The position numbers and the translations under genes were made by a program. The notes under the pieces were generated by a model, which was not told the DNA's origin, did no database searches, and worked only from the letters and a program-made list of their open reading frames with translations. Positions 1-64,000 of a stretch of 64,000 nucleotides of DNA are shown here, one piece after another. Origin of the DNA: Elusimicrobiales bacterium (GTDB taxonomy: Bacteria; Elusimicrobiota; Elusimicrobia; Elusimicrobiales; UBA9959); NCBI GenBank assembly GCA_024681855.1, contig JAILAB010000007.1, positions 1 to 64,000 of the forward strand, in the 5' to 3' direction. How positions within the stretch are numbered: position 1 is the first letter of the stretch; each line of letters begins with the position of its first letter.

Positions 1-126
1 GCCCTCTCGGAGATAGGCTCTAGGCCCGAGCTGCTTTCCCAGCTGGCGGCCTCGCTTGAGTCCGCAAGGTCCTCCATACGCTTCGCCCTCGACGCACTCA
101 TCCGCGCAAGGCAGCAGCAGGCCTGA
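1..126 (+). CDS. 3' end of a truncated CDS of unknown function (...ALSEIGSRPELLSQLAASLESARSSIRFALDALIRARQQQA*)
   Basis: Frame +1 is open from the window edge to TGA at 124-126 and is followed by a GC-rich terminator-like hairpin; helical composition; no family recognised. Confidence 0.4.
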   Translation, partial: ALSEIGSRPELLSQLAASLESARSSIRFALDALIRARQQQA

Positions 127-150
127 CTTTAATACGGCCGCCGGTGCTGA

Positions 151-202
151 AAGGCGCCCGAGCCCCGCGGCTTATTGCCTGGGCCGGGCGCCTTCCTTTT
201 TT
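151..202 (+). terminator. Rho-independent terminator
   Basis: AAGGCGCCCGAGCCC...GGGCCGGGCGCCTT stem followed by CCTTTTTT. Confidence 0.7.
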
Positions 203-277
203 CAATCCAGCCATTCTTATGCTTCCCGTTGCCGCCATAATCGAACAGTATTCTGTCAAGCTGTCTTATTAAATTAA

Positions 278-437
278 GGCTCTGTTAAAGGAAAATATTG
301 ACACAATGTAATTATAAAGGACGCGAATATTAACTCTTCGTCCTGAACTTATTTCAAGACTTCATTAAGCCGCAGAAATGCTGAAACAAGTTCAGCATGA
401 CGGGCGAATAATAAAATCAATAATCTTCTTAAATATA
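278..437 (-). repeat. Intergenic two-hairpin repeat family, copy 1
   Basis: Reverse complement nearly identical to copy 3 (22676-22838); contains TCCTGAACTTATTTCAAGA and TGCTGAAACAAGTTCAGCA hairpins around TTAAGCCGCAG. Confidence 0.85.
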
Positions 438-523
438 GCCTAAGGTAAATTAACCTGACGCACAGGCAGGATACAGGAGTTACCGTGTTACCTGATAACC
501 GCCTGAACATGGAAACATATATA

Positions 524-988
524 ATGGCCGATGTTTTATCAGAAGAGCAGCGCCGCAGGAATATGCGGCAGATCCGTGGAAAGGATACAAAACCGGAAAT
601 TATTCTGCGTAAGGCATTGTGGCACAGGGGATACAGGTACCGTAAGAATTACAGTAAACTTCCGGGAAAACCGGATATAGTCCTTACAAAACAACGGCTC
701 TGCGTATTCATAGACAGCGAATTCTTTCATGGCAAGGGATTTGAATGCTGTTATGATAGCGCTAAATATGCCAGTCTGCGTGAACAGATAGAACATGGCA
801 GTCATCCGGGGTTCTGGCTGAACAAAATACAGAGAAACATAAAAAGAGACCGTGAGGTGGAGGTTGAACTTCGCGCCCTTGGCTGGTATTCGCTGCGTTT
901 CTGGAGCAGGGAAGTGCTTAAAAATACCGATGAATGTGTAAGGACAATTGAGGAACAGATTCTAAGCATTACAATAGAAAATCCGTAA
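524..988 (+). CDS. vsr: Very short patch repair endonuclease Vsr
   Basis: MADVLSEEQRRRNMRQIRGKDTKPE...LPGKPDIVL...VFIDSEFFHGKGFE...W..KI.RN..RD.......LGW..LRFW is typical of Vsr; start chosen at ATG 524. Confidence 0.88.
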   Translation: MADVLSEEQRRRNMRQIRGKDTKPEIILRKALWHRGYRYRKNYSKLPGKPDIVLTKQRLCVFIDSEFFHGKGFECCYDSAKYASLREQIEHGSHPGFWLNKIQRNIKRDREVEVELRALGWYSLRFWSREVLKNTDECVRTIEEQILSITIENP

Positions 989-1158
989 GCTGGTTAATCC
1001 GTTATCCCGCTATTGAAATAATGTTGTAATCTGCATATTCCTGAGCCGCCATTAATGCCTGTTTTTCACATTTTTATTTAAATTAGTATGATTTGAGTTG
1101 TTTTTATATAATTAAAATGATTAAATGATAAAAGGCCCATACTGACGGGCCGTATATT

Positions 1159-1968
1159 ATGGTAAAAGAAAAGAAAAATTTAATCAGGATACTCAATGAC
1201 GCCATTGAGTCATACACGCCTGTTGCTTTTGCGACAGTTATTTCATCAGGCGGTTCAACACCCCGTGAAGCCGGGGCCAAAATGCTTGTTTTTGCCGACG
1301 GAAAAACGGAAGGTACTGTCGGTGGCGGCAAAGTTGAATCCATGGTTATAAAACAGGCTGTACAGTGTATTTCCGAAAACAAATCCGGAAAATTTACTTT
1401 CAGCCTTCATCTGGATGGCAATACAGGCATGGCCTGTAATGGCGATCTTGAGGTTTTCATAGATGTTTACAAAAAGCCTTTCAAGGTACTTATTCTCGGG
1501 GCCGGTCACGTGGCTCTTAAAATAGCCGGGGCCTGCCGCCTTGCGGATTATCCTTATATAGTGGCAGATGACAGAACGGAATTTGCCAATGAGGAGCGCT
1601 TTCCCGGCGCAATGAAGATAATTACTGTTGCTCCGGATAAGGCCGTGGCTCTCGCGGGTGTGGATAAAGATACATATATTGTTATTGTTACCCGCGGTCA
1701 TTCGCTGGATAATGAATGTCTTGTGGAAGCCCTGAAAACGGATGCTCCATATATAGGCATGATAGGCAGCCGCTCCAAGGTAAACACGGTTTTCCATAAT
1801 ATGGCAGAGAAAGGCCCTGTTAATCCTCTGACAGACAAGAGGATTTATTCGCCTATAGGGCTTGATCTTGGCGGCAAAACTCCCGGTGAGATTGCCATTT
1901 CCGTAATTGCTGAAATAACAAAACTGTTTAATGGCAGAACAGGAAAACATTTAAGGATTGAGGAATAA
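1159..1968 (+). CDS. xdhC: XdhC/CoxI family protein (molybdenum hydroxylase maturation)
   Basis: SSGGSTPREAGAKM, GTVGGGKVE, LILGAGHVALKIAGACRLADY, RGHSLD motifs; upstream of Mo-hydroxylase genes. Confidence 0.85.
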   Translation: MVKEKKNLIRILNDAIESYTPVAFATVISSGGSTPREAGAKMLVFADGKTEGTVGGGKVESMVIKQAVQCISENKSGKFTFSLHLDGNTGMACNGDLEVFIDVYKKPFKVLILGAGHVALKIAGACRLADYPYIVADDRTEFANEERFPGAMKIITVAPDKAVALAGVDKDTYIVIVTRGHSLDNECLVEALKTDAPYIGMIGSRSKVNTVFHNMAEKGPVNPLTDKRIYSPIGLDLGGKTPGEIAISVIAEITKLFNGRTGKHLRIEE

Positions 1969-1974
1969 TCTTTT

Positions 1975-2931
1975 ATGATAATAAAGGCTATAAAACTTTA
2001 CAGAGACGGTTTTATGACGCGGCCTTTTGCCCTTGGCGGCGAGGACGGCATGGATAAGTTTGACCCTGCCGTAAGATACCGCTCCAGCTTACAGAATTTC
2101 CTTATAGACACAGGAAAAGAGGTAATACTTGTAGATACCGGACTGCCTGATGAGTTTCCTGACCAGGTGCCGGACGAAAAGACCATGATTTACATGGGCA
2201 GCCGTATCAAGGGTTATGATGAGGCTTTTGCCGAAGCCGGATATAAGCCGGAACAGGTAAGCAGAATACTTGTCACCCATAAGCACGCAGACCATACCGG
2301 CAAGCTGAAATCCTTTCCCAATGCTGAAATTTATGTGGGTCCAGAAGATGCTGATAACCCGGAATTTGAAGGTCTCAAAGTGATAAAGGCAGAATACAAT
2401 GACGGCCCTTATCATAATTTCCCGGCATCGCAGAAAATAGCTGACGGAGTTTATCTTATACAGGCCAAAGGCCACACAAAAGGCAACAGCATTGTCATAG
2501 CTGAAAGCGAAGGCCTTTTCTATATGATGCACGGAGATGTCACATATACGGACGAGGCACTGTATGAGAACAAGCTTTCCGTGGTTTTTGAGGACAAGGC
2601 TGCGGCAAGACAGACGCTTGATATGGTGAGGAAGTTCATAAAAAACAATCCTGCCGTATACCTTTCAACACATACACCTTTGGGATATGAGAACCTTGAA
2701 GCAAAAAAGGTTGTTGACCTGGCCAATCCTCCAGCAAGCATTCCGCCCGGTGAAATAGTATACAGGACGGCGAGCGGAAAATATGTATGCAACGCATGCG
2801 GATATGTTTATGACCCGGCAAAAGGAGACCCGGAGCATGGTATAGCCGCAGGCACTCCCTTTGAGCAGCTGCCGCCGGACTGGCATTGCCCAAGGTGTAA
2901 AAAAGACAAGTCCGTATTCAACAAGGCGTAA
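1975..2931 (+). CDS. Metallo-beta-lactamase-fold hydrolase with C-terminal rubredoxin domain
   Basis: THKHADHTG (HxHxDH) and [11 protein letters not shown] motifs; C-terminal [46 protein letters not shown] is a canonical rubredoxin. Confidence 0.9.
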
Positions 2932-2955
2932 ATTCTTTTGATTTAAGAGGCTCTG

Positions 2956-5268
2956 ATGGAAGAACAGAAATTATCCTTTGTAGGAAAATCGTTTGAGCGC
3001 AAGGACGGCCTTATAAAGGCAGAAGGCCGGGCCATGTACGCCGCAGACAGGGAGTTCGCGCGTATGCTTTACGCGGCAGCAGTGCGCAATCCACGCCCGC
3101 GCATAAAAATACTTGGCATTTCGGACGAAAAGGCAAAAAAAGTTCCCGGATATGTGACTCTTGTCACTTACAAGGACATCAAAGGCCAGAACGCCTGGCC
3201 TGTGCTTGACCTGGACTATCCTTTCCTGCCGGAAAAAATAGCGCGTTTCGCCGGGGAAACTGTAGCCCTCGTGGTTGCGGAAACACAGCGTGCGGCAAAA
3301 AAAGCGGCTTCACTGGTTGAAATAGAATACGAGGAGCTGCCTAACATACAGGATCCGTTGGAGGCCCTGAAACCCGATGCGCCGGAAATTGGCGGCACAA
3401 CAGACATGAAGAATGTCTATGCGCATTTCACCATTCAGAAAGGCGATGTTGATAAGGCTTTTGAGGAAGCCGCCTACAAGGTTGAGGGAACTTTCAAGAC
3501 AAATTACCAGGTTCACGGATATCTTGAAACACAGGGTTCCATAGCCATACCGGAAACAGACGGCGGCATGACCATACACAGCACAACACAATGTCCGTAT
3601 TATGTGGTTGACGGGGTGGCTGCTGCGCTTGGCATTACATACAACAAGGTAAAGGTAATACAGACTGTCACAGGCGGCGGATTTGGCGGAAAAGAGGAAG
3701 TTCCGGCGCTTGTTGCTGCCCATGCGGCTATATGTGCCGCAAAAGTGGGCCGCCCGGTAAAACTTATTTACAGCCGCAAGGAAGATTTCCAGTGCATGTC
3801 AAAACGCCATCCCGGCTGGGCCCACATAGAATACTCGGCTGACAAGGAAGGCCATCTGACAGGCTGCCGCGTAAAATATGTGCTTGATGCCGGAGCTTAT
3901 TCCACTATTACGGCAATAGTGCTTTTCCGCGGAACCGTTCATTCCACAGGCCCCTACAAAATACCGAATATTGACGTTAAGACTTTTGGCGCAGCCACGA
4001 GCAAGGTTCCGTGCGGCGCCTTCAGGGGCTTCGGGCAGCCGCAGATCAATTTTGCTCAGGAATCACTTATAGATGAGCTTGCTGCAAAAATCGGCATGGA
4101 TCCGGTTGAGTTCAGGCTTAAAAATCTGCTTAATCCCGGAGAAATGACTGCAACAGGCCAGAAACTTACTTCCTCCTGCGGACTTAGCGAGCTTGTTGAA
4201 GCAGTAAGGAAAAAATCCGGCTGGGACAAAAAAGTAAACCTGCATGAGAAGAAAGGCCATATTGCCAAAGGCATAGGCATATCAACCTGCTATTACGGCG
4301 TAGGACTTGGTGCGAAAGGCCGCTTCCTTGACAGGGCCGGAGCAATGGTAAACATTTACAAGGACGGCTCAGTCGGCGTAAGCGTGGGAAATGCCGAAAT
4401 GGGCCAGGGTGCGCTTACAGTATTCGCGCAGATAGCGTCTGAAACACTGAATGCCCCGATGGAGCTTGTAAAAACCGAAGAGGTTGACAGTTCCAAAGTG
4501 CCGGATTCAGGACCGACAGTCGCAAGCCGCGGCACACTTATGGGCGGAAACGCGATAATAGAGGCCGCAAAGCCTCTGCGCGAACGCCTTTTCAAGGTTG
4601 CGCTTGATATGCTCATTGACAAGGGCGGAACTTCCGGAAAAATGATTGCCCATGACGGTGTTTTTGAAATGGACGGTATAACCGTATCATTTACTGATGT
4701 GGCAAAGGAAGGCTGGAACCGCCGTCTGAAGATGTGCGAGGAAGGCTGGTATGTCGCGCCGCATGTATCATTCAGGCTGGATAATGGCCAGGGTGATGCC
4801 TATGTGGTGTACTCATATTCAGCGGACATAGCGGAAGTTTCCGTTGACACACAGACAGGTGTAACAAAAGTTGACAAGATATGGGCGGCCTACGACGTTG
4901 GCCGCATAGTAAACCCCATGCTTGCCACCGGGCAGGCCCAGGGCGGAATATTACAGGGCATGAGCTGGTCGCTGTTTGAGAACCTTCAGTATAAAAACGG
5001 CATAATGGTAAACCCCAATTTTACCGACTATGTGTGTGCCACCACGAAGGACAAGCCGGAATACGATATAACCTTCATAGAGAAACTTTATGATGAAGGC
5101 CCTTATCAGGCAAAAGGCATGGGCGAGGTTCCTCTCATTGGTGTGGCACCTGCCGTAGCCAATGCCATAAAGAATGCCTGCGGAGTAAGGATTGATTCCG
5201 TACCGCTTCTGCCTGAAAAGGTGTGGCGGGCTATCAAACAGAAAAATGCCGCAAAGGAGGCCAAATAA
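2956..5268 (+). CDS. Xanthine dehydrogenase/aldehyde oxidase family, molybdopterin-binding subunit (set 1)
   Basis: GGGFGGKEE, GAFRGFGQPQ, GNAEMGQGA, KGMGEVPLIGVAPAVANAI motifs. Confidence 0.92.
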   Translation: MEEQKLSFVGKSFERKDGLIKAEGRAMYAADREFARMLYAAAVRNPRPRIKILGISDEKAKKVPGYVTLVTYKDIKGQNAWPVLDLDYPFLPEKIARFAGETVALVVAETQRAAKKAASLVEIEYEELPNIQDPLEALKPDAPEIGGTTDMKNVYAHFTIQKGDVDKAFEEAAYKVEGTFKTNYQVHGYLETQGSIAIPETDGGMTIHSTTQCPYYVVDGVAAALGITYNKVKVIQTVTGGGFGGKEEVPALVAAHAAICAAKVGRPVKLIYSRKEDFQCMSKRHPGWAHIEYSADKEGHLTGCRVKYVLDAGAYSTITAIVLFRGTVHSTGPYKIPNIDVKTFGAATSKVPCGAFRGFGQPQINFAQESLIDELAAKIGMDPVEFRLKNLLNPGEMTATGQKLTSSCGLSELVEAVRKKSGWDKKVNLHEKKGHIAKGIGISTCYYGVGLGAKGRFLDRAGAMVNIYKDGSVGVSVGNAEMGQGALTVFAQIASETLNAPMELVKTEEVDSSKVPDSGPTVASRGTLMGGNAIIEAAKPLRERLFKVALDMLIDKGGTSGKMIAHDGVFEMDGITVSFTDVAKEGWNRRLKMCEEGWYVAPHVSFRLDNGQGDAYVVYSYSADIAEVSVDTQTGVTKVDKIWAAYDVGRIVNPMLATGQAQGGILQGMSWSLFENLQYKNGIMVNPNFTDYVCATTKDKPEYDITFIEKLYDEGPYQAKGMGEVPLIGVAPAVANAIKNACGVRIDSVPLLPEKVWRAIKQKNAAKEAK

Positions 5269-5798
5269 TGCCTTGCAATGAAACAATGAAAAAGGATTTT
5301 TCCGTTTTGCACCTGGACTGCACTGTTAACGGAAAGCATATTCAGCGTGATGTTCCGTCCAACAGGGCATTGCTGGACTTCATACGCCTTGACCTCGGCC
5401 TTACCGGCACAAAGGAAGGCTGCGGCGAGGGCGAGTGCGGAGCGTGCCTTGTCCTTCTTAACGGACGGGCGGTAAATTCCTGCCTTATGACTGTAAGCCA
5501 TATACAGGGCAAGGAACTTGTTACCATAGAGGGCATAAGAGGCAGAAAGGGCGGTCTGCATCCGCTTCAGGAAACATTCATGAAGGAAGGCGCGATACAG
5601 TGCGGCTTCTGCACGCCGGGAATAATAATAGCCTCCGAGGCTCTTTTAAGAAGAAAGCCTGATGCCACGCTGGAGGACATAAAGCTGGAGCTTACCGGCA
5701 ATCTGTGCCGCTGCACCGGCTATGAGAAAGTCCTTTCCGCGGTTGAAACCGCAAGAGACAAAATGGCTGCGGACCCGGATTACAAGGAGGCAGAATAA
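5268..5798 (+). CDS. (2Fe-2S)-binding subunit of Mo hydroxylase (set 1)
   Basis: GCGEGECGACLVLLNG and IQCGFCTPGI...GNLCRCTGY motifs; TAATG overlap with the preceding gene sets the start at 5268. Confidence 0.9.
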   Translation: MPCNETMKKDFSVLHLDCTVNGKHIQRDVPSNRALLDFIRLDLGLTGTKEGCGEGECGACLVLLNGRAVNSCLMTVSHIQGKELVTIEGIRGRKGGLHPLQETFMKEGAIQCGFCTPGIIIASEALLRRKPDATLEDIKLELTGNLCRCTGYEKVLSAVETARDKMAADPDYKEAE

Positions 5799-6643
5799 TG
5801 TCAGAGATTATTTTCAAGCCCTGCTCCCTGAAAGAAATGTGGGAGGAAATGCCAAATCTGCCGGAAAGCCGCAAATACATGGCAGGCGGTACGGACATTG
5901 TTACGGTTGAGAACGCCGGATTCCCTTCCTCAGAATGCTGGATAGATATAAGCGACATTCCGGAGCTTGCCACAGTCAAAGAGGAAAAAGACCATGTTTT
6001 CATAGGCGCAGGCGTAAAGCTGAACGATCTTGAAACATATCCTTTCATAAAGAAGTACTGCCCGGCACTTCTTGCGGCGGTGCATGATTTTGCAAGTCCC
6101 AGCCTTCGCAATATGGCTACGCTCGGCGGGAACGCCGGTAATGCAAGCCCATGTGCCGATGGCGTATGCGCGCTTGTCTCACTTGAAGCAGCAATAGTTC
6201 TCCGCAAGGGAAATGCTGAAAGAAAGATGCCGTTAAGGGATTTTTTCACCGGCCCAAAAAGAACAAAGCTGGAAAAGGACGAGCTTATTTACGGCTTTGA
6301 GATTCCCAAAAAGGAAAACCTGCTTGGACAATATTTCAAACTTGGCCCGAGGGCGTTTTTCGGCATATCCAAGGTTGCCGTGGCATTGTCCGCCGCAATG
6401 GAGGGGAACAAGGTAAAATACGCCTCTGTGGCAATAGCGTCGGTCGCTCCTGTTCCGCTTTATGCCGCAAAGACATCGGAATATCTTACTGGCAAGGAAT
6501 TGACGGAAGACACAATCCTGAAAGCGGCGGACATAGCAAGGGGGGAGGTTTCCCCGATAACGGATGCCCGCAGCGAGGCCGACTACCGCCGCGACATGAG
6601 CGGCATTCTGCTTGAAAGGGCTCTTCGCTCTTTTCTAAACTGA
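5798..6643 (+). CDS. FAD-binding (CoxM/XdhB-like) subunit of Mo hydroxylase (set 1)
   Basis: AGGTDIV, SPSLRNMATLGGNAGNASPCAD motifs. Confidence 0.9.
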   Translation: MSEIIFKPCSLKEMWEEMPNLPESRKYMAGGTDIVTVENAGFPSSECWIDISDIPELATVKEEKDHVFIGAGVKLNDLETYPFIKKYCPALLAAVHDFASPSLRNMATLGGNAGNASPCADGVCALVSLEAAIVLRKGNAERKMPLRDFFTGPKRTKLEKDELIYGFEIPKKENLLGQYFKLGPRAFFGISKVAVALSAAMEGNKVKYASVAIASVAPVPLYAAKTSEYLTGKELTEDTILKAADIARGEVSPITDARSEADYRRDMSGILLERALRSFLN

Positions 6644-6682
6644 TTTATGTGTCAATTATACTTTAACTAAAACGGAGGTACC

Positions 6683-7477
6683 GTGAAAAATATAAAGCAC
6701 TATGCCTTTCCGTCTTCAGTAGCCGATGCCATGAGCATACTGATGAACAGAAAATACAAGGCTATAATAATGGCTGGGGGAACCCTGGTCGGGAAAACAA
6801 TACCTGCTTCTGCAGAGACATATCTTGACATACGAAGCCTGCCAATAAGAGACATAAAAGTCAAAGGCGGGAAGCTCGTTATAGGCGCCGGGGTTACTTT
6901 TGACGAAATAGATAATTCCGAAGTATGCAAAGAATGGGCAGAAGGAATGCTGTCTCAAGTTGCGGCCCAATGTTCCAGCCAGCTGATACGCAATATGGCT
7001 ACGCTTGGCGGAAATATCGCGAGGCCTCATTCTTTTAATATGTTCCCGGTTGTTCTTTTAGGAATGAATGCAGAAGTAATGATTGAAACAAAAGACGGAA
7101 AGCTGCTAATGCCTTATGCCGATCTTTTAAAAGAATCTAATCTCAAACCTGGAGAAAACTGCATTATAACAGAGATCCTTTTCCCTAAGAAAACTAAAGA
7201 CATGCATTTTGAGTTTATAAAGCTGGCCAAGACTAAATCCAGCTGGGAAAGCTATGTAACACTTTTCTTCTCTAATGACAAAAAGAACCCTAAATTTGTT
7301 ATAGGAGCCCTTTCTCCCAGACCTTTCTGCGCTGAGGAAGCTGAGAAGGCTTATGCTAAGAATAAGCCTGCGGAAGAAATTATAAATAAGTTCCAAGAAG
7401 CTGTTTCAGCAAAAGCAAAAGGCTATAGGGCTGAAGCTGCGGTTAATCTCTTTAAACGCTATCTGGGGGCTGAATAA
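6683..7477 (+). CDS. FAD-binding subunit of Mo hydroxylase (set 2)
   Basis: AGGTLVG, SQLIRNMATLGGNIARPHSFNMFPV motifs. Confidence 0.88.
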   Translation: MKNIKHYAFPSSVADAMSILMNRKYKAIIMAGGTLVGKTIPASAETYLDIRSLPIRDIKVKGGKLVIGAGVTFDEIDNSEVCKEWAEGMLSQVAAQCSSQLIRNMATLGGNIARPHSFNMFPVVLLGMNAEVMIETKDGKLLMPYADLLKESNLKPGENCIITEILFPKKTKDMHFEFIKLAKTKSSWESYVTLFFSNDKKNPKFVIGALSPRPFCAEEAEKAYAKNKPAEEIINKFQEAVSAKAKGYRAEAAVNLFKRYLGAE

Positions 7478-8079
7478 TGAAGAATGAAGAAATAATTCAT
7501 GCCGATGAAGACGGATTTTTTACCATTGCGCTTAATGTGAATGGTGAGCTTGGGCATATGATCGTTTCCCGCAATGAAACGCTTGTCGAAGCTTTGCGCC
7601 ATTATGGCTGGAAGGGAACTAAAAAAGGCTGCGATACAGGCGACTGCGGCTCATGCACCGTTCTTTTCAACAATAAACCGGTTTTAGGCTGCATGATGCC
7701 GGCTGTAGCTGCGCATGGCGGCAATATAACTACCATAGAAGGTCTTGGAACTGTTCGCAATCCTCATCCGATACAGCAGGCTTTTGTTGAGGCCGGCGCT
7801 GTTCAGTGCGGATTCTGCATACCAGGAATGATCCTTTCAACAAAAGCTCTGCTTGATAAAAATCCTGAGCCATCGGAAGCGGATATACGCAAAGCTCTTG
7901 ATGGCAATCTGTGCCGCTGCACCGGCTATGTGACTCAGGTTCAGGCTGTGCGCATCGCCGCTAAAAAAGTAAAGGCTATGAAAAAGCAGCAGGAAAAATT
8001 AGCCGCAAAGGAGCTCGCAGCAGAAAAGCGCAAGGCTGCAAGGAAAACTGCAAAAAAGGCTGCTAAGAAAAATAAATGA
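7477..8079 (+). CDS. (2Fe-2S)-binding subunit of Mo hydroxylase (set 2) with Lys/Ala-rich C-terminal tail
   Basis: GCDTGDCGSCTVLFN, QCGFCIPGM...GNLCRCTGY; C-terminus KKVKAMKKQQEKLAAKELAAEKRKAARKTAKKAAKKNK. Confidence 0.9.
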   Translation: MKNEEIIHADEDGFFTIALNVNGELGHMIVSRNETLVEALRHYGWKGTKKGCDTGDCGSCTVLFNNKPVLGCMMPAVAAHGGNITTIEGLGTVRNPHPIQQAFVEAGAVQCGFCIPGMILSTKALLDKNPEPSEADIRKALDGNLCRCTGYVTQVQAVRIAAKKVKAMKKQQEKLAAKELAAEKRKAARKTAKKAAKKNK

Positions 8080-8093
8080 GCTTAGGAGAAACC

Positions 8094-10424
8094 ATGGACG
8101 AAATTAAAGACGCAAAAGATCTTAAAGTTGTTCACACCCCCGGCGTTAAGCTGGATGCCATGGGCCTTGCCTGCGGCTCCCCCGCTTATACAGATGATGT
8201 GGAAATTCCTAATATGCTTTACGCTAAGATGCTTTGGAGTCCGCATGCCTATGCGAAAATAAAGAGCATAGACACGACAGAAGCATGGAAGGTTCCCGGC
8301 GTTAAGGCTATTCTTACTCATAAGGATTTGCCCCGCGTGCCGCATACAACGGCTGGCCAGGGCTATCCCGAGCCTTCTCCGTATGACACATATACTCTGG
8401 ATGATACCGTGCGCTATGTAGGCGACAGAGTTGCCGCAGTGGCGGCAGAAACGCTGGAAGCTGCAAAGGAAGCCGTATCTAAGATAAAAGTTGAATATGA
8501 AGTTCTGAAGCCTGTCTTTGGCATTTATGAGGCAATGGAAGAAGGCGCCCCGCAGGTTCACATGGAAAAAGATTCCAAGAACATACCGGATGCGAAACAC
8601 AATATTGCCGCAAAGTTTGACTTTGAAATTGCTCCTAAGAAATGGTTTGAAGAAGCTGATTATACTTTTGATGAATCATGGACTATTCCATACCTTCAGC
8701 ATTGCGCATTAGAGCCTCATACCACAATCTGTTATTTTGATAACAATGGCCGCCTTGTCATAAGAACCTCAACGCAGGTTCCTTTCCATGTTCGCCGCAT
8801 TGTGGCCCAGGCTTTGCAGATTCCTGTGAAAAACATAAGGGTAATAAAGCCCCGCATAGGCGGCGGCTTTGGCTCAAAGCAGGAAATACTGGAAGACATT
8901 GTCGCGGCTCTTGCATTAAAAACAAACCGCCCTGTTCGCCTGGAATATACGCGCAAGGAAGTGTTCATTTCCTCTAGAACCCGCCACCCTTCAATATGCC
9001 GCGTGCGCTGCGGCGTGAAGAAAGACGGCACAATCACAGACCTTGAATTGGGTATTTACCTGAACACTGGGGCTTATGGCTCACATGCCTTAACGGTTAT
9101 GATGTGCGCCGGCTCCCATGTGATTCCGATGTACCATGTTAAAAACAATATCAAGTTCATCGGACGCAGTGTTTATACCAATTTGCCTGTGGCAGGCGCA
9201 TACCGCGGTTATGGAGCCACTCAGTCCTTCTTCGCAATGGAATGCATGATGGACATGATGGCTGAAAAAATAGGAATGGATCCTGTTGAATTCCGCAAGA
9301 TGAATTATATACGGCTTGGCGAAGGCTCACCTGTGTTCAAAGCCATGGGCGAAGGCCGCGAAGGCGTAGAGCAGTTTATAACATCTACAGGCCTTATGGA
9401 AGGCATAGAGAAAGGAATCAAGGAATTCAAATGGTATGAGAAGGCCAGGAAGTACAAGAACCAGAAAGGCAATATACGCCGTGGCATAGGCATGGCCTGC
9501 ATGATGCAGGGCTCAGGCATTCCGGAAGTGGACATGGCCAGCTGTACCATAAAAATGAATGAGGACGGTTCTTTCAATATGCTGGCAGGCTGTGCCGACC
9601 TCGGAACTGGCGCTGATACTGTTCTGGCGCAGATAGCTGCAGAAGTCCTTGGCGTAAAGCATACTGATATCGTGGTTCTTTCCGCTGATACTGATGTAAC
9701 GCCTTTCGACGTGGGCGCTTATGCTTCTTCCACAACCTTTATTTCCGGCAATGCCGCAAAGAAGACGGCAGAAAAAGTGCGCGACATGATTTTGGAAGTT
9801 GGCGCTAAGATTCTAGATGAGAAAGTTGAAAATCTCTATTTAGAAGATCGCAAGGTTGTCTCTAAGAGCGGCGCAAGCTGCACTCTGTCTGAAGTGGCCA
9901 ACACTTCGCTGTATTACTATGACCAGCATCAGATTATAGCTTCTGCTTCTCATTATGCGCAGACCTCTCCGCCTCCTTTCCAGGCCAACTTTGCCGAAGT
10001 GGAGGTTGACATGGCAACCGGTAAGGTAACGCTATTGGATTACGTAAGCTGCATTGACTGCGGAACAGCGGTAAATACACAGCTTGCCCAGGGCCAGAAT
10101 GACGGCGCATGCATGAACGGTATAAGCCATACTCTATGCGAGGGCTTAGAATTCTCCGCAAATGGAACACCCCTGAACGCATCATTCCGCCGCTACAAGA
10201 TAATGTCAATGAATGACACAGCTCCGGTAAGGACTTTCTTCATACCGACATGGGAGCCAAACGGCCCGTTCGGTGCGAAATCAGTGTCTGAGATCGGCAT
10301 AAACGGCCCGTTGCCGGCAATTTCCAATGCCATATACAATGCCGTAGGCGTAAGGATGAATGTCGCTCCTTTCACTCCGGATAAAGTATATGCCGCATTA
10401 AAGGAAAAAGCCAAGGCTGAATAA
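8094..10424 (+). CDS. Xanthine dehydrogenase family molybdopterin-binding subunit (set 2)
   Basis: GGGFGSKQE, GAYRGYGATQ, GCADLGTGADTV, AKSVSEIGINGPLPAISNAI motifs; ORF can start at 8076, ATG 8094 preferred. Confidence 0.9.
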   Translation: MDEIKDAKDLKVVHTPGVKLDAMGLACGSPAYTDDVEIPNMLYAKMLWSPHAYAKIKSIDTTEAWKVPGVKAILTHKDLPRVPHTTAGQGYPEPSPYDTYTLDDTVRYVGDRVAAVAAETLEAAKEAVSKIKVEYEVLKPVFGIYEAMEEGAPQVHMEKDSKNIPDAKHNIAAKFDFEIAPKKWFEEADYTFDESWTIPYLQHCALEPHTTICYFDNNGRLVIRTSTQVPFHVRRIVAQALQIPVKNIRVIKPRIGGGFGSKQEILEDIVAALALKTNRPVRLEYTRKEVFISSRTRHPSICRVRCGVKKDGTITDLELGIYLNTGAYGSHALTVMMCAGSHVIPMYHVKNNIKFIGRSVYTNLPVAGAYRGYGATQSFFAMECMMDMMAEKIGMDPVEFRKMNYIRLGEGSPVFKAMGEGREGVEQFITSTGLMEGIEKGIKEFKWYEKARKYKNQKGNIRRGIGMACMMQGSGIPEVDMASCTIKMNEDGSFNMLAGCADLGTGADTVLAQIAAEVLGVKHTDIVVLSADTDVTPFDVGAYASSTTFISGNAAKKTAEKVRDMILEVGAKILDEKVENLYLEDRKVVSKSGASCTLSEVANTSLYYYDQHQIIASASHYAQTSPPPFQANFAEVEVDMATGKVTLLDYVSCIDCGTAVNTQLAQGQNDGACMNGISHTLCEGLEFSANGTPLNASFRRYKIMSMNDTAPVRTFFIPTWEPNGPFGAKSVSEIGINGPLPAISNAIYNAVGVRMNVAPFTPDKVYAALKEKAKAE

Positions 10425-10473
10425 TAAATTTCAGCCTATATGCCTTGCTGCTTTTTTGCGGCTGAGGACAGAA

Positions 10474-10510
10474 AAAGAATCCCGCCAGTTCAGGGCGGGA
10501 TTCTTTTTTT
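10474..10510 (+). terminator. Rho-independent terminator after Mo-hydroxylase operon
   Basis: AAGAATCCCGCC agttcag GGCGGGATTCTT TTTTT. Confidence 0.88.
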
Positions 10511-10550
10511 CAGTCTAACGGTTATTTTAGCTGGTAACATTTGTTTTTTT

Positions 10551-10648
10551 AGTCCTGAACTTGTTTCAGAACCTATTTAAGCCGCAGATATGCTGAAATA
10601 AGTTCATCATGACGGGAAAAATGTAAAATCAATAATCTTCTTATAAAT
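10551..10648 (-). repeat. Intergenic two-hairpin repeat family, copy 2 (shortened)
   Basis: TCCTGAACTTGTTTCAGAACC...TTAAGCCGCAGATATGCTGAAATAAGTTCATCATGACGGG...AAAATCAATAATCTTCTTATAAA, as in the other copies. Confidence 0.8.
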
Positions 10649-10731
10649 AGCGAAATTATAAAATCAATACTCTTCTTGTATTGAGCGTTTCCGTTTTTCG
10701 GTTTGAACCTGCTTATTTGATAAAATATAAC

Positions 10732-10778
10732 TTGAAGATGTTCCTTGCATAACCATCTTCAAAATAAAAAACAAGGAG
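10732..10778 (+). promoter_or_regulatory. preQ1 class I-like riboswitch
   Basis: TTGAAGATG-TTCCTTGCATAAC-CATCTTCAA hairpin, then A-rich AATAAAAAA and CAAGGAG. Loop TCCTTG is perfectly complementary to tail CAAGGA (H-type pseudoknot over the SD). Layout matches preQ1-I (stem, UUC..GC..ACC loop, AUAAAAAAC.AAGGA tail). Sits just upstream of a VUT/YhhQ-like transporter. Confidence 0.82.
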
Positions 10779-10789
10779 AACTTGAATAT

Positions 10790-11554
10790 ATGTTTCTTAA
10801 AAATCAAACTTCCGCTTTTTTTGCGGAAATCAAAATTCTCATGAAGAATGTTCCTCCGCTGATGTTTACATTCTTCGTCATTTCAATAATCGGAATGAAC
10901 CTTCTTGCCAATAAAAGCCTGGACACAGGCCTAAGCTGGCTCGCTTTGGACTGTGGCTTTCTGCTTTCATGGGTGGCTTTTCTTACAATGGACATAATGA
11001 CAAAGCGTTTTGGTCCTAAAGCCGCAACGCAGATTTCCGTAATAGCTCTGCTTATTAATCTGGCTTTTGCCGGGCTTATGTATGCTGGCAGCTTAGTTCC
11101 GGGAACTTGGGGGGAAGCATATATTGCCGGCCATGAAGCGTATATAAATGCCGCATTGGACAATACTTTTGGCGGAACCTGGTATATAATACTCGGAAGT
11201 TCTGTGGCCTTTCTGTCTTCTGCTTTTCTGAACAATTTCCTTAACTGGAAAATAGGCTGTTTTTTCAGTAAAATGCCAGACTCATTCAAAATTTTTGCCG
11301 CTAGGGCATATATTTCCACGTTCATAGCCCAGTTTGCAGATAATTTAATATTTGCGCTTATAGTTTCCAGAACTTTTTTCCATTGGTCCATGCTTCAGTG
11401 CATAACCTGCGCCATAACAGGAGCAACTGCCGAACTTTTATGCGAAGTGATTTTCTCTCCTGTAGGATATAATGTGTCAAAGAAGTGGCAAAAAGAAAAA
11501 GTGGGACAGGATTATATAGATTTTATTGCGCAGACAAGGTCTTGCGGAGCATGA
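10790..11554 (+). CDS. VUT family (YhhQ-like) transporter, probable queuosine-precursor transporter
   Basis: Multi-TM protein with VUT-like GMNLLANKSLDTGLSWLALDCGFLLSWVAFLTMDIMTKRFGPKAA; preQ1-I-like element in its leader; ATG 10790 after AAGGAG. Confidence 0.8.
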   Translation: MFLKNQTSAFFAEIKILMKNVPPLMFTFFVISIIGMNLLANKSLDTGLSWLALDCGFLLSWVAFLTMDIMTKRFGPKAATQISVIALLINLAFAGLMYAGSLVPGTWGEAYIAGHEAYINAALDNTFGGTWYIILGSSVAFLSSAFLNNFLNWKIGCFFSKMPDSFKIFAARAYISTFIAQFADNLIFALIVSRTFFHWSMLQCITCAITGATAELLCEVIFSPVGYNVSKKWQKEKVGQDYIDFIAQTRSCGA

Positions 11555-12198
11555 AAACTATAATAACCGGAACTTCCCGCGGCATAGGGCGCGCGGCAGC
11601 CTTGAAATTCCTGAAAGAAGGCCATGAAGTAATAGGCTTTGACATTCAGGAATCCTCTATAATTGATGAAAAATATAAGCATATAAGACAGAGCATAACG
11701 TCTAAGAATCTGCCAGAGTTAGAAGGCATTGAAATCCTGGTGAACAATGCCGGGGTTCAGAATTCCGAAGATGATATTGAGGTGAACCTTAAAGGCACTA
11801 TCAATATAACCGAGAAATATGGCATTCAGCCGAATATAAAAGCCATTGTGATGATTGCTTCTGCCAGCGCGAGAAGCGGCAGCGAATTCCCGGTATATGC
11901 CGCAAGCAAGGGCGGAGTCGTTACATATATGAAGAATGTAGCCCAGCGCATAGCCGCATACAAGGCCGTATGCAATAGCATTTCTGCCGGCGGAGTTATT
12001 ACGGAGCTGAATAATCACATACTGCAATCCGATGAGCTTTGGAACAAAGTTTTAGATGAGACTTTGCTTCATAAGTGGTCCTCAAAAGAGGAAATAGCCG
12101 ATTGGATTTATTTTCTTGCCGCATTTAATAAGAGCATGACGGCGCAGGACATATTAATAGATAATGGCGAGGCCGCCAAGTTCAATTTCATCTGGTAA
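11551..12198 (+). CDS. SDR family NAD(P)-dependent oxidoreductase
   Basis: ITGTSRGIGRAAALKFL (TGxxxGIG), LVNNAG, YAASKGGV motifs; ATGA overlap with upstream gene. Confidence 0.88.
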   Translation: MKTIITGTSRGIGRAAALKFLKEGHEVIGFDIQESSIIDEKYKHIRQSITSKNLPELEGIEILVNNAGVQNSEDDIEVNLKGTINITEKYGIQPNIKAIVMIASASARSGSEFPVYAASKGGVVTYMKNVAQRIAAYKAVCNSISAGGVITELNNHILQSDELWNKVLDETLLHKWSSKEEIADWIYFLAAFNKSMTAQDILIDNGEAAKFNFIW

Positions 12199-12229
12199 GC
12201 ATTTGCCTTTGAAAATATAAGGAGAATAT

Positions 12230-12865
12230 ATGAGACCTGATCCGAATACCTTATTTCCCAATCCGAAAATACCGGGCATTTGTTATATAAAAAATGCAGT
12301 TAAAAGCCCGAATATCATAATAGGCGATTACACGTACTATCATGACCCGGAAGGCGCGGATCAGTTTGAAAAACATGTTACTCATTTTTATCCTTTCATT
12401 GGAGATAAGCTGATAATAGGAAAGTTCTGCGCTATTGCAAGTGGAATAGAATTTGTGATGAATGGGGCCAATCACAGAATGAATTGCATAAGCACATATC
12501 CCTTTTACATAATGGGCGGGGATTGGGGCAGTGCCATGGCTCCGGTCAAAGATGAGCTGCCGCTGAAAGGCGATACAATAGTGGGCAATGATGTATGGAT
12601 AGGACAGAATGTTACGGTAATGCCAGGAGTTCATATAGGCGATGGCGCCATAATAGGCGCTAATGCGGTGGTAGCCAGGGATATTCCGCCTTATTCCATA
12701 GCAGTAGGCAATCCATGCCGTGTAGTCAAAAAAAGATTCAGCGATGAAATCATAAGCCATCTTCTTGAAATAAAATGGTGGGACTGGGACATAGAAAAAA
12801 TAGAGTCATCTTTCGCAGCTTTGTCTTCCGGCGACTTGTCATTAATAAAGAAATTAAAGCCTTAG
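12230..12865 (+). CDS. Vat-family (streptogramin A/xenobiotic) O-acetyltransferase, left-handed beta-helix
   Basis: IGDYTYYHDPEG, IGKFCAIASGIEFVMNGANHRMN, GDTIVGNDVWIGQNVTVMPGVHIGDGAIIGANAVVARDIPPYSIAVGNP, closely Vat-like. Confidence 0.85.
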   Translation: MRPDPNTLFPNPKIPGICYIKNAVKSPNIIIGDYTYYHDPEGADQFEKHVTHFYPFIGDKLIIGKFCAIASGIEFVMNGANHRMNCISTYPFYIMGGDWGSAMAPVKDELPLKGDTIVGNDVWIGQNVTVMPGVHIGDGAIIGANAVVARDIPPYSIAVGNPCRVVKKRFSDEIISHLLEIKWWDWDIEKIESSFAALSSGDLSLIKKLKP

Positions 12866-13095
12866 TGATTTTATTTGTTTTATATTTTGTCTATGTCATA
12901 GCGGCTTAAGCATGCTGTTTGCGGCATGTGGCAAGGAGGCTAAGGCTTAATGCTTATAAGTTGCAGACATGCCTATTTTAATGCCTGCCGCAAGACCTTA
13001 GCCGTATACCTTGTTGTATTGAAAAAATAACAATTTTACTATCAAAAAAAAGACTATTGAATCAAGCCCTAATATGTGTTATATAATATTCCTGT

Positions 13096-13111
13096 ACACA
13101 ATTCATTGTGG
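13096..13111 (+). promoter_or_regulatory. Candidate NrdR box 1
   Basis: ACACAATTCATTGTGG, near-palindrome matching the 16-bp NrdR box pattern (ACACWATATWTWGTGT-like), upstream of nrdR-nrdD. Confidence 0.65.
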
Positions 13112-13126
13112 TTTATTAGTGAATTT

Positions 13127-13142
13127 GCACAAAATATTGTTT
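13127..13142 (+). promoter_or_regulatory. Candidate NrdR box 2
   Basis: GCACAAAATATTGTTT, 31 bp start-to-start from box 1; overlaps a possible -35 (TTGTTT 13137-13142) with -10 TATACT (13159-13164). Confidence 0.55.
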
Positions 13143-13244
13143 TTTTTAAATTATAGCGTATACTTAGATAAAGCTATATGGCAAAGCCGGGTTTGGCTTT
13201 AGCAATATGCCTTAGGCACATATAAAAGGCGGTGAATAAACAGC

Positions 13245-13817
13245 ATGAGATGTCCGTTTTGCATGGCAACAGAAACTAAGGTGGTTGACAGCCGTGAAGT
13301 TGTTAATACTTTTGATGTCCGCCGCCGCAGGGAATGTGAGAAGTGTCATAAGCGTTTTACTACTTATGAACGCATTGAGCAGAATCCCATTGCCATAATA
13401 AAAAAGGATGGCCGCCGTGAAGTTTTTTCACCGCAAAAGCTGAAAACAGCTATTGCTCTTGCCTGTCATAAAAGGCCCGTTAGCGCTGAACTTATAGATG
13501 GTTTCTGCGCTGAGATAGAGGCCTCTTTGCGCAATGAGGCTGAAAGCGAGATAGCAAGCTCTTTCATTGGCGAACTTGTTATGGAGAAGCTGAAAACAGC
13601 TGACAAGGTAGCTTATATACGTTTTGCATCTATATATCGGGATTTTGCGGATGTTAAAGATTTCCGCAAAGCCATAAAAGAAGTCTCCGGAAGCGCGTCC
13701 AAGACTGCGTCATCTAAGCCTAAGCCAGCAATGGCAGCAGAAGATATGGAGCAGCAGGACACTAATGCCGCAGAGCATGGCGGCGGGTCTGGAGCCTGCG
13801 GTAAAGATATACTTTGA
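13245..13817 (+). CDS. nrdR: Transcriptional repressor NrdR
   Basis: MRCPFC...TKVVDSREV...VRRRRECEKCHKRFTTYER zinc ribbon plus ATP-cone; low-complexity C-terminal extension. Confidence 0.93.
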   Translation: MRCPFCMATETKVVDSREVVNTFDVRRRRECEKCHKRFTTYERIEQNPIAIIKKDGRREVFSPQKLKTAIALACHKRPVSAELIDGFCAEIEASLRNEAESEIASSFIGELVMEKLKTADKVAYIRFASIYRDFADVKDFRKAIKEVSGSASKTASSKPKPAMAAEDMEQQDTNAAEHGGGSGACGKDIL

Positions 13818-13871
13818 TATTTGACAGCTTGCGCATGTCGCAGCAATGATAGCCCAAGGAGGGCTGAAAAG

Positions 13872-16800
13872 ATGAATGGACTTTTTCCAAAAATTATTAA
13901 GAAAAGAAACGGTAAGATAACAGCTTTTAATATAGACAAGATAAAGCAGGCTATTTATAAGGCCGCTTATACGGTTGGAGGCCGCGATGAAGAGAAAGCC
14001 GCAGGCCTGGCGGATGAAGTTGCACGCCGCCTTAATGAAGAATTTTCCTTGAAAGGCTCAATTCCTACCGTTGATGACAGCAATGCCATGTGTATACGAA
14101 TTTTGCGTGAGCAGGGCTTTGATAAGACAGCCGCTAAGTTTGAAAGCTATGCGGCAGACAGAAGCCGCGTTAGAAGAAGCGGCCTTCTTGTTAAGAAGCG
14201 CAAGAAAAATGCGGACATAACAGATCAGATGCTTCTCGTTCAGTCTTTTTCAAATGAAACAACAGAGCCTTTTGACCGGGCAAAGCTGGCTGATTATTTT
14301 GAAAAGGAATATAAGCTTACGCCAGAGCTTTCAGATATGATAGCTAAGGAAACGGAAAACTCTGCTTATCAGCTGGCGGAAAAATATGGCACAAGAAGCT
14401 TTGATACGCATTTCCTAAGGCGCATAGCGGAATCCCATTTTACCATGATGGGCATACCAGTTAAGCAGTCTTCGCTTTCAATCCCTCTTTCAACTGTAGA
14501 AGCCTTGGTTGTGTCAAACAGCAAGGAAAACAGTAATATAACTTCCAATAATCCTGAAGCGGTTAATCTGGGCATAGCCGAATATGCGTTAAAGCAATAC
14601 AATCTCCGTTGCGTTTTCTCTGAAGAGGTTTCAGATGCACATAACAAAGGCATAATACATATTCATGACCTTGGCTATCCGCAAAGAGTTTACTGCTCAA
14701 GCCATTCTGTGGAATATATAAAAAAATATGGTTTGGATAAGATTGTTGCCAATCTTCAGAACAAAAGCTATCCGGCCAAGTCTGCCATGGTTCTTAATGG
14801 CCATATACAGACATTTTTGGCTTCCATGCAGTCCCGCTATGCCGGGGCGCTGGGCTTCGGCTTTCTTAATATATTGTATGCCCCAATGCTTAATTGCCCT
14901 CAGGTTATTGTTGAAGGAGAGCTGGAAGGCAAAATTACCCGCATTCCCAAATCTTCGCTGGCTGCGCTGGAAGAGGCAGGGACTATAAGTTATGAGGATG
15001 GCACAGCCGTTCCTTTTTTCAAGAAGCTGCGTGAATTTACCGCGCTTGCGCCAATACCAAGGAAGGAAATGAGGCAGATTGCCCAGAATCTGATTTTCTC
15101 AGCAAGCCAAAACGCTTTCAGCCGCGGAGGGCAGACTTTGTTTATTGATTTTAACATTCATACCGGCGTTCCGCAGTACTTGCGCAATGTCCCGGCTTTA
15201 GGCCCTGGCGGTAAATATATGCTAGAGGATAAAGATGGTAACATAGAGTTTGTTGATGAATCTCCCCGTTTTAAAGGGGCAGAAGGAGATTCCAGAAATG
15301 GGGATGCTCTTAATCCAAAAGACGGACGCAAATATATAACTTACGGAGATCCGAGACTTGTCAAAACCGCTCAGGATTTTGCAATAGAGCTAATGAAGGT
15401 ATGGAATGCGGGAGATAAGCATGGAATACAGTTCTCTTTCCCTAAATGCGACCTGCATGTTTCTAAGGAAACGCTTGAAAATCCTGATGAAAGAGCTGTC
15501 TTTGAAGAAGCATGCCGTTTGGCAAGCAAAAACGGTTCCACATATTTTATGTTTGACAGGGATGGAGCAGGGGCTACATTAGCTCAATGCTGCCGTCTTA
15601 AAGAAAAAGTTACGGACCCCGATCTGCTTAAACATCCTGAAAAAATACGCTTTACAGGCTTCCAGAATGTTACAATCAATCTGCCTCAGGCTAGCTTCAG
15701 AGGAAAAGATCTTAATGGGACTTTAGCAGAAATAGGCAAAGCCATGGACCTTGCTCTTAAGGCTCATTTGGAAAAGAAAGCCTATATACAAAAGCTGCTT
15801 AATACAGATGGCAGTCCTCTGCGCTCGCTTGGCCTGCCTTCAGATGACGGCACTCCTTATGTGAATTTAGAAAAAAGCACTTATATAATAGGCCTTATAG
15901 GCCTTAATGAGGCTGTTCAATACCTTACCGGTCATGAGCTTCATGAAAGCCGAAACTCTTATGAGACAGGCCTTAAAATAGTTGATTTCATGTATCAGAA
16001 AATACAGGATTTGCGTAAGGAATATGGCCTTAAGTTCACAATTGAAGAAACTCCTGCCGAAAGCGCTACGCAGAAACTTGCTAAAGGCGATCTCGCACGC
16101 TTCCCAATAGCTAGGAAATATATAAAAGGAAATCTTGATCATGCCCCGTATTACACAAATTCCGTGCATCTGAATCCTGGCGCGGATGTGTCAATACTTG
16201 ACCGCATAGAACTGCAGTCAAAATTCCATGAAATGATTGAAAGCGGTTCAATCATACATGTGTATTGCGGTGAAAATAAGATTCCTGCGGAATCTATAGC
16301 TTCACTGATTGAGAAAAGCTATTATGAAACGCGCTCATCACAAATAACCGTTTCGCCTGAGTTCACTCATTGCAATAGCTGTCATAGCAATTATTTCGGC
16401 TTTAAGGATTTCTGCGACAAATGCGGCAGTAAGGATGTAGTAAAGCGCACTAAGATTGTAGGATATTTCTCTAATCTTGACGGATGGAATGATTCTCAAT
16501 TGGAAATAAGCAGGGCCCGTGAGAAGGCTGCAAAGCAATATGCTGATTTTTCGCCTAAAGTGCCTTGGCTGCGCGAAAAAGATTCCTCCAAAAAAGTGAT
16601 GATTTTTGGTAAGGCCGGATGCGGGAACTGCGAGGATGCTAAAAAAATGCTTGGCCGCATTATTGATGAGAAAGGTTTAGCTGGGCAAATAAAGCTGGAA
16701 TTTTATGACTTGCAGAGTGCTAATGCACGCATTACAGCAGCTTTATTGTCAGTGCCGCTTGATCCAATACCCACTATTCTTGTAAAAAATGGTCAGCGCA

Positions 16801-16970
16801 TTTTCAAGCATGAAATGCAGTTTCGCAGGGGTAAGCCTGTGCGCCGCAATGTGCTAGACTATGAACGCATGATAAATGAGGCTTTCGGAGTGAAGCCTGA
16901 GCAGGATAATGCCTCAGGCGGCAGAATGAAAAGCCAAATGATTGCTGCAGATTTGCGGAAAGACTGCTGA
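13872..16970 (+). CDS. nrdD: Anaerobic ribonucleoside-triphosphate reductase with C-terminal redoxin domain
   Basis: N-terminal ATP-cone, NrdD core, CNSCHSNYFGFKDFCDKCG Zn site, KIVGYFSNLDGW glycyl-radical-type motif, then VMIFGKAGCGNCEDAKKML redoxin domain; SD AAGGAGG before ATG 13872. Confidence 0.92.
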   Translation: MNGLFPKIIKKRNGKITAFNIDKIKQAIYKAAYTVGGRDEEKAAGLADEVARRLNEEFSLKGSIPTVDDSNAMCIRILREQGFDKTAAKFESYAADRSRVRRSGLLVKKRKKNADITDQMLLVQSFSNETTEPFDRAKLADYFEKEYKLTPELSDMIAKETENSAYQLAEKYGTRSFDTHFLRRIAESHFTMMGIPVKQSSLSIPLSTVEALVVSNSKENSNITSNNPEAVNLGIAEYALKQYNLRCVFSEEVSDAHNKGIIHIHDLGYPQRVYCSSHSVEYIKKYGLDKIVANLQNKSYPAKSAMVLNGHIQTFLASMQSRYAGALGFGFLNILYAPMLNCPQVIVEGELEGKITRIPKSSLAALEEAGTISYEDGTAVPFFKKLREFTALAPIPRKEMRQIAQNLIFSASQNAFSRGGQTLFIDFNIHTGVPQYLRNVPALGPGGKYMLEDKDGNIEFVDESPRFKGAEGDSRNGDALNPKDGRKYITYGDPRLVKTAQDFAIELMKVWNAGDKHGIQFSFPKCDLHVSKETLENPDERAVFEEACRLASKNGSTYFMFDRDGAGATLAQCCRLKEKVTDPDLLKHPEKIRFTGFQNVTINLPQASFRGKDLNGTLAEIGKAMDLALKAHLEKKAYIQKLLNTDGSPLRSLGLPSDDGTPYVNLEKSTYIIGLIGLNEAVQYLTGHELHESRNSYETGLKIVDFMYQKIQDLRKEYGLKFTIEETPAESATQKLAKGDLARFPIARKYIKGNLDHAPYYTNSVHLNPGADVSILDRIELQSKFHEMIESGSIIHVYCGENKIPAESIASLIEKSYYETRSSQITVSPEFTHCNSCHSNYFGFKDFCDKCGSKDVVKRTKIVGYFSNLDGWNDSQLEISRAREKAAKQYADFSPKVPWLREKDSSKKVMIFGKAGCGNCEDAKKMLGRIIDEKGLAGQIKLEFYDLQSANARITAALLSVPLDPIPTILVKNGQRIFKHEMQFRRGKPVRRNVLDYERMINEAFGVKPEQDNASGGRMKSQMIAADLRKDC

Positions 16971-17014
16971 ACAAAAAACTGGAAGGCCTCAAAGGCCATG
17001 CAGGTTAGGAAAAA

Positions 17015-17054
17015 CAAAAAGAGCGTCGCCATTTTTTAGCGACGCTCTTTTTGT
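17015..17054. terminator. Bidirectional rho-independent terminator
   Basis: AAAAAGAGCGTCGC cattttttaGCGACGCTCTTTTT between converging genes. Confidence 0.88.
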
Positions 17055-17142
17055 TCTCAATCCTTATGCCTTGCTTTAGCATTGGCTGTATAGTTTCATG
17101 TTGCTTAAAAAGTGTAATTTGGCAAAAATAATGAAGATTTTC

Positions 17143-18210
17143 TCATTGGAGGAAATCTTCATAAAGTTTTTCAAGCTCATGTATTATTTTATCAGCTGGA
17201 ATTGAGGCTATGCATTTCCCTACGCCATCTTGCTTATTTGAGCAATTGCCCCAGCCGCATTCCTTGAAGCAAGGCATATAGTTGTAAATTTTTCTGCCTT
17301 TGTTATAAGGGTTGAATCTGCCGTGAAAGCCTCCCCCGTAAATGGCAAGAACTGGTCTTCCGGTCATCCATGCCAAATGTGTCATTCCGGTGTCATTGCC
17401 TATTGCTATTGCGGCATTATTCACAATACGAATCATGTCTTCCAGATTTGTTTTGCCGGTAAGGTTGATTATTCCTTTTTCATTTTCAGCATAAGTATTG
17501 GTTTTGACGGCAGTTAATACAAGTTCAAGGCCATGCCTTAAAGAGAATTTTTTCAGCTCTGGGATAAGTTTAATTGCCGGATATGTTTTTCTTTCAGCAG
17601 ATGTGTCAGTAATATAAAGCAGGTATTTTCCTTTTTTTAATCCCGGATAATCCGGCAAGTCCATTTCTATATTTGGTATGTGTCTTTTATAATCTGTTTC
17701 AATCCCGGTAATTTGTGAAAAATATGAAGCTATTATTTCTAAAACATTTACATGAGTTCCATCTTCGTTTATGTCTTGTGTTTTTTTTGCATTTTCAATA
17801 ATTTTGCTGATCTTTTTCTGTATCGCTGAATCCTCGTACCATAAGTATGCATATCTTTTTTTTGCCATGCTGCTTGCGGCAATAATGGATGCAAGAGGTG
17901 CGGAAAAAATTGCGCTTGCCGCTATGGAGTAGCTTTCTTTCCTTAATGTGTCAAAAAATGCGCTGCGATATTCTATGCTTTGGCGTATTTTTTTTATGTC
18001 AAAAGATATTATTTGGTCTGCTCCCATTAATTTTGCAATCGGCACCAGCTCCTTTTGCACCGCAAGAGTTACAATATATTTGTGCCTTATTGCATTTATA
18101 ATTCCGGTATGCATAAGCAAGTCTCCCAGCTGACTTTCAAAAACTATGAGGAGTTTCTCTTTTGGCCCTGATGTTTTATTTTCCATAGATGTTTTTAGGT
18201 AAAAATACAA
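17143..18210 (-). CDS. Glycosyltransferase family 9 (heptosyltransferase-like) protein
   Basis: LLIVFESQLGDLLMHTGIINAIR, NLTGKTNLEDMIRIVNNAAIAIGNDTGMTHLAWMTGRPVLAIYGG motifs. Confidence 0.85.
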   Translation of the reverse strand: MYFYLKTSMENKTSGPKEKLLIVFESQLGDLLMHTGIINAIRHKYIVTLAVQKELVPIAKLMGADQIISFDIKKIRQSIEYRSAFFDTLRKESYSIAASAIFSAPLASIIAASSMAKKRYAYLWYEDSAIQKKISKIIENAKKTQDINEDGTHVNVLEIIASYFSQITGIETDYKRHIPNIEMDLPDYPGLKKGKYLLYITDTSAERKTYPAIKLIPELKKFSLRHGLELVLTAVKTNTYAENEKGIINLTGKTNLEDMIRIVNNAAIAIGNDTGMTHLAWMTGRPVLAIYGGGFHGRFNPYNKGRKIYNYMPCFKECGWGNCSNKQDGVGKCIASIPADKIIHELEKLYEDFLQ

Positions 18211-18280
18211 AATTTTTTTAGAACTGTGTTATTTATCAGTTTTTATGCAAATAGCCCTATAATTCTGCATTATTATTTAG

Positions 18281-19546
18281 TTATTCTTTTTTTAGGGCAT
18301 CTGCCGGGTTCAGATTAGCTGCCTGCCATGCTGGATAAAGGGCGAACAGAAAGCTTGTGAACAGTCCTATTATTATGGATCCGGCAATTACCCACCAGGA
18401 AAAAGTCATCTGTGAGGTTGTTTCTGCCATATGCAGCAATGCCATGTATCCAAGAATCATTCCGGCAATTGAGCCGCAAAGCCCAAGAAGCATTGCTTCT
18501 ATCAGAAACTGAAATAATATGTCTTTTCTAGATGCCCCAAGCGCGCGGCGTATGCCTATTTCTTTTGTGCGCGAAGATATTACAGCCATGGTGACATTCA
18601 TTATGCCTATGCCGCCTGCTATCATGGCTATTATGCCCATGAAAAGCATGCTGTTCAATGATTTTCTGGCACTTCTCATTCTATTCTGCATTTCTTCATG
18701 AAAGAATTTTATTTCAGGTTTTTCATTTATGCCAAACTGCGAGCGCAAATAACTGTATATTGCTGTTGCGGCATCGTCCGTTGTGGACTCATTTCCGGTT
18801 AATGCCCTGATATAGGTTTTCCTATTGTCATTTTCCTGCGAAAAAGCATCATACCAGGTTGTATATGGCATAAAAATTGTCATATGCCAATCCTTCTCTA
18901 TTGGCAACCTGGGATCTGTCTGTTCAGGGGGAACGTGCAGCAATCCTATTACTGTATATTGCTGATTGTTCATGGTTACTGTCTGGTTAAGCAGATGATG
19001 CCTGTTTGTGAAATCATGTAAATATATATTTTCTTTCTTATTGTGTATAGTGAGGACTCTTCTTCTGATATTCTGTTCTTTTTCACGCGGGAAAACCGTA
19101 ATTAGCATAACTTTGTGTCTGTTCTCTATGTCTTGCCAATTTAAAAATCTGCCTTCAAGCCTGTATGGAAAATTTGAATTTTTCCAGTCAGGAAGCACTC
19201 CTATCATCGATGCCCCTGTTATCTCATTGCCTTTATAGTTTAATGTTCGCCAGGTGTAAAGTTCTTCTGGCTGCGTAACGAAAGAAAGAGATGAATTTTC
19301 TGGCAGTCTTTTTTTTATTTCATAGTATTGCTTCATTGTGAGCGGATGCCTTGTTTCAGTGTCAATTCTGCCTGTGCCTGCTGTTTCCGCAATGCGGTTT
19401 ATGTCTTTATATTTTTGGCTAAGTATGCTGAGAGTATAGAAAAAAGTAGCTATGCCTATGGCAATTGCAAAAAAACTTAGGAAGCTTCGCATTTTATGCG
19501 CGCATATCTCTGTCCAGCCTGTTAATGCTAAATCAGGCAGCCTCAT
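18281..19546 (-). CDS. ABC transporter permease, MacB/FtsX type
   Basis: N-terminal TM, periplasmic MacB-like domain, SSRTKEIGIRRALGASRKDILFQFLIEAMLLGLCG. Confidence 0.9.
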   Translation of the reverse strand: MRLPDLALTGWTEICAHKMRSFLSFFAIAIGIATFFYTLSILSQKYKDINRIAETAGTGRIDTETRHPLTMKQYYEIKKRLPENSSLSFVTQPEELYTWRTLNYKGNEITGASMIGVLPDWKNSNFPYRLEGRFLNWQDIENRHKVMLITVFPREKEQNIRRRVLTIHNKKENIYLHDFTNRHHLLNQTVTMNNQQYTVIGLLHVPPEQTDPRLPIEKDWHMTIFMPYTTWYDAFSQENDNRKTYIRALTGNESTTDDAATAIYSYLRSQFGINEKPEIKFFHEEMQNRMRSARKSLNSMLFMGIIAMIAGGIGIMNVTMAVISSRTKEIGIRRALGASRKDILFQFLIEAMLLGLCGSIAGMILGYMALLHMAETTSQMTFSWWVIAGSIIIGLFTSFLFALYPAWQAANLNPADALKKE

Positions 19547-20205
19547 TCTATTTTACCGTCCTTTATTCGTATGGTGCGCTGCGTGCCTTCGGCGATTTTA
19601 GGATCATGGGTGACCATTGCTATGGTCATGCCGCCATCATTTAGTTCTTTAAGGAGGCTGAGAATGTCTGTGCTAGATTTTGAGTCTAAATTGCCAGTAG
19701 GTTCATCCGCTAATATTATGGAAGGATTGTTTGCCAATGCTCTTGCGCATGCCACGCGCTGGCATTGTCCGCCAGAAAGCTGCAGCGGTGTATTATTTAG
19801 TTTATGTCCCATCCCGAAACGCTCTGCCAGTTCTTTTGCTCTAGGCAGTATTTCTGCTCTCGGAATTTTTGTATAGCGCATGGGCAGGGCTATGTTTTCC
19901 AATACGGACATTCTGGGCATAAGATTGAAAGACTGGAATATAAATCCTATATGTTCGCGACGCAGCTTGGTAAGTTCCGAGTCTTTAAGTGAGAAAACAG
20001 TCTTGCCATTTAGATAATAATTGCCGGATGAAGGCTTATCCAGCAGTCCCAATATATTCAGCAATGTGCTTTTGCCGCATCCGCTCGGTCCCATTATGGA
20101 GATAAACTCGCCTTTATTTATTTCAAGCGATACATTGTTCAGCGCATAAAATTCATCAGCAAGATTGTATATCTTGCTGATTTTATCGCATTTTAGCATT
20201 ACCAT
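19543..20205 (-). CDS. ABC transporter ATP-binding protein (MacB/LolD type)
   Basis: GPSGCGKSTLLN Walker A, LSGGQCQRVACARAL signature, IILADEPTGNLDS Walker B. Confidence 0.95.
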   Translation of the reverse strand: MVMLKCDKISKIYNLADEFYALNNVSLEINKGEFISIMGPSGCGKSTLLNILGLLDKPSSGNYYLNGKTVFSLKDSELTKLRREHIGFIFQSFNLMPRMSVLENIALPMRYTKIPRAEILPRAKELAERFGMGHKLNNTPLQLSGGQCQRVACARALANNPSIILADEPTGNLDSKSSTDILSLLKELNDGGMTIAMVTHDPKIAEGTQRTIRIKDGKIE

Positions 20206-21173
20206 GATTCACCATAAGGCAAGGCAGTCAGCACCTTGTCTTTTTCAGCTAGTCCTTTCTTTATTTCAACTAGGCTTTCGCTGGAAAGCCCTAATTCAAC
20301 TTCCGTCTTTTCTGTTTTATTGTCTCCCAGATATTTGAAAACATAGCTCTTGCCGCCTTTTTCAAATATAGCATTAGCTGGAACGGTCAGCACATTTTCC
20401 CGTTTATCAATTACTACGTTTATTTCAGCGGAAATTCCTAACAGAATTTTATGTTCCGTATTTTTCAGTTCTGTTATTACAAGGAATCCTGATGAGTCGC
20501 CCCAGCGTCCTGTGACTTCGCTTTGTGTGGAAAGATAGGAGATTTCTCCTTTCATTCTGCGGCTTTTGCCTTCTAAAGAGCTTATGTTTATATCTGCCGG
20601 CATTCCTTTTTTAAGCTTCATTATTTCTCTTTCCGAAACATAGGCAGGTATAAGCAGTGTGTCCATGTTTACCACGCGCAAGAAGCAGGAAGCATTGCTT
20701 GCATTGTCATAAGTGCCCTGTAAGAAAGTGCCAAGCCTGGGCAGCGAAAGGTCTTTGTCTGCCAGGTCTTTTCTGTAATCATCGGAATTTATGCATTTTA
20801 TGACTGTGCCTTCAGCCTCTGATAATATAGGCATGGGCTTGTAATCTTCAAATTCATTTCTGCCTGGTTTTATGAGGCCCAGCTTTTGTCCTTTTTTCAC
20901 ATGGTCGCCTTCTTTTACATAAATTGCCTTTAGTATGCCGCTTGGTTTTGAACTTATCTTTATATCTTGTTTGGCTGTTATTGTGCCTGCTGCTGAGAAA
21001 ATAAGCTCAACATTGCCTTTTTTTGCTTCTGCAATGTCTCTTTGTGATATCGTTTCCCCTTTTATTTTTGCGATGAGCGGCTTTACGAAGAAATGCCATA
21101 ATGCTACTGTAGTGCCTGCGGCAATGGCAATAAATACGAGTTTTTTCCAATGTCTGCTAAAGAATTTTTTCAT
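20199..21173 (-). CDS. Periplasmic adaptor (MacA/HlyD-like) subunit
   Basis: N-terminal TM; SAAGTITAKQDIKISSKPSGILKAIYVKEGDHVKKGQKLGLI biotinyl-lipoyl-like region. Confidence 0.88.
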   Translation of the reverse strand: MKKFFSRHWKKLVFIAIAAGTTVALWHFFVKPLIAKIKGETISQRDIAEAKKGNVELIFSAAGTITAKQDIKISSKPSGILKAIYVKEGDHVKKGQKLGLIKPGRNEFEDYKPMPILSEAEGTVIKCINSDDYRKDLADKDLSLPRLGTFLQGTYDNASNASCFLRVVNMDTLLIPAYVSEREIMKLKKGMPADINISSLEGKSRRMKGEISYLSTQSEVTGRWGDSSGFLVITELKNTEHKILLGISAEINVVIDKRENVLTVPANAIFEKGGKSYVFKYLGDNKTEKTEVELGLSSESLVEIKKGLAEKDKVLTALPYGESW

Positions 21174-22549
21174 TATTGCATATCCTCTGATGAAAAATCA
21201 AAAATATTTTCGCCTATGGCATATCTATACTTTAGTTTTGCTAAAGCAAGTTCCGTTATTAGCGTAGCATGATTAACTTGAGCTGAAATCATTTCCTGCC
21301 TGGCAACAGTGAGATCTGTAGCGCTCATAAGACCGTTTTTGTATTTCAGCTGTGTAGCTTCAAATTTCTGTGTAGCGGCTTTCATGCGCAGTTCTGATAT
21401 TTTTAGGCTCTGTGTTTTCAGCTCAAGAGTGTTTCTCTTTTGTACCACGTCATCGCGCATATCACGCAAAAACTGCTCATGGCTCAGCTTGGCATTTTCA
21501 TAATTGCGTTCAAGGTTATGGCGTATATTCTTTTTGTTTGTGTAAAAGAAGCCCAAATCAAATGAGATCCCTGCTGATGCCCCATAATTATAATCCCAGC
21601 TTTCATGGTGATCAAAGCGTCTGCCAAAATCTGCTGAAAGGTTCACGAAAACGGAAGGCAGAGTATTTCTTTTTCCTAATTTAAGCTGTATTTCCTGCTG
21701 CTGAAGCATAAGCCTGCGTTTTCTGGCATCATGCCTATGTTCCAAGGCTTTCGCAAGGTCTTTGTCCAGCGTAGGAATTTTAATATCAGCCTGATCTGTT
21801 TTGTCATTCAGTTTTACTTCCGTTTCCCCAGACTGATTAAGCGGCAGATTGAAAGCTGATAGAGCATTAGAATAATTGTTTTGTGCTGAAAAAAGCGAAA
21901 GCTGGCTTGAAAGATAGTTTGTTTCGCTTGAAAGAAGGTCTGACCTTGTTTTAAGCCCATTGTCATACAGTTTTTTGTCCTGTTCATATTGTTTTTTTGC
22001 AATATGAAAATCTGAACGGTAAACATCTATAAGCTTTTTGTTCAGCAAGAGCGTATAATATTTCTGAACTGCGGAAAGGACAGTTTCTTGTATGAATGAA
22101 TCAAAATCAATTTTTGAGGATTCATATTCAAGTGAAGCGCTTTTATAAGAAAGCAGGTCTTTTCCGCTGTTAAGAATATTCCATATGCCTGATGCCTGGC
22201 CGCTAGAATTAAAATGCAGCATTTCATCTAAATCCCCTGGCTTATTGTATCGCGAATATGTCTTGTTTGCGCCTGAAGAAAGAGAAAAGGAAGGAAGAAA
22301 GGCATTTATGAAAGCGTTTTTATAATTGGCAAGCGCATTCTCAAGGGAATTTCTTTCAGACTTAACCTGAGGGCTTTTTATCAGATATGCGTTCAGATAG
22401 CTTTCCAGCGTGAAAGAAGTCTGTGGTTTTTCAGGCGGTTTCAGCGCGTCATCTGCATGAAATACTGTGCCGAATGCTAGAGTATGGCATAATATGCATG
22501 CGGAAAATAATACTGAAAACGATAATGATGGCAGGATTTTGCCTTTCAT
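21173..22549 (-). CDS. TolC family outer membrane efflux protein
   Basis: Signal peptide, coiled-coil architecture with OEP-like repeats; first gene of exporter operon. Confidence 0.88.
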   Translation of the reverse strand: MKGKILPSLSFSVLFSACILCHTLAFGTVFHADDALKPPEKPQTSFTLESYLNAYLIKSPQVKSERNSLENALANYKNAFINAFLPSFSLSSGANKTYSRYNKPGDLDEMLHFNSSGQASGIWNILNSGKDLLSYKSASLEYESSKIDFDSFIQETVLSAVQKYYTLLLNKKLIDVYRSDFHIAKKQYEQDKKLYDNGLKTRSDLLSSETNYLSSQLSLFSAQNNYSNALSAFNLPLNQSGETEVKLNDKTDQADIKIPTLDKDLAKALEHRHDARKRRLMLQQQEIQLKLGKRNTLPSVFVNLSADFGRRFDHHESWDYNYGASAGISFDLGFFYTNKKNIRHNLERNYENAKLSHEQFLRDMRDDVVQKRNTLELKTQSLKISELRMKAATQKFEATQLKYKNGLMSATDLTVARQEMISAQVNHATLITELALAKLKYRYAIGENIFDFSSEDMQ

Positions 22550-22675
22550 AAAGATAATTATATTAAAAAAGAATTATCTTTATTCTAAATATTTTGCAAT
22601 AGCAATTGCGATAGCAGATATTAACACTGATAAATAAGGCATGCTCTTTATAAAATTTTCAAATATTTATATGGT

Positions 22676-22838
22676 TATATTTAAGAAGATTATTGATTTT
22701 ATTATTCGCCCGTCATGCTGAACTTGTTTCAGCATCTCTGCGGCTTAATGAAGTCTTGAAATAAATTCAGGACGAAGAGTTAATATTCGCGTTCTTTATA
22801 ATTACACTGTATCAATACTTTTCTTTAAAAGAACCTTA
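22676..22838 (+). repeat. Intergenic two-hairpin repeat family, copy 3
   Basis: TTAAGAAGATTATTGATTTTATTATTCGCCCGTCATGCTGAACTTGTTTCAGCATCTCTGCGGCTTAATGAAGTCTTGAAATAAATTCAGGACG... Confidence 0.85.
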
Positions 22839-22973
22839 TATTAGTAGTCTTTGGTGGAGGGTTAAGGGTGCAGCGTCTATGTTTAAATTGTAATGCCGGA
22901 TTGCTTTTATGTAAAATTCTTATTGTTTCCTAAAAATGTGTTTGATTGAAATTAAATTCAGCCTTGATGATTT

Positions 22974-23699
22974 ATGGAAATAGCAGCTGCGCTTGAAATT
23001 ACTCTTCAGGATTTCCCTGGTAAGATAGCGGCAGAGATTTTCACGCGCGGTTGTAATTTCCGTTGTCCGCATTGTCATGCCAAGCCTATGCTAGAAGGCA
23101 GCCTGCCGCCTGTGCGAAAAGAAGATGTTCTTTCTTACTGTTCTTCCTCAGGATGGGTGAATGGCATTTCCATATGTGGCGGTGAACCCTCGCTTCAGCC
23201 GGATTTGGAAGCTTTTATTAAAGAAGCCCGTTCCATTGGACTTGCCATTAAGCTTGATACCAATGGCAGCCATCCTGAAATACTTGAAAAACTGCTGGCT
23301 GAGGGCCTTATTGATTATCTGGCAATGGACATTAAAGGCCCACTGGAATTATGGAATTGCTCTTGCGGAATTAAATGCCCTGCTGAGAAAATGAAAGCAA
23401 GCATATTGCTTGCCCAGTTTTTCCCACAGCATGAATTCCGCACCACCGCTGCGCCTATAGCCAGGCCTGATGGCATGATTTCTTTTATGACAGCGGATGA
23501 AATTGGAAAAACTGCGCATTTTATAGCAGAGCATACAGGGTGTAGAGATCATCAGTATTTCATACAGAAATTCATTCCGCGTGCAAATGGTCTGCTGGAC
23601 GCCCGTATGGAAAAATTCCCGAAAACGCCGGATAATCTTTTGTCTGCAATGCTTGAGGCTGCTTCCAAATGGCTGCCTGCGGCCCAGCTTAGAGGCTGA
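22974..23699 (+). CDS. nrdG: Anaerobic ribonucleoside-triphosphate reductase activating protein (radical SAM)
   Basis: FTRGCNFRCPHCH (CxxxCxxC), ISICGGEPSLQPDL, KLDTNGSHPEIL, DYLAMDIKGP, NrdG2-type. Confidence 0.85.
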   Translation: MEIAAALEITLQDFPGKIAAEIFTRGCNFRCPHCHAKPMLEGSLPPVRKEDVLSYCSSSGWVNGISICGGEPSLQPDLEAFIKEARSIGLAIKLDTNGSHPEILEKLLAEGLIDYLAMDIKGPLELWNCSCGIKCPAEKMKASILLAQFFPQHEFRTTAAPIARPDGMISFMTADEIGKTAHFIAEHTGCRDHQYFIQKFIPRANGLLDARMEKFPKTPDNLLSAMLEAASKWLPAAQLRG

Positions 23700-23930
23700 T
23701 TGCTTTTTGCTCTTATATTATTTTTTTGATTCCTTTTTTAATTTACCGATTATGTTTTGCTCTCGCGGATTGCTTTTTATTTCCTATAAGTTTTCTATAT
23801 AATGCGCATTCCTGTTGAGCATAAGCAAAATTTTCAGCCCGAAAATTATTTTAGGACTGATTACTCCTTACTCATAACTCATAAAATATCCATAAAATTT
23901 GTAGAATAATTATATATTAAGGAGCATGAT

Positions 23931-24371
23931 ATGCCGCTTAAAGTACTTGTTCAGAAAATAAATCCTTCCGCCCGTATTCCGGCCTATGCCCATAGCGGCG
24001 ATGCCGGCGTTGACCTTTATGCTGCGGAAACTGTTATCATTCCGGCTGGAGGCCGCGCTCTTGTTCCTACCGGCCTAAAAATAGCAATTCCGAATGGCTA
24101 TGAGGGTCAGGTTAGGCCTAAATCAGGCCTTGCTCTTAAGCATGGCATAACCGTTCTGAATACGCCAGGCACGGTAGATGCGCCTTACAGAGGCGAAGTT
24201 GGAGTTATACTTTTCAATACTGACATGAATAAGGATTATGAGGCTAAAGCCGGAGAGAAAATAGCCCAAATGGTATTTTGCAAGGTTGAACAGGCAGAGC
24301 TGGTTGCTGCGGAAACTCTTCCGCACACAAGCAGGGGAGAAGGAGGCTTTGGCAGCACCGGTTTAAAATAA
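23931..24371 (+). CDS. dut: dUTP diphosphatase
   Basis: AHSGDAGVDLYA, RPKSGLALKHGI, GTVDAPYRGEVGVIL, KIAQMVF, RGEGGFGSTG, all five dUTPase motifs. Confidence 0.97.
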   Translation: MPLKVLVQKINPSARIPAYAHSGDAGVDLYAAETVIIPAGGRALVPTGLKIAIPNGYEGQVRPKSGLALKHGITVLNTPGTVDAPYRGEVGVILFNTDMNKDYEAKAGEKIAQMVFCKVEQAELVAAETLPHTSRGEGGFGSTGLK

Positions 24372-24506
24372 TTAGGAACGGAAAGCATAGGGCGCAGGCG
24401 CGTTAAATGAATAATGGCAAGGATTTATGAAAAAACATTGATTGTTTTTGGACTGAAAACTTTATAATTTTTTCTAAATTATGTTGTATAATAATACTGA
24501 TTACTT

Positions 24507-25382
24507 ATGTTGGAAATAAAAACAGTTGATAAATTGCCGATAGGAACTCTTCATAAATGCTTTTTGGAGATAATGGGGAAAAATGCCCCAAATGTTTTTA
24601 CTCCAGAAGCTTTGATGAGCATGAACACCACCAGAGGTGTTGATTATCGCGCAAGCCTATGCGCTATGGACGGCAACAGAATGGTGGCTTTTATCCTTAA
24701 TTCCATTGGAATATGGGAAAGAAAGCAGACAGCATATATTATAGGAACAGGCATAGTTCCTGAATATAGGCCTACTGCATTGTCAAGGGAGCTGTTCATA
24801 AAAGTAAAAGAGCTGTTAAAAAAAATAGGTTTCCAGCAATTTATGCTTGATGTGGCTATAGCCAATGAGAAAGCATTGGAGCTTTACAGGAATTTAGGCT
24901 TTGAGGAAACCAGAAGATTTGTTTCAATGATTCTTTCCGGGCATCCTCTTTCTGTGGTGAAACAGTCCATGCAGATAGATGAAGCTCCGCGCGAGAAGTG
25001 GACTGAGCTGCGCACCTTAATGATTGCGGATCATGCTTTGCAGCCTTCATGGCTTAATACATGGGAAACTTTTTACCGCATGCCAGAATCATATTCTGTG
25101 GTTTATTCTTCAATAGTTGGCGAAGTGGCAGGCGTAGTGATTTATTCTAAGGATTCCGGGGAAATTCATCAGCTTTGGGTTAACAGCAAATGGCGGGCAT
25201 CTGGCGTAGCATCTGCTCTGCTTGCTAATGTTGCGGAAAATTCTTATTCCGGTGGCAAGCTTGTATGGCATAACATTGACGTAAAAGCTAAAGATATTCT
25301 TAATTTCCTTCGCGGCAGAGGTTTTGAAGACAGCATTACTAAATCAGAGATGAAAATGGAACTTTTCCAGCGTAAAGCATGA
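24507..25382 (+). CDS. GNAT family N-acetyltransferase (two GNAT-like halves)
   Basis: YIIGTGIVPEYRPTALSRELFIKVKELL...ANEKALELYRNLGFEETRRF and IHQLWVNSKWRASGVASALLANV. Confidence 0.8.
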   Translation: MLEIKTVDKLPIGTLHKCFLEIMGKNAPNVFTPEALMSMNTTRGVDYRASLCAMDGNRMVAFILNSIGIWERKQTAYIIGTGIVPEYRPTALSRELFIKVKELLKKIGFQQFMLDVAIANEKALELYRNLGFEETRRFVSMILSGHPLSVVKQSMQIDEAPREKWTELRTLMIADHALQPSWLNTWETFYRMPESYSVVYSSIVGEVAGVVIYSKDSGEIHQLWVNSKWRASGVASALLANVAENSYSGGKLVWHNIDVKAKDILNFLRGRGFEDSITKSEMKMELFQRKA

Positions 25383-25403
25383 TTTCCCTTTATTTGCCGT
25401 TTT

Positions 25404-25431
25404 CAGGCCGGATTTTTTTCCGGCCTTTTTT
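25404..25431 (+). terminator. Rho-independent terminator
   Basis: AGGCCGG attttttt CCGGCCT TTTTTA. Confidence 0.85.
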
Positions 25432-25661
25432 ATATTTCTTAAGGCCTTGTTATACATAAGCATTGATAGCAAAAACGCTATGCGTCATTGAGGGGAATAT
25501 TGTTGGCAGTTATAGATGTTCATTCTGCTATACCTTATTTTGCTGTTTTTCTTCTCGTTTTATTATCAATGCTTGAATTTCCTTTTGCAAAATGTTTTAA
25601 TTCCTATAGGCAGCATTGCCTTAACGATTTAGCAGTTATAATATTCAGGAGAAAAGACAAA

Positions 25662-26828
25662 ATGGAAAAACCGACAATTAGAACTAAATGCCCCAATTTC
25701 TCTTCCGGTCCCTGCGCGAAACGCCCCGGCTGGACAGTTGAGGCGCTTAAAAATGCTCTGGTGGGCCGTTCCCATCGTTCAAAAGAGGGAAAAGCCCGTA
25801 TTCAGCTTTGCTCTGACCTGATGAAAGAGATTTTACAGCTGCCGGAAGGATACCGCATAGGTGTGGTTGCCGGCTCCGATACTGGCGCCGTCGAGTGCGC
25901 TCTCTGGTCAACACTCGGCCCCAGGCCCGTAGATGTTTTCGGCTGGGAATCATTCAGCAAAGGCTGGATTAAGGATATAAAGAAATATCTCAAACTTGAG
26001 AATGTAAGGGATTTCACCGCCGACTATGGCAAACTGCCGGATTTCAGGCAGGCGGACCCCGATCACGATATCGTTTTTACCTGGAACGGAACAACCAGCG
26101 GTGTAAAGGTACCTAACCTCGACTGGCTGCCGGCCGATCACAAAGGTCTTGCCATCTGCGATGCCACCAGCGGTGTTTTCGCAATGGATATAGATTTTAC
26201 CAAGATTGATATTCTTACCTTCTCATGGCAGAAGGTTTTAGGCGGTGAAGCAGCTCACGGTGTTATTATTCTTTCCCCGAAGGCTGTTGCCCGCATGGAA
26301 GAGCGCGTGCCGCAGATTCCGTGGCCGATGCCAAAAATATTCCGCCTTGCCGAGCTCAAGAAACTTAAACCGGGCGAACTTGAATACAGCACAATCAACA
26401 CGCCTTCAATGCTCTGCATAGAAGATGCCATCGATGCGCTGAACTGGGCAAAATCCGTTGGCGGCCTGCAGGGTCTTATAAAGAGAAGCCAGGCGAATCT
26501 TGCCGCTTTTGAGAAATGGGTTGAGAAAACAGAATGGATAGATTTCCTTGCGGAAAGCAAAGAAATCCGCTCCAATACATCAGTGTGCTTTAAGATAGTT
26601 GCTCCCTGGTTTACCGCTCTTGACAAGGAAGAGCAGGCAAAGGCTGCCAAGAAGATTACAGCCCTTCTTGCCAAGGAAGGCGTTGCCAATGACATTAATT
26701 CCTATAAGGATGCTCCCACCGGAATCCGCGTATGGTGCGGTGCAACGGTTGAAACCTCGGATATTGAAGCGCTCACACACTGGCTTGACTGGGGCTATGA
26801 GCAGGTAAAGGCCGAATATACAAAATAA
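25662..26828 (+). CDS. serC: Phosphoserine aminotransferase (Methanosarcina-type SerC)
   Basis: [69 protein letters not shown] 25662 preferred over the upstream ORF start. Confidence 0.9.
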
Positions 26829-26842
26829 GGAGAAAATAAAAA

Positions 26843-27793
26843 ATGGCATTCAAAGTTTTAATTGCTGACAAATCAGACAAGATATGTGAGACCATTCTCA
26901 AGGAAAGAGGTCTTGAGCCGGTTGTTAAAACCGGAATGACCCCGGAAGAACTGAAAGCCTGCATTGGCGAATATGACGCCATTGTGGTGCGCTCCGCCAC
27001 AACGCTTACCGCGGACATTCTCAAAGAAGCCAAAAATATGAAGGTTGCGGTACGTGCCGGAGCTGGCTATGACAACATTGACGTTGCCGCCGCCAAAGAA
27101 AACAAGATTGTCGTTATGAATACTCCTACCGGCAATTCACAGTCTGCCGCCGAGCACGCTTTTGCTCTTATGATGGCTCTTGCCCGCCAGATTCCGCAGG
27201 CAAACACATCAACACATGCCGGAAAATGGGAAAAGAGCAAATTCAAGGGCGTTGAAATATGCGGCAAGACCGTCGGAATTGTAGGCTGCGGCAATATCGG
27301 CAAGATTTTCGCCGACATGGCCCATGGCCATCACATGACCGTCCTCGGCTTTGATCCGTTCCTTTCTGACGAAGTTGCGGCAAAACTGAACATTAAGAAA
27401 GTAACCATGGACGAGCTTTATGCGAAATCCGACTTTGTTACATATCACACAATACTTACGCCGGAGACAAAAGGCATGGTGAACAAGGAAGCCATTGCCA
27501 AGATGAAGAAAGGCATACGCCTTATCAACTGCTCCCGCGGAGCGATTATGAACGAGCAGGACATTCTTGAAGGAATTGCCAGCGGGCAGATTGCGGGCCT
27601 TGCCTGCGATGTGTACGCCAATGAGCCTGCAAAGGAACATCCTTTCTTCGGCAATGAGAACATAATCTGCACACCGCATATCGCCGCCTCCACAAAGGAT
27701 GCGCAGATAAGGGTTGCCCAGCAGGCAGCCGAGCAGATCGCAGACTTCCTCATAGACGGCAATAAGAGAAACGCAGTAAAAGGCAGCTATTAA
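26843..27793 (+). CDS. serA: D-3-phosphoglycerate dehydrogenase (short form, no ACT domain)
   Basis: VRAGAGYDNIDVAAAKENKIVVMNTP, GIVGCGNIGKIFA, INCSRGAIMNEQDI, TPHIAASTKDAQ. Confidence 0.92.
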   Translation: MAFKVLIADKSDKICETILKERGLEPVVKTGMTPEELKACIGEYDAIVVRSATTLTADILKEAKNMKVAVRAGAGYDNIDVAAAKENKIVVMNTPTGNSQSAAEHAFALMMALARQIPQANTSTHAGKWEKSKFKGVEICGKTVGIVGCGNIGKIFADMAHGHHMTVLGFDPFLSDEVAAKLNIKKVTMDELYAKSDFVTYHTILTPETKGMVNKEAIAKMKKGIRLINCSRGAIMNEQDILEGIASGQIAGLACDVYANEPAKEHPFFGNENIICTPHIAASTKDAQIRVAQQAAEQIADFLIDGNKRNAVKGSY

Positions 27794-27806
27794 TCTGCTT
27801 TTATCA

Positions 27807-27845
27807 TAAACCCGGTGCCTGCCTTCTGGCGGGAGCCGGGTTTTT
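27807..27845 (+). terminator. Terminator-like hairpin between serA and DUF1015 gene
   Basis: AAACCCGG...GCC ttct GGC...CCGGGTTTTT. Confidence 0.8.
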
Positions 27846-27879
27846 CAGATTTAATATAAATTTCAAGGATAATAAAGAA

Positions 27880-29142
27880 ATGGCAAAATTACCTCTTTTC
27901 ACACCTATTTACGGCATACGCCCTGCTCCCGGCAAGGCACAGGAAGTTATAGCTCCTCCTTACGATGTTCTCAATTCCGAGGAGGCCAGGGAGATGGCAA
28001 AAGGGAAGCCTAACAGCTTCCTGCACGTTTCCAAGGCTGAAATTGACCTTCCCGAAGGCACGAATGTTTACAGCGAGGAAGTGTATAAGAAAGCCGGAGA
28101 GAATTTCCGCAGAATGTTAAAGGAAGGCCTGCTCATAAGGGACACAAAAAAGATGTTCTATGTGTACCGTCTCAAAATGGGCGATCACGTTCAGACCGGC
28201 CTCGTAGTAGGCGCATGCGTTGAGGATTACGATGCGAACCGCATACGCAAGCATGAATTTACCCGTGTTGACAAGGAAGATGACCGCGTGAATCAGATCA
28301 AGTTCGTGGAAGCCCAGACCGGTCCCGGACTTATTGCCTACAAGCAGATTCCCGCCGTTGACGCTATAATAAAGAAAACCGTGCAGAACAAGCCGGAATT
28401 TTCTGCCGAAGGCCAGGGCGGAGTGATTCACACACTCTGGACAATTTCTGACGATAATGACATAAAGGTCATTCAGGAAGAATTTGAGAAACAGCCTGCC
28501 GTGTATATTGCCGACGGACATCATCGCAGCGCTGCCGCCAGCCGCGTTAAGAAATGGATGATTGAAAAACGAGGAGCGGAGCACAAGGGCGACGAATCCT
28601 ATAATACATATCTTGCTGTGGCATTCCCTGTCAATGAAATGAAGATATGGGATTATAACAGAGTTGTCCGCGACCTTAACGGTCTTACGCCTGATGCGTT
28701 TATGGCTGAAATAAAGAAGTCATTCAAGGTTGAGGACGCTGCCTGCAAGAATTGTGCCAAGCCAAAGGCCCGCCGCGAATTTGCGATGTACCTTGGCGGC
28801 AAATGGTACAAGCTGACCCCGATAGTGCCTACCCCGGATGCCAAGGATGACCCTGTCGCCGCATTGGACGTGAGCGTTCTTTCCGACCTCGTGATTGACA
28901 AAATCCTCGGCATAAAGGATCTTCGCAAAGATCATCGCATAGACTTCGTTGGCGGCATACGTGGCCTCGGAGAACTTGAGAAACGCGTAAATTCAGGCGA
29001 AATGGCAGTGGCATTCGCACTGTTCCCGACTTCCATAGAGGAGCTTATCCTCGTGGCGGACGCCAACAAGATTATGCCTCCCAAGTCCACCTGGTTTGAA
29101 CCCAAGCTCGCAGACGGAGTAGTTTCAAATCCGCTGATGTAA
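27880..29142 (+). CDS. DUF1015 family protein
   Basis: PIYGIRPAPGKAQEVIAPPYDVLNSEEAREMA, NSFLHVSKAEIDLP, VYIADGHHRSAAASR, typical of DUF1015. Confidence 0.9.
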   Translation: MAKLPLFTPIYGIRPAPGKAQEVIAPPYDVLNSEEAREMAKGKPNSFLHVSKAEIDLPEGTNVYSEEVYKKAGENFRRMLKEGLLIRDTKKMFYVYRLKMGDHVQTGLVVGACVEDYDANRIRKHEFTRVDKEDDRVNQIKFVEAQTGPGLIAYKQIPAVDAIIKKTVQNKPEFSAEGQGGVIHTLWTISDDNDIKVIQEEFEKQPAVYIADGHHRSAAASRVKKWMIEKRGAEHKGDESYNTYLAVAFPVNEMKIWDYNRVVRDLNGLTPDAFMAEIKKSFKVEDAACKNCAKPKARREFAMYLGGKWYKLTPIVPTPDAKDDPVAALDVSVLSDLVIDKILGIKDLRKDHRIDFVGGIRGLGELEKRVNSGEMAVAFALFPTSIEELILVADANKIMPPKSTWFEPKLADGVVSNPLM

Positions 29143-29192
29143 TTCCGTCAGGCGGAATTTGGAAAAGGCAGTTATTATACTGTAGAAAAAAT

Positions 29193-29226
29193 ACCCGCTG
29201 TTTAAAAACGGCGGGTGTTTTTTTGT
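29193..29226 (+). terminator. Rho-independent terminator
   Basis: ACCCGCTGTTTAAAAACGGCGGGT GTTTTTTT. Confidence 0.8.
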
Positions 29227-29433
29227 CATAAAGCTGTATAGGAAAACTGGGCTTAATAGGCAAAATGCCTGGTTCAAACATATTTTTTCTCAATAAAATT
29301 CTCTATTCCAAAATTATAAGCTTTTATTATTTCCAGATGATATAGCCGTGCTATTTGGGCCTTTTGGCCTGGAATATCAATATTATTATAACTTACAATA
29401 TATAAAAGGCATTCTGCCTTTGCGGAGAATTTT

Positions 29434-30768
29434 ATGAAGACATTTCTTTCTTTTATTCTTTCTTTTGTATTTATGGCATCTTTTGCAGGCCCGCTTTTTG
29501 CCGGTGCTCTTGATGAACTTGCCGGGCAGAGCGGTAACCGGCACTATCGCATGCAACATCAAAAGCCTGTGAATGTTGCTCCGGCAGCTCCGATGCCTAG
29601 AGAATCTGTTGAAAGTAAGAAAAAACATTCTGAATGGCTGATAATGGTTTATGTGGCCGGAGTTAATAATCTGGGTCTTTTTCATGAAGCTGAAAAAAAT
29701 CTGGATGAAATGGAAAAAGGACTTTCCGCTGGACAGGACAATGTAAGATTTGTTGTTGAATATGCCTCAATGTCTGGTGATAATGGGGTCTCTTTCGGAA
29801 ACGGCACTTCCACGCTTCTAGTTGTCCCAGATAAGACTGTTGGCATTAAATCACAGGTAATACGTACTAGCCCTGGGGCAGATACCGGCAATGTGAACAC
29901 ATTGTCAAGATTTATCCACAGTGTAAAACAGTGCTTTACTGCAGATCACACAATGCTGATAATATGGAATCATGGCGGGGGACTTAAAGGAATTGCCAGT
30001 GATGATCTTCACGGCAGCGGAATGAGCTTGAAAAATCTTAGTTCTGCTTTGAAAAGTCTTGTATCTGCTTATGGAAAGTTTGATATTATTGCAACTGACG
30101 CATGTTTAATGCAGATGCTGTCAATAGCTTATGAATTTAAAGATTACGCAGATATAATAATAGGTTCTCAGCAGCCAATTCCGGGGCCGGGGTATAAATA
30201 TGATTCCATTGCCGAGACGCTTTCTGCTTCTGGCGGCCATTCCGCTGAGGATGTTGCCAGAATAGTTGTTGAGCAGTATGAGAGAAAGTACTTTTCTTAT
30301 CCTGTAGATCCTAAATATGGGTATGCGTACCCGCAGCTTTCAGCAATAAGAACAAAATATCTGCCTGATTTAAAAAACAATATAGATTCCTGGGCATATT
30401 TAATGGCTTCTGACAGAAAGCTTATGCGAAAATTTAATAACAGCTCTTTTGTTAACAATAAGAAAGGTATTCATTTTATGTATCACTTGGAATATTCGCG
30501 TGATCTTGTAAGGATGATAGAAATTATAAATAAAAATAGAAATCATAACGACTCTGTGAGAGTTGCAGGTGATGGTATCAGAAATTTTGTGGAAAATAAA
30601 CTTGTCATTAAAAATTTCTCACTGTCAGGAAGAGAGCATGGTGTTTCCGTCTATCTCCCGTTTTTAGAATATGATGCCTCACTTTATGAGCCTCTTCAGT
30701 TTGCAAAAGATTCATACTGGGGCACTTTTGTTAGAAATATTGTTCAGAATAATATAGACAGCTGGTGA
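29434..30768 (+). CDS. Secreted clostripain-like (C11 family) cysteine peptidase
   Basis: Signal peptide; WLIMVYVAGVNNLG, MLIIWNHGGG (His), IIATDACLMQMLSIAYEFKDYADIIIGSQQPIPGPGY (Cys). Confidence 0.9.
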   Translation: MKTFLSFILSFVFMASFAGPLFAGALDELAGQSGNRHYRMQHQKPVNVAPAAPMPRESVESKKKHSEWLIMVYVAGVNNLGLFHEAEKNLDEMEKGLSAGQDNVRFVVEYASMSGDNGVSFGNGTSTLLVVPDKTVGIKSQVIRTSPGADTGNVNTLSRFIHSVKQCFTADHTMLIIWNHGGGLKGIASDDLHGSGMSLKNLSSALKSLVSAYGKFDIIATDACLMQMLSIAYEFKDYADIIIGSQQPIPGPGYKYDSIAETLSASGGHSAEDVARIVVEQYERKYFSYPVDPKYGYAYPQLSAIRTKYLPDLKNNIDSWAYLMASDRKLMRKFNNSSFVNNKKGIHFMYHLEYSRDLVRMIEIINKNRNHNDSVRVAGDGIRNFVENKLVIKNFSLSGREHGVSVYLPFLEYDASLYEPLQFAKDSYWGTFVRNIVQNNIDSW

Positions 30769-32633
30769 AAAATATGAAAATGACTCTTTTTTTTCTGCTT
30801 GCTTTATTTCCGCTAATTCTGCCTTTGCCTGTTCATGCCCAATATGAGACTTTCTGTTATTATTATAATAACCAGCTTGTCATTTCTTTAAACCGGCCGG
30901 CTTATGAAGGCATAAATGATAACAGGTCTGAAGATGTTAAATTAGATTATGTCACAAGGTATATTTATCTTGCGAATCCTTTCGCCGCAAAGGATTTTCT
31001 GAATAATCAGAAACTGCTTGATATGGATTCGGCTCGTACTGGTTCCACATTGAAGCCGCAGGCTATGGCTTTGCAGGATTTATATACTCTTATGAACAGA
31101 GACTGGAATCCTGGGCAGTTTAATGAGTTGAATAAGTCTCTCATTAACCGCATAGGAAAAGACAAACCGCTTCACAGTTCAGGATTGGTTAGTCCTGATA
31201 CTGTAATTATATGGCTTAAAACATATCTTTCAACCCGTTACGGTGATTACAACAGTGAAAAAATGCTTACGGTCAAAAAAGCTGTGCGCGACTGGACAAC
31301 GGTTTTTGGCTCTGTAAAGACTATAAGATTTGCATGGAGCAATCCCAATCCTAAATACGGAGATTATGTTACTATCCAGGCCAGCGAATGGACTGAAAAA
31401 AGTCTTTTGGAAAGAAATGCGATAATCAAAGCTTTTCACAGATATAATATATATCTTGTCAAGAATGGAAATAACAGTCTTGCTGAATATTGCGAAAATG
31501 AAGATGAAAAGCACTTTAGTTTTGAAGAAATGGATCAGAAATGGGAACATGGTGTCCGCACAGGAAAGCGTTCCGCAATGATGACAAGCGGTCAGGGGCA
31601 GCAGCTTGCCAGCATGGATCATAATGCGGATAATTCAGCTCTCCTGAATAACTATTTTGATGGTACGGTTTCCAGGTCTGAACATGAATTAAAGATGTGG
31701 GATGCCAATCGCGATTCCGACAATAGAGAGCTTTTTTCTAGAGATAACAGAGAGCTTGCCGCTTCAATGCTAAAGACCTCTATATTAAAAGAGCTTAATG
31801 GAACCACAGCCGGAAACCGCCTGAAAGATAATTTCAGGATTGAAATAGCTTACTGTGATAAAGGGTATTCTGAACTTAAACCTGATGGAACCATAGTGCT
31901 TGATGAGGAAATAATACAGCAGTATATGCGTTTGAGAGGGTTTACTGCCGCTTCCATGATTAAGGATGCTTCGCAAATGCAGGAGCTGGCAAAATATATG
32001 TCTCCTATTGTTGTTTATGAAAGTGCGCGCAGGGAACAGGATGTTTGGGCAAAAGCAAATAATAAATACAAGCCGCGCACGCAGGAAGATGAAATTGACG
32101 CAAGATCTCTGGAGGCTTTGTATTTTAATGAAAAAAGCAGAACCGACAGCCGTTTTGCATATATTTTTGTTAATGCTGAAAACTATTCCAGATATGCTGC
32201 TAAGCGTATGGAAAATGCTGCAAGCTATACGCAGGGCAGAAAAATGTTTGCTGACAATGTCCGCATGGAATGTTCTAATCTTCCCACTATAAGCAGTTCC
32301 ACGTCAGGCCTGCTTGCCGGCGTTAATAAGGAGCTTGAGCGCAGGAAGGCTTTGTCAGCTGGGGAAAGAGAAAATGAATTTTCTTTCATTACTTATGCGG
32401 AAGTGTGTTATATGACCCCAGATGAGATTATGTCTTCTCTTAGGGATATACAGGAAGGCGCTCTTGTAATGCTCTCTGATAGTCTTAATTCGGGAGCCTA
32501 TGAGGAATATAACAGAAATGCTATTTCAGCGACACGGAATAATTTCAATAATATTGGCAAAACTAAAGCGAATGAATCAAATGCAGGTATGCATTCATCC
32601 AGAGTGATAAAAGAAATTCCGCCTATGCCTTAA
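30765..32633 (+). CDS. Secreted protein of unknown function, translationally coupled to C11 peptidase
   Basis: Signal peptide MKMTLFFLLALFPLILPLPVHAQ; GTG 30765 overlaps the upstream stop (ATG at 30774 also possible); no family recognised. Confidence 0.8.
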   Translation: MKNMKMTLFFLLALFPLILPLPVHAQYETFCYYYNNQLVISLNRPAYEGINDNRSEDVKLDYVTRYIYLANPFAAKDFLNNQKLLDMDSARTGSTLKPQAMALQDLYTLMNRDWNPGQFNELNKSLINRIGKDKPLHSSGLVSPDTVIIWLKTYLSTRYGDYNSEKMLTVKKAVRDWTTVFGSVKTIRFAWSNPNPKYGDYVTIQASEWTEKSLLERNAIIKAFHRYNIYLVKNGNNSLAEYCENEDEKHFSFEEMDQKWEHGVRTGKRSAMMTSGQGQQLASMDHNADNSALLNNYFDGTVSRSEHELKMWDANRDSDNRELFSRDNRELAASMLKTSILKELNGTTAGNRLKDNFRIEIAYCDKGYSELKPDGTIVLDEEIIQQYMRLRGFTAASMIKDASQMQELAKYMSPIVVYESARREQDVWAKANNKYKPRTQEDEIDARSLEALYFNEKSRTDSRFAYIFVNAENYSRYAAKRMENAASYTQGRKMFADNVRMECSNLPTISSSTSGLLAGVNKELERRKALSAGERENEFSFITYAEVCYMTPDEIMSSLRDIQEGALVMLSDSLNSGAYEEYNRNAISATRNNFNNIGKTKANESNAGMHSSRVIKEIPPMP

Positions 32634-32656
32634 TGTGATACGGTGTTAAGTATGAA

Positions 32657-32687
32657 TAAAAATGCCCGGTGAAACCGGGCATTTTTA
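32657..32687 (+). terminator. Rho-independent terminator
   Basis: AAAAATGCCCGGT gaa ACCGGGCATTTTT. Confidence 0.88.
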
Positions 32688-32857
32688 ATGTATCAGAAAT
32701 CAAATGTAATAGATTATGCTTTAGCAGTTTTTTACATGACAAAATATTCTTGCGATGATAAATGCACGGCATACTGAACAGTTATACAGCGTAAAATTTT
32801 TATATTATATACGAATACACATAGTAAATTTTCGGACAATATTATCAGGATAATATC

Positions 32858-34198
32858 ATGCGGATAACAGAATTTCTTAAAGGCGGTTATAAAGACAGCG
32901 CAAACATACAAAATATATATAAACTGGAAGGCTTTGTGCCGCTGGGGCAGGCTCTGCCGTTTGGAATGCAGCATGTTCTCGCCATGCTTGTATCAAATAT
33001 TGTGCCGATAATTCTTGTGGCCGGCATGGCAGGGCTTTCACCGTCTTTAAAAGCCATTCTTATTCAGAACTGCATGATAATAGCCGGAATAGGAACTCTT
33101 GTGCAGCTGTACCCGATCTGGAGAGCCGGGTCAGGTTTGCCAATAGTTATGGGTACAAGTTTTACTTTTGTGGCCGTAAACGGGTATATAGCGTCAAAAT
33201 ACGGATACGGTGCGGTTATAGGCGGCGTGATAGCTGGCGGAATTCTGGAAGGTCTGTTAGGCCTGTTTGCAGGATACTGGCTTAAATACATTTCTCCTGT
33301 AGTCGCGGCCTGTGTCGTAACGTCTATCGGCTTATCGCTTCTGCCTGTCGGTGCCGCCAGTTTTGCCGGTGGCCTGGGTTCTGCGGATTTTGCGTCTGCT
33401 AAAAATATGGCGCTTGGCGCTATAACGCTTATGTCCCTGATTTTGATAGATGTTTTTTCCAAAGGATTCATAAAACGCCTTGCCGTGCTTATTTCACTTG
33501 CAATAGGATATATTGCCGCGCTTGCCATGGGAAAGGTTGACTTTTCCGCCCTGCATGGAATATCTGTCCTGTCCCTGCCTCACATAATGCCTGTTATTCC
33601 TGAATTCCGCCTGGATGCTGTTCTGGGAATACTGCTTGTATATCTTGTTTCAGCAGCTGAAACCATAGGCGATACCAGCGCATTATGCAATATGGCCCTT
33701 GACCGCAGGCCTTCGCATAAGGAAGTATCCGGCAGTCTTGTGTGCGACGGATTCTGCAGTTCACTCGCCGGAATTTTTGGCTGTATTTCAATAACGTCAT
33801 ACAGTCAGAATATAGGGCTTGTGGCCATGACAAAGGTAATAAACCGTTTTACAATAGCCACGGGGGCTGCGGTAATGGTTGTCGCCGGGCTTTTCCCGCC
33901 GGTAGGCGCATTGCTGGCAACCCTGCCTGATGCTGTTCTTGGCGGCTGTACGATAATAATGTTCGGACAGATAGTTATTTCAGGCATTTACATGATGAGA
34001 AAATGCGGTTTTACGGAGCGCAATACGCTTATAATCGCTCTTTCGCTTTCTGTAGGCATGGGCTTTACCGGTGTGCAGGGAATGTTCTCAATGCTGCCGG
34101 AAATATGGGCTGACAGCCTGCAGAACAACTGCGTAGCCATAGTGTTTTTAATATCCCTTGCAATGGATATCCTTCTGCCAGGAAAAGAAAAAAATTAG
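32858..34198 (+). CDS. NCS2/NAT family nucleobase (probably purine) permease
   Basis: FGMQHVLAMLVSNIVPI; NAT signature QNIGLVAMTK with Gln at the purine-type position; multi-TM. Confidence 0.9.
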   Translation: MRITEFLKGGYKDSANIQNIYKLEGFVPLGQALPFGMQHVLAMLVSNIVPIILVAGMAGLSPSLKAILIQNCMIIAGIGTLVQLYPIWRAGSGLPIVMGTSFTFVAVNGYIASKYGYGAVIGGVIAGGILEGLLGLFAGYWLKYISPVVAACVVTSIGLSLLPVGAASFAGGLGSADFASAKNMALGAITLMSLILIDVFSKGFIKRLAVLISLAIGYIAALAMGKVDFSALHGISVLSLPHIMPVIPEFRLDAVLGILLVYLVSAAETIGDTSALCNMALDRRPSHKEVSGSLVCDGFCSSLAGIFGCISITSYSQNIGLVAMTKVINRFTIATGAAVMVVAGLFPPVGALLATLPDAVLGGCTIIMFGQIVISGIYMMRKCGFTERNTLIIALSLSVGMGFTGVQGMFSMLPEIWADSLQNNCVAIVFLISLAMDILLPGKEKN

Positions 34199-34210
34199 AG
34201 CGGAACAAAA

Positions 34211-34243
34211 AAAGGCCGGTATTTTTTACCGGCCTCTGTTTTT
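34211..34243. terminator. Rho-independent terminator
   Basis: AGGCCGGTA ttttt TACCGGCCT CTGTTTTT. Confidence 0.83.
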
Positions 34244-34270
34244 GTGCTTATCTGTTTTCATCGAGTATAA

Positions 34271-34579
34271 TCATTCACTGTTTTTTCTTGTGGCGGATTT
34301 TATCAAAGCATAAAGAACAACCAGCAGTAATATGGTAGCTATTATCCATACGCATAGTGAAATGCCGTGCCACATCATGCAGCACAGCATGAATAAGATC
34401 GGACCATTCGTATTTCTTTCAAAAGAGGTACAGATAAAACCGGCGGCGGTCAGGAAAATACATAATAGAAGTGTAATGTATAAAACAGCGGAAAAAAGTT
34501 CAGTCTTATGCAGTAATTGTATCATTCTCAATTGGAATGAGGTTTGATAAACATAAGAAAAACGAGTAGAATATTTCAC
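34271..34579 (-). CDS. Small membrane protein, unknown
   Basis: 102 aa with several hydrophobic segments; intergenic position between a terminator and repeat copy 4. Confidence 0.5.
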   Translation of the reverse strand: MKYSTRFSYVYQTSFQLRMIQLLHKTELFSAVLYITLLLCIFLTAAGFICTSFERNTNGPILFMLCCMMWHGISLCVWIIATILLLVVLYALIKSATRKNSE

Positions 34580-34596
34580 CTGTATAATATATTTTT

Positions 34597-34758
34597 CGCT
34601 CTTTATAAGAAAATTATTGATTTTACAGTTTTTATGTCATGCTGAATTTATTTCAGCATCTCTGCGGCTTAAAGAGGTTCTGAAACAGGTTCAAGACGGC
34701 AAAGTAATATTTGCATTCTTTATAATTGCATTGTATCAATGCTTTTCTTTAAAAGAGT
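34597..34758 (+). repeat. Intergenic two-hairpin repeat family, copy 4
   Basis: CTCTTTATAAGAAAATTATTGATTTTACAG...GTCATGCTGAATTTATTTCAGCATCTCTGCGGCTTAAAGAGGTTCTGAAACAGGTTCAAGACG... Confidence 0.85.
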
Positions 34759-34805
34759 CATATTTTTTATTTGCTTTATCTGAATTTTTTTATTAACATA
34801 CGAAT

Positions 34806-35570
34806 ATGAAACATTGTTTTTTTATCTTATGCGCTTTGTTTGTGGCTGTGCCTCTGTATGCCGGCGTAAGCCCGGATAATGGGCCTGGCAGAAAAGGTAA
34901 TGGGATTACCTTAAACAGGGAAAAGAAAGAGCCAGCTGCTAAGAACAGAAGCAGTGCGGAAGTGCCCGCAAGATCCGGTCAGGCAGAAAAGCCGGTGTCA
35001 GATACAGATGCGGAAATTGATATTTTACAGTTTCCTGTGAGAGATATAAGAGCCAGGGAACTTGTTCTTAAGATAAAGTATCAAAGAACAAGTCTTGAGG
35101 AATTAAAATCTTCTTATAAAAACTGGTTAGGATCGGACCAGGAGAATAAGGCGGTGATAGACCTGACGGAAAAATATGTTAAAGCCGGCAGTACTGTTAC
35201 CGTAACGCCTGAGGAATGGGACAGGCTTGAAGAAAGCAATCATAAAATATCACTATTTCTTAACGGCGGCAGGGAGAAACCCGCTTCAGAAAACAGGTTT
35301 CTGAAAAACAGAAAAATTACTGAATTAAGCCTGCCTGTATTTGAAATTGATGCCAGGTACTGGGCATGGCGCATTGCCGAGGCTAAGGATGTTACTTTTG
35401 AGCAGATAGCCGGCAGCAGCCTTGGCTGGGTTGGCGAGCGTTCATATAATGCCAGACTGGTCAGCAGAATTGAGGAGAACCTTAAAACCGGCAATACGCG
35501 GAAACTTGCTGATTGGGAACAGAAAAAACTAGATGAGGTCTCTGAAAAAATAAGCGAAATTGTCAGATAG
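34806..35570 (+). CDS. Secreted protein with internally duplicated domain, unknown function
   Basis: Signal peptide MKHCFFILCALFVAVPLYAG; two diverged repeats (FPVRDIRARELV... and LPVFEIDARYWA...). Confidence 0.78.
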   Translation: MKHCFFILCALFVAVPLYAGVSPDNGPGRKGNGITLNREKKEPAAKNRSSAEVPARSGQAEKPVSDTDAEIDILQFPVRDIRARELVLKIKYQRTSLEELKSSYKNWLGSDQENKAVIDLTEKYVKAGSTVTVTPEEWDRLEESNHKISLFLNGGREKPASENRFLKNRKITELSLPVFEIDARYWAWRIAEAKDVTFEQIAGSSLGWVGERSYNARLVSRIEENLKTGNTRKLADWEQKKLDEVSEKISEIVR

Positions 35571-35611
35571 ATTATTTGTAAAATCACTTAACGATATGGC
35601 ATTATTTTCTT

Positions 35612-36703
35612 ATGAATACAAAACTGGGCATAATTGAAGGTTTTTACGGCAGGCCATGGACATGGGGTGAACGTTCAGGATATATCCCGTTCATGCGCCG
35701 CTATGGCTTTTCTGCTTATATTTATGCGCCGAAAGCGGATGCCTATATGCGCCGCAGATGGCGTGACCCGCTGCCTGAAGGGCTGGAGAAAAAACTTGCA
35801 AAACTCTCTCTTGAGCTGCGCAAAGAGTGTTGTGAATTTGGCATAGGTTTCAGTCCTTATGAAATTTATCTTTCACCTTTTGATTCAGAGACAAAAAGCG
35901 CCTTGCTGCACAGGCTTCTGGCTTTTGACAGGATAAAACCTGATATTCTCTGCATTCTTATGGATGATATGAAAGGCGATGTGAACGGCCTTGCCGCGAA
36001 GCAGATTGAGATACTTAATTTCATGGCTGCCAATACCAGGGTGAAGAAGATAATTTTCTGTCCCACATATTATTCCGATGACCCCGTTCTTGAAAAACTG
36101 TATGGGAAAATGCCGGAGGATTATTTTTCAAGGCTGAATGCGGAACTGGATAAGAAAATAAGCATTTTCTGGACCGGCGATCTTGTGTGTTCCAGGTCTT
36201 TTACTGAGGAGTATCTGCAGAGTGTCTCGCTAAGGCTGGGCCGCAGGCCAGTGATATGGGACAATTATCCTGTCAACGATGGGCCGCGCATGAGCCCATT
36301 CCTGCACCTGCGGGCATTTACCGGACGGCCTGCCGGAATGGGCGCCGGGATTGAGGCGCATATAGCTAATCCCATGAATCAGGCCGCTCTTTCCAAGATA
36401 GTTCTTGCTACGCTTGCGGAAAGCTATAAGCGCGGCCCGCAATATGACCCTGTGCAGGCATTTCACCGTGCTGCCGGGGCGGTTACCTGCCGGGAGATGG
36501 CAGACCTGCTGGAACGCGACCTGGAACTGTTCGCCGACAAGGGGCTTGCGGCAATTACTCCGGAGCGCCGCATGGAACTGAAGCGGGATTATTCTGAATT
36601 CCGCGGAAGCCGTACCAATGACACAGCGGCGGCGGCGCGTGAGATAACAGACTGGCTGGACGGTAAATATTCCATAACCCGCGAGGAGATACTTGCGCAG
36701 TGA
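35612..36703 (+). CDS. GH84-like beta-N-acetylglucosaminidase domain protein
   Basis: GIIEGFYGRPWTWGER, YIYAPKAD, CILMDDMKGD (Asp-Asp pair), VIWDNYPVNDGPRMSPFLHLRAFTGR, ANPMNQAALSKI. Confidence 0.88.
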   Translation: MNTKLGIIEGFYGRPWTWGERSGYIPFMRRYGFSAYIYAPKADAYMRRRWRDPLPEGLEKKLAKLSLELRKECCEFGIGFSPYEIYLSPFDSETKSALLHRLLAFDRIKPDILCILMDDMKGDVNGLAAKQIEILNFMAANTRVKKIIFCPTYYSDDPVLEKLYGKMPEDYFSRLNAELDKKISIFWTGDLVCSRSFTEEYLQSVSLRLGRRPVIWDNYPVNDGPRMSPFLHLRAFTGRPAGMGAGIEAHIANPMNQAALSKIVLATLAESYKRGPQYDPVQAFHRAAGAVTCREMADLLERDLELFADKGLAAITPERRMELKRDYSEFRGSRTNDTAAAAREITDWLDGKYSITREEILAQ

Positions 36704-36712
36704 TAATTCTGC

Positions 36713-37504
36713 ATGAAAATAATTGATGTGCACACACATGCCTATCCGGATGCCCTGGCACCAAAAGCCATGGCCGGGCTCTGCGCAGTGAACAGGGATG
36801 TTGAACCCGCGACTGACGGAACAACTTCCGGTCTTCTTGAAGCCATGGACCGTGGAGGTGTCAGTGTTTCTTTTGTGCTTCCAATAGCAACAAAGCCTAA
36901 GCAGTCGCCCTCAATTCTCAAATGGATCAGGTCATTCTCTTCGGAAAGGCTTATTCCTTTCGGCTCTGTTCATCCTTTTTCTGAAAATTTTGAACAGGAA
37001 CTTGAGGCATTCAGGTCTGCCGGAATAAAAGGAATAAAACTTCATCCGATGTATCAGGATTTTTCTGTTGATGACAGAAGGGTGTTTCCAGTTTATGAAG
37101 CGCTTTCAGACATGAATTTTACCGTGATTTTTCATGCTGGATATGATATAGCTTTTCCTGAAAGCATGAACGCTTCTGCTGATAAATTCGTTACCGTGAT
37201 GGAAAATTTTCCTGAATTGAGGATTATTGCCGCGCACATGGGCGGCTGGAAAAGATACCGCGAGGTGCGCGAACTTCTCTGTGGCCGCGATATATGGTTT
37301 GATACCTCATTCATAAATGAGATTCCCGAAGACCTGCGCAGAGAGATTTTCGCTTCGCATGATATGGAAAAATTTCTTTTTGGCACGGATTGTCCATGGG
37401 CATATCCTGAAAAGCTGGCAGCGCTTATAGAATCCTTACCGGAACTTTCGGGAAATGACATAGAAAATATTTTCCATTTAAATGCCGAAAAGCTGCTGCA
37501 TTAA
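36713..37504 (+). CDS. Amidohydrolase family (metal-dependent hydrolase) protein
   Basis: IIDVHTHAYPD, GIKGIKLHPMYQDF, FHAGYD, IIAAHMGGWKRY, FGTDCPWAYPEK. Confidence 0.87.
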   Translation: MKIIDVHTHAYPDALAPKAMAGLCAVNRDVEPATDGTTSGLLEAMDRGGVSVSFVLPIATKPKQSPSILKWIRSFSSERLIPFGSVHPFSENFEQELEAFRSAGIKGIKLHPMYQDFSVDDRRVFPVYEALSDMNFTVIFHAGYDIAFPESMNASADKFVTVMENFPELRIIAAHMGGWKRYREVRELLCGRDIWFDTSFINEIPEDLRREIFASHDMEKFLFGTDCPWAYPEKLAALIESLPELSGNDIENIFHLNAEKLLH

Positions 37505-37550
37505 GCATGTCCCGGCATTGACAGACTGTATCTGAAATCTTTTTTATCTT

Positions 37551-40451
37551 ATGAATTTCCATATCTTAAAACCTGAAGAAAACATGATTGAGATTTTGTC
37601 CCGCCGCATTTTGGAGGAGGGGGAAGACATAAGCCGGTGTCTTATAATATTTCCTGGAAAAAGGCCGGCTTTTTTTCTGCGAAAATATCTGGCTAAGGCA
37701 AAAAAAAGAGCACTGAAAGCCCCTTCTGCCTTTAGTATAGACGGCTTTATGTCGGATGTGTATTGCAAATATGGCCCTGCGCGCCGCATGGCTAATGAAT
37801 TTGATATGCTCCATGTCCTTCTTCAGCAGCTTAAAAACAGCTTTTGCCGTCTGCTCAGCCGCAATTCAGCTGATTCTGGCATTGATATGCTTTTGCCTCT
37901 TGCTTTTTCGCTTTCTGAGGAAATGGAAGAGCTTAAAAGAGACCTGGTTTCGCCTAATGAACTCTCCTCTTATAATTACTTGCTGCAGGAGGAACTTCGC
38001 AAAGGCTTCTCAAGCGCTTCCAGCTCATTTAAGAAAGATGAACCTCCTGCTGCTTATAAGGAGATTAAGGAAAAATTCGCTGGAAAAATAAAAAATTTTA
38101 GCGCACTTTACGATGAGTTTTATAAATCACTGGACATTGCAGGCCTGATAACATCTGCCGGAGTAGCGGCCTGGACAGCAGAAAATCTTAAAATGGAGCA
38201 TTTGCGGCAATACAATCGCATTTTCATTGCCGGCTTTCTGCGACAGAACCGTTCTGAAAGACAATTATTTTCCATGTTTGAAAATGCCGGGGCGGAATTT
38301 TTTTTCACGCAGAACAGCCTGCTGGGCAAATATGTGCCTCAGCTTGCGGCTGAAAATATTGTTACGCCAGAACCGAAAGGCAAAATATTCTTTCATAGGG
38401 CTGCTGACATGCACGCTGAAATATTTCGTCTGCGGGAATTTATGGAAGAGAATTTATTGAAAAATAAAAACGCAAATAATGAAACAGAAATCTCAGATGA
38501 ATCAAAAATAGCAGCGGTGCTTCCGGATGCACATTCTCTTTTCCCTTTGCTGGCAAATGCTATCCCTTCGGGGATGCCTTGCAATATTTCGCTTGCCTGC
38601 CCCATTGCGGTTTCCCCTGTTTATTCTCTTTACCTTGCCCTTTACCGCCTTTTTGCAATGAAGCCGCTTGAAGGATATGATTCATCAGCCTATATCTCTT
38701 TCTTAAGGCATCCTTATATTAAAAATCTCACATGTAAGGGCATGGCGGAAAATGGAAGAATAGCCGTGCAAACGCTTGAAGCATGTCTTTCTGGCCGCCT
38801 CATAAGACTTTTTGATCCTTCTGCGCAGCTTGATATAGGGAATGAAATGCTTTCAAGCAAATTAAGCGCTGCTGATGTTAAAACTCATCTTCAATATATT
38901 TACCATTCTTTCGTTCAGCCTTTTGAAAAAATTAATGATTTGTCAGATTTCATCAGCAAAATAAAAACAGTTTATTTGCTGATAGCGCAAAACAGCACTG
39001 CTTCTTCTCATCGCTACTGGGGAGAGTTTTCAGCCGCTCTGCATGAAGCTTTGGATAGCATTGGGCATTCAGGGCTTGGCTCGGAGAAGTTTAGCGATTC
39101 CCAAGCCTATTTCCGCTTTCTAGGGCTGACATTAAAAAAAATCGGCTATCCTTTCAGCGGCACGCCTGTTAAAGGCATGCAGATTTTAGGCCCTATTGAA
39201 ACCAGAAGCCTGCATTTTGAAAAAGTCTATTTCTTGGATGCGAATGCTGATGTATTGCCTCCTTCCGGCAGAAAAAACAGAATACTTTCTGATTTCATCC
39301 GCTCCAGGCTTGGCCTTATAACATACCGCGACCGGGAGAATGAATCCCGCTTCCATTTTGAAAATCTGATATGCTCCGCAAAAGAAGCCCATATTTTTTA
39401 TCTGGATTCTGATGAAAATGAAAAAAGCCCTTTCGTGGAAAAGATGATATGGCAGCAGGAGCTGGGCGGGAAAAAAATAAGTGAGGAAACTCTTTCTTTC
39501 AAAGTTTCATTTAAACCAGGCCAGCCTTTTCCCGCAAACAAGACTCCGCCTATTCTTGAAAGACTGCATAAGATGTCTCTTTCGCCTACTTCAATAGACA
39601 CATATATGAATTGCGGGCTGCGCTTTTTTTACTCATATGTCTTGGGCATGAGGGAAAAGAAAGAAATAACAGAAGAGCTGAATCCTGCGGACATAGGCAC
39701 AATAGTACATGCCATACTTGAGGAATTTTTCGCAGGCAAAGCTGGCAAGCCGCTTACGATAAACTTTGATAATGACAGAAATGCTATCTTCGCAATAACT
39801 GAAAAGATAATTAATCAGAATTTTGGCAGTTCTTCCAGCGGCTTTGAATTTCTGTTTAAAAAGCAGCTCTTTCGCCGCATGGAAGGCATACTCAGCTTTT
39901 ATGAAAAATATGCGCAGGGGGAGATTGAAATAGTGAGGCTTGAAACGAAAGTTTCAGCTATGGCAAACACTAAGCATGGAAGCATTAGGATAAATGGCAA
40001 GGCGGACCGCATAGACATACGCAACGGAACGGTGTTCATAGCTGATTATAAGACAGGATCTTCGGCAAAGCTGCCTAACCTGAAAAATTTTAACCTGGAT
40101 GACAGGGCGGAATGGATTAAAACATTGCGCTCTGTGCAGCTGCCATTTTACCTGATGGCGCTTAATGGCGAAAAAGAATATGCCGGACGCAATAAAAACG
40201 CTGAGCTTATTATGCTTGGCCAGGAGAATATTGAAAGCAAAGTTCTTTATCCTGCCAAGAATGTAGATGCTGATGCGGAAGAGGCAGGCATGGATTTCCG
40301 TGAAATTTGCGAAAGAAAGCAGGCAGAGTTTGAGCAAGCTATAACAATGCTTGCAGAAGAAATTCTTGATCCCGAGCAGAAGTTCAGGCCGGCTGAAGAC
40401 AATGCTTATTGCGCCAATTGCCCTTTTGCGGCTTCATGCGGCAGGACTTGA
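37551..40451 (+). CDS. PD-(D/E)XK nuclease family, AddB-like protein
   Basis: C-terminal GTIVHAILEEFF...FIADYKTGSS nuclease motif; MNCGLRFFY...YCANCPFAASC Fe-S cysteines as in AddB. Confidence 0.82.
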   Translation: MNFHILKPEENMIEILSRRILEEGEDISRCLIIFPGKRPAFFLRKYLAKAKKRALKAPSAFSIDGFMSDVYCKYGPARRMANEFDMLHVLLQQLKNSFCRLLSRNSADSGIDMLLPLAFSLSEEMEELKRDLVSPNELSSYNYLLQEELRKGFSSASSSFKKDEPPAAYKEIKEKFAGKIKNFSALYDEFYKSLDIAGLITSAGVAAWTAENLKMEHLRQYNRIFIAGFLRQNRSERQLFSMFENAGAEFFFTQNSLLGKYVPQLAAENIVTPEPKGKIFFHRAADMHAEIFRLREFMEENLLKNKNANNETEISDESKIAAVLPDAHSLFPLLANAIPSGMPCNISLACPIAVSPVYSLYLALYRLFAMKPLEGYDSSAYISFLRHPYIKNLTCKGMAENGRIAVQTLEACLSGRLIRLFDPSAQLDIGNEMLSSKLSAADVKTHLQYIYHSFVQPFEKINDLSDFISKIKTVYLLIAQNSTASSHRYWGEFSAALHEALDSIGHSGLGSEKFSDSQAYFRFLGLTLKKIGYPFSGTPVKGMQILGPIETRSLHFEKVYFLDANADVLPPSGRKNRILSDFIRSRLGLITYRDRENESRFHFENLICSAKEAHIFYLDSDENEKSPFVEKMIWQQELGGKKISEETLSFKVSFKPGQPFPANKTPPILERLHKMSLSPTSIDTYMNCGLRFFYSYVLGMREKKEITEELNPADIGTIVHAILEEFFAGKAGKPLTINFDNDRNAIFAITEKIINQNFGSSSSGFEFLFKKQLFRRMEGILSFYEKYAQGEIEIVRLETKVSAMANTKHGSIRINGKADRIDIRNGTVFIADYKTGSSAKLPNLKNFNLDDRAEWIKTLRSVQLPFYLMALNGEKEYAGRNKNAELIMLGQENIESKVLYPAKNVDADAEEAGMDFREICERKQAEFEQAITMLAEEILDPEQKFRPAEDNAYCANCPFAASCGRT

Positions 40452-40680
40452 TATTTATTGCTTTTGTCATGCGGAGCGGCTTGACTGGCATTTTATCCTC
40501 GCAGTGTCTTTTTATATTCCAGCCATGCAGTTGCGGTAAAATGTTCTTATCTGTTAATCTGTCTGTATAGCTGGACATAGCGCTCCTTATTCAATAATAT
40601 TGTCCTTATAGCGATTACAATGTTAATTCGCGTAAAGGCATTGCAGCATACATTGCTATCCATAATTTTGTAAAATAATT

Positions 40681-42132
40681 ATGCTTATGGCTGAAATAAA
40701 ATTTTCCGCAGTAGTGCTGGCAGCAGGAATGGGCACAAGGATGAAATCCTCGCTCCCAAAGGTGCTGCACAAGCTCGGCAGCCGTTCCCTAGTGGAACAT
40801 GTTGTCCGTAAGCTTATTCCTCTTGAACCAGAAAGCATTATAGTTGTTACGGGGCATGGCGGTGATCTTGTAGAAGAAGAATTAAAAAAGAAAATCCCGG
40901 AAGCATTTTCAATGCCAGACAGCAAAACTGAAAATGAAAAATTTCCGCAGATTATTTTTGTCCGCCAGCAGCTGCTGAAAGGCAGCGGCCGCGCAATTCA
41001 GGAAGCCATGTCTGAAATAGAAAAGCATGAGAATATTGCGATTCTATGCGGAGATGCTCCTCTTTTCAAAACAACCACAATAAAAAAACTGGCCGCTTTT
41101 TTTGAGGAAACAAAATCAGACTGCACTGTTATGACCGCTGAGCTTGAAGACGCTGCGGCATACGGGCGCATAAAGCGCAGTGCCAGCGGGCTTCTGGAAG
41201 CCATTGTGGAAGCTGACGGAGCGCCGAAAAGCATTCTCGCAATAAGAGAAGTAAATTCAGGCACCTATTTTTTCCGCAAGGCGGCATTGAAGAAAGCTGT
41301 TTCCGGCTTGAAGCCTAAAGGGTCCAAAGGGGAATTTTACCTTACAGACGCAATAGAGAATATCATTGCCGCAGGCGGCAAGGCCACGGCCTTCAAAATA
41401 GATGACTGTTCGGAGATAACAGGCATAAATTCCAGGGAAGGACTTGCCGATGCGTACAGGATGCTTATTAGCCGTAAAAACATTGAGCTCATGCGAAGCG
41501 GCGTTACAATCTTAGACCCGCTTAACACTTATATAGATGAAGAAGTCATAATAGGCCAAGACACTGTCATTTATCCTGGTGTTTTCCTGCGCGGAAAAAC
41601 TCATATAGGCAGCGGCTGCTCAATAGGGCCTGGCGGAATAATAGAAGACTGCGTGATTGATGATAATGCGGAAGTTAAATATTCCTGCATTCTTGAAAAA
41701 AGCCATGTTCATTCCTTCGCTGTTGTTGGCCCTATGGCACATCTTCGCCCTCTGTCTGAAATATGCGAGCGTGCTCAAGTCGGCAATTTTGCTGAAGTGA
41801 AGAAATCCGTAATAGGCCGCGGCTCTAAAATGCACCATCACAGCTATATCGGCGATACCATAATGGGGGAGAATGTGAACATAGGCGCAGGCACGATAAC
41901 CTGCAATTATGACGGCGTTAACAAGAACTCCACCGTAATAGGCGACGGAGCTTTCATAGGCTCAAATTCAAATCTCGTAGCCCCCGTTGAAGTTGAAAAA
42001 GGGGCTTACACGGCAGCCGGTTCCACGATAACAAAAAGAGTTCCGGAGGGCCAGCTGGGCATAGCCCGGGCCAGGCAAATTGTTCTTGCGCGCAAGCCGC
42101 TAAGAATAAAGCAGGCAGAAAAGAAAAGCTAA
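40681..42132 (+). CDS. glmU: Bifunctional GlcNAc-1-P uridyltransferase / GlcN-1-P acetyltransferase
   Basis: VVLAAGMGTRMKSSLPKVLHKL; hexapeptide C-terminal domain GAGTITCNYDGVNKNSTVIGDGAFIGSNS. Confidence 0.96.
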   Translation: MLMAEIKFSAVVLAAGMGTRMKSSLPKVLHKLGSRSLVEHVVRKLIPLEPESIIVVTGHGGDLVEEELKKKIPEAFSMPDSKTENEKFPQIIFVRQQLLKGSGRAIQEAMSEIEKHENIAILCGDAPLFKTTTIKKLAAFFEETKSDCTVMTAELEDAAAYGRIKRSASGLLEAIVEADGAPKSILAIREVNSGTYFFRKAALKKAVSGLKPKGSKGEFYLTDAIENIIAAGGKATAFKIDDCSEITGINSREGLADAYRMLISRKNIELMRSGVTILDPLNTYIDEEVIIGQDTVIYPGVFLRGKTHIGSGCSIGPGGIIEDCVIDDNAEVKYSCILEKSHVHSFAVVGPMAHLRPLSEICERAQVGNFAEVKKSVIGRGSKMHHHSYIGDTIMGENVNIGAGTITCNYDGVNKNSTVIGDGAFIGSNSNLVAPVEVEKGAYTAAGSTITKRVPEGQLGIARARQIVLARKPLRIKQAEKKS

Positions 42133-42153
42133 AAACTTGTAAAAGGCGGAAAC

Positions 42154-43098
42154 ATGAAATTCCAGCGACATGATCTTAAACTTTTTACTGGAAATGCCAA
42201 TCCTGAACTGTCAGAGAAAATAAGCGAATGCCTCGGCGTTCCGCTTTCCCGTGCCCGCATCACGCATTTTGCTGACGGCGAGATTGATGTTCATATCCTT
42301 GATAGCGTGAGGGATTCGGACTGTTATATTATTCAGCCCACTTGCCCGCCTGTGAATGACAATCTCATGGAGCTGCTCATAATGATGGACGCGCTCCGCA
42401 GAGCCTCTTCAGGCAAGATAAATCTGGTAATGCCTTATTATGGCTATGCCAGGCAAGACCGCAAACCGCTTCCGCGCGTGGCAATAACGGCTAAGCTTAT
42501 AGCTAATCTTTTAACTAAGGCTGGCGCGGACAGGGTTATAACAATAGACCTTCATGCGGCGCAGATTCAGGGTTTTTTTGATATTCCGCTGGATCATCTG
42601 TATGCCCGTCCCGTAATTTTAGATTATGTGAAGCAGCAGCATTTTGAGGATCTTGTGGTGGTTTCCCCTGATGTCGGCAGCGTGGAAAGGGCCAGGGCGA
42701 TAGCCGCGCGGCTGAATGCGGGTCTTGTAATAATAGACAAAAGGCGTCCGCATCCCAATGAAGCAGTGGTATACCATATAATCGGCGATGTTGATGGCAA
42801 AACCTGCTTTATACTTGATGACATAGTTGACACAGCCGGCACGCTCATAGCTGCCGCCAATGCCATACATGCCAATGGCGCTAAACGCATAATAGTTGCG
42901 GCATCGCATGGCGTTCTTTCTAGGGATGCCATAGAGAAAATTGATAAATCTCCCATTGAAGAAGCGGTTTTTACGGACACAATTCCCATAAATGCTTCAA
43001 AAAGTGCTAAAATAAAGATAGTGTCCGTAGCGGAGCTTCTGGCTGAAGCCATTAAGCGCAATCACATGGGTGAATCCATAAGCGAGCTTTTCGCATGA
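42154..43098 (+). CDS. prs: Ribose-phosphate pyrophosphokinase
   Basis: LFTGNANPELSEKI, ADGEIDVHI, RDSDCYIIQPTCPPVNDNLMELL, YYGYARQDRK, FILDDIVDTAGTL. Confidence 0.97.
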   Translation: MKFQRHDLKLFTGNANPELSEKISECLGVPLSRARITHFADGEIDVHILDSVRDSDCYIIQPTCPPVNDNLMELLIMMDALRRASSGKINLVMPYYGYARQDRKPLPRVAITAKLIANLLTKAGADRVITIDLHAAQIQGFFDIPLDHLYARPVILDYVKQQHFEDLVVVSPDVGSVERARAIAARLNAGLVIIDKRRPHPNEAVVYHIIGDVDGKTCFILDDIVDTAGTLIAAANAIHANGAKRIIVAASHGVLSRDAIEKIDKSPIEEAVFTDTIPINASKSAKIKIVSVAELLAEAIKRNHMGESISELFA

Positions 43099-43133
43099 TT
43101 TATAACGGATATTAGCAGGAGAAAGTACTAATT

Positions 43134-43790
43134 ATGGAACAGACTATTATAACAGCTGAACTCAGAGAAAAAGCCGGAGTGGGCGGAGTATTAAGCGCTT
43201 ACAGGGCCGCAGGAAAAGTCCCAGGCGTTATTTATGGAATGGGCAAAGCCCCGGTCAGCATTGCTGTTGACGAGAAAGCCATTACGGCTGCTTACAAGAA
43301 AGATGCCAATGTGGTAATAACTTTAAAATACGGCACAAATGAAGACAAGGTAATCATTAAGGCGATACAGCGCCACCCGGTAAAAAATAATTTCTGGCAT
43401 GTGGATCTTCAGAGAATAGACATCAATAAGAAAGTTGAGGTTAAGATTCCTGTGGTGCTGAAGGGCGATGCCCCCGGCGTAAAAATTCAGGGCGGTATGC
43501 TTGAACACAATCTCCGCAAACTGGTTGTGTCAGCGCTTCCCATGGATATTCCGCATGACATTCCGATAGACATAACGAAGCTGAACATCAATGAGTCAAT
43601 CCGCGTTAAAGATGTTAATGCTGGAGAAAAAGTTGAAATTCTTGACGATCCTGAAATGATCGTAGTCAGCATTGCTGTAGCCAAGGATGCCGCGGCCGGC
43701 ATTCCTGCCCCAGCCGCTGCTCCGGCTGCGCCTGAAGCCGCAAAAGGCGGGGCAAAACCCGCTGAGGCAGCTGCTGCCGACAAAAAATAA
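43134..43790 (+). CDS. rplY: 50S ribosomal protein L25/general stress protein Ctc
   Basis: AELREKAGVGGVLSAYRAAGKVPGVIYG...HPVKNNFWHVDLQRID; Ala-rich tail. Confidence 0.94.
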   Translation: MEQTIITAELREKAGVGGVLSAYRAAGKVPGVIYGMGKAPVSIAVDEKAITAAYKKDANVVITLKYGTNEDKVIIKAIQRHPVKNNFWHVDLQRIDINKKVEVKIPVVLKGDAPGVKIQGGMLEHNLRKLVVSALPMDIPHDIPIDITKLNINESIRVKDVNAGEKVEILDDPEMIVVSIAVAKDAAAGIPAPAAAPAAPEAAKGGAKPAEAAAADKK

Positions 43791-43809
43791 AGGCTATTCC
43801 GGCGTAAGT

Positions 43810-43842
43810 AATGCCGGGCATATATAATTATGCCCGGCATTT
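43810..43842 (+). terminator. Terminator-like hairpin
   Basis: AATGCCGGGCATA tataat TATGCCCGGCATT. Confidence 0.6.
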
Positions 43843-43977
43843 GCTTTGCCTTTTGAACGGAGCCTGGAGGCTGCCGTTCTTTGTTATTTTTGCCGTTTAA
43901 GTTTTATATTGCCGGCATTAATCCCCTGGCAATGCTCTGCTTGCACTCAAACTGGCATTTAATTTTTTTCAGAAATC

Positions 43978-44559
43978 ATGAAAAAAGATAATATACGTCT
44001 AATAGCTTTTTTAGGAAATCCTGGCGAAGAATATAAAAAGACCCGTCATAACGCAGGCTTTATGGCCGGAGATTATGCCTCTGAGCAGGCTGGAATAAGC
44101 AATGACTGGCGCAACTGGCAGAACCTTGGCCTTTACGCTGTATGGGAACATAATGGCGAAAAAATCTATTTCCTTAAGCCTCAGACTTATATGAATTTAT
44201 CAGGGAGGGCAGTGCAGTCTCTCGCGGCTTTTTTCAAAATTCCTCCGCAGCAGATAATGGCTGTTTATGATGATTTGGCGCTGCCTTTTGGCAAAACACG
44301 AATAAGGAAAGACGGATCGTCGGGCTCGCACAATGGCATGGCATCAATAATAAATTGCCTCGGCTCATCGGCAGTGCCAAGGCTTCGCATAGGCATAGGC
44401 CCAAGGCCCTCTTATATACAGGGCAAAGATTATGTTTTGGGAAATTTCCCTAAAGAAGAGCTGGAACGCATGCCGGAAGTGCTTGAAAAAATCTGGAAAT
44501 CCATTGAATTATGCGTTTCGGAAGGCATTGAACGGGCCATGAACGCATGCAATTCCTAA
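43978..44559 (+). CDS. pth: Peptidyl-tRNA hydrolase
   Basis: FLGNPGEEYKKTRHNAGFM, FLKPQTYMNLSGRAV, VYDDLALPFGKTRIRKDGSSGSHNGMASI. Confidence 0.96.
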   Translation: MKKDNIRLIAFLGNPGEEYKKTRHNAGFMAGDYASEQAGISNDWRNWQNLGLYAVWEHNGEKIYFLKPQTYMNLSGRAVQSLAAFFKIPPQQIMAVYDDLALPFGKTRIRKDGSSGSHNGMASIINCLGSSAVPRLRIGIGPRPSYIQGKDYVLGNFPKEELERMPEVLEKIWKSIELCVSEGIERAMNACNS

Positions 44560-44626
44560 AACACAGGCTTTGAGAGCATAGCTCTAGCATCAAGCCTAAT
44601 GTTAGCAAGGCATTGTATTATGCGTT

Positions 44627-45085
44627 TCAGTTTTTAGTTTTAAGGGTAACATTTATCCCTTTGCCCCAAAAAGGAACAGTGTCTTTTCTTACGGCAAACA
44701 TATCGCCATGTCCGCTTGAGCCTATTTCCCCATGGTCATTGAAATAAAAATCAAGCGTGTAATTCTTTGTGATTAGGTCTTTATAGAAAATATTCTCAAA
44801 ATTCAGAGTATATGGCTGCGGAAATTTTGGATTATAAATCTTCTTTCCGGCAATAGGAATGCCATTCTCATTTTTCGCCACTATATGTAAAATAGTGTTT
44901 GTTTTTTTGCTAAGCCTGCTGTTTTTTTCTATTGAAACAGTTCCAGAGATATTAAAACCCATGAAAAGTATCACGGGCCTTCCGAATTTCCACATGAAGA
45001 AGGCGAAAGCCATCAGGATGATGAACCAAAATCTTTTTCTTAGCAGAACGCTGAAAAATGATTTAATTCTTGATTTGAAGCGCAT
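44627..45085 (-). CDS. Membrane-anchored protein of unknown function
   Basis: Single N-terminal TM (FWFIILMAFAFFMWKF) followed by a predicted extracytoplasmic domain. Confidence 0.65.
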   Translation of the reverse strand: MRFKSRIKSFFSVLLRKRFWFIILMAFAFFMWKFGRPVILFMGFNISGTVSIEKNSRLSKKTNTILHIVAKNENGIPIAGKKIYNPKFPQPYTLNFENIFYKDLITKNYTLDFYFNDHGEIGSSGHGDMFAVRKDTVPFWGKGINVTLKTKN

Positions 45086-45212
45086 ATAGTTATTTTATCA
45101 AATGTGCCGTATTTATATAAAATTCTCATAACAATCTTATGACTTATAATAATTTTGAATTATGAAGCAGATGCTATTTCAAGCCTAATGTCCGCTTTTG
45201 TATAATATTTAT

Positions 45213-45644
45213 ATGAGGAAATACAGGCGCAGCGGTTTCACTCTAACAGAATTTATTGTCGCATTGCTTATACTTGCTTTATTGGGTTTACTCTCAGCCC
45301 CTGCCTTTGATGCTCTTATAGCGAAGTCAAAGGAAGGAAATGCCAAAGGCGGACTTGCCACATTGCGCGGAGCAATAGAAATTTATAAGGCAGACAATGG
45401 CAGGTATCCTGAAGATGACCTTTCATGTCTTAAGAAAAAATACCTTATGAAAATACCTAAAAATGAGCTTCCAGGAACTCCCCATGAGCCTAGGCGGCAT
45501 GTTACCGTTCCATCAGAAGCCCCTAAGCTTAATGATGTTGGCGGCTGGTATTATGACAACCAGCCTGAAAGTGCTTCTTGGGGACAGGTGCGCATAAATT
45601 GCGTTCATGAGAATAGCCTTGGCGAAAAGTGGAGCGGATTATAA
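45213..45644 (+). CDS. Type II secretion/type IV pilus pseudopilin
   Basis: Class III prepilin signal MRKYRRSGFTLTEFIVALLILALLGLLSAPAF; GspG-like IEIYKADNGRYPED. Confidence 0.88.
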   Translation: MRKYRRSGFTLTEFIVALLILALLGLLSAPAFDALIAKSKEGNAKGGLATLRGAIEIYKADNGRYPEDDLSCLKKKYLMKIPKNELPGTPHEPRRHVTVPSEAPKLNDVGGWYYDNQPESASWGQVRINCVHENSLGEKWSGL

Positions 45645-46762
45645 AGCATTATTTTTTTCATTTAGTATTTCTTTTGTCTTTAATGGCATATGCTGGCATA
45701 AACTGGTATGCCGGCCGCTGGATAGCTTCGTCTTTCCACCTTAACAAGATTATAAGGCTTTTGCCTCTTTTATTTGTTGCCGCAGGCCTGCTTGCTTTTG
45801 GAACAATGCGTTTAAGGCATTTTGCTGCTTTTCCGGGCAGCGCAGCGCTTTCTTTCATCGGTTTTTCATGGATGGGCGGGATACTGATAGCTGCAACATC
45901 ATTCGCATTTTGCTCGCTTATTTTTTTCATTTTAAGAAAATGTTCCGTTATTGTGCCGCAGCACATGCAGGCATGGATTACTGTGGCATTTGCTGCATTA
46001 TGTCTGGCCTCTTCTTTTTACAATGGCTTTAGCCAGCCGAAAATACGCAATATTGAGCTGCGTTCCGATAAGCTTCCGCAAGCCCTTGACGGATACAGGA
46101 TAGTTCAACTCTCAGATCTTCATCTTGATTCCAAGGTAAAGATGGACTCTTTCCGCAGAACAATGGAAAGAATAAATAAGCTTAATCCTAACATGGTTTT
46201 GATAACAGGGGATGTCATAGATCCTGGAGTTGACCTTTCAGATGCGTCAAAAGGATATTTCAATGCCCTTAAAGCTAAAGACGGAGTATATGCCTGCTTA
46301 GGCAATCATGAATATTATTTCGGGCTTGAAGAATCAATAGAGCTTTTCTCGCGCTTTGGCCTTAAGCTGTTGCATAATGACTCAATTGAGACAGCTGGCT
46401 TGCGCCTTACCGGCATAGGCGATATTAAATCTGAGCGTTTGGATGCCGATGCCGCCGCATCATACGCAGGCAGAAATCCCTCCATGCCGGAGATAGTGCT
46501 TTCCCATGAGCCGCTTTACTATAAGGAATTTGCCGAAAAGGGGACAATGCTTGTTCTTTCAGGGCATACGCACCGAGGCCAGATTTTTCCATTCCATCTG
46601 TTTGTTCGCATAGTTTATCCATTTTTTTACGGGCATTATGCCATAGACGGCACTCATTTTTATGTTACTTCTGGCACTGGCTCTTGGGGACCGAGAATGC
46701 GTTTCCTTGCTGCGCCTGAAATACCTTTAATAACATTGCGTGCCGTTCCGGCTGAGAAATAG
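45629..46762 (+). CDS. Membrane metallophosphoesterase (YaeI-like)
   Basis: N-terminal TMs; LSDLHLDSK, GDVIDPG, LGNHEYYFG, LSHEPLYY, LSGHTHRGQIFPF. Confidence 0.9.
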   Translation: MERIIKHYFFHLVFLLSLMAYAGINWYAGRWIASSFHLNKIIRLLPLLFVAAGLLAFGTMRLRHFAAFPGSAALSFIGFSWMGGILIAATSFAFCSLIFFILRKCSVIVPQHMQAWITVAFAALCLASSFYNGFSQPKIRNIELRSDKLPQALDGYRIVQLSDLHLDSKVKMDSFRRTMERINKLNPNMVLITGDVIDPGVDLSDASKGYFNALKAKDGVYACLGNHEYYFGLEESIELFSRFGLKLLHNDSIETAGLRLTGIGDIKSERLDADAAASYAGRNPSMPEIVLSHEPLYYKEFAEKGTMLVLSGHTHRGQIFPFHLFVRIVYPFFYGHYAIDGTHFYVTSGTGSWGPRMRFLAAPEIPLITLRAVPAEK

Positions 46763-46774
46763 CTTTTTTGCTTT

Positions 46775-46930
46775 CGCTCTTTATAAGAAGATTATTGATT
46801 TTACAGTTTTTACGTCATGCTGAATTTATTTCAGCATCTCTGCGGCTTAAAGAGGTCCTGAAACAAGTTCAATACGACTCGGTAATATTTCGTCCTTTAT
46901 AAATACCGTATCAATACTTTTTTTAAAAAA
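46775..46930 (+). repeat. Intergenic two-hairpin repeat family, copy 5
   Basis: CTCTTTATAAGAAGATTATTGATTTTACAG...GTCATGCTGAATTTATTTCAGCATCTCTGCGGCTTAAAGAGGTCCTGAAACAAGTTCAATACGAC... Confidence 0.85.
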
Positions 46931-46958
46931 GCATTTGCTTTTTATCTTATTGTTATAA

Positions 46959-47678
46959 TTATTCGTATTTTCCGGAATAAAAATCTATTGCGTATTTTAT
47001 GGTTCGGCAGCTTTCAGCAATGCTGGAGGAAAAGCCTAAAGAGGATGGTTTAGAGTCTTTTATCTTCTCAATTACGGCTATTCCTTCTCCTAAGCCGTCA
47101 AGATAGTGGAAAACAGCATTTTGCCCGAACATTTTTTTCCATTTTTTGTTTTTTGGATCTGCGGAATTTGCATTGCCTATTACTATGAAGCCGCCTGGTT
47201 TCAGCACGGAAAATGCCTCGTATGCGGCGCTTTCGCATATACATCGGTTATATGCCGGCAGATCTATTGATGCTAAATCAAATTGCCCGCGTTTTTTCAG
47301 TTCTTTTGGTTTCAGGCCATAGCCTAGAAGCAGTCTGCGGTTGTAAAAATGCGGCCTCACTTTAGCCTGCCTGAACACAAATCGTATTCTGGAACATGAG
47401 GCAGAGACAATGTCCTTGCCGGTCTTGGAATATTTTTCTGAGCTGTCAACGGAATAAAGGAATGCTCCGGTTTTATTCTCAATTTCCCTGGCTATCATCA
47501 GCGAGGAGAACCCGGAGCCGTATTCTAGCACTTTTTTTGCATTAGTTGTTCTGATAAGCGCCGCAAGGAAACAGCAGCCTGCCTGGTCCAATATGCCCTT
47601 GTCTTCAGAAGGATATTCAAAACGGGATACTTTTATTTTGTCTAGCTGTGAAATAGCCTGATCAATCAGATAATTCAT
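46959..47678 (-). CDS. Class I SAM-dependent methyltransferase-like protein
   Basis: AKKVLEYGSGFSSLMIARE, LYSVDSS, FDLASIDLPAYN, LKPGGFIVIGNA; start at MNYLIDQ avoids overlap with the frdB-like gene. Confidence 0.75.
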   Translation of the reverse strand: MNYLIDQAISQLDKIKVSRFEYPSEDKGILDQAGCCFLAALIRTTNAKKVLEYGSGFSSLMIAREIENKTGAFLYSVDSSEKYSKTGKDIVSASCSRIRFVFRQAKVRPHFYNRRLLLGYGLKPKELKKRGQFDLASIDLPAYNRCICESAAYEAFSVLKPGGFIVIGNANSADPKNKKWKKMFGQNAVFHYLDGLGEGIAVIEKIKDSKPSSLGFSSSIAESCRTIKYAIDFYSGKYE

Positions 47679-47788
47679 ATATTCTGCTCTAATATATAAA
47701 TTATACCATTTTAATAATTTTGCCTTTCCTTCGCATGATTTTGTGTTTAATTTAGATTTTAAGCATGCAATAAACAGTCTTTTGAGTG

Positions 47789-48583
47789 TTATTTCATTCC
47801 GAGCAGCGCTCTTAAATATGCCCTGTGCATTTTTGCTATCAGGTCTTTTTTTATCCCGCGCGGGCAGGCTTTTTCGCATGCTCCATTATTGCAGCATGGT
47901 CCGAAACCCTCTTTTTCTGCGGCCCGCACAAGCGCTATGGCCCTTGAGTTTTTTTCAGGCTCTCCTTGCGGCATGATTGACAGATGAGCAAGTTTAGCCG
48001 CTACAAACAATGCTGCTGAACCGTTCGGGCATGCGGCTATGCATGCGCCGCAGCCAGTGCAGCTGGCTGCGGCCAGAGCTTCTTCGGCAGCCTCCTTAGG
48101 CACATTTATCGCATTAGCTTCAGGAGAACTGCCTAGATTTGCCGATATGAAGCCTCCAGCTTCGCATATCCTGTCTAAGGCCTTGCGGTCAGTTGCCAGA
48201 TCCTTAACTATTGGAAAAGACTTTATTCTCCAAGGCTCAACAGTTATTATGTCGCCAGGATTGAAATTTTTCATCGTAAGGCGGCAGGTTACGGAATGCT
48301 CGCCAGGGCCGTGCGGCTCACCGTTTATTATAAGCCCGCATGTTCCGCAGCTGCCTTCTCGGCAGTTAGCTTCAAACACAACAGGTATTTCTCCTCGTTT
48401 CAGCAGCTTTTCATTCAGTTTTTCCAGCATGTCCAGAAAGGTCATGTCCGCAGTGATTCCATTCACCTGGTATTGCACTATTCTTCCTTGAGTATGCCTG
48501 TTTGTCTGCCGCCATATTCTTAACTGCACGCTAAAAGTTTTTGCTGCTTTTTTAGCCATTTCTTTTTCCTTGCCGGATATCAT
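47789..48583 (-). CDS. Succinate dehydrogenase/fumarate reductase iron-sulfur subunit (FrdB-like, intact clusters)
   Basis: CREGSCGTCGLIINGEPHGP...C (2Fe-2S); CTGCGACIAACPNGSAALF and CCNNGACEKACPRGI motifs. Confidence 0.9.
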   Translation of the reverse strand: MISGKEKEMAKKAAKTFSVQLRIWRQTNRHTQGRIVQYQVNGITADMTFLDMLEKLNEKLLKRGEIPVVFEANCREGSCGTCGLIINGEPHGPGEHSVTCRLTMKNFNPGDIITVEPWRIKSFPIVKDLATDRKALDRICEAGGFISANLGSSPEANAINVPKEAAEEALAAASCTGCGACIAACPNGSAALFVAAKLAHLSIMPQGEPEKNSRAIALVRAAEKEGFGPCCNNGACEKACPRGIKKDLIAKMHRAYLRALLGMK

Positions 48584-50216
48584 TATCCGTGTTTCGTTTC
48601 AGTCTTATGCTTTTTTTATGATGCTCATCTGCCTTTTTGGAATAAGTAAATTTAAGCATTTCCTTTATTGGAATGTCTTCGCCGGCAGCCTGGCGGAACC
48701 AAACGCGCACAAGCGTTCCTTCGCTTTTTGAAGAGCTGGCATTGTCTGGCGCATAATCCATTCTGAAATGAGCGCCGCAGGTTTCATTCCTTAACAGGGC
48801 ATCCTTTATGAGAAGTTCTCCAAATTCCAGGCAGACGGCTATTTTTTCAGCGGTTTCATATGTGATATTGTAATATGTGGTTTCAGGAAGGAGTAAATCC
48901 CTGTAAAATTCCGAACGCAGTCCCCTAATTTCTTTAATTGCTTGCTGTAATCGGTAGCTGTAACGTATGAAGCCGGCTTTGTCACGCATTATAGCGGAAA
49001 ATCTGTGGTGAAATTCTTCAGGAGAAGTCCTGCCGTGTATGGTTAGCAGCTTCTGCTTTCGGTTCTTGGCTTTGCTCATTGCTTTTGTGAAAGCCGCATC
49101 AGTTTCCCTTATTTCAGGCAGCTTTGTTTTAGATAGGTAAGCTCCAATCACAGCCGGCAGTATGAAAAGACCGTCTGAAATCTCTTGAAGAGGGGCATTG
49201 CCAGGCATGCAGTTTGCTCCATGCGTTGAGAAATTTGCTTCTCCGATTGCGAAAAGGCCTGTTATGGTTGTCCTGAGCTGATAATCTACCCATAATCCGC
49301 CAGAGCATCTGTGCGCGGCATTATAATCCTCGGGGACGATTTTCCATTTTGTGGCATTGCCTGGCAAGTCAAGCGAAAAACAGGGATTTGCGAATCCTGC
49401 CCCTGCGCGGTACGCCGCCCATAGCGGTATAATTCCGCCTGAAAGCGGATTAGGCTTTGAATTATAGATGTCTGAATACCCTCCGCAGGCCATTACTACG
49501 GCATCGGCAGGCCAGGCTTCCTCATTCCCGTTTATAAGATTGCGCGTTATTACGCCTCGGGCATGGCCCTGTTCTATTGCTATTTCTACGGTTTCACGGC
49601 GGCTTATTATAGAAGCTTTGCCCCTTTTCTTTTGGCGAAGCAGAGCAGCATGGAAAGCTTGCAGCAGCTGCCGTCCGGTCTGGCCTCTTGCCTGGAAAGA
49701 ACGGGCAGTGTTGCCTCCGGGATATGTTCTTGGCAAGAGCATGCCGCCTTCATCTCGCAAAAATGGGACGCATAGCGCGGAGCATGTGTCCAGCACTCTG
49801 CCGCTAAGCTGTGCCATGCGATATACATCCGCTTCGCGGGAGCGCCTGCTGCCATATTCTATAGTATCCCTGAAAAAGCGCTCATCGCTGTCCCCGTCAT
49901 TTGCGTAATTTCTGGAAGCATTCAGCCCTCCGCGCATATAAGATGTGTTCTCGTGGATTGGTGATTCCACTTTAGTTATCATCTTTACATTATATCCCTG
50001 TTCGGCAAGAGCGGCGGAAGCTGCGCAGGCTGCAAGGCCTCCTCCAATAACTATTATACTTGATTTTTCTTTTTTTTCAGGCGGAAGCTGCGGCAGCCTT
50101 GCGGCAAGATAAGGCCATTTGTCTTTAAGGCTTCCCGGCGGAATTGCCGCATTAAGCATTAAAGGGACTGTGTTTTTTTTCTGTGGCCTGTCATGCCTTG
50201 CGCTTATTTTTTTCAT
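48552..50216 (-). CDS. FrdA/SdhA-like flavoprotein lacking capping domain (degenerate active site)
   Basis: IIVIGGGLAACAASAALAEQGYNV Rossmann motif; GGLNASRNYANDGDS; GGLWVDYQLRTTITGLFAIGEANFSTHGAN; start at MKKISARHD (50216) just after the cytochrome gene. Confidence 0.85.
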   Translation of the reverse strand: MKKISARHDRPQKKNTVPLMLNAAIPPGSLKDKWPYLAARLPQLPPEKKEKSSIIVIGGGLAACAASAALAEQGYNVKMITKVESPIHENTSYMRGGLNASRNYANDGDSDERFFRDTIEYGSRRSREADVYRMAQLSGRVLDTCSALCVPFLRDEGGMLLPRTYPGGNTARSFQARGQTGRQLLQAFHAALLRQKKRGKASIISRRETVEIAIEQGHARGVITRNLINGNEEAWPADAVVMACGGYSDIYNSKPNPLSGGIIPLWAAYRAGAGFANPCFSLDLPGNATKWKIVPEDYNAAHRCSGGLWVDYQLRTTITGLFAIGEANFSTHGANCMPGNAPLQEISDGLFILPAVIGAYLSKTKLPEIRETDAAFTKAMSKAKNRKQKLLTIHGRTSPEEFHHRFSAIMRDKAGFIRYSYRLQQAIKEIRGLRSEFYRDLLLPETTYYNITYETAEKIAVCLEFGELLIKDALLRNETCGAHFRMDYAPDNASSSKSEGTLVRVWFRQAAGEDIPIKEMLKFTYSKKADEHHKKSIRLKRNTDNDIRQGKRNG

Positions 50217-50899
50217 TTTATTATCACCATCGGTTCTTCCTGTATGTTTAGCAGAAGGTCTGTTTCGGTGCAATAATATATGGAAAGCAATGAAACCGAA
50301 AGGCATAAAATCACTAGCCCGCGCCACAGATAGCGTATGCTGGATTTTTCCCTGCTTGTGGAAAAACCCAGGCAATGCAGGGCATCCGGCAGTCCCCTTC
50401 CGAATATGAAGGAAAGAGATAGAAAGCCGGTAAGCCATATAAGCGCAATTCTTTTTGCGCGCAGCAGTTCTATCAGCGTTTGAGCATAATCTGTGCCTTT
50501 TTCAGTAAAATCAAAAGAGCTGAGAAAATATATATAGGCATAAAGGCATGTGCAGAATATTATTTCAGCAAAAGGAAGACAGAAGGAAAGCACTGGGGCC
50601 TGCCCGTTAAATTTTATGTCTGGATTCTGCTGAGAGCTTTTAATGAGATTTTCCAGCTTTACGCTCAGTTCAAGAATTAAGTGAATTGCCATGAGCGCAG
50701 CCGCCAGCCAAGCGGCTGATTTCACGAAATAGCTTTCACAAGCAAACCTTGAGACGGCTGAAAAAGCATCTGGAAAAAAAGGAAGGGCCGCGAAAGAAAG
50801 AATCAATATCACAGCCGATAAAAAAAGATAAAAAGACAAGACGGAAGAAAGAATCTTCCGTCCAAGCATTGTAAACATCAATAATGAAATGCTATTCAT
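50213..50899 (-). CDS. Cytochrome b558-like membrane anchor (SdhC/FrdC family), histidine-poor
   Basis: Five hydrophobic segments, MLGRKILSSV N-terminus, position upstream of frdA/frdB-like genes. Confidence 0.75.
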   Translation of the reverse strand: MNSISLLMFTMLGRKILSSVLSFYLFLSAVILILSFAALPFFPDAFSAVSRFACESYFVKSAAWLAAALMAIHLILELSVKLENLIKSSQQNPDIKFNGQAPVLSFCLPFAEIIFCTCLYAYIYFLSSFDFTEKGTDYAQTLIELLRAKRIALIWLTGFLSLSFIFGRGLPDALHCLGFSTSREKSSIRYLWRGLVILCLSVSLLSIYYCTETDLLLNIQEEPMVIIK

Positions 50900-50905
50900 C
50901 CTATA

Positions 50906-51949
50906 TTAATCATTTGTCATTACTACCGTAGGCGTGAAATCATTGGGTAATGCAGAATTATCCTGCAGGATTGCATCCTGTTCCTGTTTTAAGCTTTCAG
51001 ATGAGGATGCTTTCGCAGCGGATTTGTCTGTATCTTTGTCAGGCTGTTTGGCGGAAGCATTGTTTTCTTTTTCCGCTTGGCTTTGTCTGCCAGAGTCTGC
51101 CGCATTATCTTTTTCCAACTGTTCGGAGGCAGTTATTCCAAAGCTTTCATTTTCTGCATTTGCCGCCGCTTCAGCTTCTGCGGCTTTTTTTGCTGCTTCT
51201 TCAGCTTCTTTTCTTATCTTTGCTGCTTTAGCTTCCTTTTCTGCCTGGATCTTTTTCAGCAGTCCGGGATCACTTTTAATAGCTTTAAGAGCTTTTCTTT
51301 GCTCTTCATAAATTTCCGTTGCCATTCGCCAGAAGATCTGATTAAGTATTTTCTTTTCTCCGCTGGAAGGGGAAAGAAGGGGGTAAAGCGGCGCAAGCGG
51401 CAGAAAGAAATATGTTTTGTTTGTTGCCGCCAGCTCTATATGAGCTGTGCTTGTTGCTGTTTCTATGTCTGCCATAAGCATATATCCGGTAGGCAGCGAG
51501 CGCGGTAATATGAGAATAAAAGGAGTTTCTACAAAAAAGGTGTTGAGCAAGGTTCCATAATCCCAGCGGTTGATTGTTTGAAGATAAAGCTGAAGAGTGT
51601 CTTTTCCTTTGTTTCGGTCATAAAGGCCGGCTTTCTTAAAAATTTTTTTTGCAAGCTCCAATAATTTTTGCTGGTCAGCAGGGTCTGCTGTCTCAGGCTT
51701 GATTTCCTGCTGTTTAAATTCCCCTGTTCCTTCGTCAATTTCTCCTGTGCCTATCTTATCAGTCCCGGAGCGGTAAGGAAAGTTTTCCCATGAGACTTTT
51801 ATCTCTGAATAAACTTTCTTTTCATTATCTGAAACCATGTCAACGGCTATGTCTCTATCCAGTTTTATTTCGCCGGAAGTAAAAGCAGCGCAGGCAGAAA
51901 GAAAAATCATTATGCCTGCGGGTAAGAGTAGGCTTAAAAAATGTTTCAT
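50906..51949 (-). CDS. Lipoprotein with Ala/Glu/Lys-rich C-terminal region
   Basis: MKHFLSLLLPAGIMIFLSAC lipobox; conserved-looking N-terminal domain then AEKEAKAAKIRKEAEEAAKKAAEAEAAA. Confidence 0.7.
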   Translation of the reverse strand: MKHFLSLLLPAGIMIFLSACAAFTSGEIKLDRDIAVDMVSDNEKKVYSEIKVSWENFPYRSGTDKIGTGEIDEGTGEFKQQEIKPETADPADQQKLLELAKKIFKKAGLYDRNKGKDTLQLYLQTINRWDYGTLLNTFFVETPFILILPRSLPTGYMLMADIETATSTAHIELAATNKTYFFLPLAPLYPLLSPSSGEKKILNQIFWRMATEIYEEQRKALKAIKSDPGLLKKIQAEKEAKAAKIRKEAEEAAKKAAEAEAAANAENESFGITASEQLEKDNAADSGRQSQAEKENNASAKQPDKDTDKSAAKASSSESLKQEQDAILQDNSALPNDFTPTVVMTND

Positions 51950-52077
51950 AAAAACAGCATATTCCTTAATAAACGTGCTTATATTATATCTAAATAAAAT
52001 AGGCAGCATTGGCTTTTAAGATATTATAATATAATTAGGCATGTTTTTGTGATTTTCATATTTTTTTGTTTAAAGAA

Positions 52078-52102
52078 GAAAGCCCGCATTAAGCGGGCGT
52101 TT
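52078..52102 (-). terminator. Short terminator-like hairpin
   Basis: AAAGCCCGC attaa GCGGGCGTTT. Confidence 0.4.
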
Positions 52103-52126
52103 CTAATTTGCAGTCATATTCCATAT

Positions 52127-53161
52127 TCAGAATAACTGCAGCTGTTCTGAAATGTTTTCTTGGTCTGAGCCAAACTTTTTAATATCTTTTATAATCTTGT
52201 TCTTTTTTGTTTTTGTTTTTTGCTCATCAGTCAGCATTGGTATGCTTACCTCAACAGGCTGCTCAATGCCGAAATCAAACATAAGCTGCTCATTTGGATG
52301 ATAAGCCTTAATCTGCGGCTGCTCAGCATTGCTTCTTTTTCCCGGAGCAGGCAGGAAAAGAGTTTGCGTTTCCGCTTGCGTGGCAAATAATTGTGCACCA
52401 TATTTCTGTAAACGCATCAGCGCATCATAATCGGGATGTCCGTATTTATTGTTCGCTCCGAAAGAAAGTATGGCTACTTTAGGCTGAACTTTTGCTAAGA
52501 AAGCTTCAGATGATGCTGTATCTGAGCCATGATGCCCTGCTTTTAGTGCATAGGACTTAAGCTCATTGGGGAATCTTTTCAGTATTTCGGCTTCAGCAGG
52601 CATTTCCGCATCGCCCATCATCATTACTGTAGTGCCATTATATGTTATTTTCAGCACTATAGAGCAATTATTTAGTTTACTGTTGTTTCTTGTTTCAAAA
52701 GGCGTTTCGCAAGTGTTAAGCACTTTAACATCAACGCTTGGATCCCAATTCAGCTTCTCACCAATTTTAGGAAAATGAGTTTTGCATGCACGCTGTGCGT
52801 TTGCCTGTTCGCGTAGGGTATTGTCGCCTTTAGCTGCTATGTTTTCAACGCGGCTGTCATAGAAATTGCTAACGGTTCTGGTTTTAAAAACTTTTTTCAG
52901 TCCGATATAATGATCGCTATGCGGATGCGTAAGCACCACATGATCTATATGCGTTACATTTTTTGAATTGAGAAAATCATTAATAAGCCTGTTTGTGGGG
53001 CCGCCGTCTATAAGAGCGTTTTTGCCATTGGGAAGCTCTATGTATGTGGCATCGCCCTGCCCCACATTTACGAAATAGAAATTAAGCTGCGCATCCGCCA
53101 GTGAGGCAAAAAAGAAGAATATAAAAGCAAAAATTGAAAAAAGGCCTGTAAATTTTTTCAT
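52127..53161 (-). CDS. Secreted ComEC/Rec2-like MBL-fold hydrolase
   Basis: Signal peptide; NFYFVNVGQGDATYIELPNGKNALIDGG, LTHPHSDHYIGL, GDAEMPAE, KAGHHGSDTAS, SFGANNKYGHP. Confidence 0.92.
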   Translation of the reverse strand: MKKFTGLFSIFAFIFFFFASLADAQLNFYFVNVGQGDATYIELPNGKNALIDGGPTNRLINDFLNSKNVTHIDHVVLTHPHSDHYIGLKKVFKTRTVSNFYDSRVENIAAKGDNTLREQANAQRACKTHFPKIGEKLNWDPSVDVKVLNTCETPFETRNNSKLNNCSIVLKITYNGTTVMMMGDAEMPAEAEILKRFPNELKSYALKAGHHGSDTASSEAFLAKVQPKVAILSFGANNKYGHPDYDALMRLQKYGAQLFATQAETQTLFLPAPGKRSNAEQPQIKAYHPNEQLMFDFGIEQPVEVSIPMLTDEQKTKTKKNKIIKDIKKFGSDQENISEQLQLF

Positions 53162-53358
53162 AAGTCCTCTATTATAATTATAGTATAAATTTTTCTTGAA
53201 AAAAGTGCCAAAAGGCCTAAATGCCTATGGGAATTTAGCCTTGTCTGCCAATGCTTTTTAGCATCTTATGTTCCTTATTATCTGTTTATTTCTTGCAAGC
53301 AGGAAAAAAAGTGTTTATAATAAGAAAAACTGATTGTGATTATAAAATGGAGGAAAAA

Positions 53359-54561
53359 ATGGCTTTTTATTCCAAAGAACAGCTTGAAAAATATGCTGAT
53401 GTGCTTATCTGGGGCCTTAATACTGCTCGCCCGGGATTTAAGCCTCATGAGAACATATTGCTGCGCTGCAGCCTGCCTGGAAGGGAGCTTGGAGAGATAA
53501 TATACCGCAAGCTGATACAGCAGAAATACAATGTGATTTTCCGCTTTTTGTCCACGCCGGAAAATGAGAAGAGCTTTTACCAGTATTCAGATGAAGAGCA
53601 GCTTGGATTTATGCCTCATGGCGATAAAGAAATGTATGAAGGTCTGAATGGCAATATCCTTGTTTATGCGCCTGAATCGCTCACGCATCTTAAAGACATA
53701 GACACTAAGCGCCAATCCATAGCAATGCTGGCTCGCAAGCCTTTGCGGGAAATAATGAACCGCCGCGAGGAGAATGGCGAATTTGGCTGGACTTTGTGCA
53801 CATATCCTACGGAAGAGCTGGCCAGACAGGCTGGGCTTTCCATTCAGGAATATGCAGATCAGATAGCGAAGGCCTGCCTGCTGAATGAAGCAGATCCGGT
53901 AAGGAAATGGACTGAAATATTTGAAAACACAAAAGCCATAAAGGAATGGCTTCGCGGGCTTGACATTGATACGGTGCATATAGAATCCGAGCATGCTGAC
54001 CTTGAAGTGAAAATAGGCGAACGCCGCAGATTTAAAGGAATAAGCGGTCATAATATACCCAGTTTTGAGATTTTCACTTCGCCTGACTGGCGTTATACCA
54101 AAGGCATATATTTTGCCAATCTGCCGGCTTTCAGGGGCGGCAATCTTGTGCAGAACATACGCCTTGAATTTAAGGAAGGCCGCGCTGTAGGTATTTCCGC
54201 AGAAAAAGGCGATGACTATGTGAAGAAAATCCTTGCCACTGATGAAGGTGCCTGCCAGGTGGGAGAGTTTTCCCTTACAGATAAGCGTTTCTCCAAGATT
54301 GACAAATTCATGGCGGACACCTTGTTTGATGAAAACCATGGCGGCGTGAACGGAAACTGCCATATAGCCGTTGGCAGTGCCTATGCTGACACTTTTGACG
54401 GAGATGTGCGCAAGCTTACTCCAGATATGAAAAAGGAACTGGGCTTTAATGATTCGGCTGTTCACTGGGACATGATAAATACCGAGAAGAAAAAGGTTAC
54501 GGCATTGCTTAAAGATGGCCGGAAAGTAACCATATATGAAGACGGAATGTTCAAGAACTGA
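53359..54561 (+). CDS. Aminopeptidase, M29 family
   Basis: VHIESEHADLEVKIGERRRFKGISGHNIPSFEIFTSPDW, FDENHGGVNGNCHIAVGSAY, VHWDMI. Confidence 0.9.
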   Translation: MAFYSKEQLEKYADVLIWGLNTARPGFKPHENILLRCSLPGRELGEIIYRKLIQQKYNVIFRFLSTPENEKSFYQYSDEEQLGFMPHGDKEMYEGLNGNILVYAPESLTHLKDIDTKRQSIAMLARKPLREIMNRREENGEFGWTLCTYPTEELARQAGLSIQEYADQIAKACLLNEADPVRKWTEIFENTKAIKEWLRGLDIDTVHIESEHADLEVKIGERRRFKGISGHNIPSFEIFTSPDWRYTKGIYFANLPAFRGGNLVQNIRLEFKEGRAVGISAEKGDDYVKKILATDEGACQVGEFSLTDKRFSKIDKFMADTLFDENHGGVNGNCHIAVGSAYADTFDGDVRKLTPDMKKELGFNDSAVHWDMINTEKKKVTALLKDGRKVTIYEDGMFKN

Positions 54562-54611
54562 GCAGCCTGGCGCAATGGCCTAATTAATGTTGCGGCAAAT
54601 GCCGGTAAAAG

Positions 54612-54646
54612 AAAAAAGGCAGCGTATTTATACGCTGCCTTTTCTA
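54612..54646. terminator. Bidirectional rho-independent terminator
   Basis: AAAAAAGGCAGCGTA ttta TACGCTGCCTTTT between convergent genes. Confidence 0.88.
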
Positions 54647-54703
54647 TTTTGTGCTGATGTATTATTTAACTGTTATCAATAAATATGCCTTGCGGTTAAT
54701 ATA

Positions 54704-57514
54704 TCAGCGCCATTTTGTAAGGAAATGGTAATTCAGCAGGCCGCCAAAAGTGAAGCTGTCCGCATATCCTCCCAGCCTTGCTCCTGTTGCATATATCCAT
54801 TTCGCATAGAAGCCCATGCTCAAATCCTTGAATATCTTTGTGGTAAGAGTTGAGTTTACTTCCAGTCTTTCGCGCAGATTTGTTATGTCATCGTCATGGC
54901 ATGGCAGATAACGGCGGTACATGGCATTGGCTGCCAGAGTTAGGTTTGTATGCGGTATTTTGTACTCCGCTTTTGCAAAAGCCTCAAATGCATAGTGCGT
55001 ATAAGCCGGATCGGGATATATTCTGCGCTCAATGTCGAACGCCGCATAAGCCTCTTTCAGTATGCTGCCTCCAAAAAGTTTCCAGCCTGTTTTTTCCCGC
55101 AGCGTTTTTTTGCGGCGGTTATAGTTTTCCGCTTCAAATTCGGTTTCATATTCTGCCGTAAGGAAAGGGCCTGTAAGCGCTCCGCCTAGCGATTTAAGCT
55201 CGTATGGAGCATAAAGGAATTCCGCATCATAATCCAGCTTGTCTGAATCAAGGCCAGTGTAAGTTTCATATTTGGTTTTGCCATAGCTGCCTTTTATTGA
55301 AGGCGTGAAAAAGAAATCTCCTTTTGCGTATGGGGCTTTCACTATGCCGCTTGCCGCTACCTTTGTCCTGTTTTCTGTAGCGAAGGCGCTTTCGCTTGTG
55401 GCACCGTATCCTGCAGGAGAATGAATATTGGTTTTTTCCGCATAAATATTCAGGTCTTCAATTTCAAAACGCCATGTTCCTTTTATTTCTGTTTGGTCTT
55501 CTGCGAGCGCTGATACCTCTTTTTTCCAGTTTTCCCTGTCAGCATTGTCTTTCCTTACCTGCTTCATTTCATTTACGATGAAAGTTACAAGCTTTTCCTG
55601 CTTGCCATCTGCGGTTTCCGCAGAGGAGCATTTGGCGGCAAGGCTTTCAGGCAGCGCCGCAAGATATTTTTCATCATCCCGTATGGCATATCCGCTCAGC
55701 CTGCCGCGCTTGTCCAAACCGGAAATGGCATAATACTGCTTTCCGCCCGCTTTGCCTGCGGCATATTCGCTGAAAGGCATTGTCTTTGCCTGGTTTCCAG
55801 TGAACTGTTTAAGGTCTTTTCCGGATATCATGTAAAGCTGAACTTTCTCATTCTTGCCCAGCCATTCCCTGGCCTCATCGGCAGAAAGATATCCTGTTAT
55901 TGCTTTAGAGGCATCTGCTTTTATTTCCAGCACGGCTGTTTCCGCATTGAAATGCCTGCGCAGCATTCCGGCGGCTGCCTGATGGAAATCCGCCGGGGAC
56001 TGGAATGCGGAAGGCTCGCGTCCGCCGAAGCTCATTTCTGCGGCATCCGGCATAACGGCATTTTCATCGCTTATGAATGCCGTGAGTATTGCCGTTTTCT
56101 GTTCCTCGCGCGCTTCGGGTTTGAAAATTTCTTTTGAATCTTCCATTTCAAGGCTTATTCTGGCTAGGCGGCCTTCTTTAAATGCCAGATTTATTTTTCC
56201 GTCGCCATGGCGGTCCCGTTCAAGCTCCAGCGCTGAATCATGCCTTTCAGTGCGCTCTTCCAAGTCGGCGGCAAGTCCAAGATTGGCCGTTTTGCCCCAG
56301 CGTTTCTTGTTTATTATAAGGTCAACTCCTTTTATGTCATCTGTCCAGGCGGCTGATTCTGATTCATCAAATGCATTGCTCAATATTACGGCATCCGCTT
56401 TCTCGTCTTTGCGGGCTTTGCGTATAATCTGCGACAGTTTTTTATTGCCTTCGGGATTCCAGAATTTTATGCCGCTTCCGTCTAGCTTTATATCCAATGC
56501 TTCATCATTTTTGCCTATGGAAAAAAACAGTATTTTCTTGCCGTTCATGGTTAATGCGGCATATGGCTTTACCTTGTCTTCAAGGGCTGTGCCTGAAAAA
56601 TCAGCATTAGTGAATACCGGCATCGGTTTTAGTCTTGCATTTGCGTCATTGTCCGCATTGGCATTGCCTGTATCAGCATCGCTTGCATTAGCATTGCCGG
56701 CAGTGTTTTTATCATTGGCAGGCTTTGAGGCATTTTCCATTGAATTCCAAAATCCGAAGAGATCTTCCGGATTAAGCAGCAGAATGTCTGTTCCGGCTTC
56801 TGAGAAGAAAGAATACATATTGTCAAAAGCCTTAGGATTGCCTTCACTCATGAGGCCTGCTCCCGCGCCTATGCTTATTAGCGCATGGTTTTCATTTGCT
56901 TTGGCCTTTTCAGAAGCTTCCTTAGTAGGGGACATAAGCCCCTGTGGCTTTATCACGGTGTGGAATGATACTGTCTTCCCTCCTATTTTTAGGGAATGTT
57001 CCAGCTGCATTGTGTTTTCCCAAAACTCATGTTTTTTTTCGCCGGGAATATGCAGCGCCGGTATTTCTTTGCCGTTTGCCAGCCTGAATGAAAGCATTTC
57101 TGCTTTTTCTAATTCAGCTTCAAGAAAAGCAGCTAGCTCGGCTAATGCTGCAGCATTTTCTTCCATTTTGGAGGCATCTTCAAGAAATACATAATTTACT
57201 CCGCTATGTATTACTGTTATATCACCGGTTTTTACAAATGAGGCATTTTTAAGATCTTCTGCCTTTATTCCTTCCACATTGCCTAAAAGGAAATTTGCTC
57301 CATCTGTGAATGAAAGGCTTTCAAGCGATTTTTCCAGCTCTATTTTCTTTTCTTCATTTTTAAGGCTTTCAAAAGTCTCGTTTATGCAGTTGCCAAGCCT
57401 GTACTCATTGTCAAAATAGTGCAGTGTAAGCTCTTGCGCTGCTGCGGACAATATAAGATTTGGCATCATCATAAGGACAATAAATAATGATAGGTTAATA
57501 ATAAAGCGTTTCAT
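54704..57514 (-). CDS. Large secreted protein: 5'-nucleotidase/metallophosphoesterase-like region (metal motifs absent) plus C-terminal beta-barrel-like region
   Basis: Signal peptide; LTLHYFDNEYRLGN, ALISIGAGAGLMSEGNPKAFDNMYSFFSEAGTDILLLNPEDLF; amphipathic strands at C-terminus ending FTFGGLLNYHFLTKWR. Confidence 0.65.
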   Translation of the reverse strand: MKRFIINLSLFIVLMMMPNLILSAAAQELTLHYFDNEYRLGNCINETFESLKNEEKKIELEKSLESLSFTDGANFLLGNVEGIKAEDLKNASFVKTGDITVIHSGVNYVFLEDASKMEENAAALAELAAFLEAELEKAEMLSFRLANGKEIPALHIPGEKKHEFWENTMQLEHSLKIGGKTVSFHTVIKPQGLMSPTKEASEKAKANENHALISIGAGAGLMSEGNPKAFDNMYSFFSEAGTDILLLNPEDLFGFWNSMENASKPANDKNTAGNANASDADTGNANADNDANARLKPMPVFTNADFSGTALEDKVKPYAALTMNGKKILFFSIGKNDEALDIKLDGSGIKFWNPEGNKKLSQIIRKARKDEKADAVILSNAFDESESAAWTDDIKGVDLIINKKRWGKTANLGLAADLEERTERHDSALELERDRHGDGKINLAFKEGRLARISLEMEDSKEIFKPEAREEQKTAILTAFISDENAVMPDAAEMSFGGREPSAFQSPADFHQAAAGMLRRHFNAETAVLEIKADASKAITGYLSADEAREWLGKNEKVQLYMISGKDLKQFTGNQAKTMPFSEYAAGKAGGKQYYAISGLDKRGRLSGYAIRDDEKYLAALPESLAAKCSSAETADGKQEKLVTFIVNEMKQVRKDNADRENWKKEVSALAEDQTEIKGTWRFEIEDLNIYAEKTNIHSPAGYGATSESAFATENRTKVAASGIVKAPYAKGDFFFTPSIKGSYGKTKYETYTGLDSDKLDYDAEFLYAPYELKSLGGALTGPFLTAEYETEFEAENYNRRKKTLREKTGWKLFGGSILKEAYAAFDIERRIYPDPAYTHYAFEAFAKAEYKIPHTNLTLAANAMYRRYLPCHDDDITNLRERLEVNSTLTTKIFKDLSMGFYAKWIYATGARLGGYADSFTFGGLLNYHFLTKWR

Positions 57515-57875
57515 AATAAAGATTTTACAAAATAAGCATTAAGACTGGAAAAGCATTGTTTTTCATCTTTTTATGACTGCTTCTTTTTTAATAGTAAGAA
57601 TATAGTAAGAATAATGACTCATTTTTTTTGTTTAGATCGCAATCAGTCTTAGCCTGCTTGCGAATACTGTATTATTTAATTTGGACACATAAGGATTTAT
57701 TTTGCATGAAACATAAAAATGTGCAGAAGGCATATTATTCCTGCCTGCCGCAAATTTCATAATCATATAAATTGCGTTAATTCTGGCATTTATTATGGAA
57801 ACAGATAAAAAAAAAGTAAACTATATATAAGAAAACCTGCTCATTATTATGGGCTTAAAAGGAGAAAACTGTATT

Positions 57876-58415
57876 ATGAGTAATAAGTACGCAGGAACAA
57901 AAACGGAAAAAAACCTGGAAGCCGCTTTTGCGGGAGAGTCCCAGGCTAGGAACAAATATACATATTTTGCAAGCAAGGCAAAGAAAGAAGGCTTTGAGCA
58001 GATTGCTACTCTTTTCCTTAAAACAGCAGATAATGAAAAAGAACATGCCAAGCTCTGGTTCAAGGAACTTAATGGCATAGGCGACACATCAGAAAACCTT
58101 AAGACCGCTGCGGAAGGCGAAAATTATGAATGGACCGATATGTACGAAGGTTTTGCCAAAACAGCGGAAGAGGAAGGTTTTAAGGAATTGGCTGCCAAAT
58201 TCCGCCTTGTAGCTGCTATTGAGAAAAAGCATGAGGAGCGCTACCGCGCGCTTTTGAAAAATATAGAAACCGCACAGGTTTTTGAGAAAAGCGAAGTAAA
58301 AGTATGGGAATGCCGCAACTGCGGACATATAGTGGTTGGCACAAAAGCTCCGCAGATCTGCCCTGCCTGCGCGCATCCGCAGAGTTATTTTGAAATTCAT
58401 GCTGAGAATTACTAA
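57876..58415 (+). CDS. Rubrerythrin
   Basis: [52 protein letters not shown] and C-terminal [12 protein letters not shown]...[11 protein letters not shown]. Confidence 0.96.
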
Positions 58416-58449
58416 GCATAAATTTTGATTTCATACTCCCTAAAAAGAA

Positions 58450-58477
58450 AAGGCGGGCACTGCCCGCCTTTTTTAAT
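58450..58477 (+). terminator. Rho-independent terminator
   Basis: AAGGCGGGCA ctgCCCGCCTTTTTT. Confidence 0.88.
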
Positions 58478-58766
58478 TCCGGTTTTTTAATTAGAGCTTG
58501 TTTTCCTATCCTATTCCATTCATTTATGCACCTATGCTGCAACATATCTGTTAGGCCTAATTAATTGTGCTAAATCGGAAAAACACATTGCCTTCGCAAA
58601 ATACAGAAAAAAAGCTTTTTTAGAAAATAGCAATATAATGCTTTCAAAAAACAGCTTTTTTAGCTTTTATTATTATAAGCATTGCCCTGAGCTGTATGTG
58701 CCTGTTTTTTATGGCATGCCGTAATACTTTATTTAATGTTATGACATTTCTTGCCTCTATGTTTTA

Positions 58767-58802
58767 TAAAAAAACAGTCCCTGTTTTTTTCAGGGACTGT
58801 CT
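58767..58802 (-). terminator. Rho-independent terminator downstream of ssnA
   Basis: Minus strand: ACAGTCCCTG aaaaaaa CAGGGACTGT TTTTTTA. Confidence 0.8.
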
Positions 58803-58918
58803 TTATTGTTTTTATTTTGATTGCCTTTTACTACCGCAATTGTTCCTCTTTTATAAGATTTTTTATTTTTTAGGCATATGGAATATTATTTCTCATAAAA
58901 GTTTCTGGCGTCTGAGGT

Positions 58919-60244
58919 TTAGAATCTTTCCCACATTTTTTTGCACAGCTCAGCTGATTTGGCATATGCTTCATTAACATCAAAGTCCAGTTTCAGCACC
59001 TTGTTCTCCATAAGCACTTTGCCATCGGCTATGGTTGTGTCCGCTATTGCGTCTGACATTCCGAATACCAGATGTCCTGCAAAATTGTTTTCATCAAATG
59101 GGGAGGGGGCAAGGTAATCCATTATGACAATATCTGCCATATAGCCTTCTTTAAGCACGCCGATTCCCTCAAAATACCTGTTGGCAATTTTTGCATTATT
59201 GAAAGCAAGAGCATTGACAGGCTCCATGAAGCCTTGTGAGGGGTCATGTGTTAAATGCTGCATCCACACAGCCATGCGCAGTGAATCTGTCATTCTCACT
59301 GTCATGGCATCTGTTCCCATGCCCAGGAGAATTCCTTTGGCGGCAATTTTAACCATGTCTCCTGTGCCTATGGCATTATTGGCATTGGATTCTGGATTCT
59401 GCACAATAGCTGTATCTGTTTCCTTTACCAGGTCCATTTCATGTTCATTTATATGCACGCAGTGCGCGGCAATGGTCTTGTTCCCTAAAACTCCTGCCTT
59501 GTGGAAGCGTTCTATTACGCGGCAACCGTGCTCCGCCTGGCATTTTTCCACATCTGCGAGGCCTTCGGCAACGTGAACATGGAAGCCAACTCCGGCATCT
59601 TTGGCCATTTCCACTGCTTTGCCAAGTGTTTTGTCGCTTACCGTGAACGAGGCATGAAGGCCGAAAAGAGCCTTTATGCTGTTATTGTTAAGTCTGCTGG
59701 CATATTTCGCAAATTCATAGTTCTCTTTAAGCCCTTCCTCCGCGCGCTGTTCGCCGTCGCGGTCTGATACTTCATAGCACAGGCTGTTGCGCAGTCCTAC
59801 AAGGTTTGAGGCTTTTTCAATCTCATGCATTGAACCCAGTATATGATACGGGCTTGCGTGATGGTCTATCATTGTTGTTGTGCCATGCTTTACAGCCTCT
59901 ATCATGGGAATAAGGGCGCTGTAATAAGTGTCCTCAAGAGTCAGTTTTTTGTCCAGTCTCCACCACAGATTGTCCAAAACCTCAAGGAAATTTGTTGATG
60001 GCTTTGCTTTGCCAAGACCGCGGGAGAATGTGCTGTAATAGTGCATATGGGCGTTTATGAATCCCGGCATTACAACCCTGCCGTGCGCATCTATTACCTT
60101 GTCATATTTGCCGGTAAATTCTGCTTCCGGGGCAATTTTCTTTATTTTGTTGCCCTCAATAAGCAGGGCGTGTCCGCGCAGGACTTTGTTGTTTTCGCCC
60201 AGAGTTACTATTATTCCGTTTTTTATCAGTATTGTGTTCATCAA
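58919..60244 (-). CDS. ssnA: Putative aminohydrolase SsnA (amidohydrolase superfamily)
   Basis: NGIIVTLGENNKVLRGHALLIEG, MPGFINAHMHYYSTFSRGL, TTTMIDHHASPYHILGS, TIAAHCVHI, QNPESNANNAIG, GMGTDAM. Confidence 0.9.
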   Translation of the reverse strand: MMNTILIKNGIIVTLGENNKVLRGHALLIEGNKIKKIAPEAEFTGKYDKVIDAHGRVVMPGFINAHMHYYSTFSRGLGKAKPSTNFLEVLDNLWWRLDKKLTLEDTYYSALIPMIEAVKHGTTTMIDHHASPYHILGSMHEIEKASNLVGLRNSLCYEVSDRDGEQRAEEGLKENYEFAKYASRLNNNSIKALFGLHASFTVSDKTLGKAVEMAKDAGVGFHVHVAEGLADVEKCQAEHGCRVIERFHKAGVLGNKTIAAHCVHINEHEMDLVKETDTAIVQNPESNANNAIGTGDMVKIAAKGILLGMGTDAMTVRMTDSLRMAVWMQHLTHDPSQGFMEPVNALAFNNAKIANRYFEGIGVLKEGYMADIVIMDYLAPSPFDENNFAGHLVFGMSDAIADTTIADGKVLMENKVLKLDFDVNEAYAKSAELCKKMWERF

Positions 60245-60445
60245 ATTCTCCTTATATTTCAGAAATATTTTATTAAAAAATTTTACCTTTCCTTAAAATA
60301 TTTTTGTGATTTCCTTCGGTTTTTGGAGTTAATGGAGTTTTTATGTGCAGCATGGTTGTAATCTCCATGGATTTATTATTGCACATCCTGACCTGCGTGT
60401 CAATCCGACAGTTGAATCCGCAGATCTGCTTTTAAAAATGTCTGT

Positions 60446-61300
60446 TTATTTTATTCTTTGTGTCTGGCTGTCCTTTTTCTTTTTCGCAGCCTGATCCAGA
60501 AGGAACTTCTTCATCGTTTCTGACGCACGCGCCTCTCTTTCGGATTGTTCCAGCTGGTTTTTCAGTGTGTTTATATTTCTTTTATTGGCATAGGATTGTC
60601 TTTGTTTCATGTCCATGCCTGCTTTTTCACGCAGTCTCAAGTGGTTTTGAAAATCCGCGTCCGGATTATGGGCTTTATTATTATAAACGGATTTTCTTCT
60701 TTCCTCAATAATTGCTTTCTCTTCTGCAGACAGCGTATGAAAATCTATATATTGTTTTGTCTTAATATATGCAAATAAGGAAAATATAATAAATACGGCT
60801 GCAATTATGATGTTTTTCAGATTAATTATGCTGCCTGATGATGTTTCTGTATACGCATTAATATAGGCTTTTTCCAGCATTTCCTTTTTTGCCTTATAAA
60901 CATCTGCTGGCAAATGTCTGGCAATGACAGCAATTTTGTTTAATTCGTTTTCGTATAATTCCTTTATGGTGCCGCATTCAGCAGCAAGATTCATAAGATT
61001 GCTGTACTTTTTTTCCAGAATATTCAGGTTTTCTTTACTGTTATGTATGTTTTTAAATGTTTCTTTTAATATGTAAATATCTGTTTCTGTTTTCCTTTTG
61101 GCTGCTTTTTCAGATATGTCCTCAATTTTCTGTCGTTCCTCAAAATATATGTCATCTATATTTCCATTACCAATAGCCTCTTTAAACATCTTTTCATAAG
61201 CAGCTTTTATATTGTCCTGGCGGTTTTCATATAAACTGCCCGGCGGCAGCTTTTCGGAATTGTTTACTGGAAAATCATTTCTGTGTGAATTTTCTGTCAT
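60446..61300 (-). CDS. Membrane protein with coiled-coil segments, unknown function
   Basis: 284 aa; central TM LKNIIIAAVFIIFSLFAYI flanked by charged helical regions. Confidence 0.65.
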   Translation of the reverse strand: MTENSHRNDFPVNNSEKLPPGSLYENRQDNIKAAYEKMFKEAIGNGNIDDIYFEERQKIEDISEKAAKRKTETDIYILKETFKNIHNSKENLNILEKKYSNLMNLAAECGTIKELYENELNKIAVIARHLPADVYKAKKEMLEKAYINAYTETSSGSIINLKNIIIAAVFIIFSLFAYIKTKQYIDFHTLSAEEKAIIEERRKSVYNNKAHNPDADFQNHLRLREKAGMDMKQRQSYANKRNINTLKNQLEQSEREARASETMKKFLLDQAAKKKKDSQTQRIK

Positions 61301-61390
61301 AAATATATGAATTGTTTCCGGCTTTGTTAAATAAGAGCAGTGTCAGCGGTGCCAGATAAATAGTTAATTTTTATCTGCAAAAGGCCATAT

Positions 61391-61427
61391 AAAAAGACGC
61401 CTCCCCGTTATGGGAAGGCGTCTTTTT
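61391..61427. terminator. Rho-independent terminator
   Basis: AAAAAGACGCCTCCC cgttat GGGAAGGCGTCTTTTT. Confidence 0.88.
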
Positions 61428-61432
61428 AGTGT

Positions 61433-63892
61433 TTACAGCTTTTCGGGGCAGACGTCCCATTCCTCCTGTGTGCGCCTTCTCATTCTGAGTGCGCCGGAGG
61501 GGCATTTCTTTGTGCAGATTGAGCAGCCTACGCATTTGCTGGCGTCAAAAACCGGCTTTTTGTCCGCATCCAGTTTTACGGCCAGGTAACCGCAGCGCTG
61601 GCAGTTGCCGCAGCTTATGCAAAGGTCTTTGTTAACTTCCGGAATATCCTTTACAGGAGTAAGCTCCATGAAGTCTGTTACCGGCCTGGGCAGAGCGCAG
61701 CCGCGCAGCTCGTCTATGCTCTTGAATCCGCGCTCTTCCATCATGTGGCTGAGACCGGCTTCCAGCTCTTTTATCACTCCGTAGCCGTATTTCATTACCA
61801 CGGTGCAGAACTGCACTGTCTTTACTCCGAGGGCAAGGAAGTTTGCGGCTTCCATATAGTTCATCGGGCCGCCGTTGCCGGAGGTTGGAACTTCAAGGCT
61901 TGCTGCCTTGGAAAGGCTCAGATAGCTTATCGGGGCCACGCCTTCGCCGGACATTCCGGTTACCATGGCTTCGTCCCAGCGGCCTTTGCCTGAAAGTCTT
62001 TCCCTGAAAGCAAGCGACGGGAAGGAATTTGCCAGCGTTATTCCGCCTTTCTTGCTCGGGTATTTTGCAAAAACCTGCTTTATCGCATTCACAACCTGCC
62101 ATATTGAGGTAACTGCTCCGGTAAGTTTGAAGAGTTTCGGAATATCCGGATTGGAAACTTCCATTACCCAGCCTACTATTTTGGCGGAAAGTTCCGGGTC
62201 CTGTGATACTATGTCACCTTTTGTGCCATCTCCGCCCTGCGGGCAGGAAAGCGAGTATTCAACAACTTTTGCCCCGGCCTTTTCCAGCTTCAGGGTATTG
62301 CTCTGCCATACTTTTCTGTCATGCTCGTCATCACCGGTAACTGAACCGCCGGTTGAGGCACCGGTAAGCCTGTCAGGATATTCCTTTACCAGTTTTGCTA
62401 CTTCCGCGCATACGCGGTCAAGCGCATGGCCGGAAACATTGTCCGAATTGCCGTAAGTGTCGTCATTGAATTTTACCATGTACTGCGACGGAATATGTAT
62501 TGGCAGACCGTCGAAGGAGGTTTTCATTATTACACCAGGCCAGCCGGCTTCGTATGCTGCCTTTACCTGCTCATATCCGTCTGAATGTGGGGCTGCGGAA
62601 ATGAGGAAGGGGGAAGACATCTTATAACCGAAGAAATCCGTTTCCAGCGAAACAGGAAGCATATCCTTTCCGGCGAGGGCGCAGGTGTTTTTGCGGTCGT
62701 CCTTTATTTCCGGAGCAGGTTTGCCGGAAAGCCAGTGATGCACTTTGCATGCGGCATTTTTACCGGATGCAACGGCTTCCACAACTGAACCGCCGCTACT
62801 GGCACCGTCTCCGGCGAAGAAAACTCCTTCTGTTTTTTTGTCCTCGATAGCGGGAAGATTCTTTATGGCAAGAATCACAAGGCCAATGTCAGGGCGTTTC
62901 TGTTCAGTTCCTGGCGCGTCTTTTGAGTAGCCGTCAAGGCGTACAAATGTGGCGCCGTCTTCGTAAATGCCTGTAAGGCGGCTTCTGCCATTTATGTTAA
63001 CGCCGGCTTTTATAAGGTCCATGAGCTCATGTTCGGAAAGTTTTATGTCGCCGGCATTCTTGCGGGTGAATATCTCTGCTTTTGCCGCACCATTCTGAAG
63101 CGCTATGAGAGCGCAGTCTGCTGCTACGGCTCCGCCGCCTACAATGGCTACGCCTTTTCCTTTGACATCATATTTTCCCGCATTGCGCAGGTATTCAAGC
63201 CCTTCAATGCCCTTGTCCTCTCCCGGAACATTCAGTTTCAGCTGTGATTCTACTCCTGCGGCTGTGATTACTGCGTCGTAATTCTTTTTATATTCCGCGG
63301 GATCGGTTACTTTTTCTGAAAGATGTATGTTTATGTCTCCGAGTGTTTTGATAAATTCAATTTCACTTTGCAGTGTTGCCTTTGGAAGTCTGCCGCAGGG
63401 AATAAGGTTGCAGGCTCCGCCTGCTTCATCGTATTTTTCAAAAATATCAACCTTATAGCCTTTCTGTGCCAGCATGGCTGCAGCGGCAAGTCCGGCCGGG
63501 CCTGCACCTGCAATGGCTACTTTCTTTCCATTGGATTTTTCAGCCTTGAATGAAGGCAGGCAGCCAAGTTCCTTGGCCTTGTTTATAATGGCAGCCTGAA
63601 CAGCGGGAATATTTATCGGTTTGTCAAAAGTCTTGCGTGAGCAGGCCTTCATGCAGAACCAGTCGGGGCATACAGTTCCGCACACGCCGCCAAAAGGGTT
63701 GTTTGCAAGTATAAGTTTTGCGGCGCGTTTAATGTCGCTCTTCTTCATCTGGCGCACGGCCATCATAAAATCTGCCGGCGAGCATCCGGCGGGGCAGGCT
63801 TCACGGCAGGGTTTCTCCTCGCAGTAAAGACATCTCTCCGCCTCGCTTTTAAGCTGCGCGTCGGTCAGGAAAATATTCTTATTCATTAACAC
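61433..63892 (-). CDS. Fused dihydropyrimidine-dehydrogenase-like oxidoreductase (PreT-like + PreA-like + 2x[4Fe-4S])
   Basis: N-terminal CLYCEEKPCREACPAGC...CGTVCPDWFCMKAC, VAIAGAGPAGLAAAAMLAQKGYKVDIFEK, FMN/TIM-barrel region SLETDFFGYKMSSPFLISAAP, C-terminal CISCGNCQRCG...CVGCSICTKKCP. Confidence 0.88.
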   Translation of the reverse strand: MLMNKNIFLTDAQLKSEAERCLYCEEKPCREACPAGCSPADFMMAVRQMKKSDIKRAAKLILANNPFGGVCGTVCPDWFCMKACSRKTFDKPINIPAVQAAIINKAKELGCLPSFKAEKSNGKKVAIAGAGPAGLAAAAMLAQKGYKVDIFEKYDEAGGACNLIPCGRLPKATLQSEIEFIKTLGDINIHLSEKVTDPAEYKKNYDAVITAAGVESQLKLNVPGEDKGIEGLEYLRNAGKYDVKGKGVAIVGGGAVAADCALIALQNGAAKAEIFTRKNAGDIKLSEHELMDLIKAGVNINGRSRLTGIYEDGATFVRLDGYSKDAPGTEQKRPDIGLVILAIKNLPAIEDKKTEGVFFAGDGASSGGSVVEAVASGKNAACKVHHWLSGKPAPEIKDDRKNTCALAGKDMLPVSLETDFFGYKMSSPFLISAAPHSDGYEQVKAAYEAGWPGVIMKTSFDGLPIHIPSQYMVKFNDDTYGNSDNVSGHALDRVCAEVAKLVKEYPDRLTGASTGGSVTGDDEHDRKVWQSNTLKLEKAGAKVVEYSLSCPQGGDGTKGDIVSQDPELSAKIVGWVMEVSNPDIPKLFKLTGAVTSIWQVVNAIKQVFAKYPSKKGGITLANSFPSLAFRERLSGKGRWDEAMVTGMSGEGVAPISYLSLSKAASLEVPTSGNGGPMNYMEAANFLALGVKTVQFCTVVMKYGYGVIKELEAGLSHMMEERGFKSIDELRGCALPRPVTDFMELTPVKDIPEVNKDLCISCGNCQRCGYLAVKLDADKKPVFDASKCVGCSICTKKCPSGALRMRRRTQEEWDVCPEKL

Positions 63893-64000
63893 TTCCTCCG
63901 GTATAAGGATAGAATTTATGGAAATGCCGTTTTGCTTCCTGCCGGGAAAGTCCTGTTTTCCATTTATGTCTTTGCATGGCAGGGCCTTAAAATGTATTAA

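Follow-up and report, generated by a model that had tools for sequence, protein, structure and literature searches.

A fumarate-reductase-like operon without the flavoprotein capping domain, conserved in two species of an Elusimicrobiota genus

The frd locus and its counterpart in a second species

The 64-kb stretch of DNA analysed here (referred to below as the window) comes from a MAG of 2.02 Mb in 81 contigs, which is about 90% complete. Its minus strand carries three overlapping genes in the order frdC-frdA-frdB, encoding a complex II-like membrane anchor, flavoprotein and iron-sulfur subunit (Table 1). We take the ATG at 50216, which overlaps the frdC stop codon as ATGA, as the start of frdA, and do not use the mechanical ORF start at 50438; frdB has an alternative ATG at 48559 besides the start at 48583. 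The genes on either side, encoding a methyltransferase-like and a putative lipoprotein-like protein, are at most candidates for a functional tie to the operon.

Table 1. Features of the frd-like locus and other genes of the window mentioned in the text
Feature	Position	Strand	Description	Evidence
frdC-like membrane anchor	50213..50899	-	228 aa	alignment with 37 canonical family FrdC; AF2; Foldseek
frdA-like flavoprotein without capping domain	48552..50216	-	554 aa from ATG 50216	profiles, alignment, Foldseek
FAD Rossmann motif GGGLAA	49971..50057	-	ORF residues 128-156; 23/29 identical between species	alignment
Remodelled covalent-FAD His loop ENTSYMRGGLNAS	49863..49961	-	ORF residues 160-192; 29/33 identical between species; His replaced by N/S	
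Short linker in place of capping domain	49320..49376	-	ORF residues 355-373	alignment
Former His355 loop AAHRCSGGLWVDY	49281..49319	-	sister has Q for H; new Cys378	
Former Arg390 loop HGANCMPGNAPLQE	49167..49259	-	Arg replaced by Cys410; CMPGNAPLQE same in both species	
frdB-like iron-sulfur subunit	47789..48583	-	11/11 cluster Cys	score above NCBIfam PRK07570 cut-off
FrdB residue 231	47891..47893	-	Ser/Thr replaced by Cys in both capless species	
SAM-dependent O-methyltransferase-like gene	46959..47678	-	directly 3' of frdB in both species	synteny marker
Putative lipoprotein-like gene	50906..52009	-	end 6 nt upstream of frdC	synteny marker
Phosphodiesterase-like gene	45629			synteny marker
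Pilin-like gene	45198			synteny marker
Rubrerythrin gene	57849..58415	+	about 7 kb away from frdCAB	
Fused dihydropyrimidine-dehydrogenase-like flavo/Fe-S protein	61433..63892	-	819 aa; 3.4% Cys	
Amidohydrolase; xanthine/uracil permease	58919..60244; 32858..34198	-; +		

MAG RUG12883 (uncultured Elusimicrobium sp., a second species of the genus) has this operon too, deletion in frdA included, and its proteins are 68% (FrdA, aligned part), 77% (FrdB) and 62% (FrdC) identical to those of the window. This genome was recovered by a scan of GTDB r220 contigs, in which the other full-length FrdA proteins recovered aligned as canonical, and the architecture occurs in 2/341 genomes of the phylum (E <= 1e-92). 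We found no capless FrdA match in viral contigs; the best plasmid matches fall into two aligned segments, like canonical proteins. Since the deletion recurs in a MAG that was assembled separately and belongs to another species, an assembly or frameshift artefact is excluded. An assembly deletion was one possible refutation named in the preliminary description; another, decay in a single strain, is likewise contradicted by the second species. The second canonical frdA that it had suggested looking for was found in neither genome, nor was a canonical frdB elsewhere.

In relatives in the family, canonical frdCAB has in its neighbourhood homologues of the genes that flank the operon in the window (synteny markers in Table 1), and in several of them a class I fumarase gene lies downstream of frdB, often on the same contig. 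The methyltransferase-like gene occupies the spot held by this fumarase. As the flanking synteny matches, the simplest explanation is that the capless genes arose at this locus by modification of the fumarate reductase native to the family. The FrdB phylogeny is consistent with descent inside the family, with modest backbone support, and the long capless branch is not placed in the FrdA phylogeny (support 0.05). By fold, gene order and descent the encoded complex belongs to the complex II superfamily.

Some other genes in this part of the genome deserve mention. A rubrerythrin gene lies on the opposite strand of the window, and the dihydropyrimidine-dehydrogenase-like protein, amidohydrolase and permease of Table 1 are possible purine/pyrimidine fermentation genes. 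The sister species and at least one relative have, close to frd, a gene for LuxC acyl-CoA reductase fused to an AMP-binding (LuxE-like) protein (L041:2561-4846 and L103:1-2105, both minus strand); such a gene was not seen at the equivalent position of the window.

Altered flavoprotein and anchor, intact iron-sulfur subunit

We aligned FrdA from the window and the sister species with 62 canonical FrdA sequences from their own family and from other phyla. The interval from the P[CS][FWY] motif to GGLW is 24 aa long in both species; in 59 canonical FrdA it measures 141-169 aa, with a median of 141. The approximately 117 missing residues correspond to residues 233-351 of E. coli FrdA, that is, to its whole capping domain (PMC5773532). 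No capping domain aligns to the ORF, which bears out the proposal of the preliminary description that this domain and the HPT motif have been deleted. We also considered that the cap might be supplied in trans from nearby and rejected this, as tblastn searches of the 64-kb window and of the sister contig gave no match to a cap homologue (positive control, E = 6e-83).

The substrate residues of E. coli FrdA belong partly to the flavin domain (His232, His355 and Arg390) and partly to the cap (Thr244 and Arg287; PMC5773532). In both species the equivalent of His232 is deleted, those of Thr244 and Arg287 are gone with the cap, and that of Arg390 is Cys; the His355 equivalent is retained in the window copy only, the sister having Gln. 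The His that binds FAD covalently (E. coli His44), found in 62/62 canonical sequences, is Asn in the window and Ser in the sister. Losses of the FAD-linking His and of the dicarboxylate-binding Arg had been read from the motifs ENTSYMRGG (for HSxxAQGG) and GANCMPG (for GANRLGA), which, like all motifs quoted there, are present in the sequence, and both losses extend to the second species. Both capless species retain 83 of the 176 FrdA columns that do not vary among the canonical sequences, and 37 have been deleted.

The remaining protein is still recognizable as a complex II flavoprotein. Pfam finds FAD_binding_2 in two separate pieces and Succ_DH_flav_C, and the Foldseek matches are complex II flavoproteins. 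The best profile is PRK07573 (FrdA/SdhA), although scores fall below the curated cut-offs for this model (448 bits vs 866) and for sdhA_Bsu (366 vs 541), as well as for the nadB model (137.7 vs 452.75). The AF2 model of FrdA has low confidence (pLDDT 38-55) in the region of the former active site.

FrdB scores 352.8 bits (PRK07570 cut-off, 243), and all 11 Cys at the ligand positions of the three Fe-S clusters are retained in both species, in agreement with what had been described for the window copy. An additional Cys is shared by the two capless species at FrdB residue 231, forming a CC motif with a neighbouring cluster-ligand Cys, and it might affect the third cluster.

FrdC has diverged beyond recognition by the Pfam Sdh_cyt model. 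Its AF2 model keeps the transmembrane bundle (helices 11-37, 57-91, 103-128, 149-176 and 182-211), and its best Foldseek match is SdhC of Chloroflexus (9lay_C), followed by W. succinogenes FrdC. Compared with 37 canonical FrdC of the family, six of the seven invariant or near-invariant His are lost. By helix and spacing from the diheme anchors of B. subtilis and W. succinogenes, we take four positions to be the heme ligands. Three of these four are lost in both species: the equivalents of His32, His122 and His165/168 are replaced (window/sister L/F, Y/Y, and I/Q and R/R), and His73 alone is left. Bis-His ligation is general for complex II hemes (PMC7447783) and, with three of the four ligand positions gone, it is impossible for either heme of this FrdC.

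Selection on the operon and its metabolic setting

In a pairwise codon model, a test of selection on orthologs of the kind proposed in the preliminary description, omega = 1 was rejected for all three subunits, with likelihood-ratio statistics of 326 (frdA), 243 (frdB) and 147 (frdC), which lie within the range of the neighbouring genes. Purifying selection on frdCAB is thus strong and clear, with the reservation that point estimates of omega are unreliable because dS is saturated. At family-invariant columns of FrdA that are changed in both species, the new residue is the same in 32/45 cases (71%), compared with 46% identity at family-variable columns. The flavin-facing segments of FrdA are 76-100% identical between the two species, versus 68% for the protein overall, 48-63% for the remainder and 56% for the residual linker. 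Both observations are the opposite of what is expected for an old active site that is drifting. The stem leading to the capless proteins is long relative to the tips in phylogenies of FrdA (1.09 vs 0.30-0.38) and FrdB (0.83 vs 0.14-0.16), which shows a burst of change followed by constraint.

In order to describe the metabolic setting, we compared the two genomes of the capless genus with the other 57 genomes of the family by family searches. Class I fumarase was found in neither capless genome and in 52/57 of the others; a UbiA prenyltransferase above cut-off in neither and in 54/57; and the 49-kDa subunit of complex I/Ech-type enzymes in neither and in 55/57. Rnf/Nqr was also found in neither, and is rare anyway (5/57 relatives). 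In two of three relatives inspected the UbiA gene adjoins a polyprenyl synthase. The window MAG is 90% and RUG12883 86% complete, so a single gene would be missing from both by chance with a probability near 1-2%, and the joint pattern of absence is unlikely to be a sampling effect; the absences are probably real. The missing downstream fumarase, the absent UbiA and complex I-type genes, and the loss of heme ligands in FrdC all go beyond the preliminary description.

Other absences are features of the family. MenD was not found above cut-off in any of the 59 family genomes, and MqnA/MqnD were found in 9/59; nonetheless most family genomes encode a UbiA-type prenyltransferase and canonical fumarate reductase. 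Since most of the family is without both routes, their absence says nothing about the capless genus. Similarly, HemB is not detectable in 44/59 family genomes, although canonical FrdC retains four heme-ligand His, which suggests heme uptake or an unrecognised route. Most relatives with diheme-type FrdC also lack HemB, and its absence is therefore not informative for the capless genus.

Possible functions of the capless complex

With no proton donor, no closing domain and few of the substrate contacts left, ordinary fumarate reduction or succinate oxidation is strongly disfavoured, and the loss of this function was probably sustained by the ancestor of the capless Elusimicrobiota genus. Judging from sequence comparison, we think it rather probable that complex II has been exapted here as a membrane-anchored flavin/Fe-S electron-transfer module which performs no chemistry on dicarboxylates, heme or self-made quinone. 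The preliminary description had proposed a repurposed electron-transfer complex rather than plain decay; repurposing is well supported by the second species, by purifying selection and by the lack of any other frdA or frdB, and we infer the electron-transfer part because the Fe-S subunit is intact and the segments facing the flavin are conserved. FAD would still be bound by capless FrdA, non-covalently; in complex II, non-covalent FAD has a flavin potential lower by approximately 90-150 mV (PMC9557727). Loss of the cap would expose the flavin to a different partner, or to a larger one. Electrons would then move between the exposed flavin and the Fe-S clusters of FrdB, and would be given to, or taken from, a membrane-side partner that is neither heme nor self-made quinone, so that the complex may be pictured as an electron wire of flavin and Fe-S clusters, tethered to the membrane, whose input and output are both new. 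Against this it can be said that FrdC, having drifted past Pfam Sdh_cyt, would also suit a pure anchor, that a conserved protein may be a non-redox scaffold, that no quinone or heme is at hand to account for the membrane-side partner, and that the proposal draws on two genomes, 90% and 86% complete.

A non-redox exaptation, in which the complex would be a structural membrane scaffold or binding platform with dispensable cofactors, agrees with the loss of the substrate, covalent-flavin and heme sites, with the divergence of FrdC and with the lack of an apparent quinone partner. A scaffold needs neither the 11 Cys of FrdB strictly kept in both species nor the extra conservation of flavin-facing loops in FrdA, however, and we regard this explanation as unlikely. 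The intact chain of Fe-S ligands would also suit a redox enzyme working on scavenged quinone, in which the exposed flavin takes electrons from a new soluble donor and the [3Fe-4S] cluster passes them directly to a community quinone. Heme is dispensable in some complex II enzymes, for example E. coli QFR with its heme-less FrdCD, and a gut community could conceivably supply menaquinone. Nevertheless, none of the tested classes of quinone-reactive enzymes was found in either genome and the quinone site of FrdC shows no sign of conservation, which makes such an enzyme distinctly improbable.

The operon could also be a slowly decaying relic of fumarate respiration, whose loss accompanies that of fumarase, quinone synthesis and complex I, and the disappearance of the surrounding pathway, the number of catalytic residues lost and the long stem branch fit this account. 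It is very improbable, and already strongly disfavoured, given that three overlapping frames are open in two species with saturated synonymous sites, that the likelihood-ratio statistics against omega = 1 are 147-326, that most changed sites carry one new residue common to both species, and that the tips are short compared with the stem. An activity of relaxed specificity on a dicarboxylate or similar small acid would be in keeping with the homology to FrdA and with the His355 kept in the window copy, but the equivalents of Arg390, His232, Thr244 and Arg287 are gone in both species, the sister has Gln for His355 and fumarase is missing as well; we give such an activity hardly any credence.

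A more specific idea is that the old dicarboxylate site has become a redox-active flavin-thiol centre, in which Cys378, Cys410 and Cys318 would stand beside the FAD and the Cys of the anchor would form a membrane thiol relay; if so, the complex would be a complex II-derived thiol/disulfide oxidoreductase. Cys410 replaces Arg390, Cys378 replaces a Thr/Ser/Ala beside His355, and Cys318 replaces the Thr of the flavin-side TGG motif, while FrdC has five new Cys (54, 116, 118, 199 and 210) compared with almost none in canonical FrdC. The three FrdA Cys and the new FrdC Cys are present in both species and absent at those positions in aligned canonical relatives. Shared Cys are not clearly enriched over the expectation from Cys content (1.47% in the window), and we dropped general Cys gain as evidence for a thiol centre. 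We consider the idea improbable.

Complex II flavoproteins are usually viewed as an enzyme of two domains, one of which, the mobile cap, is required both for catalysis and for covalent flavin attachment, and we found no published account of a capless conserved complex II among open-licence papers. In a conserved three-subunit complex II that has no cap, substrate residues or heme ligands, and whose lineage has apparently lost fumarase, quinone prenylation and complex I, nature would have set the electron wire apart from the enzyme. Such a case makes it possible to ask by experiment which selection maintains complex II once fumarate and quinone are no longer its substrates, and may offer a small natural flavin/Fe-S/membrane module.

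Among known systems, NadB and the soluble flavocytochrome-type fumarate reductases belong to the same flavoprotein superfamily as capless FrdA and retain the capping domain and the substrate residues. They have no dedicated FrdB/FrdC pair, unlike capless FrdA, and their FAD is non-covalent (PMC9557727). Type-B diheme SQR/QFR (complex II; nearest solved structure 9lay, Chloroflexus aurantiacus) shares with the capless complex the gene order C-A-B, FAD_binding_2 and Succ_DH_flav_C, a full Fe-S subunit and the multi-helix anchor fold. In contrast to it, the capless complex is without the cap, the covalent-FAD His, His232/Thr244/Arg287/Arg390 and the bis-His heme pairs, and its host is without apparent quinone synthesis. 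Canonical frdCAB(-fumarase) of the family occupies the corresponding locus, with corresponding flanking genes, and keeps the cap, the catalytic residues, the four heme-ligand His and, mostly, the fumarase, all of which the capless genus has lost.
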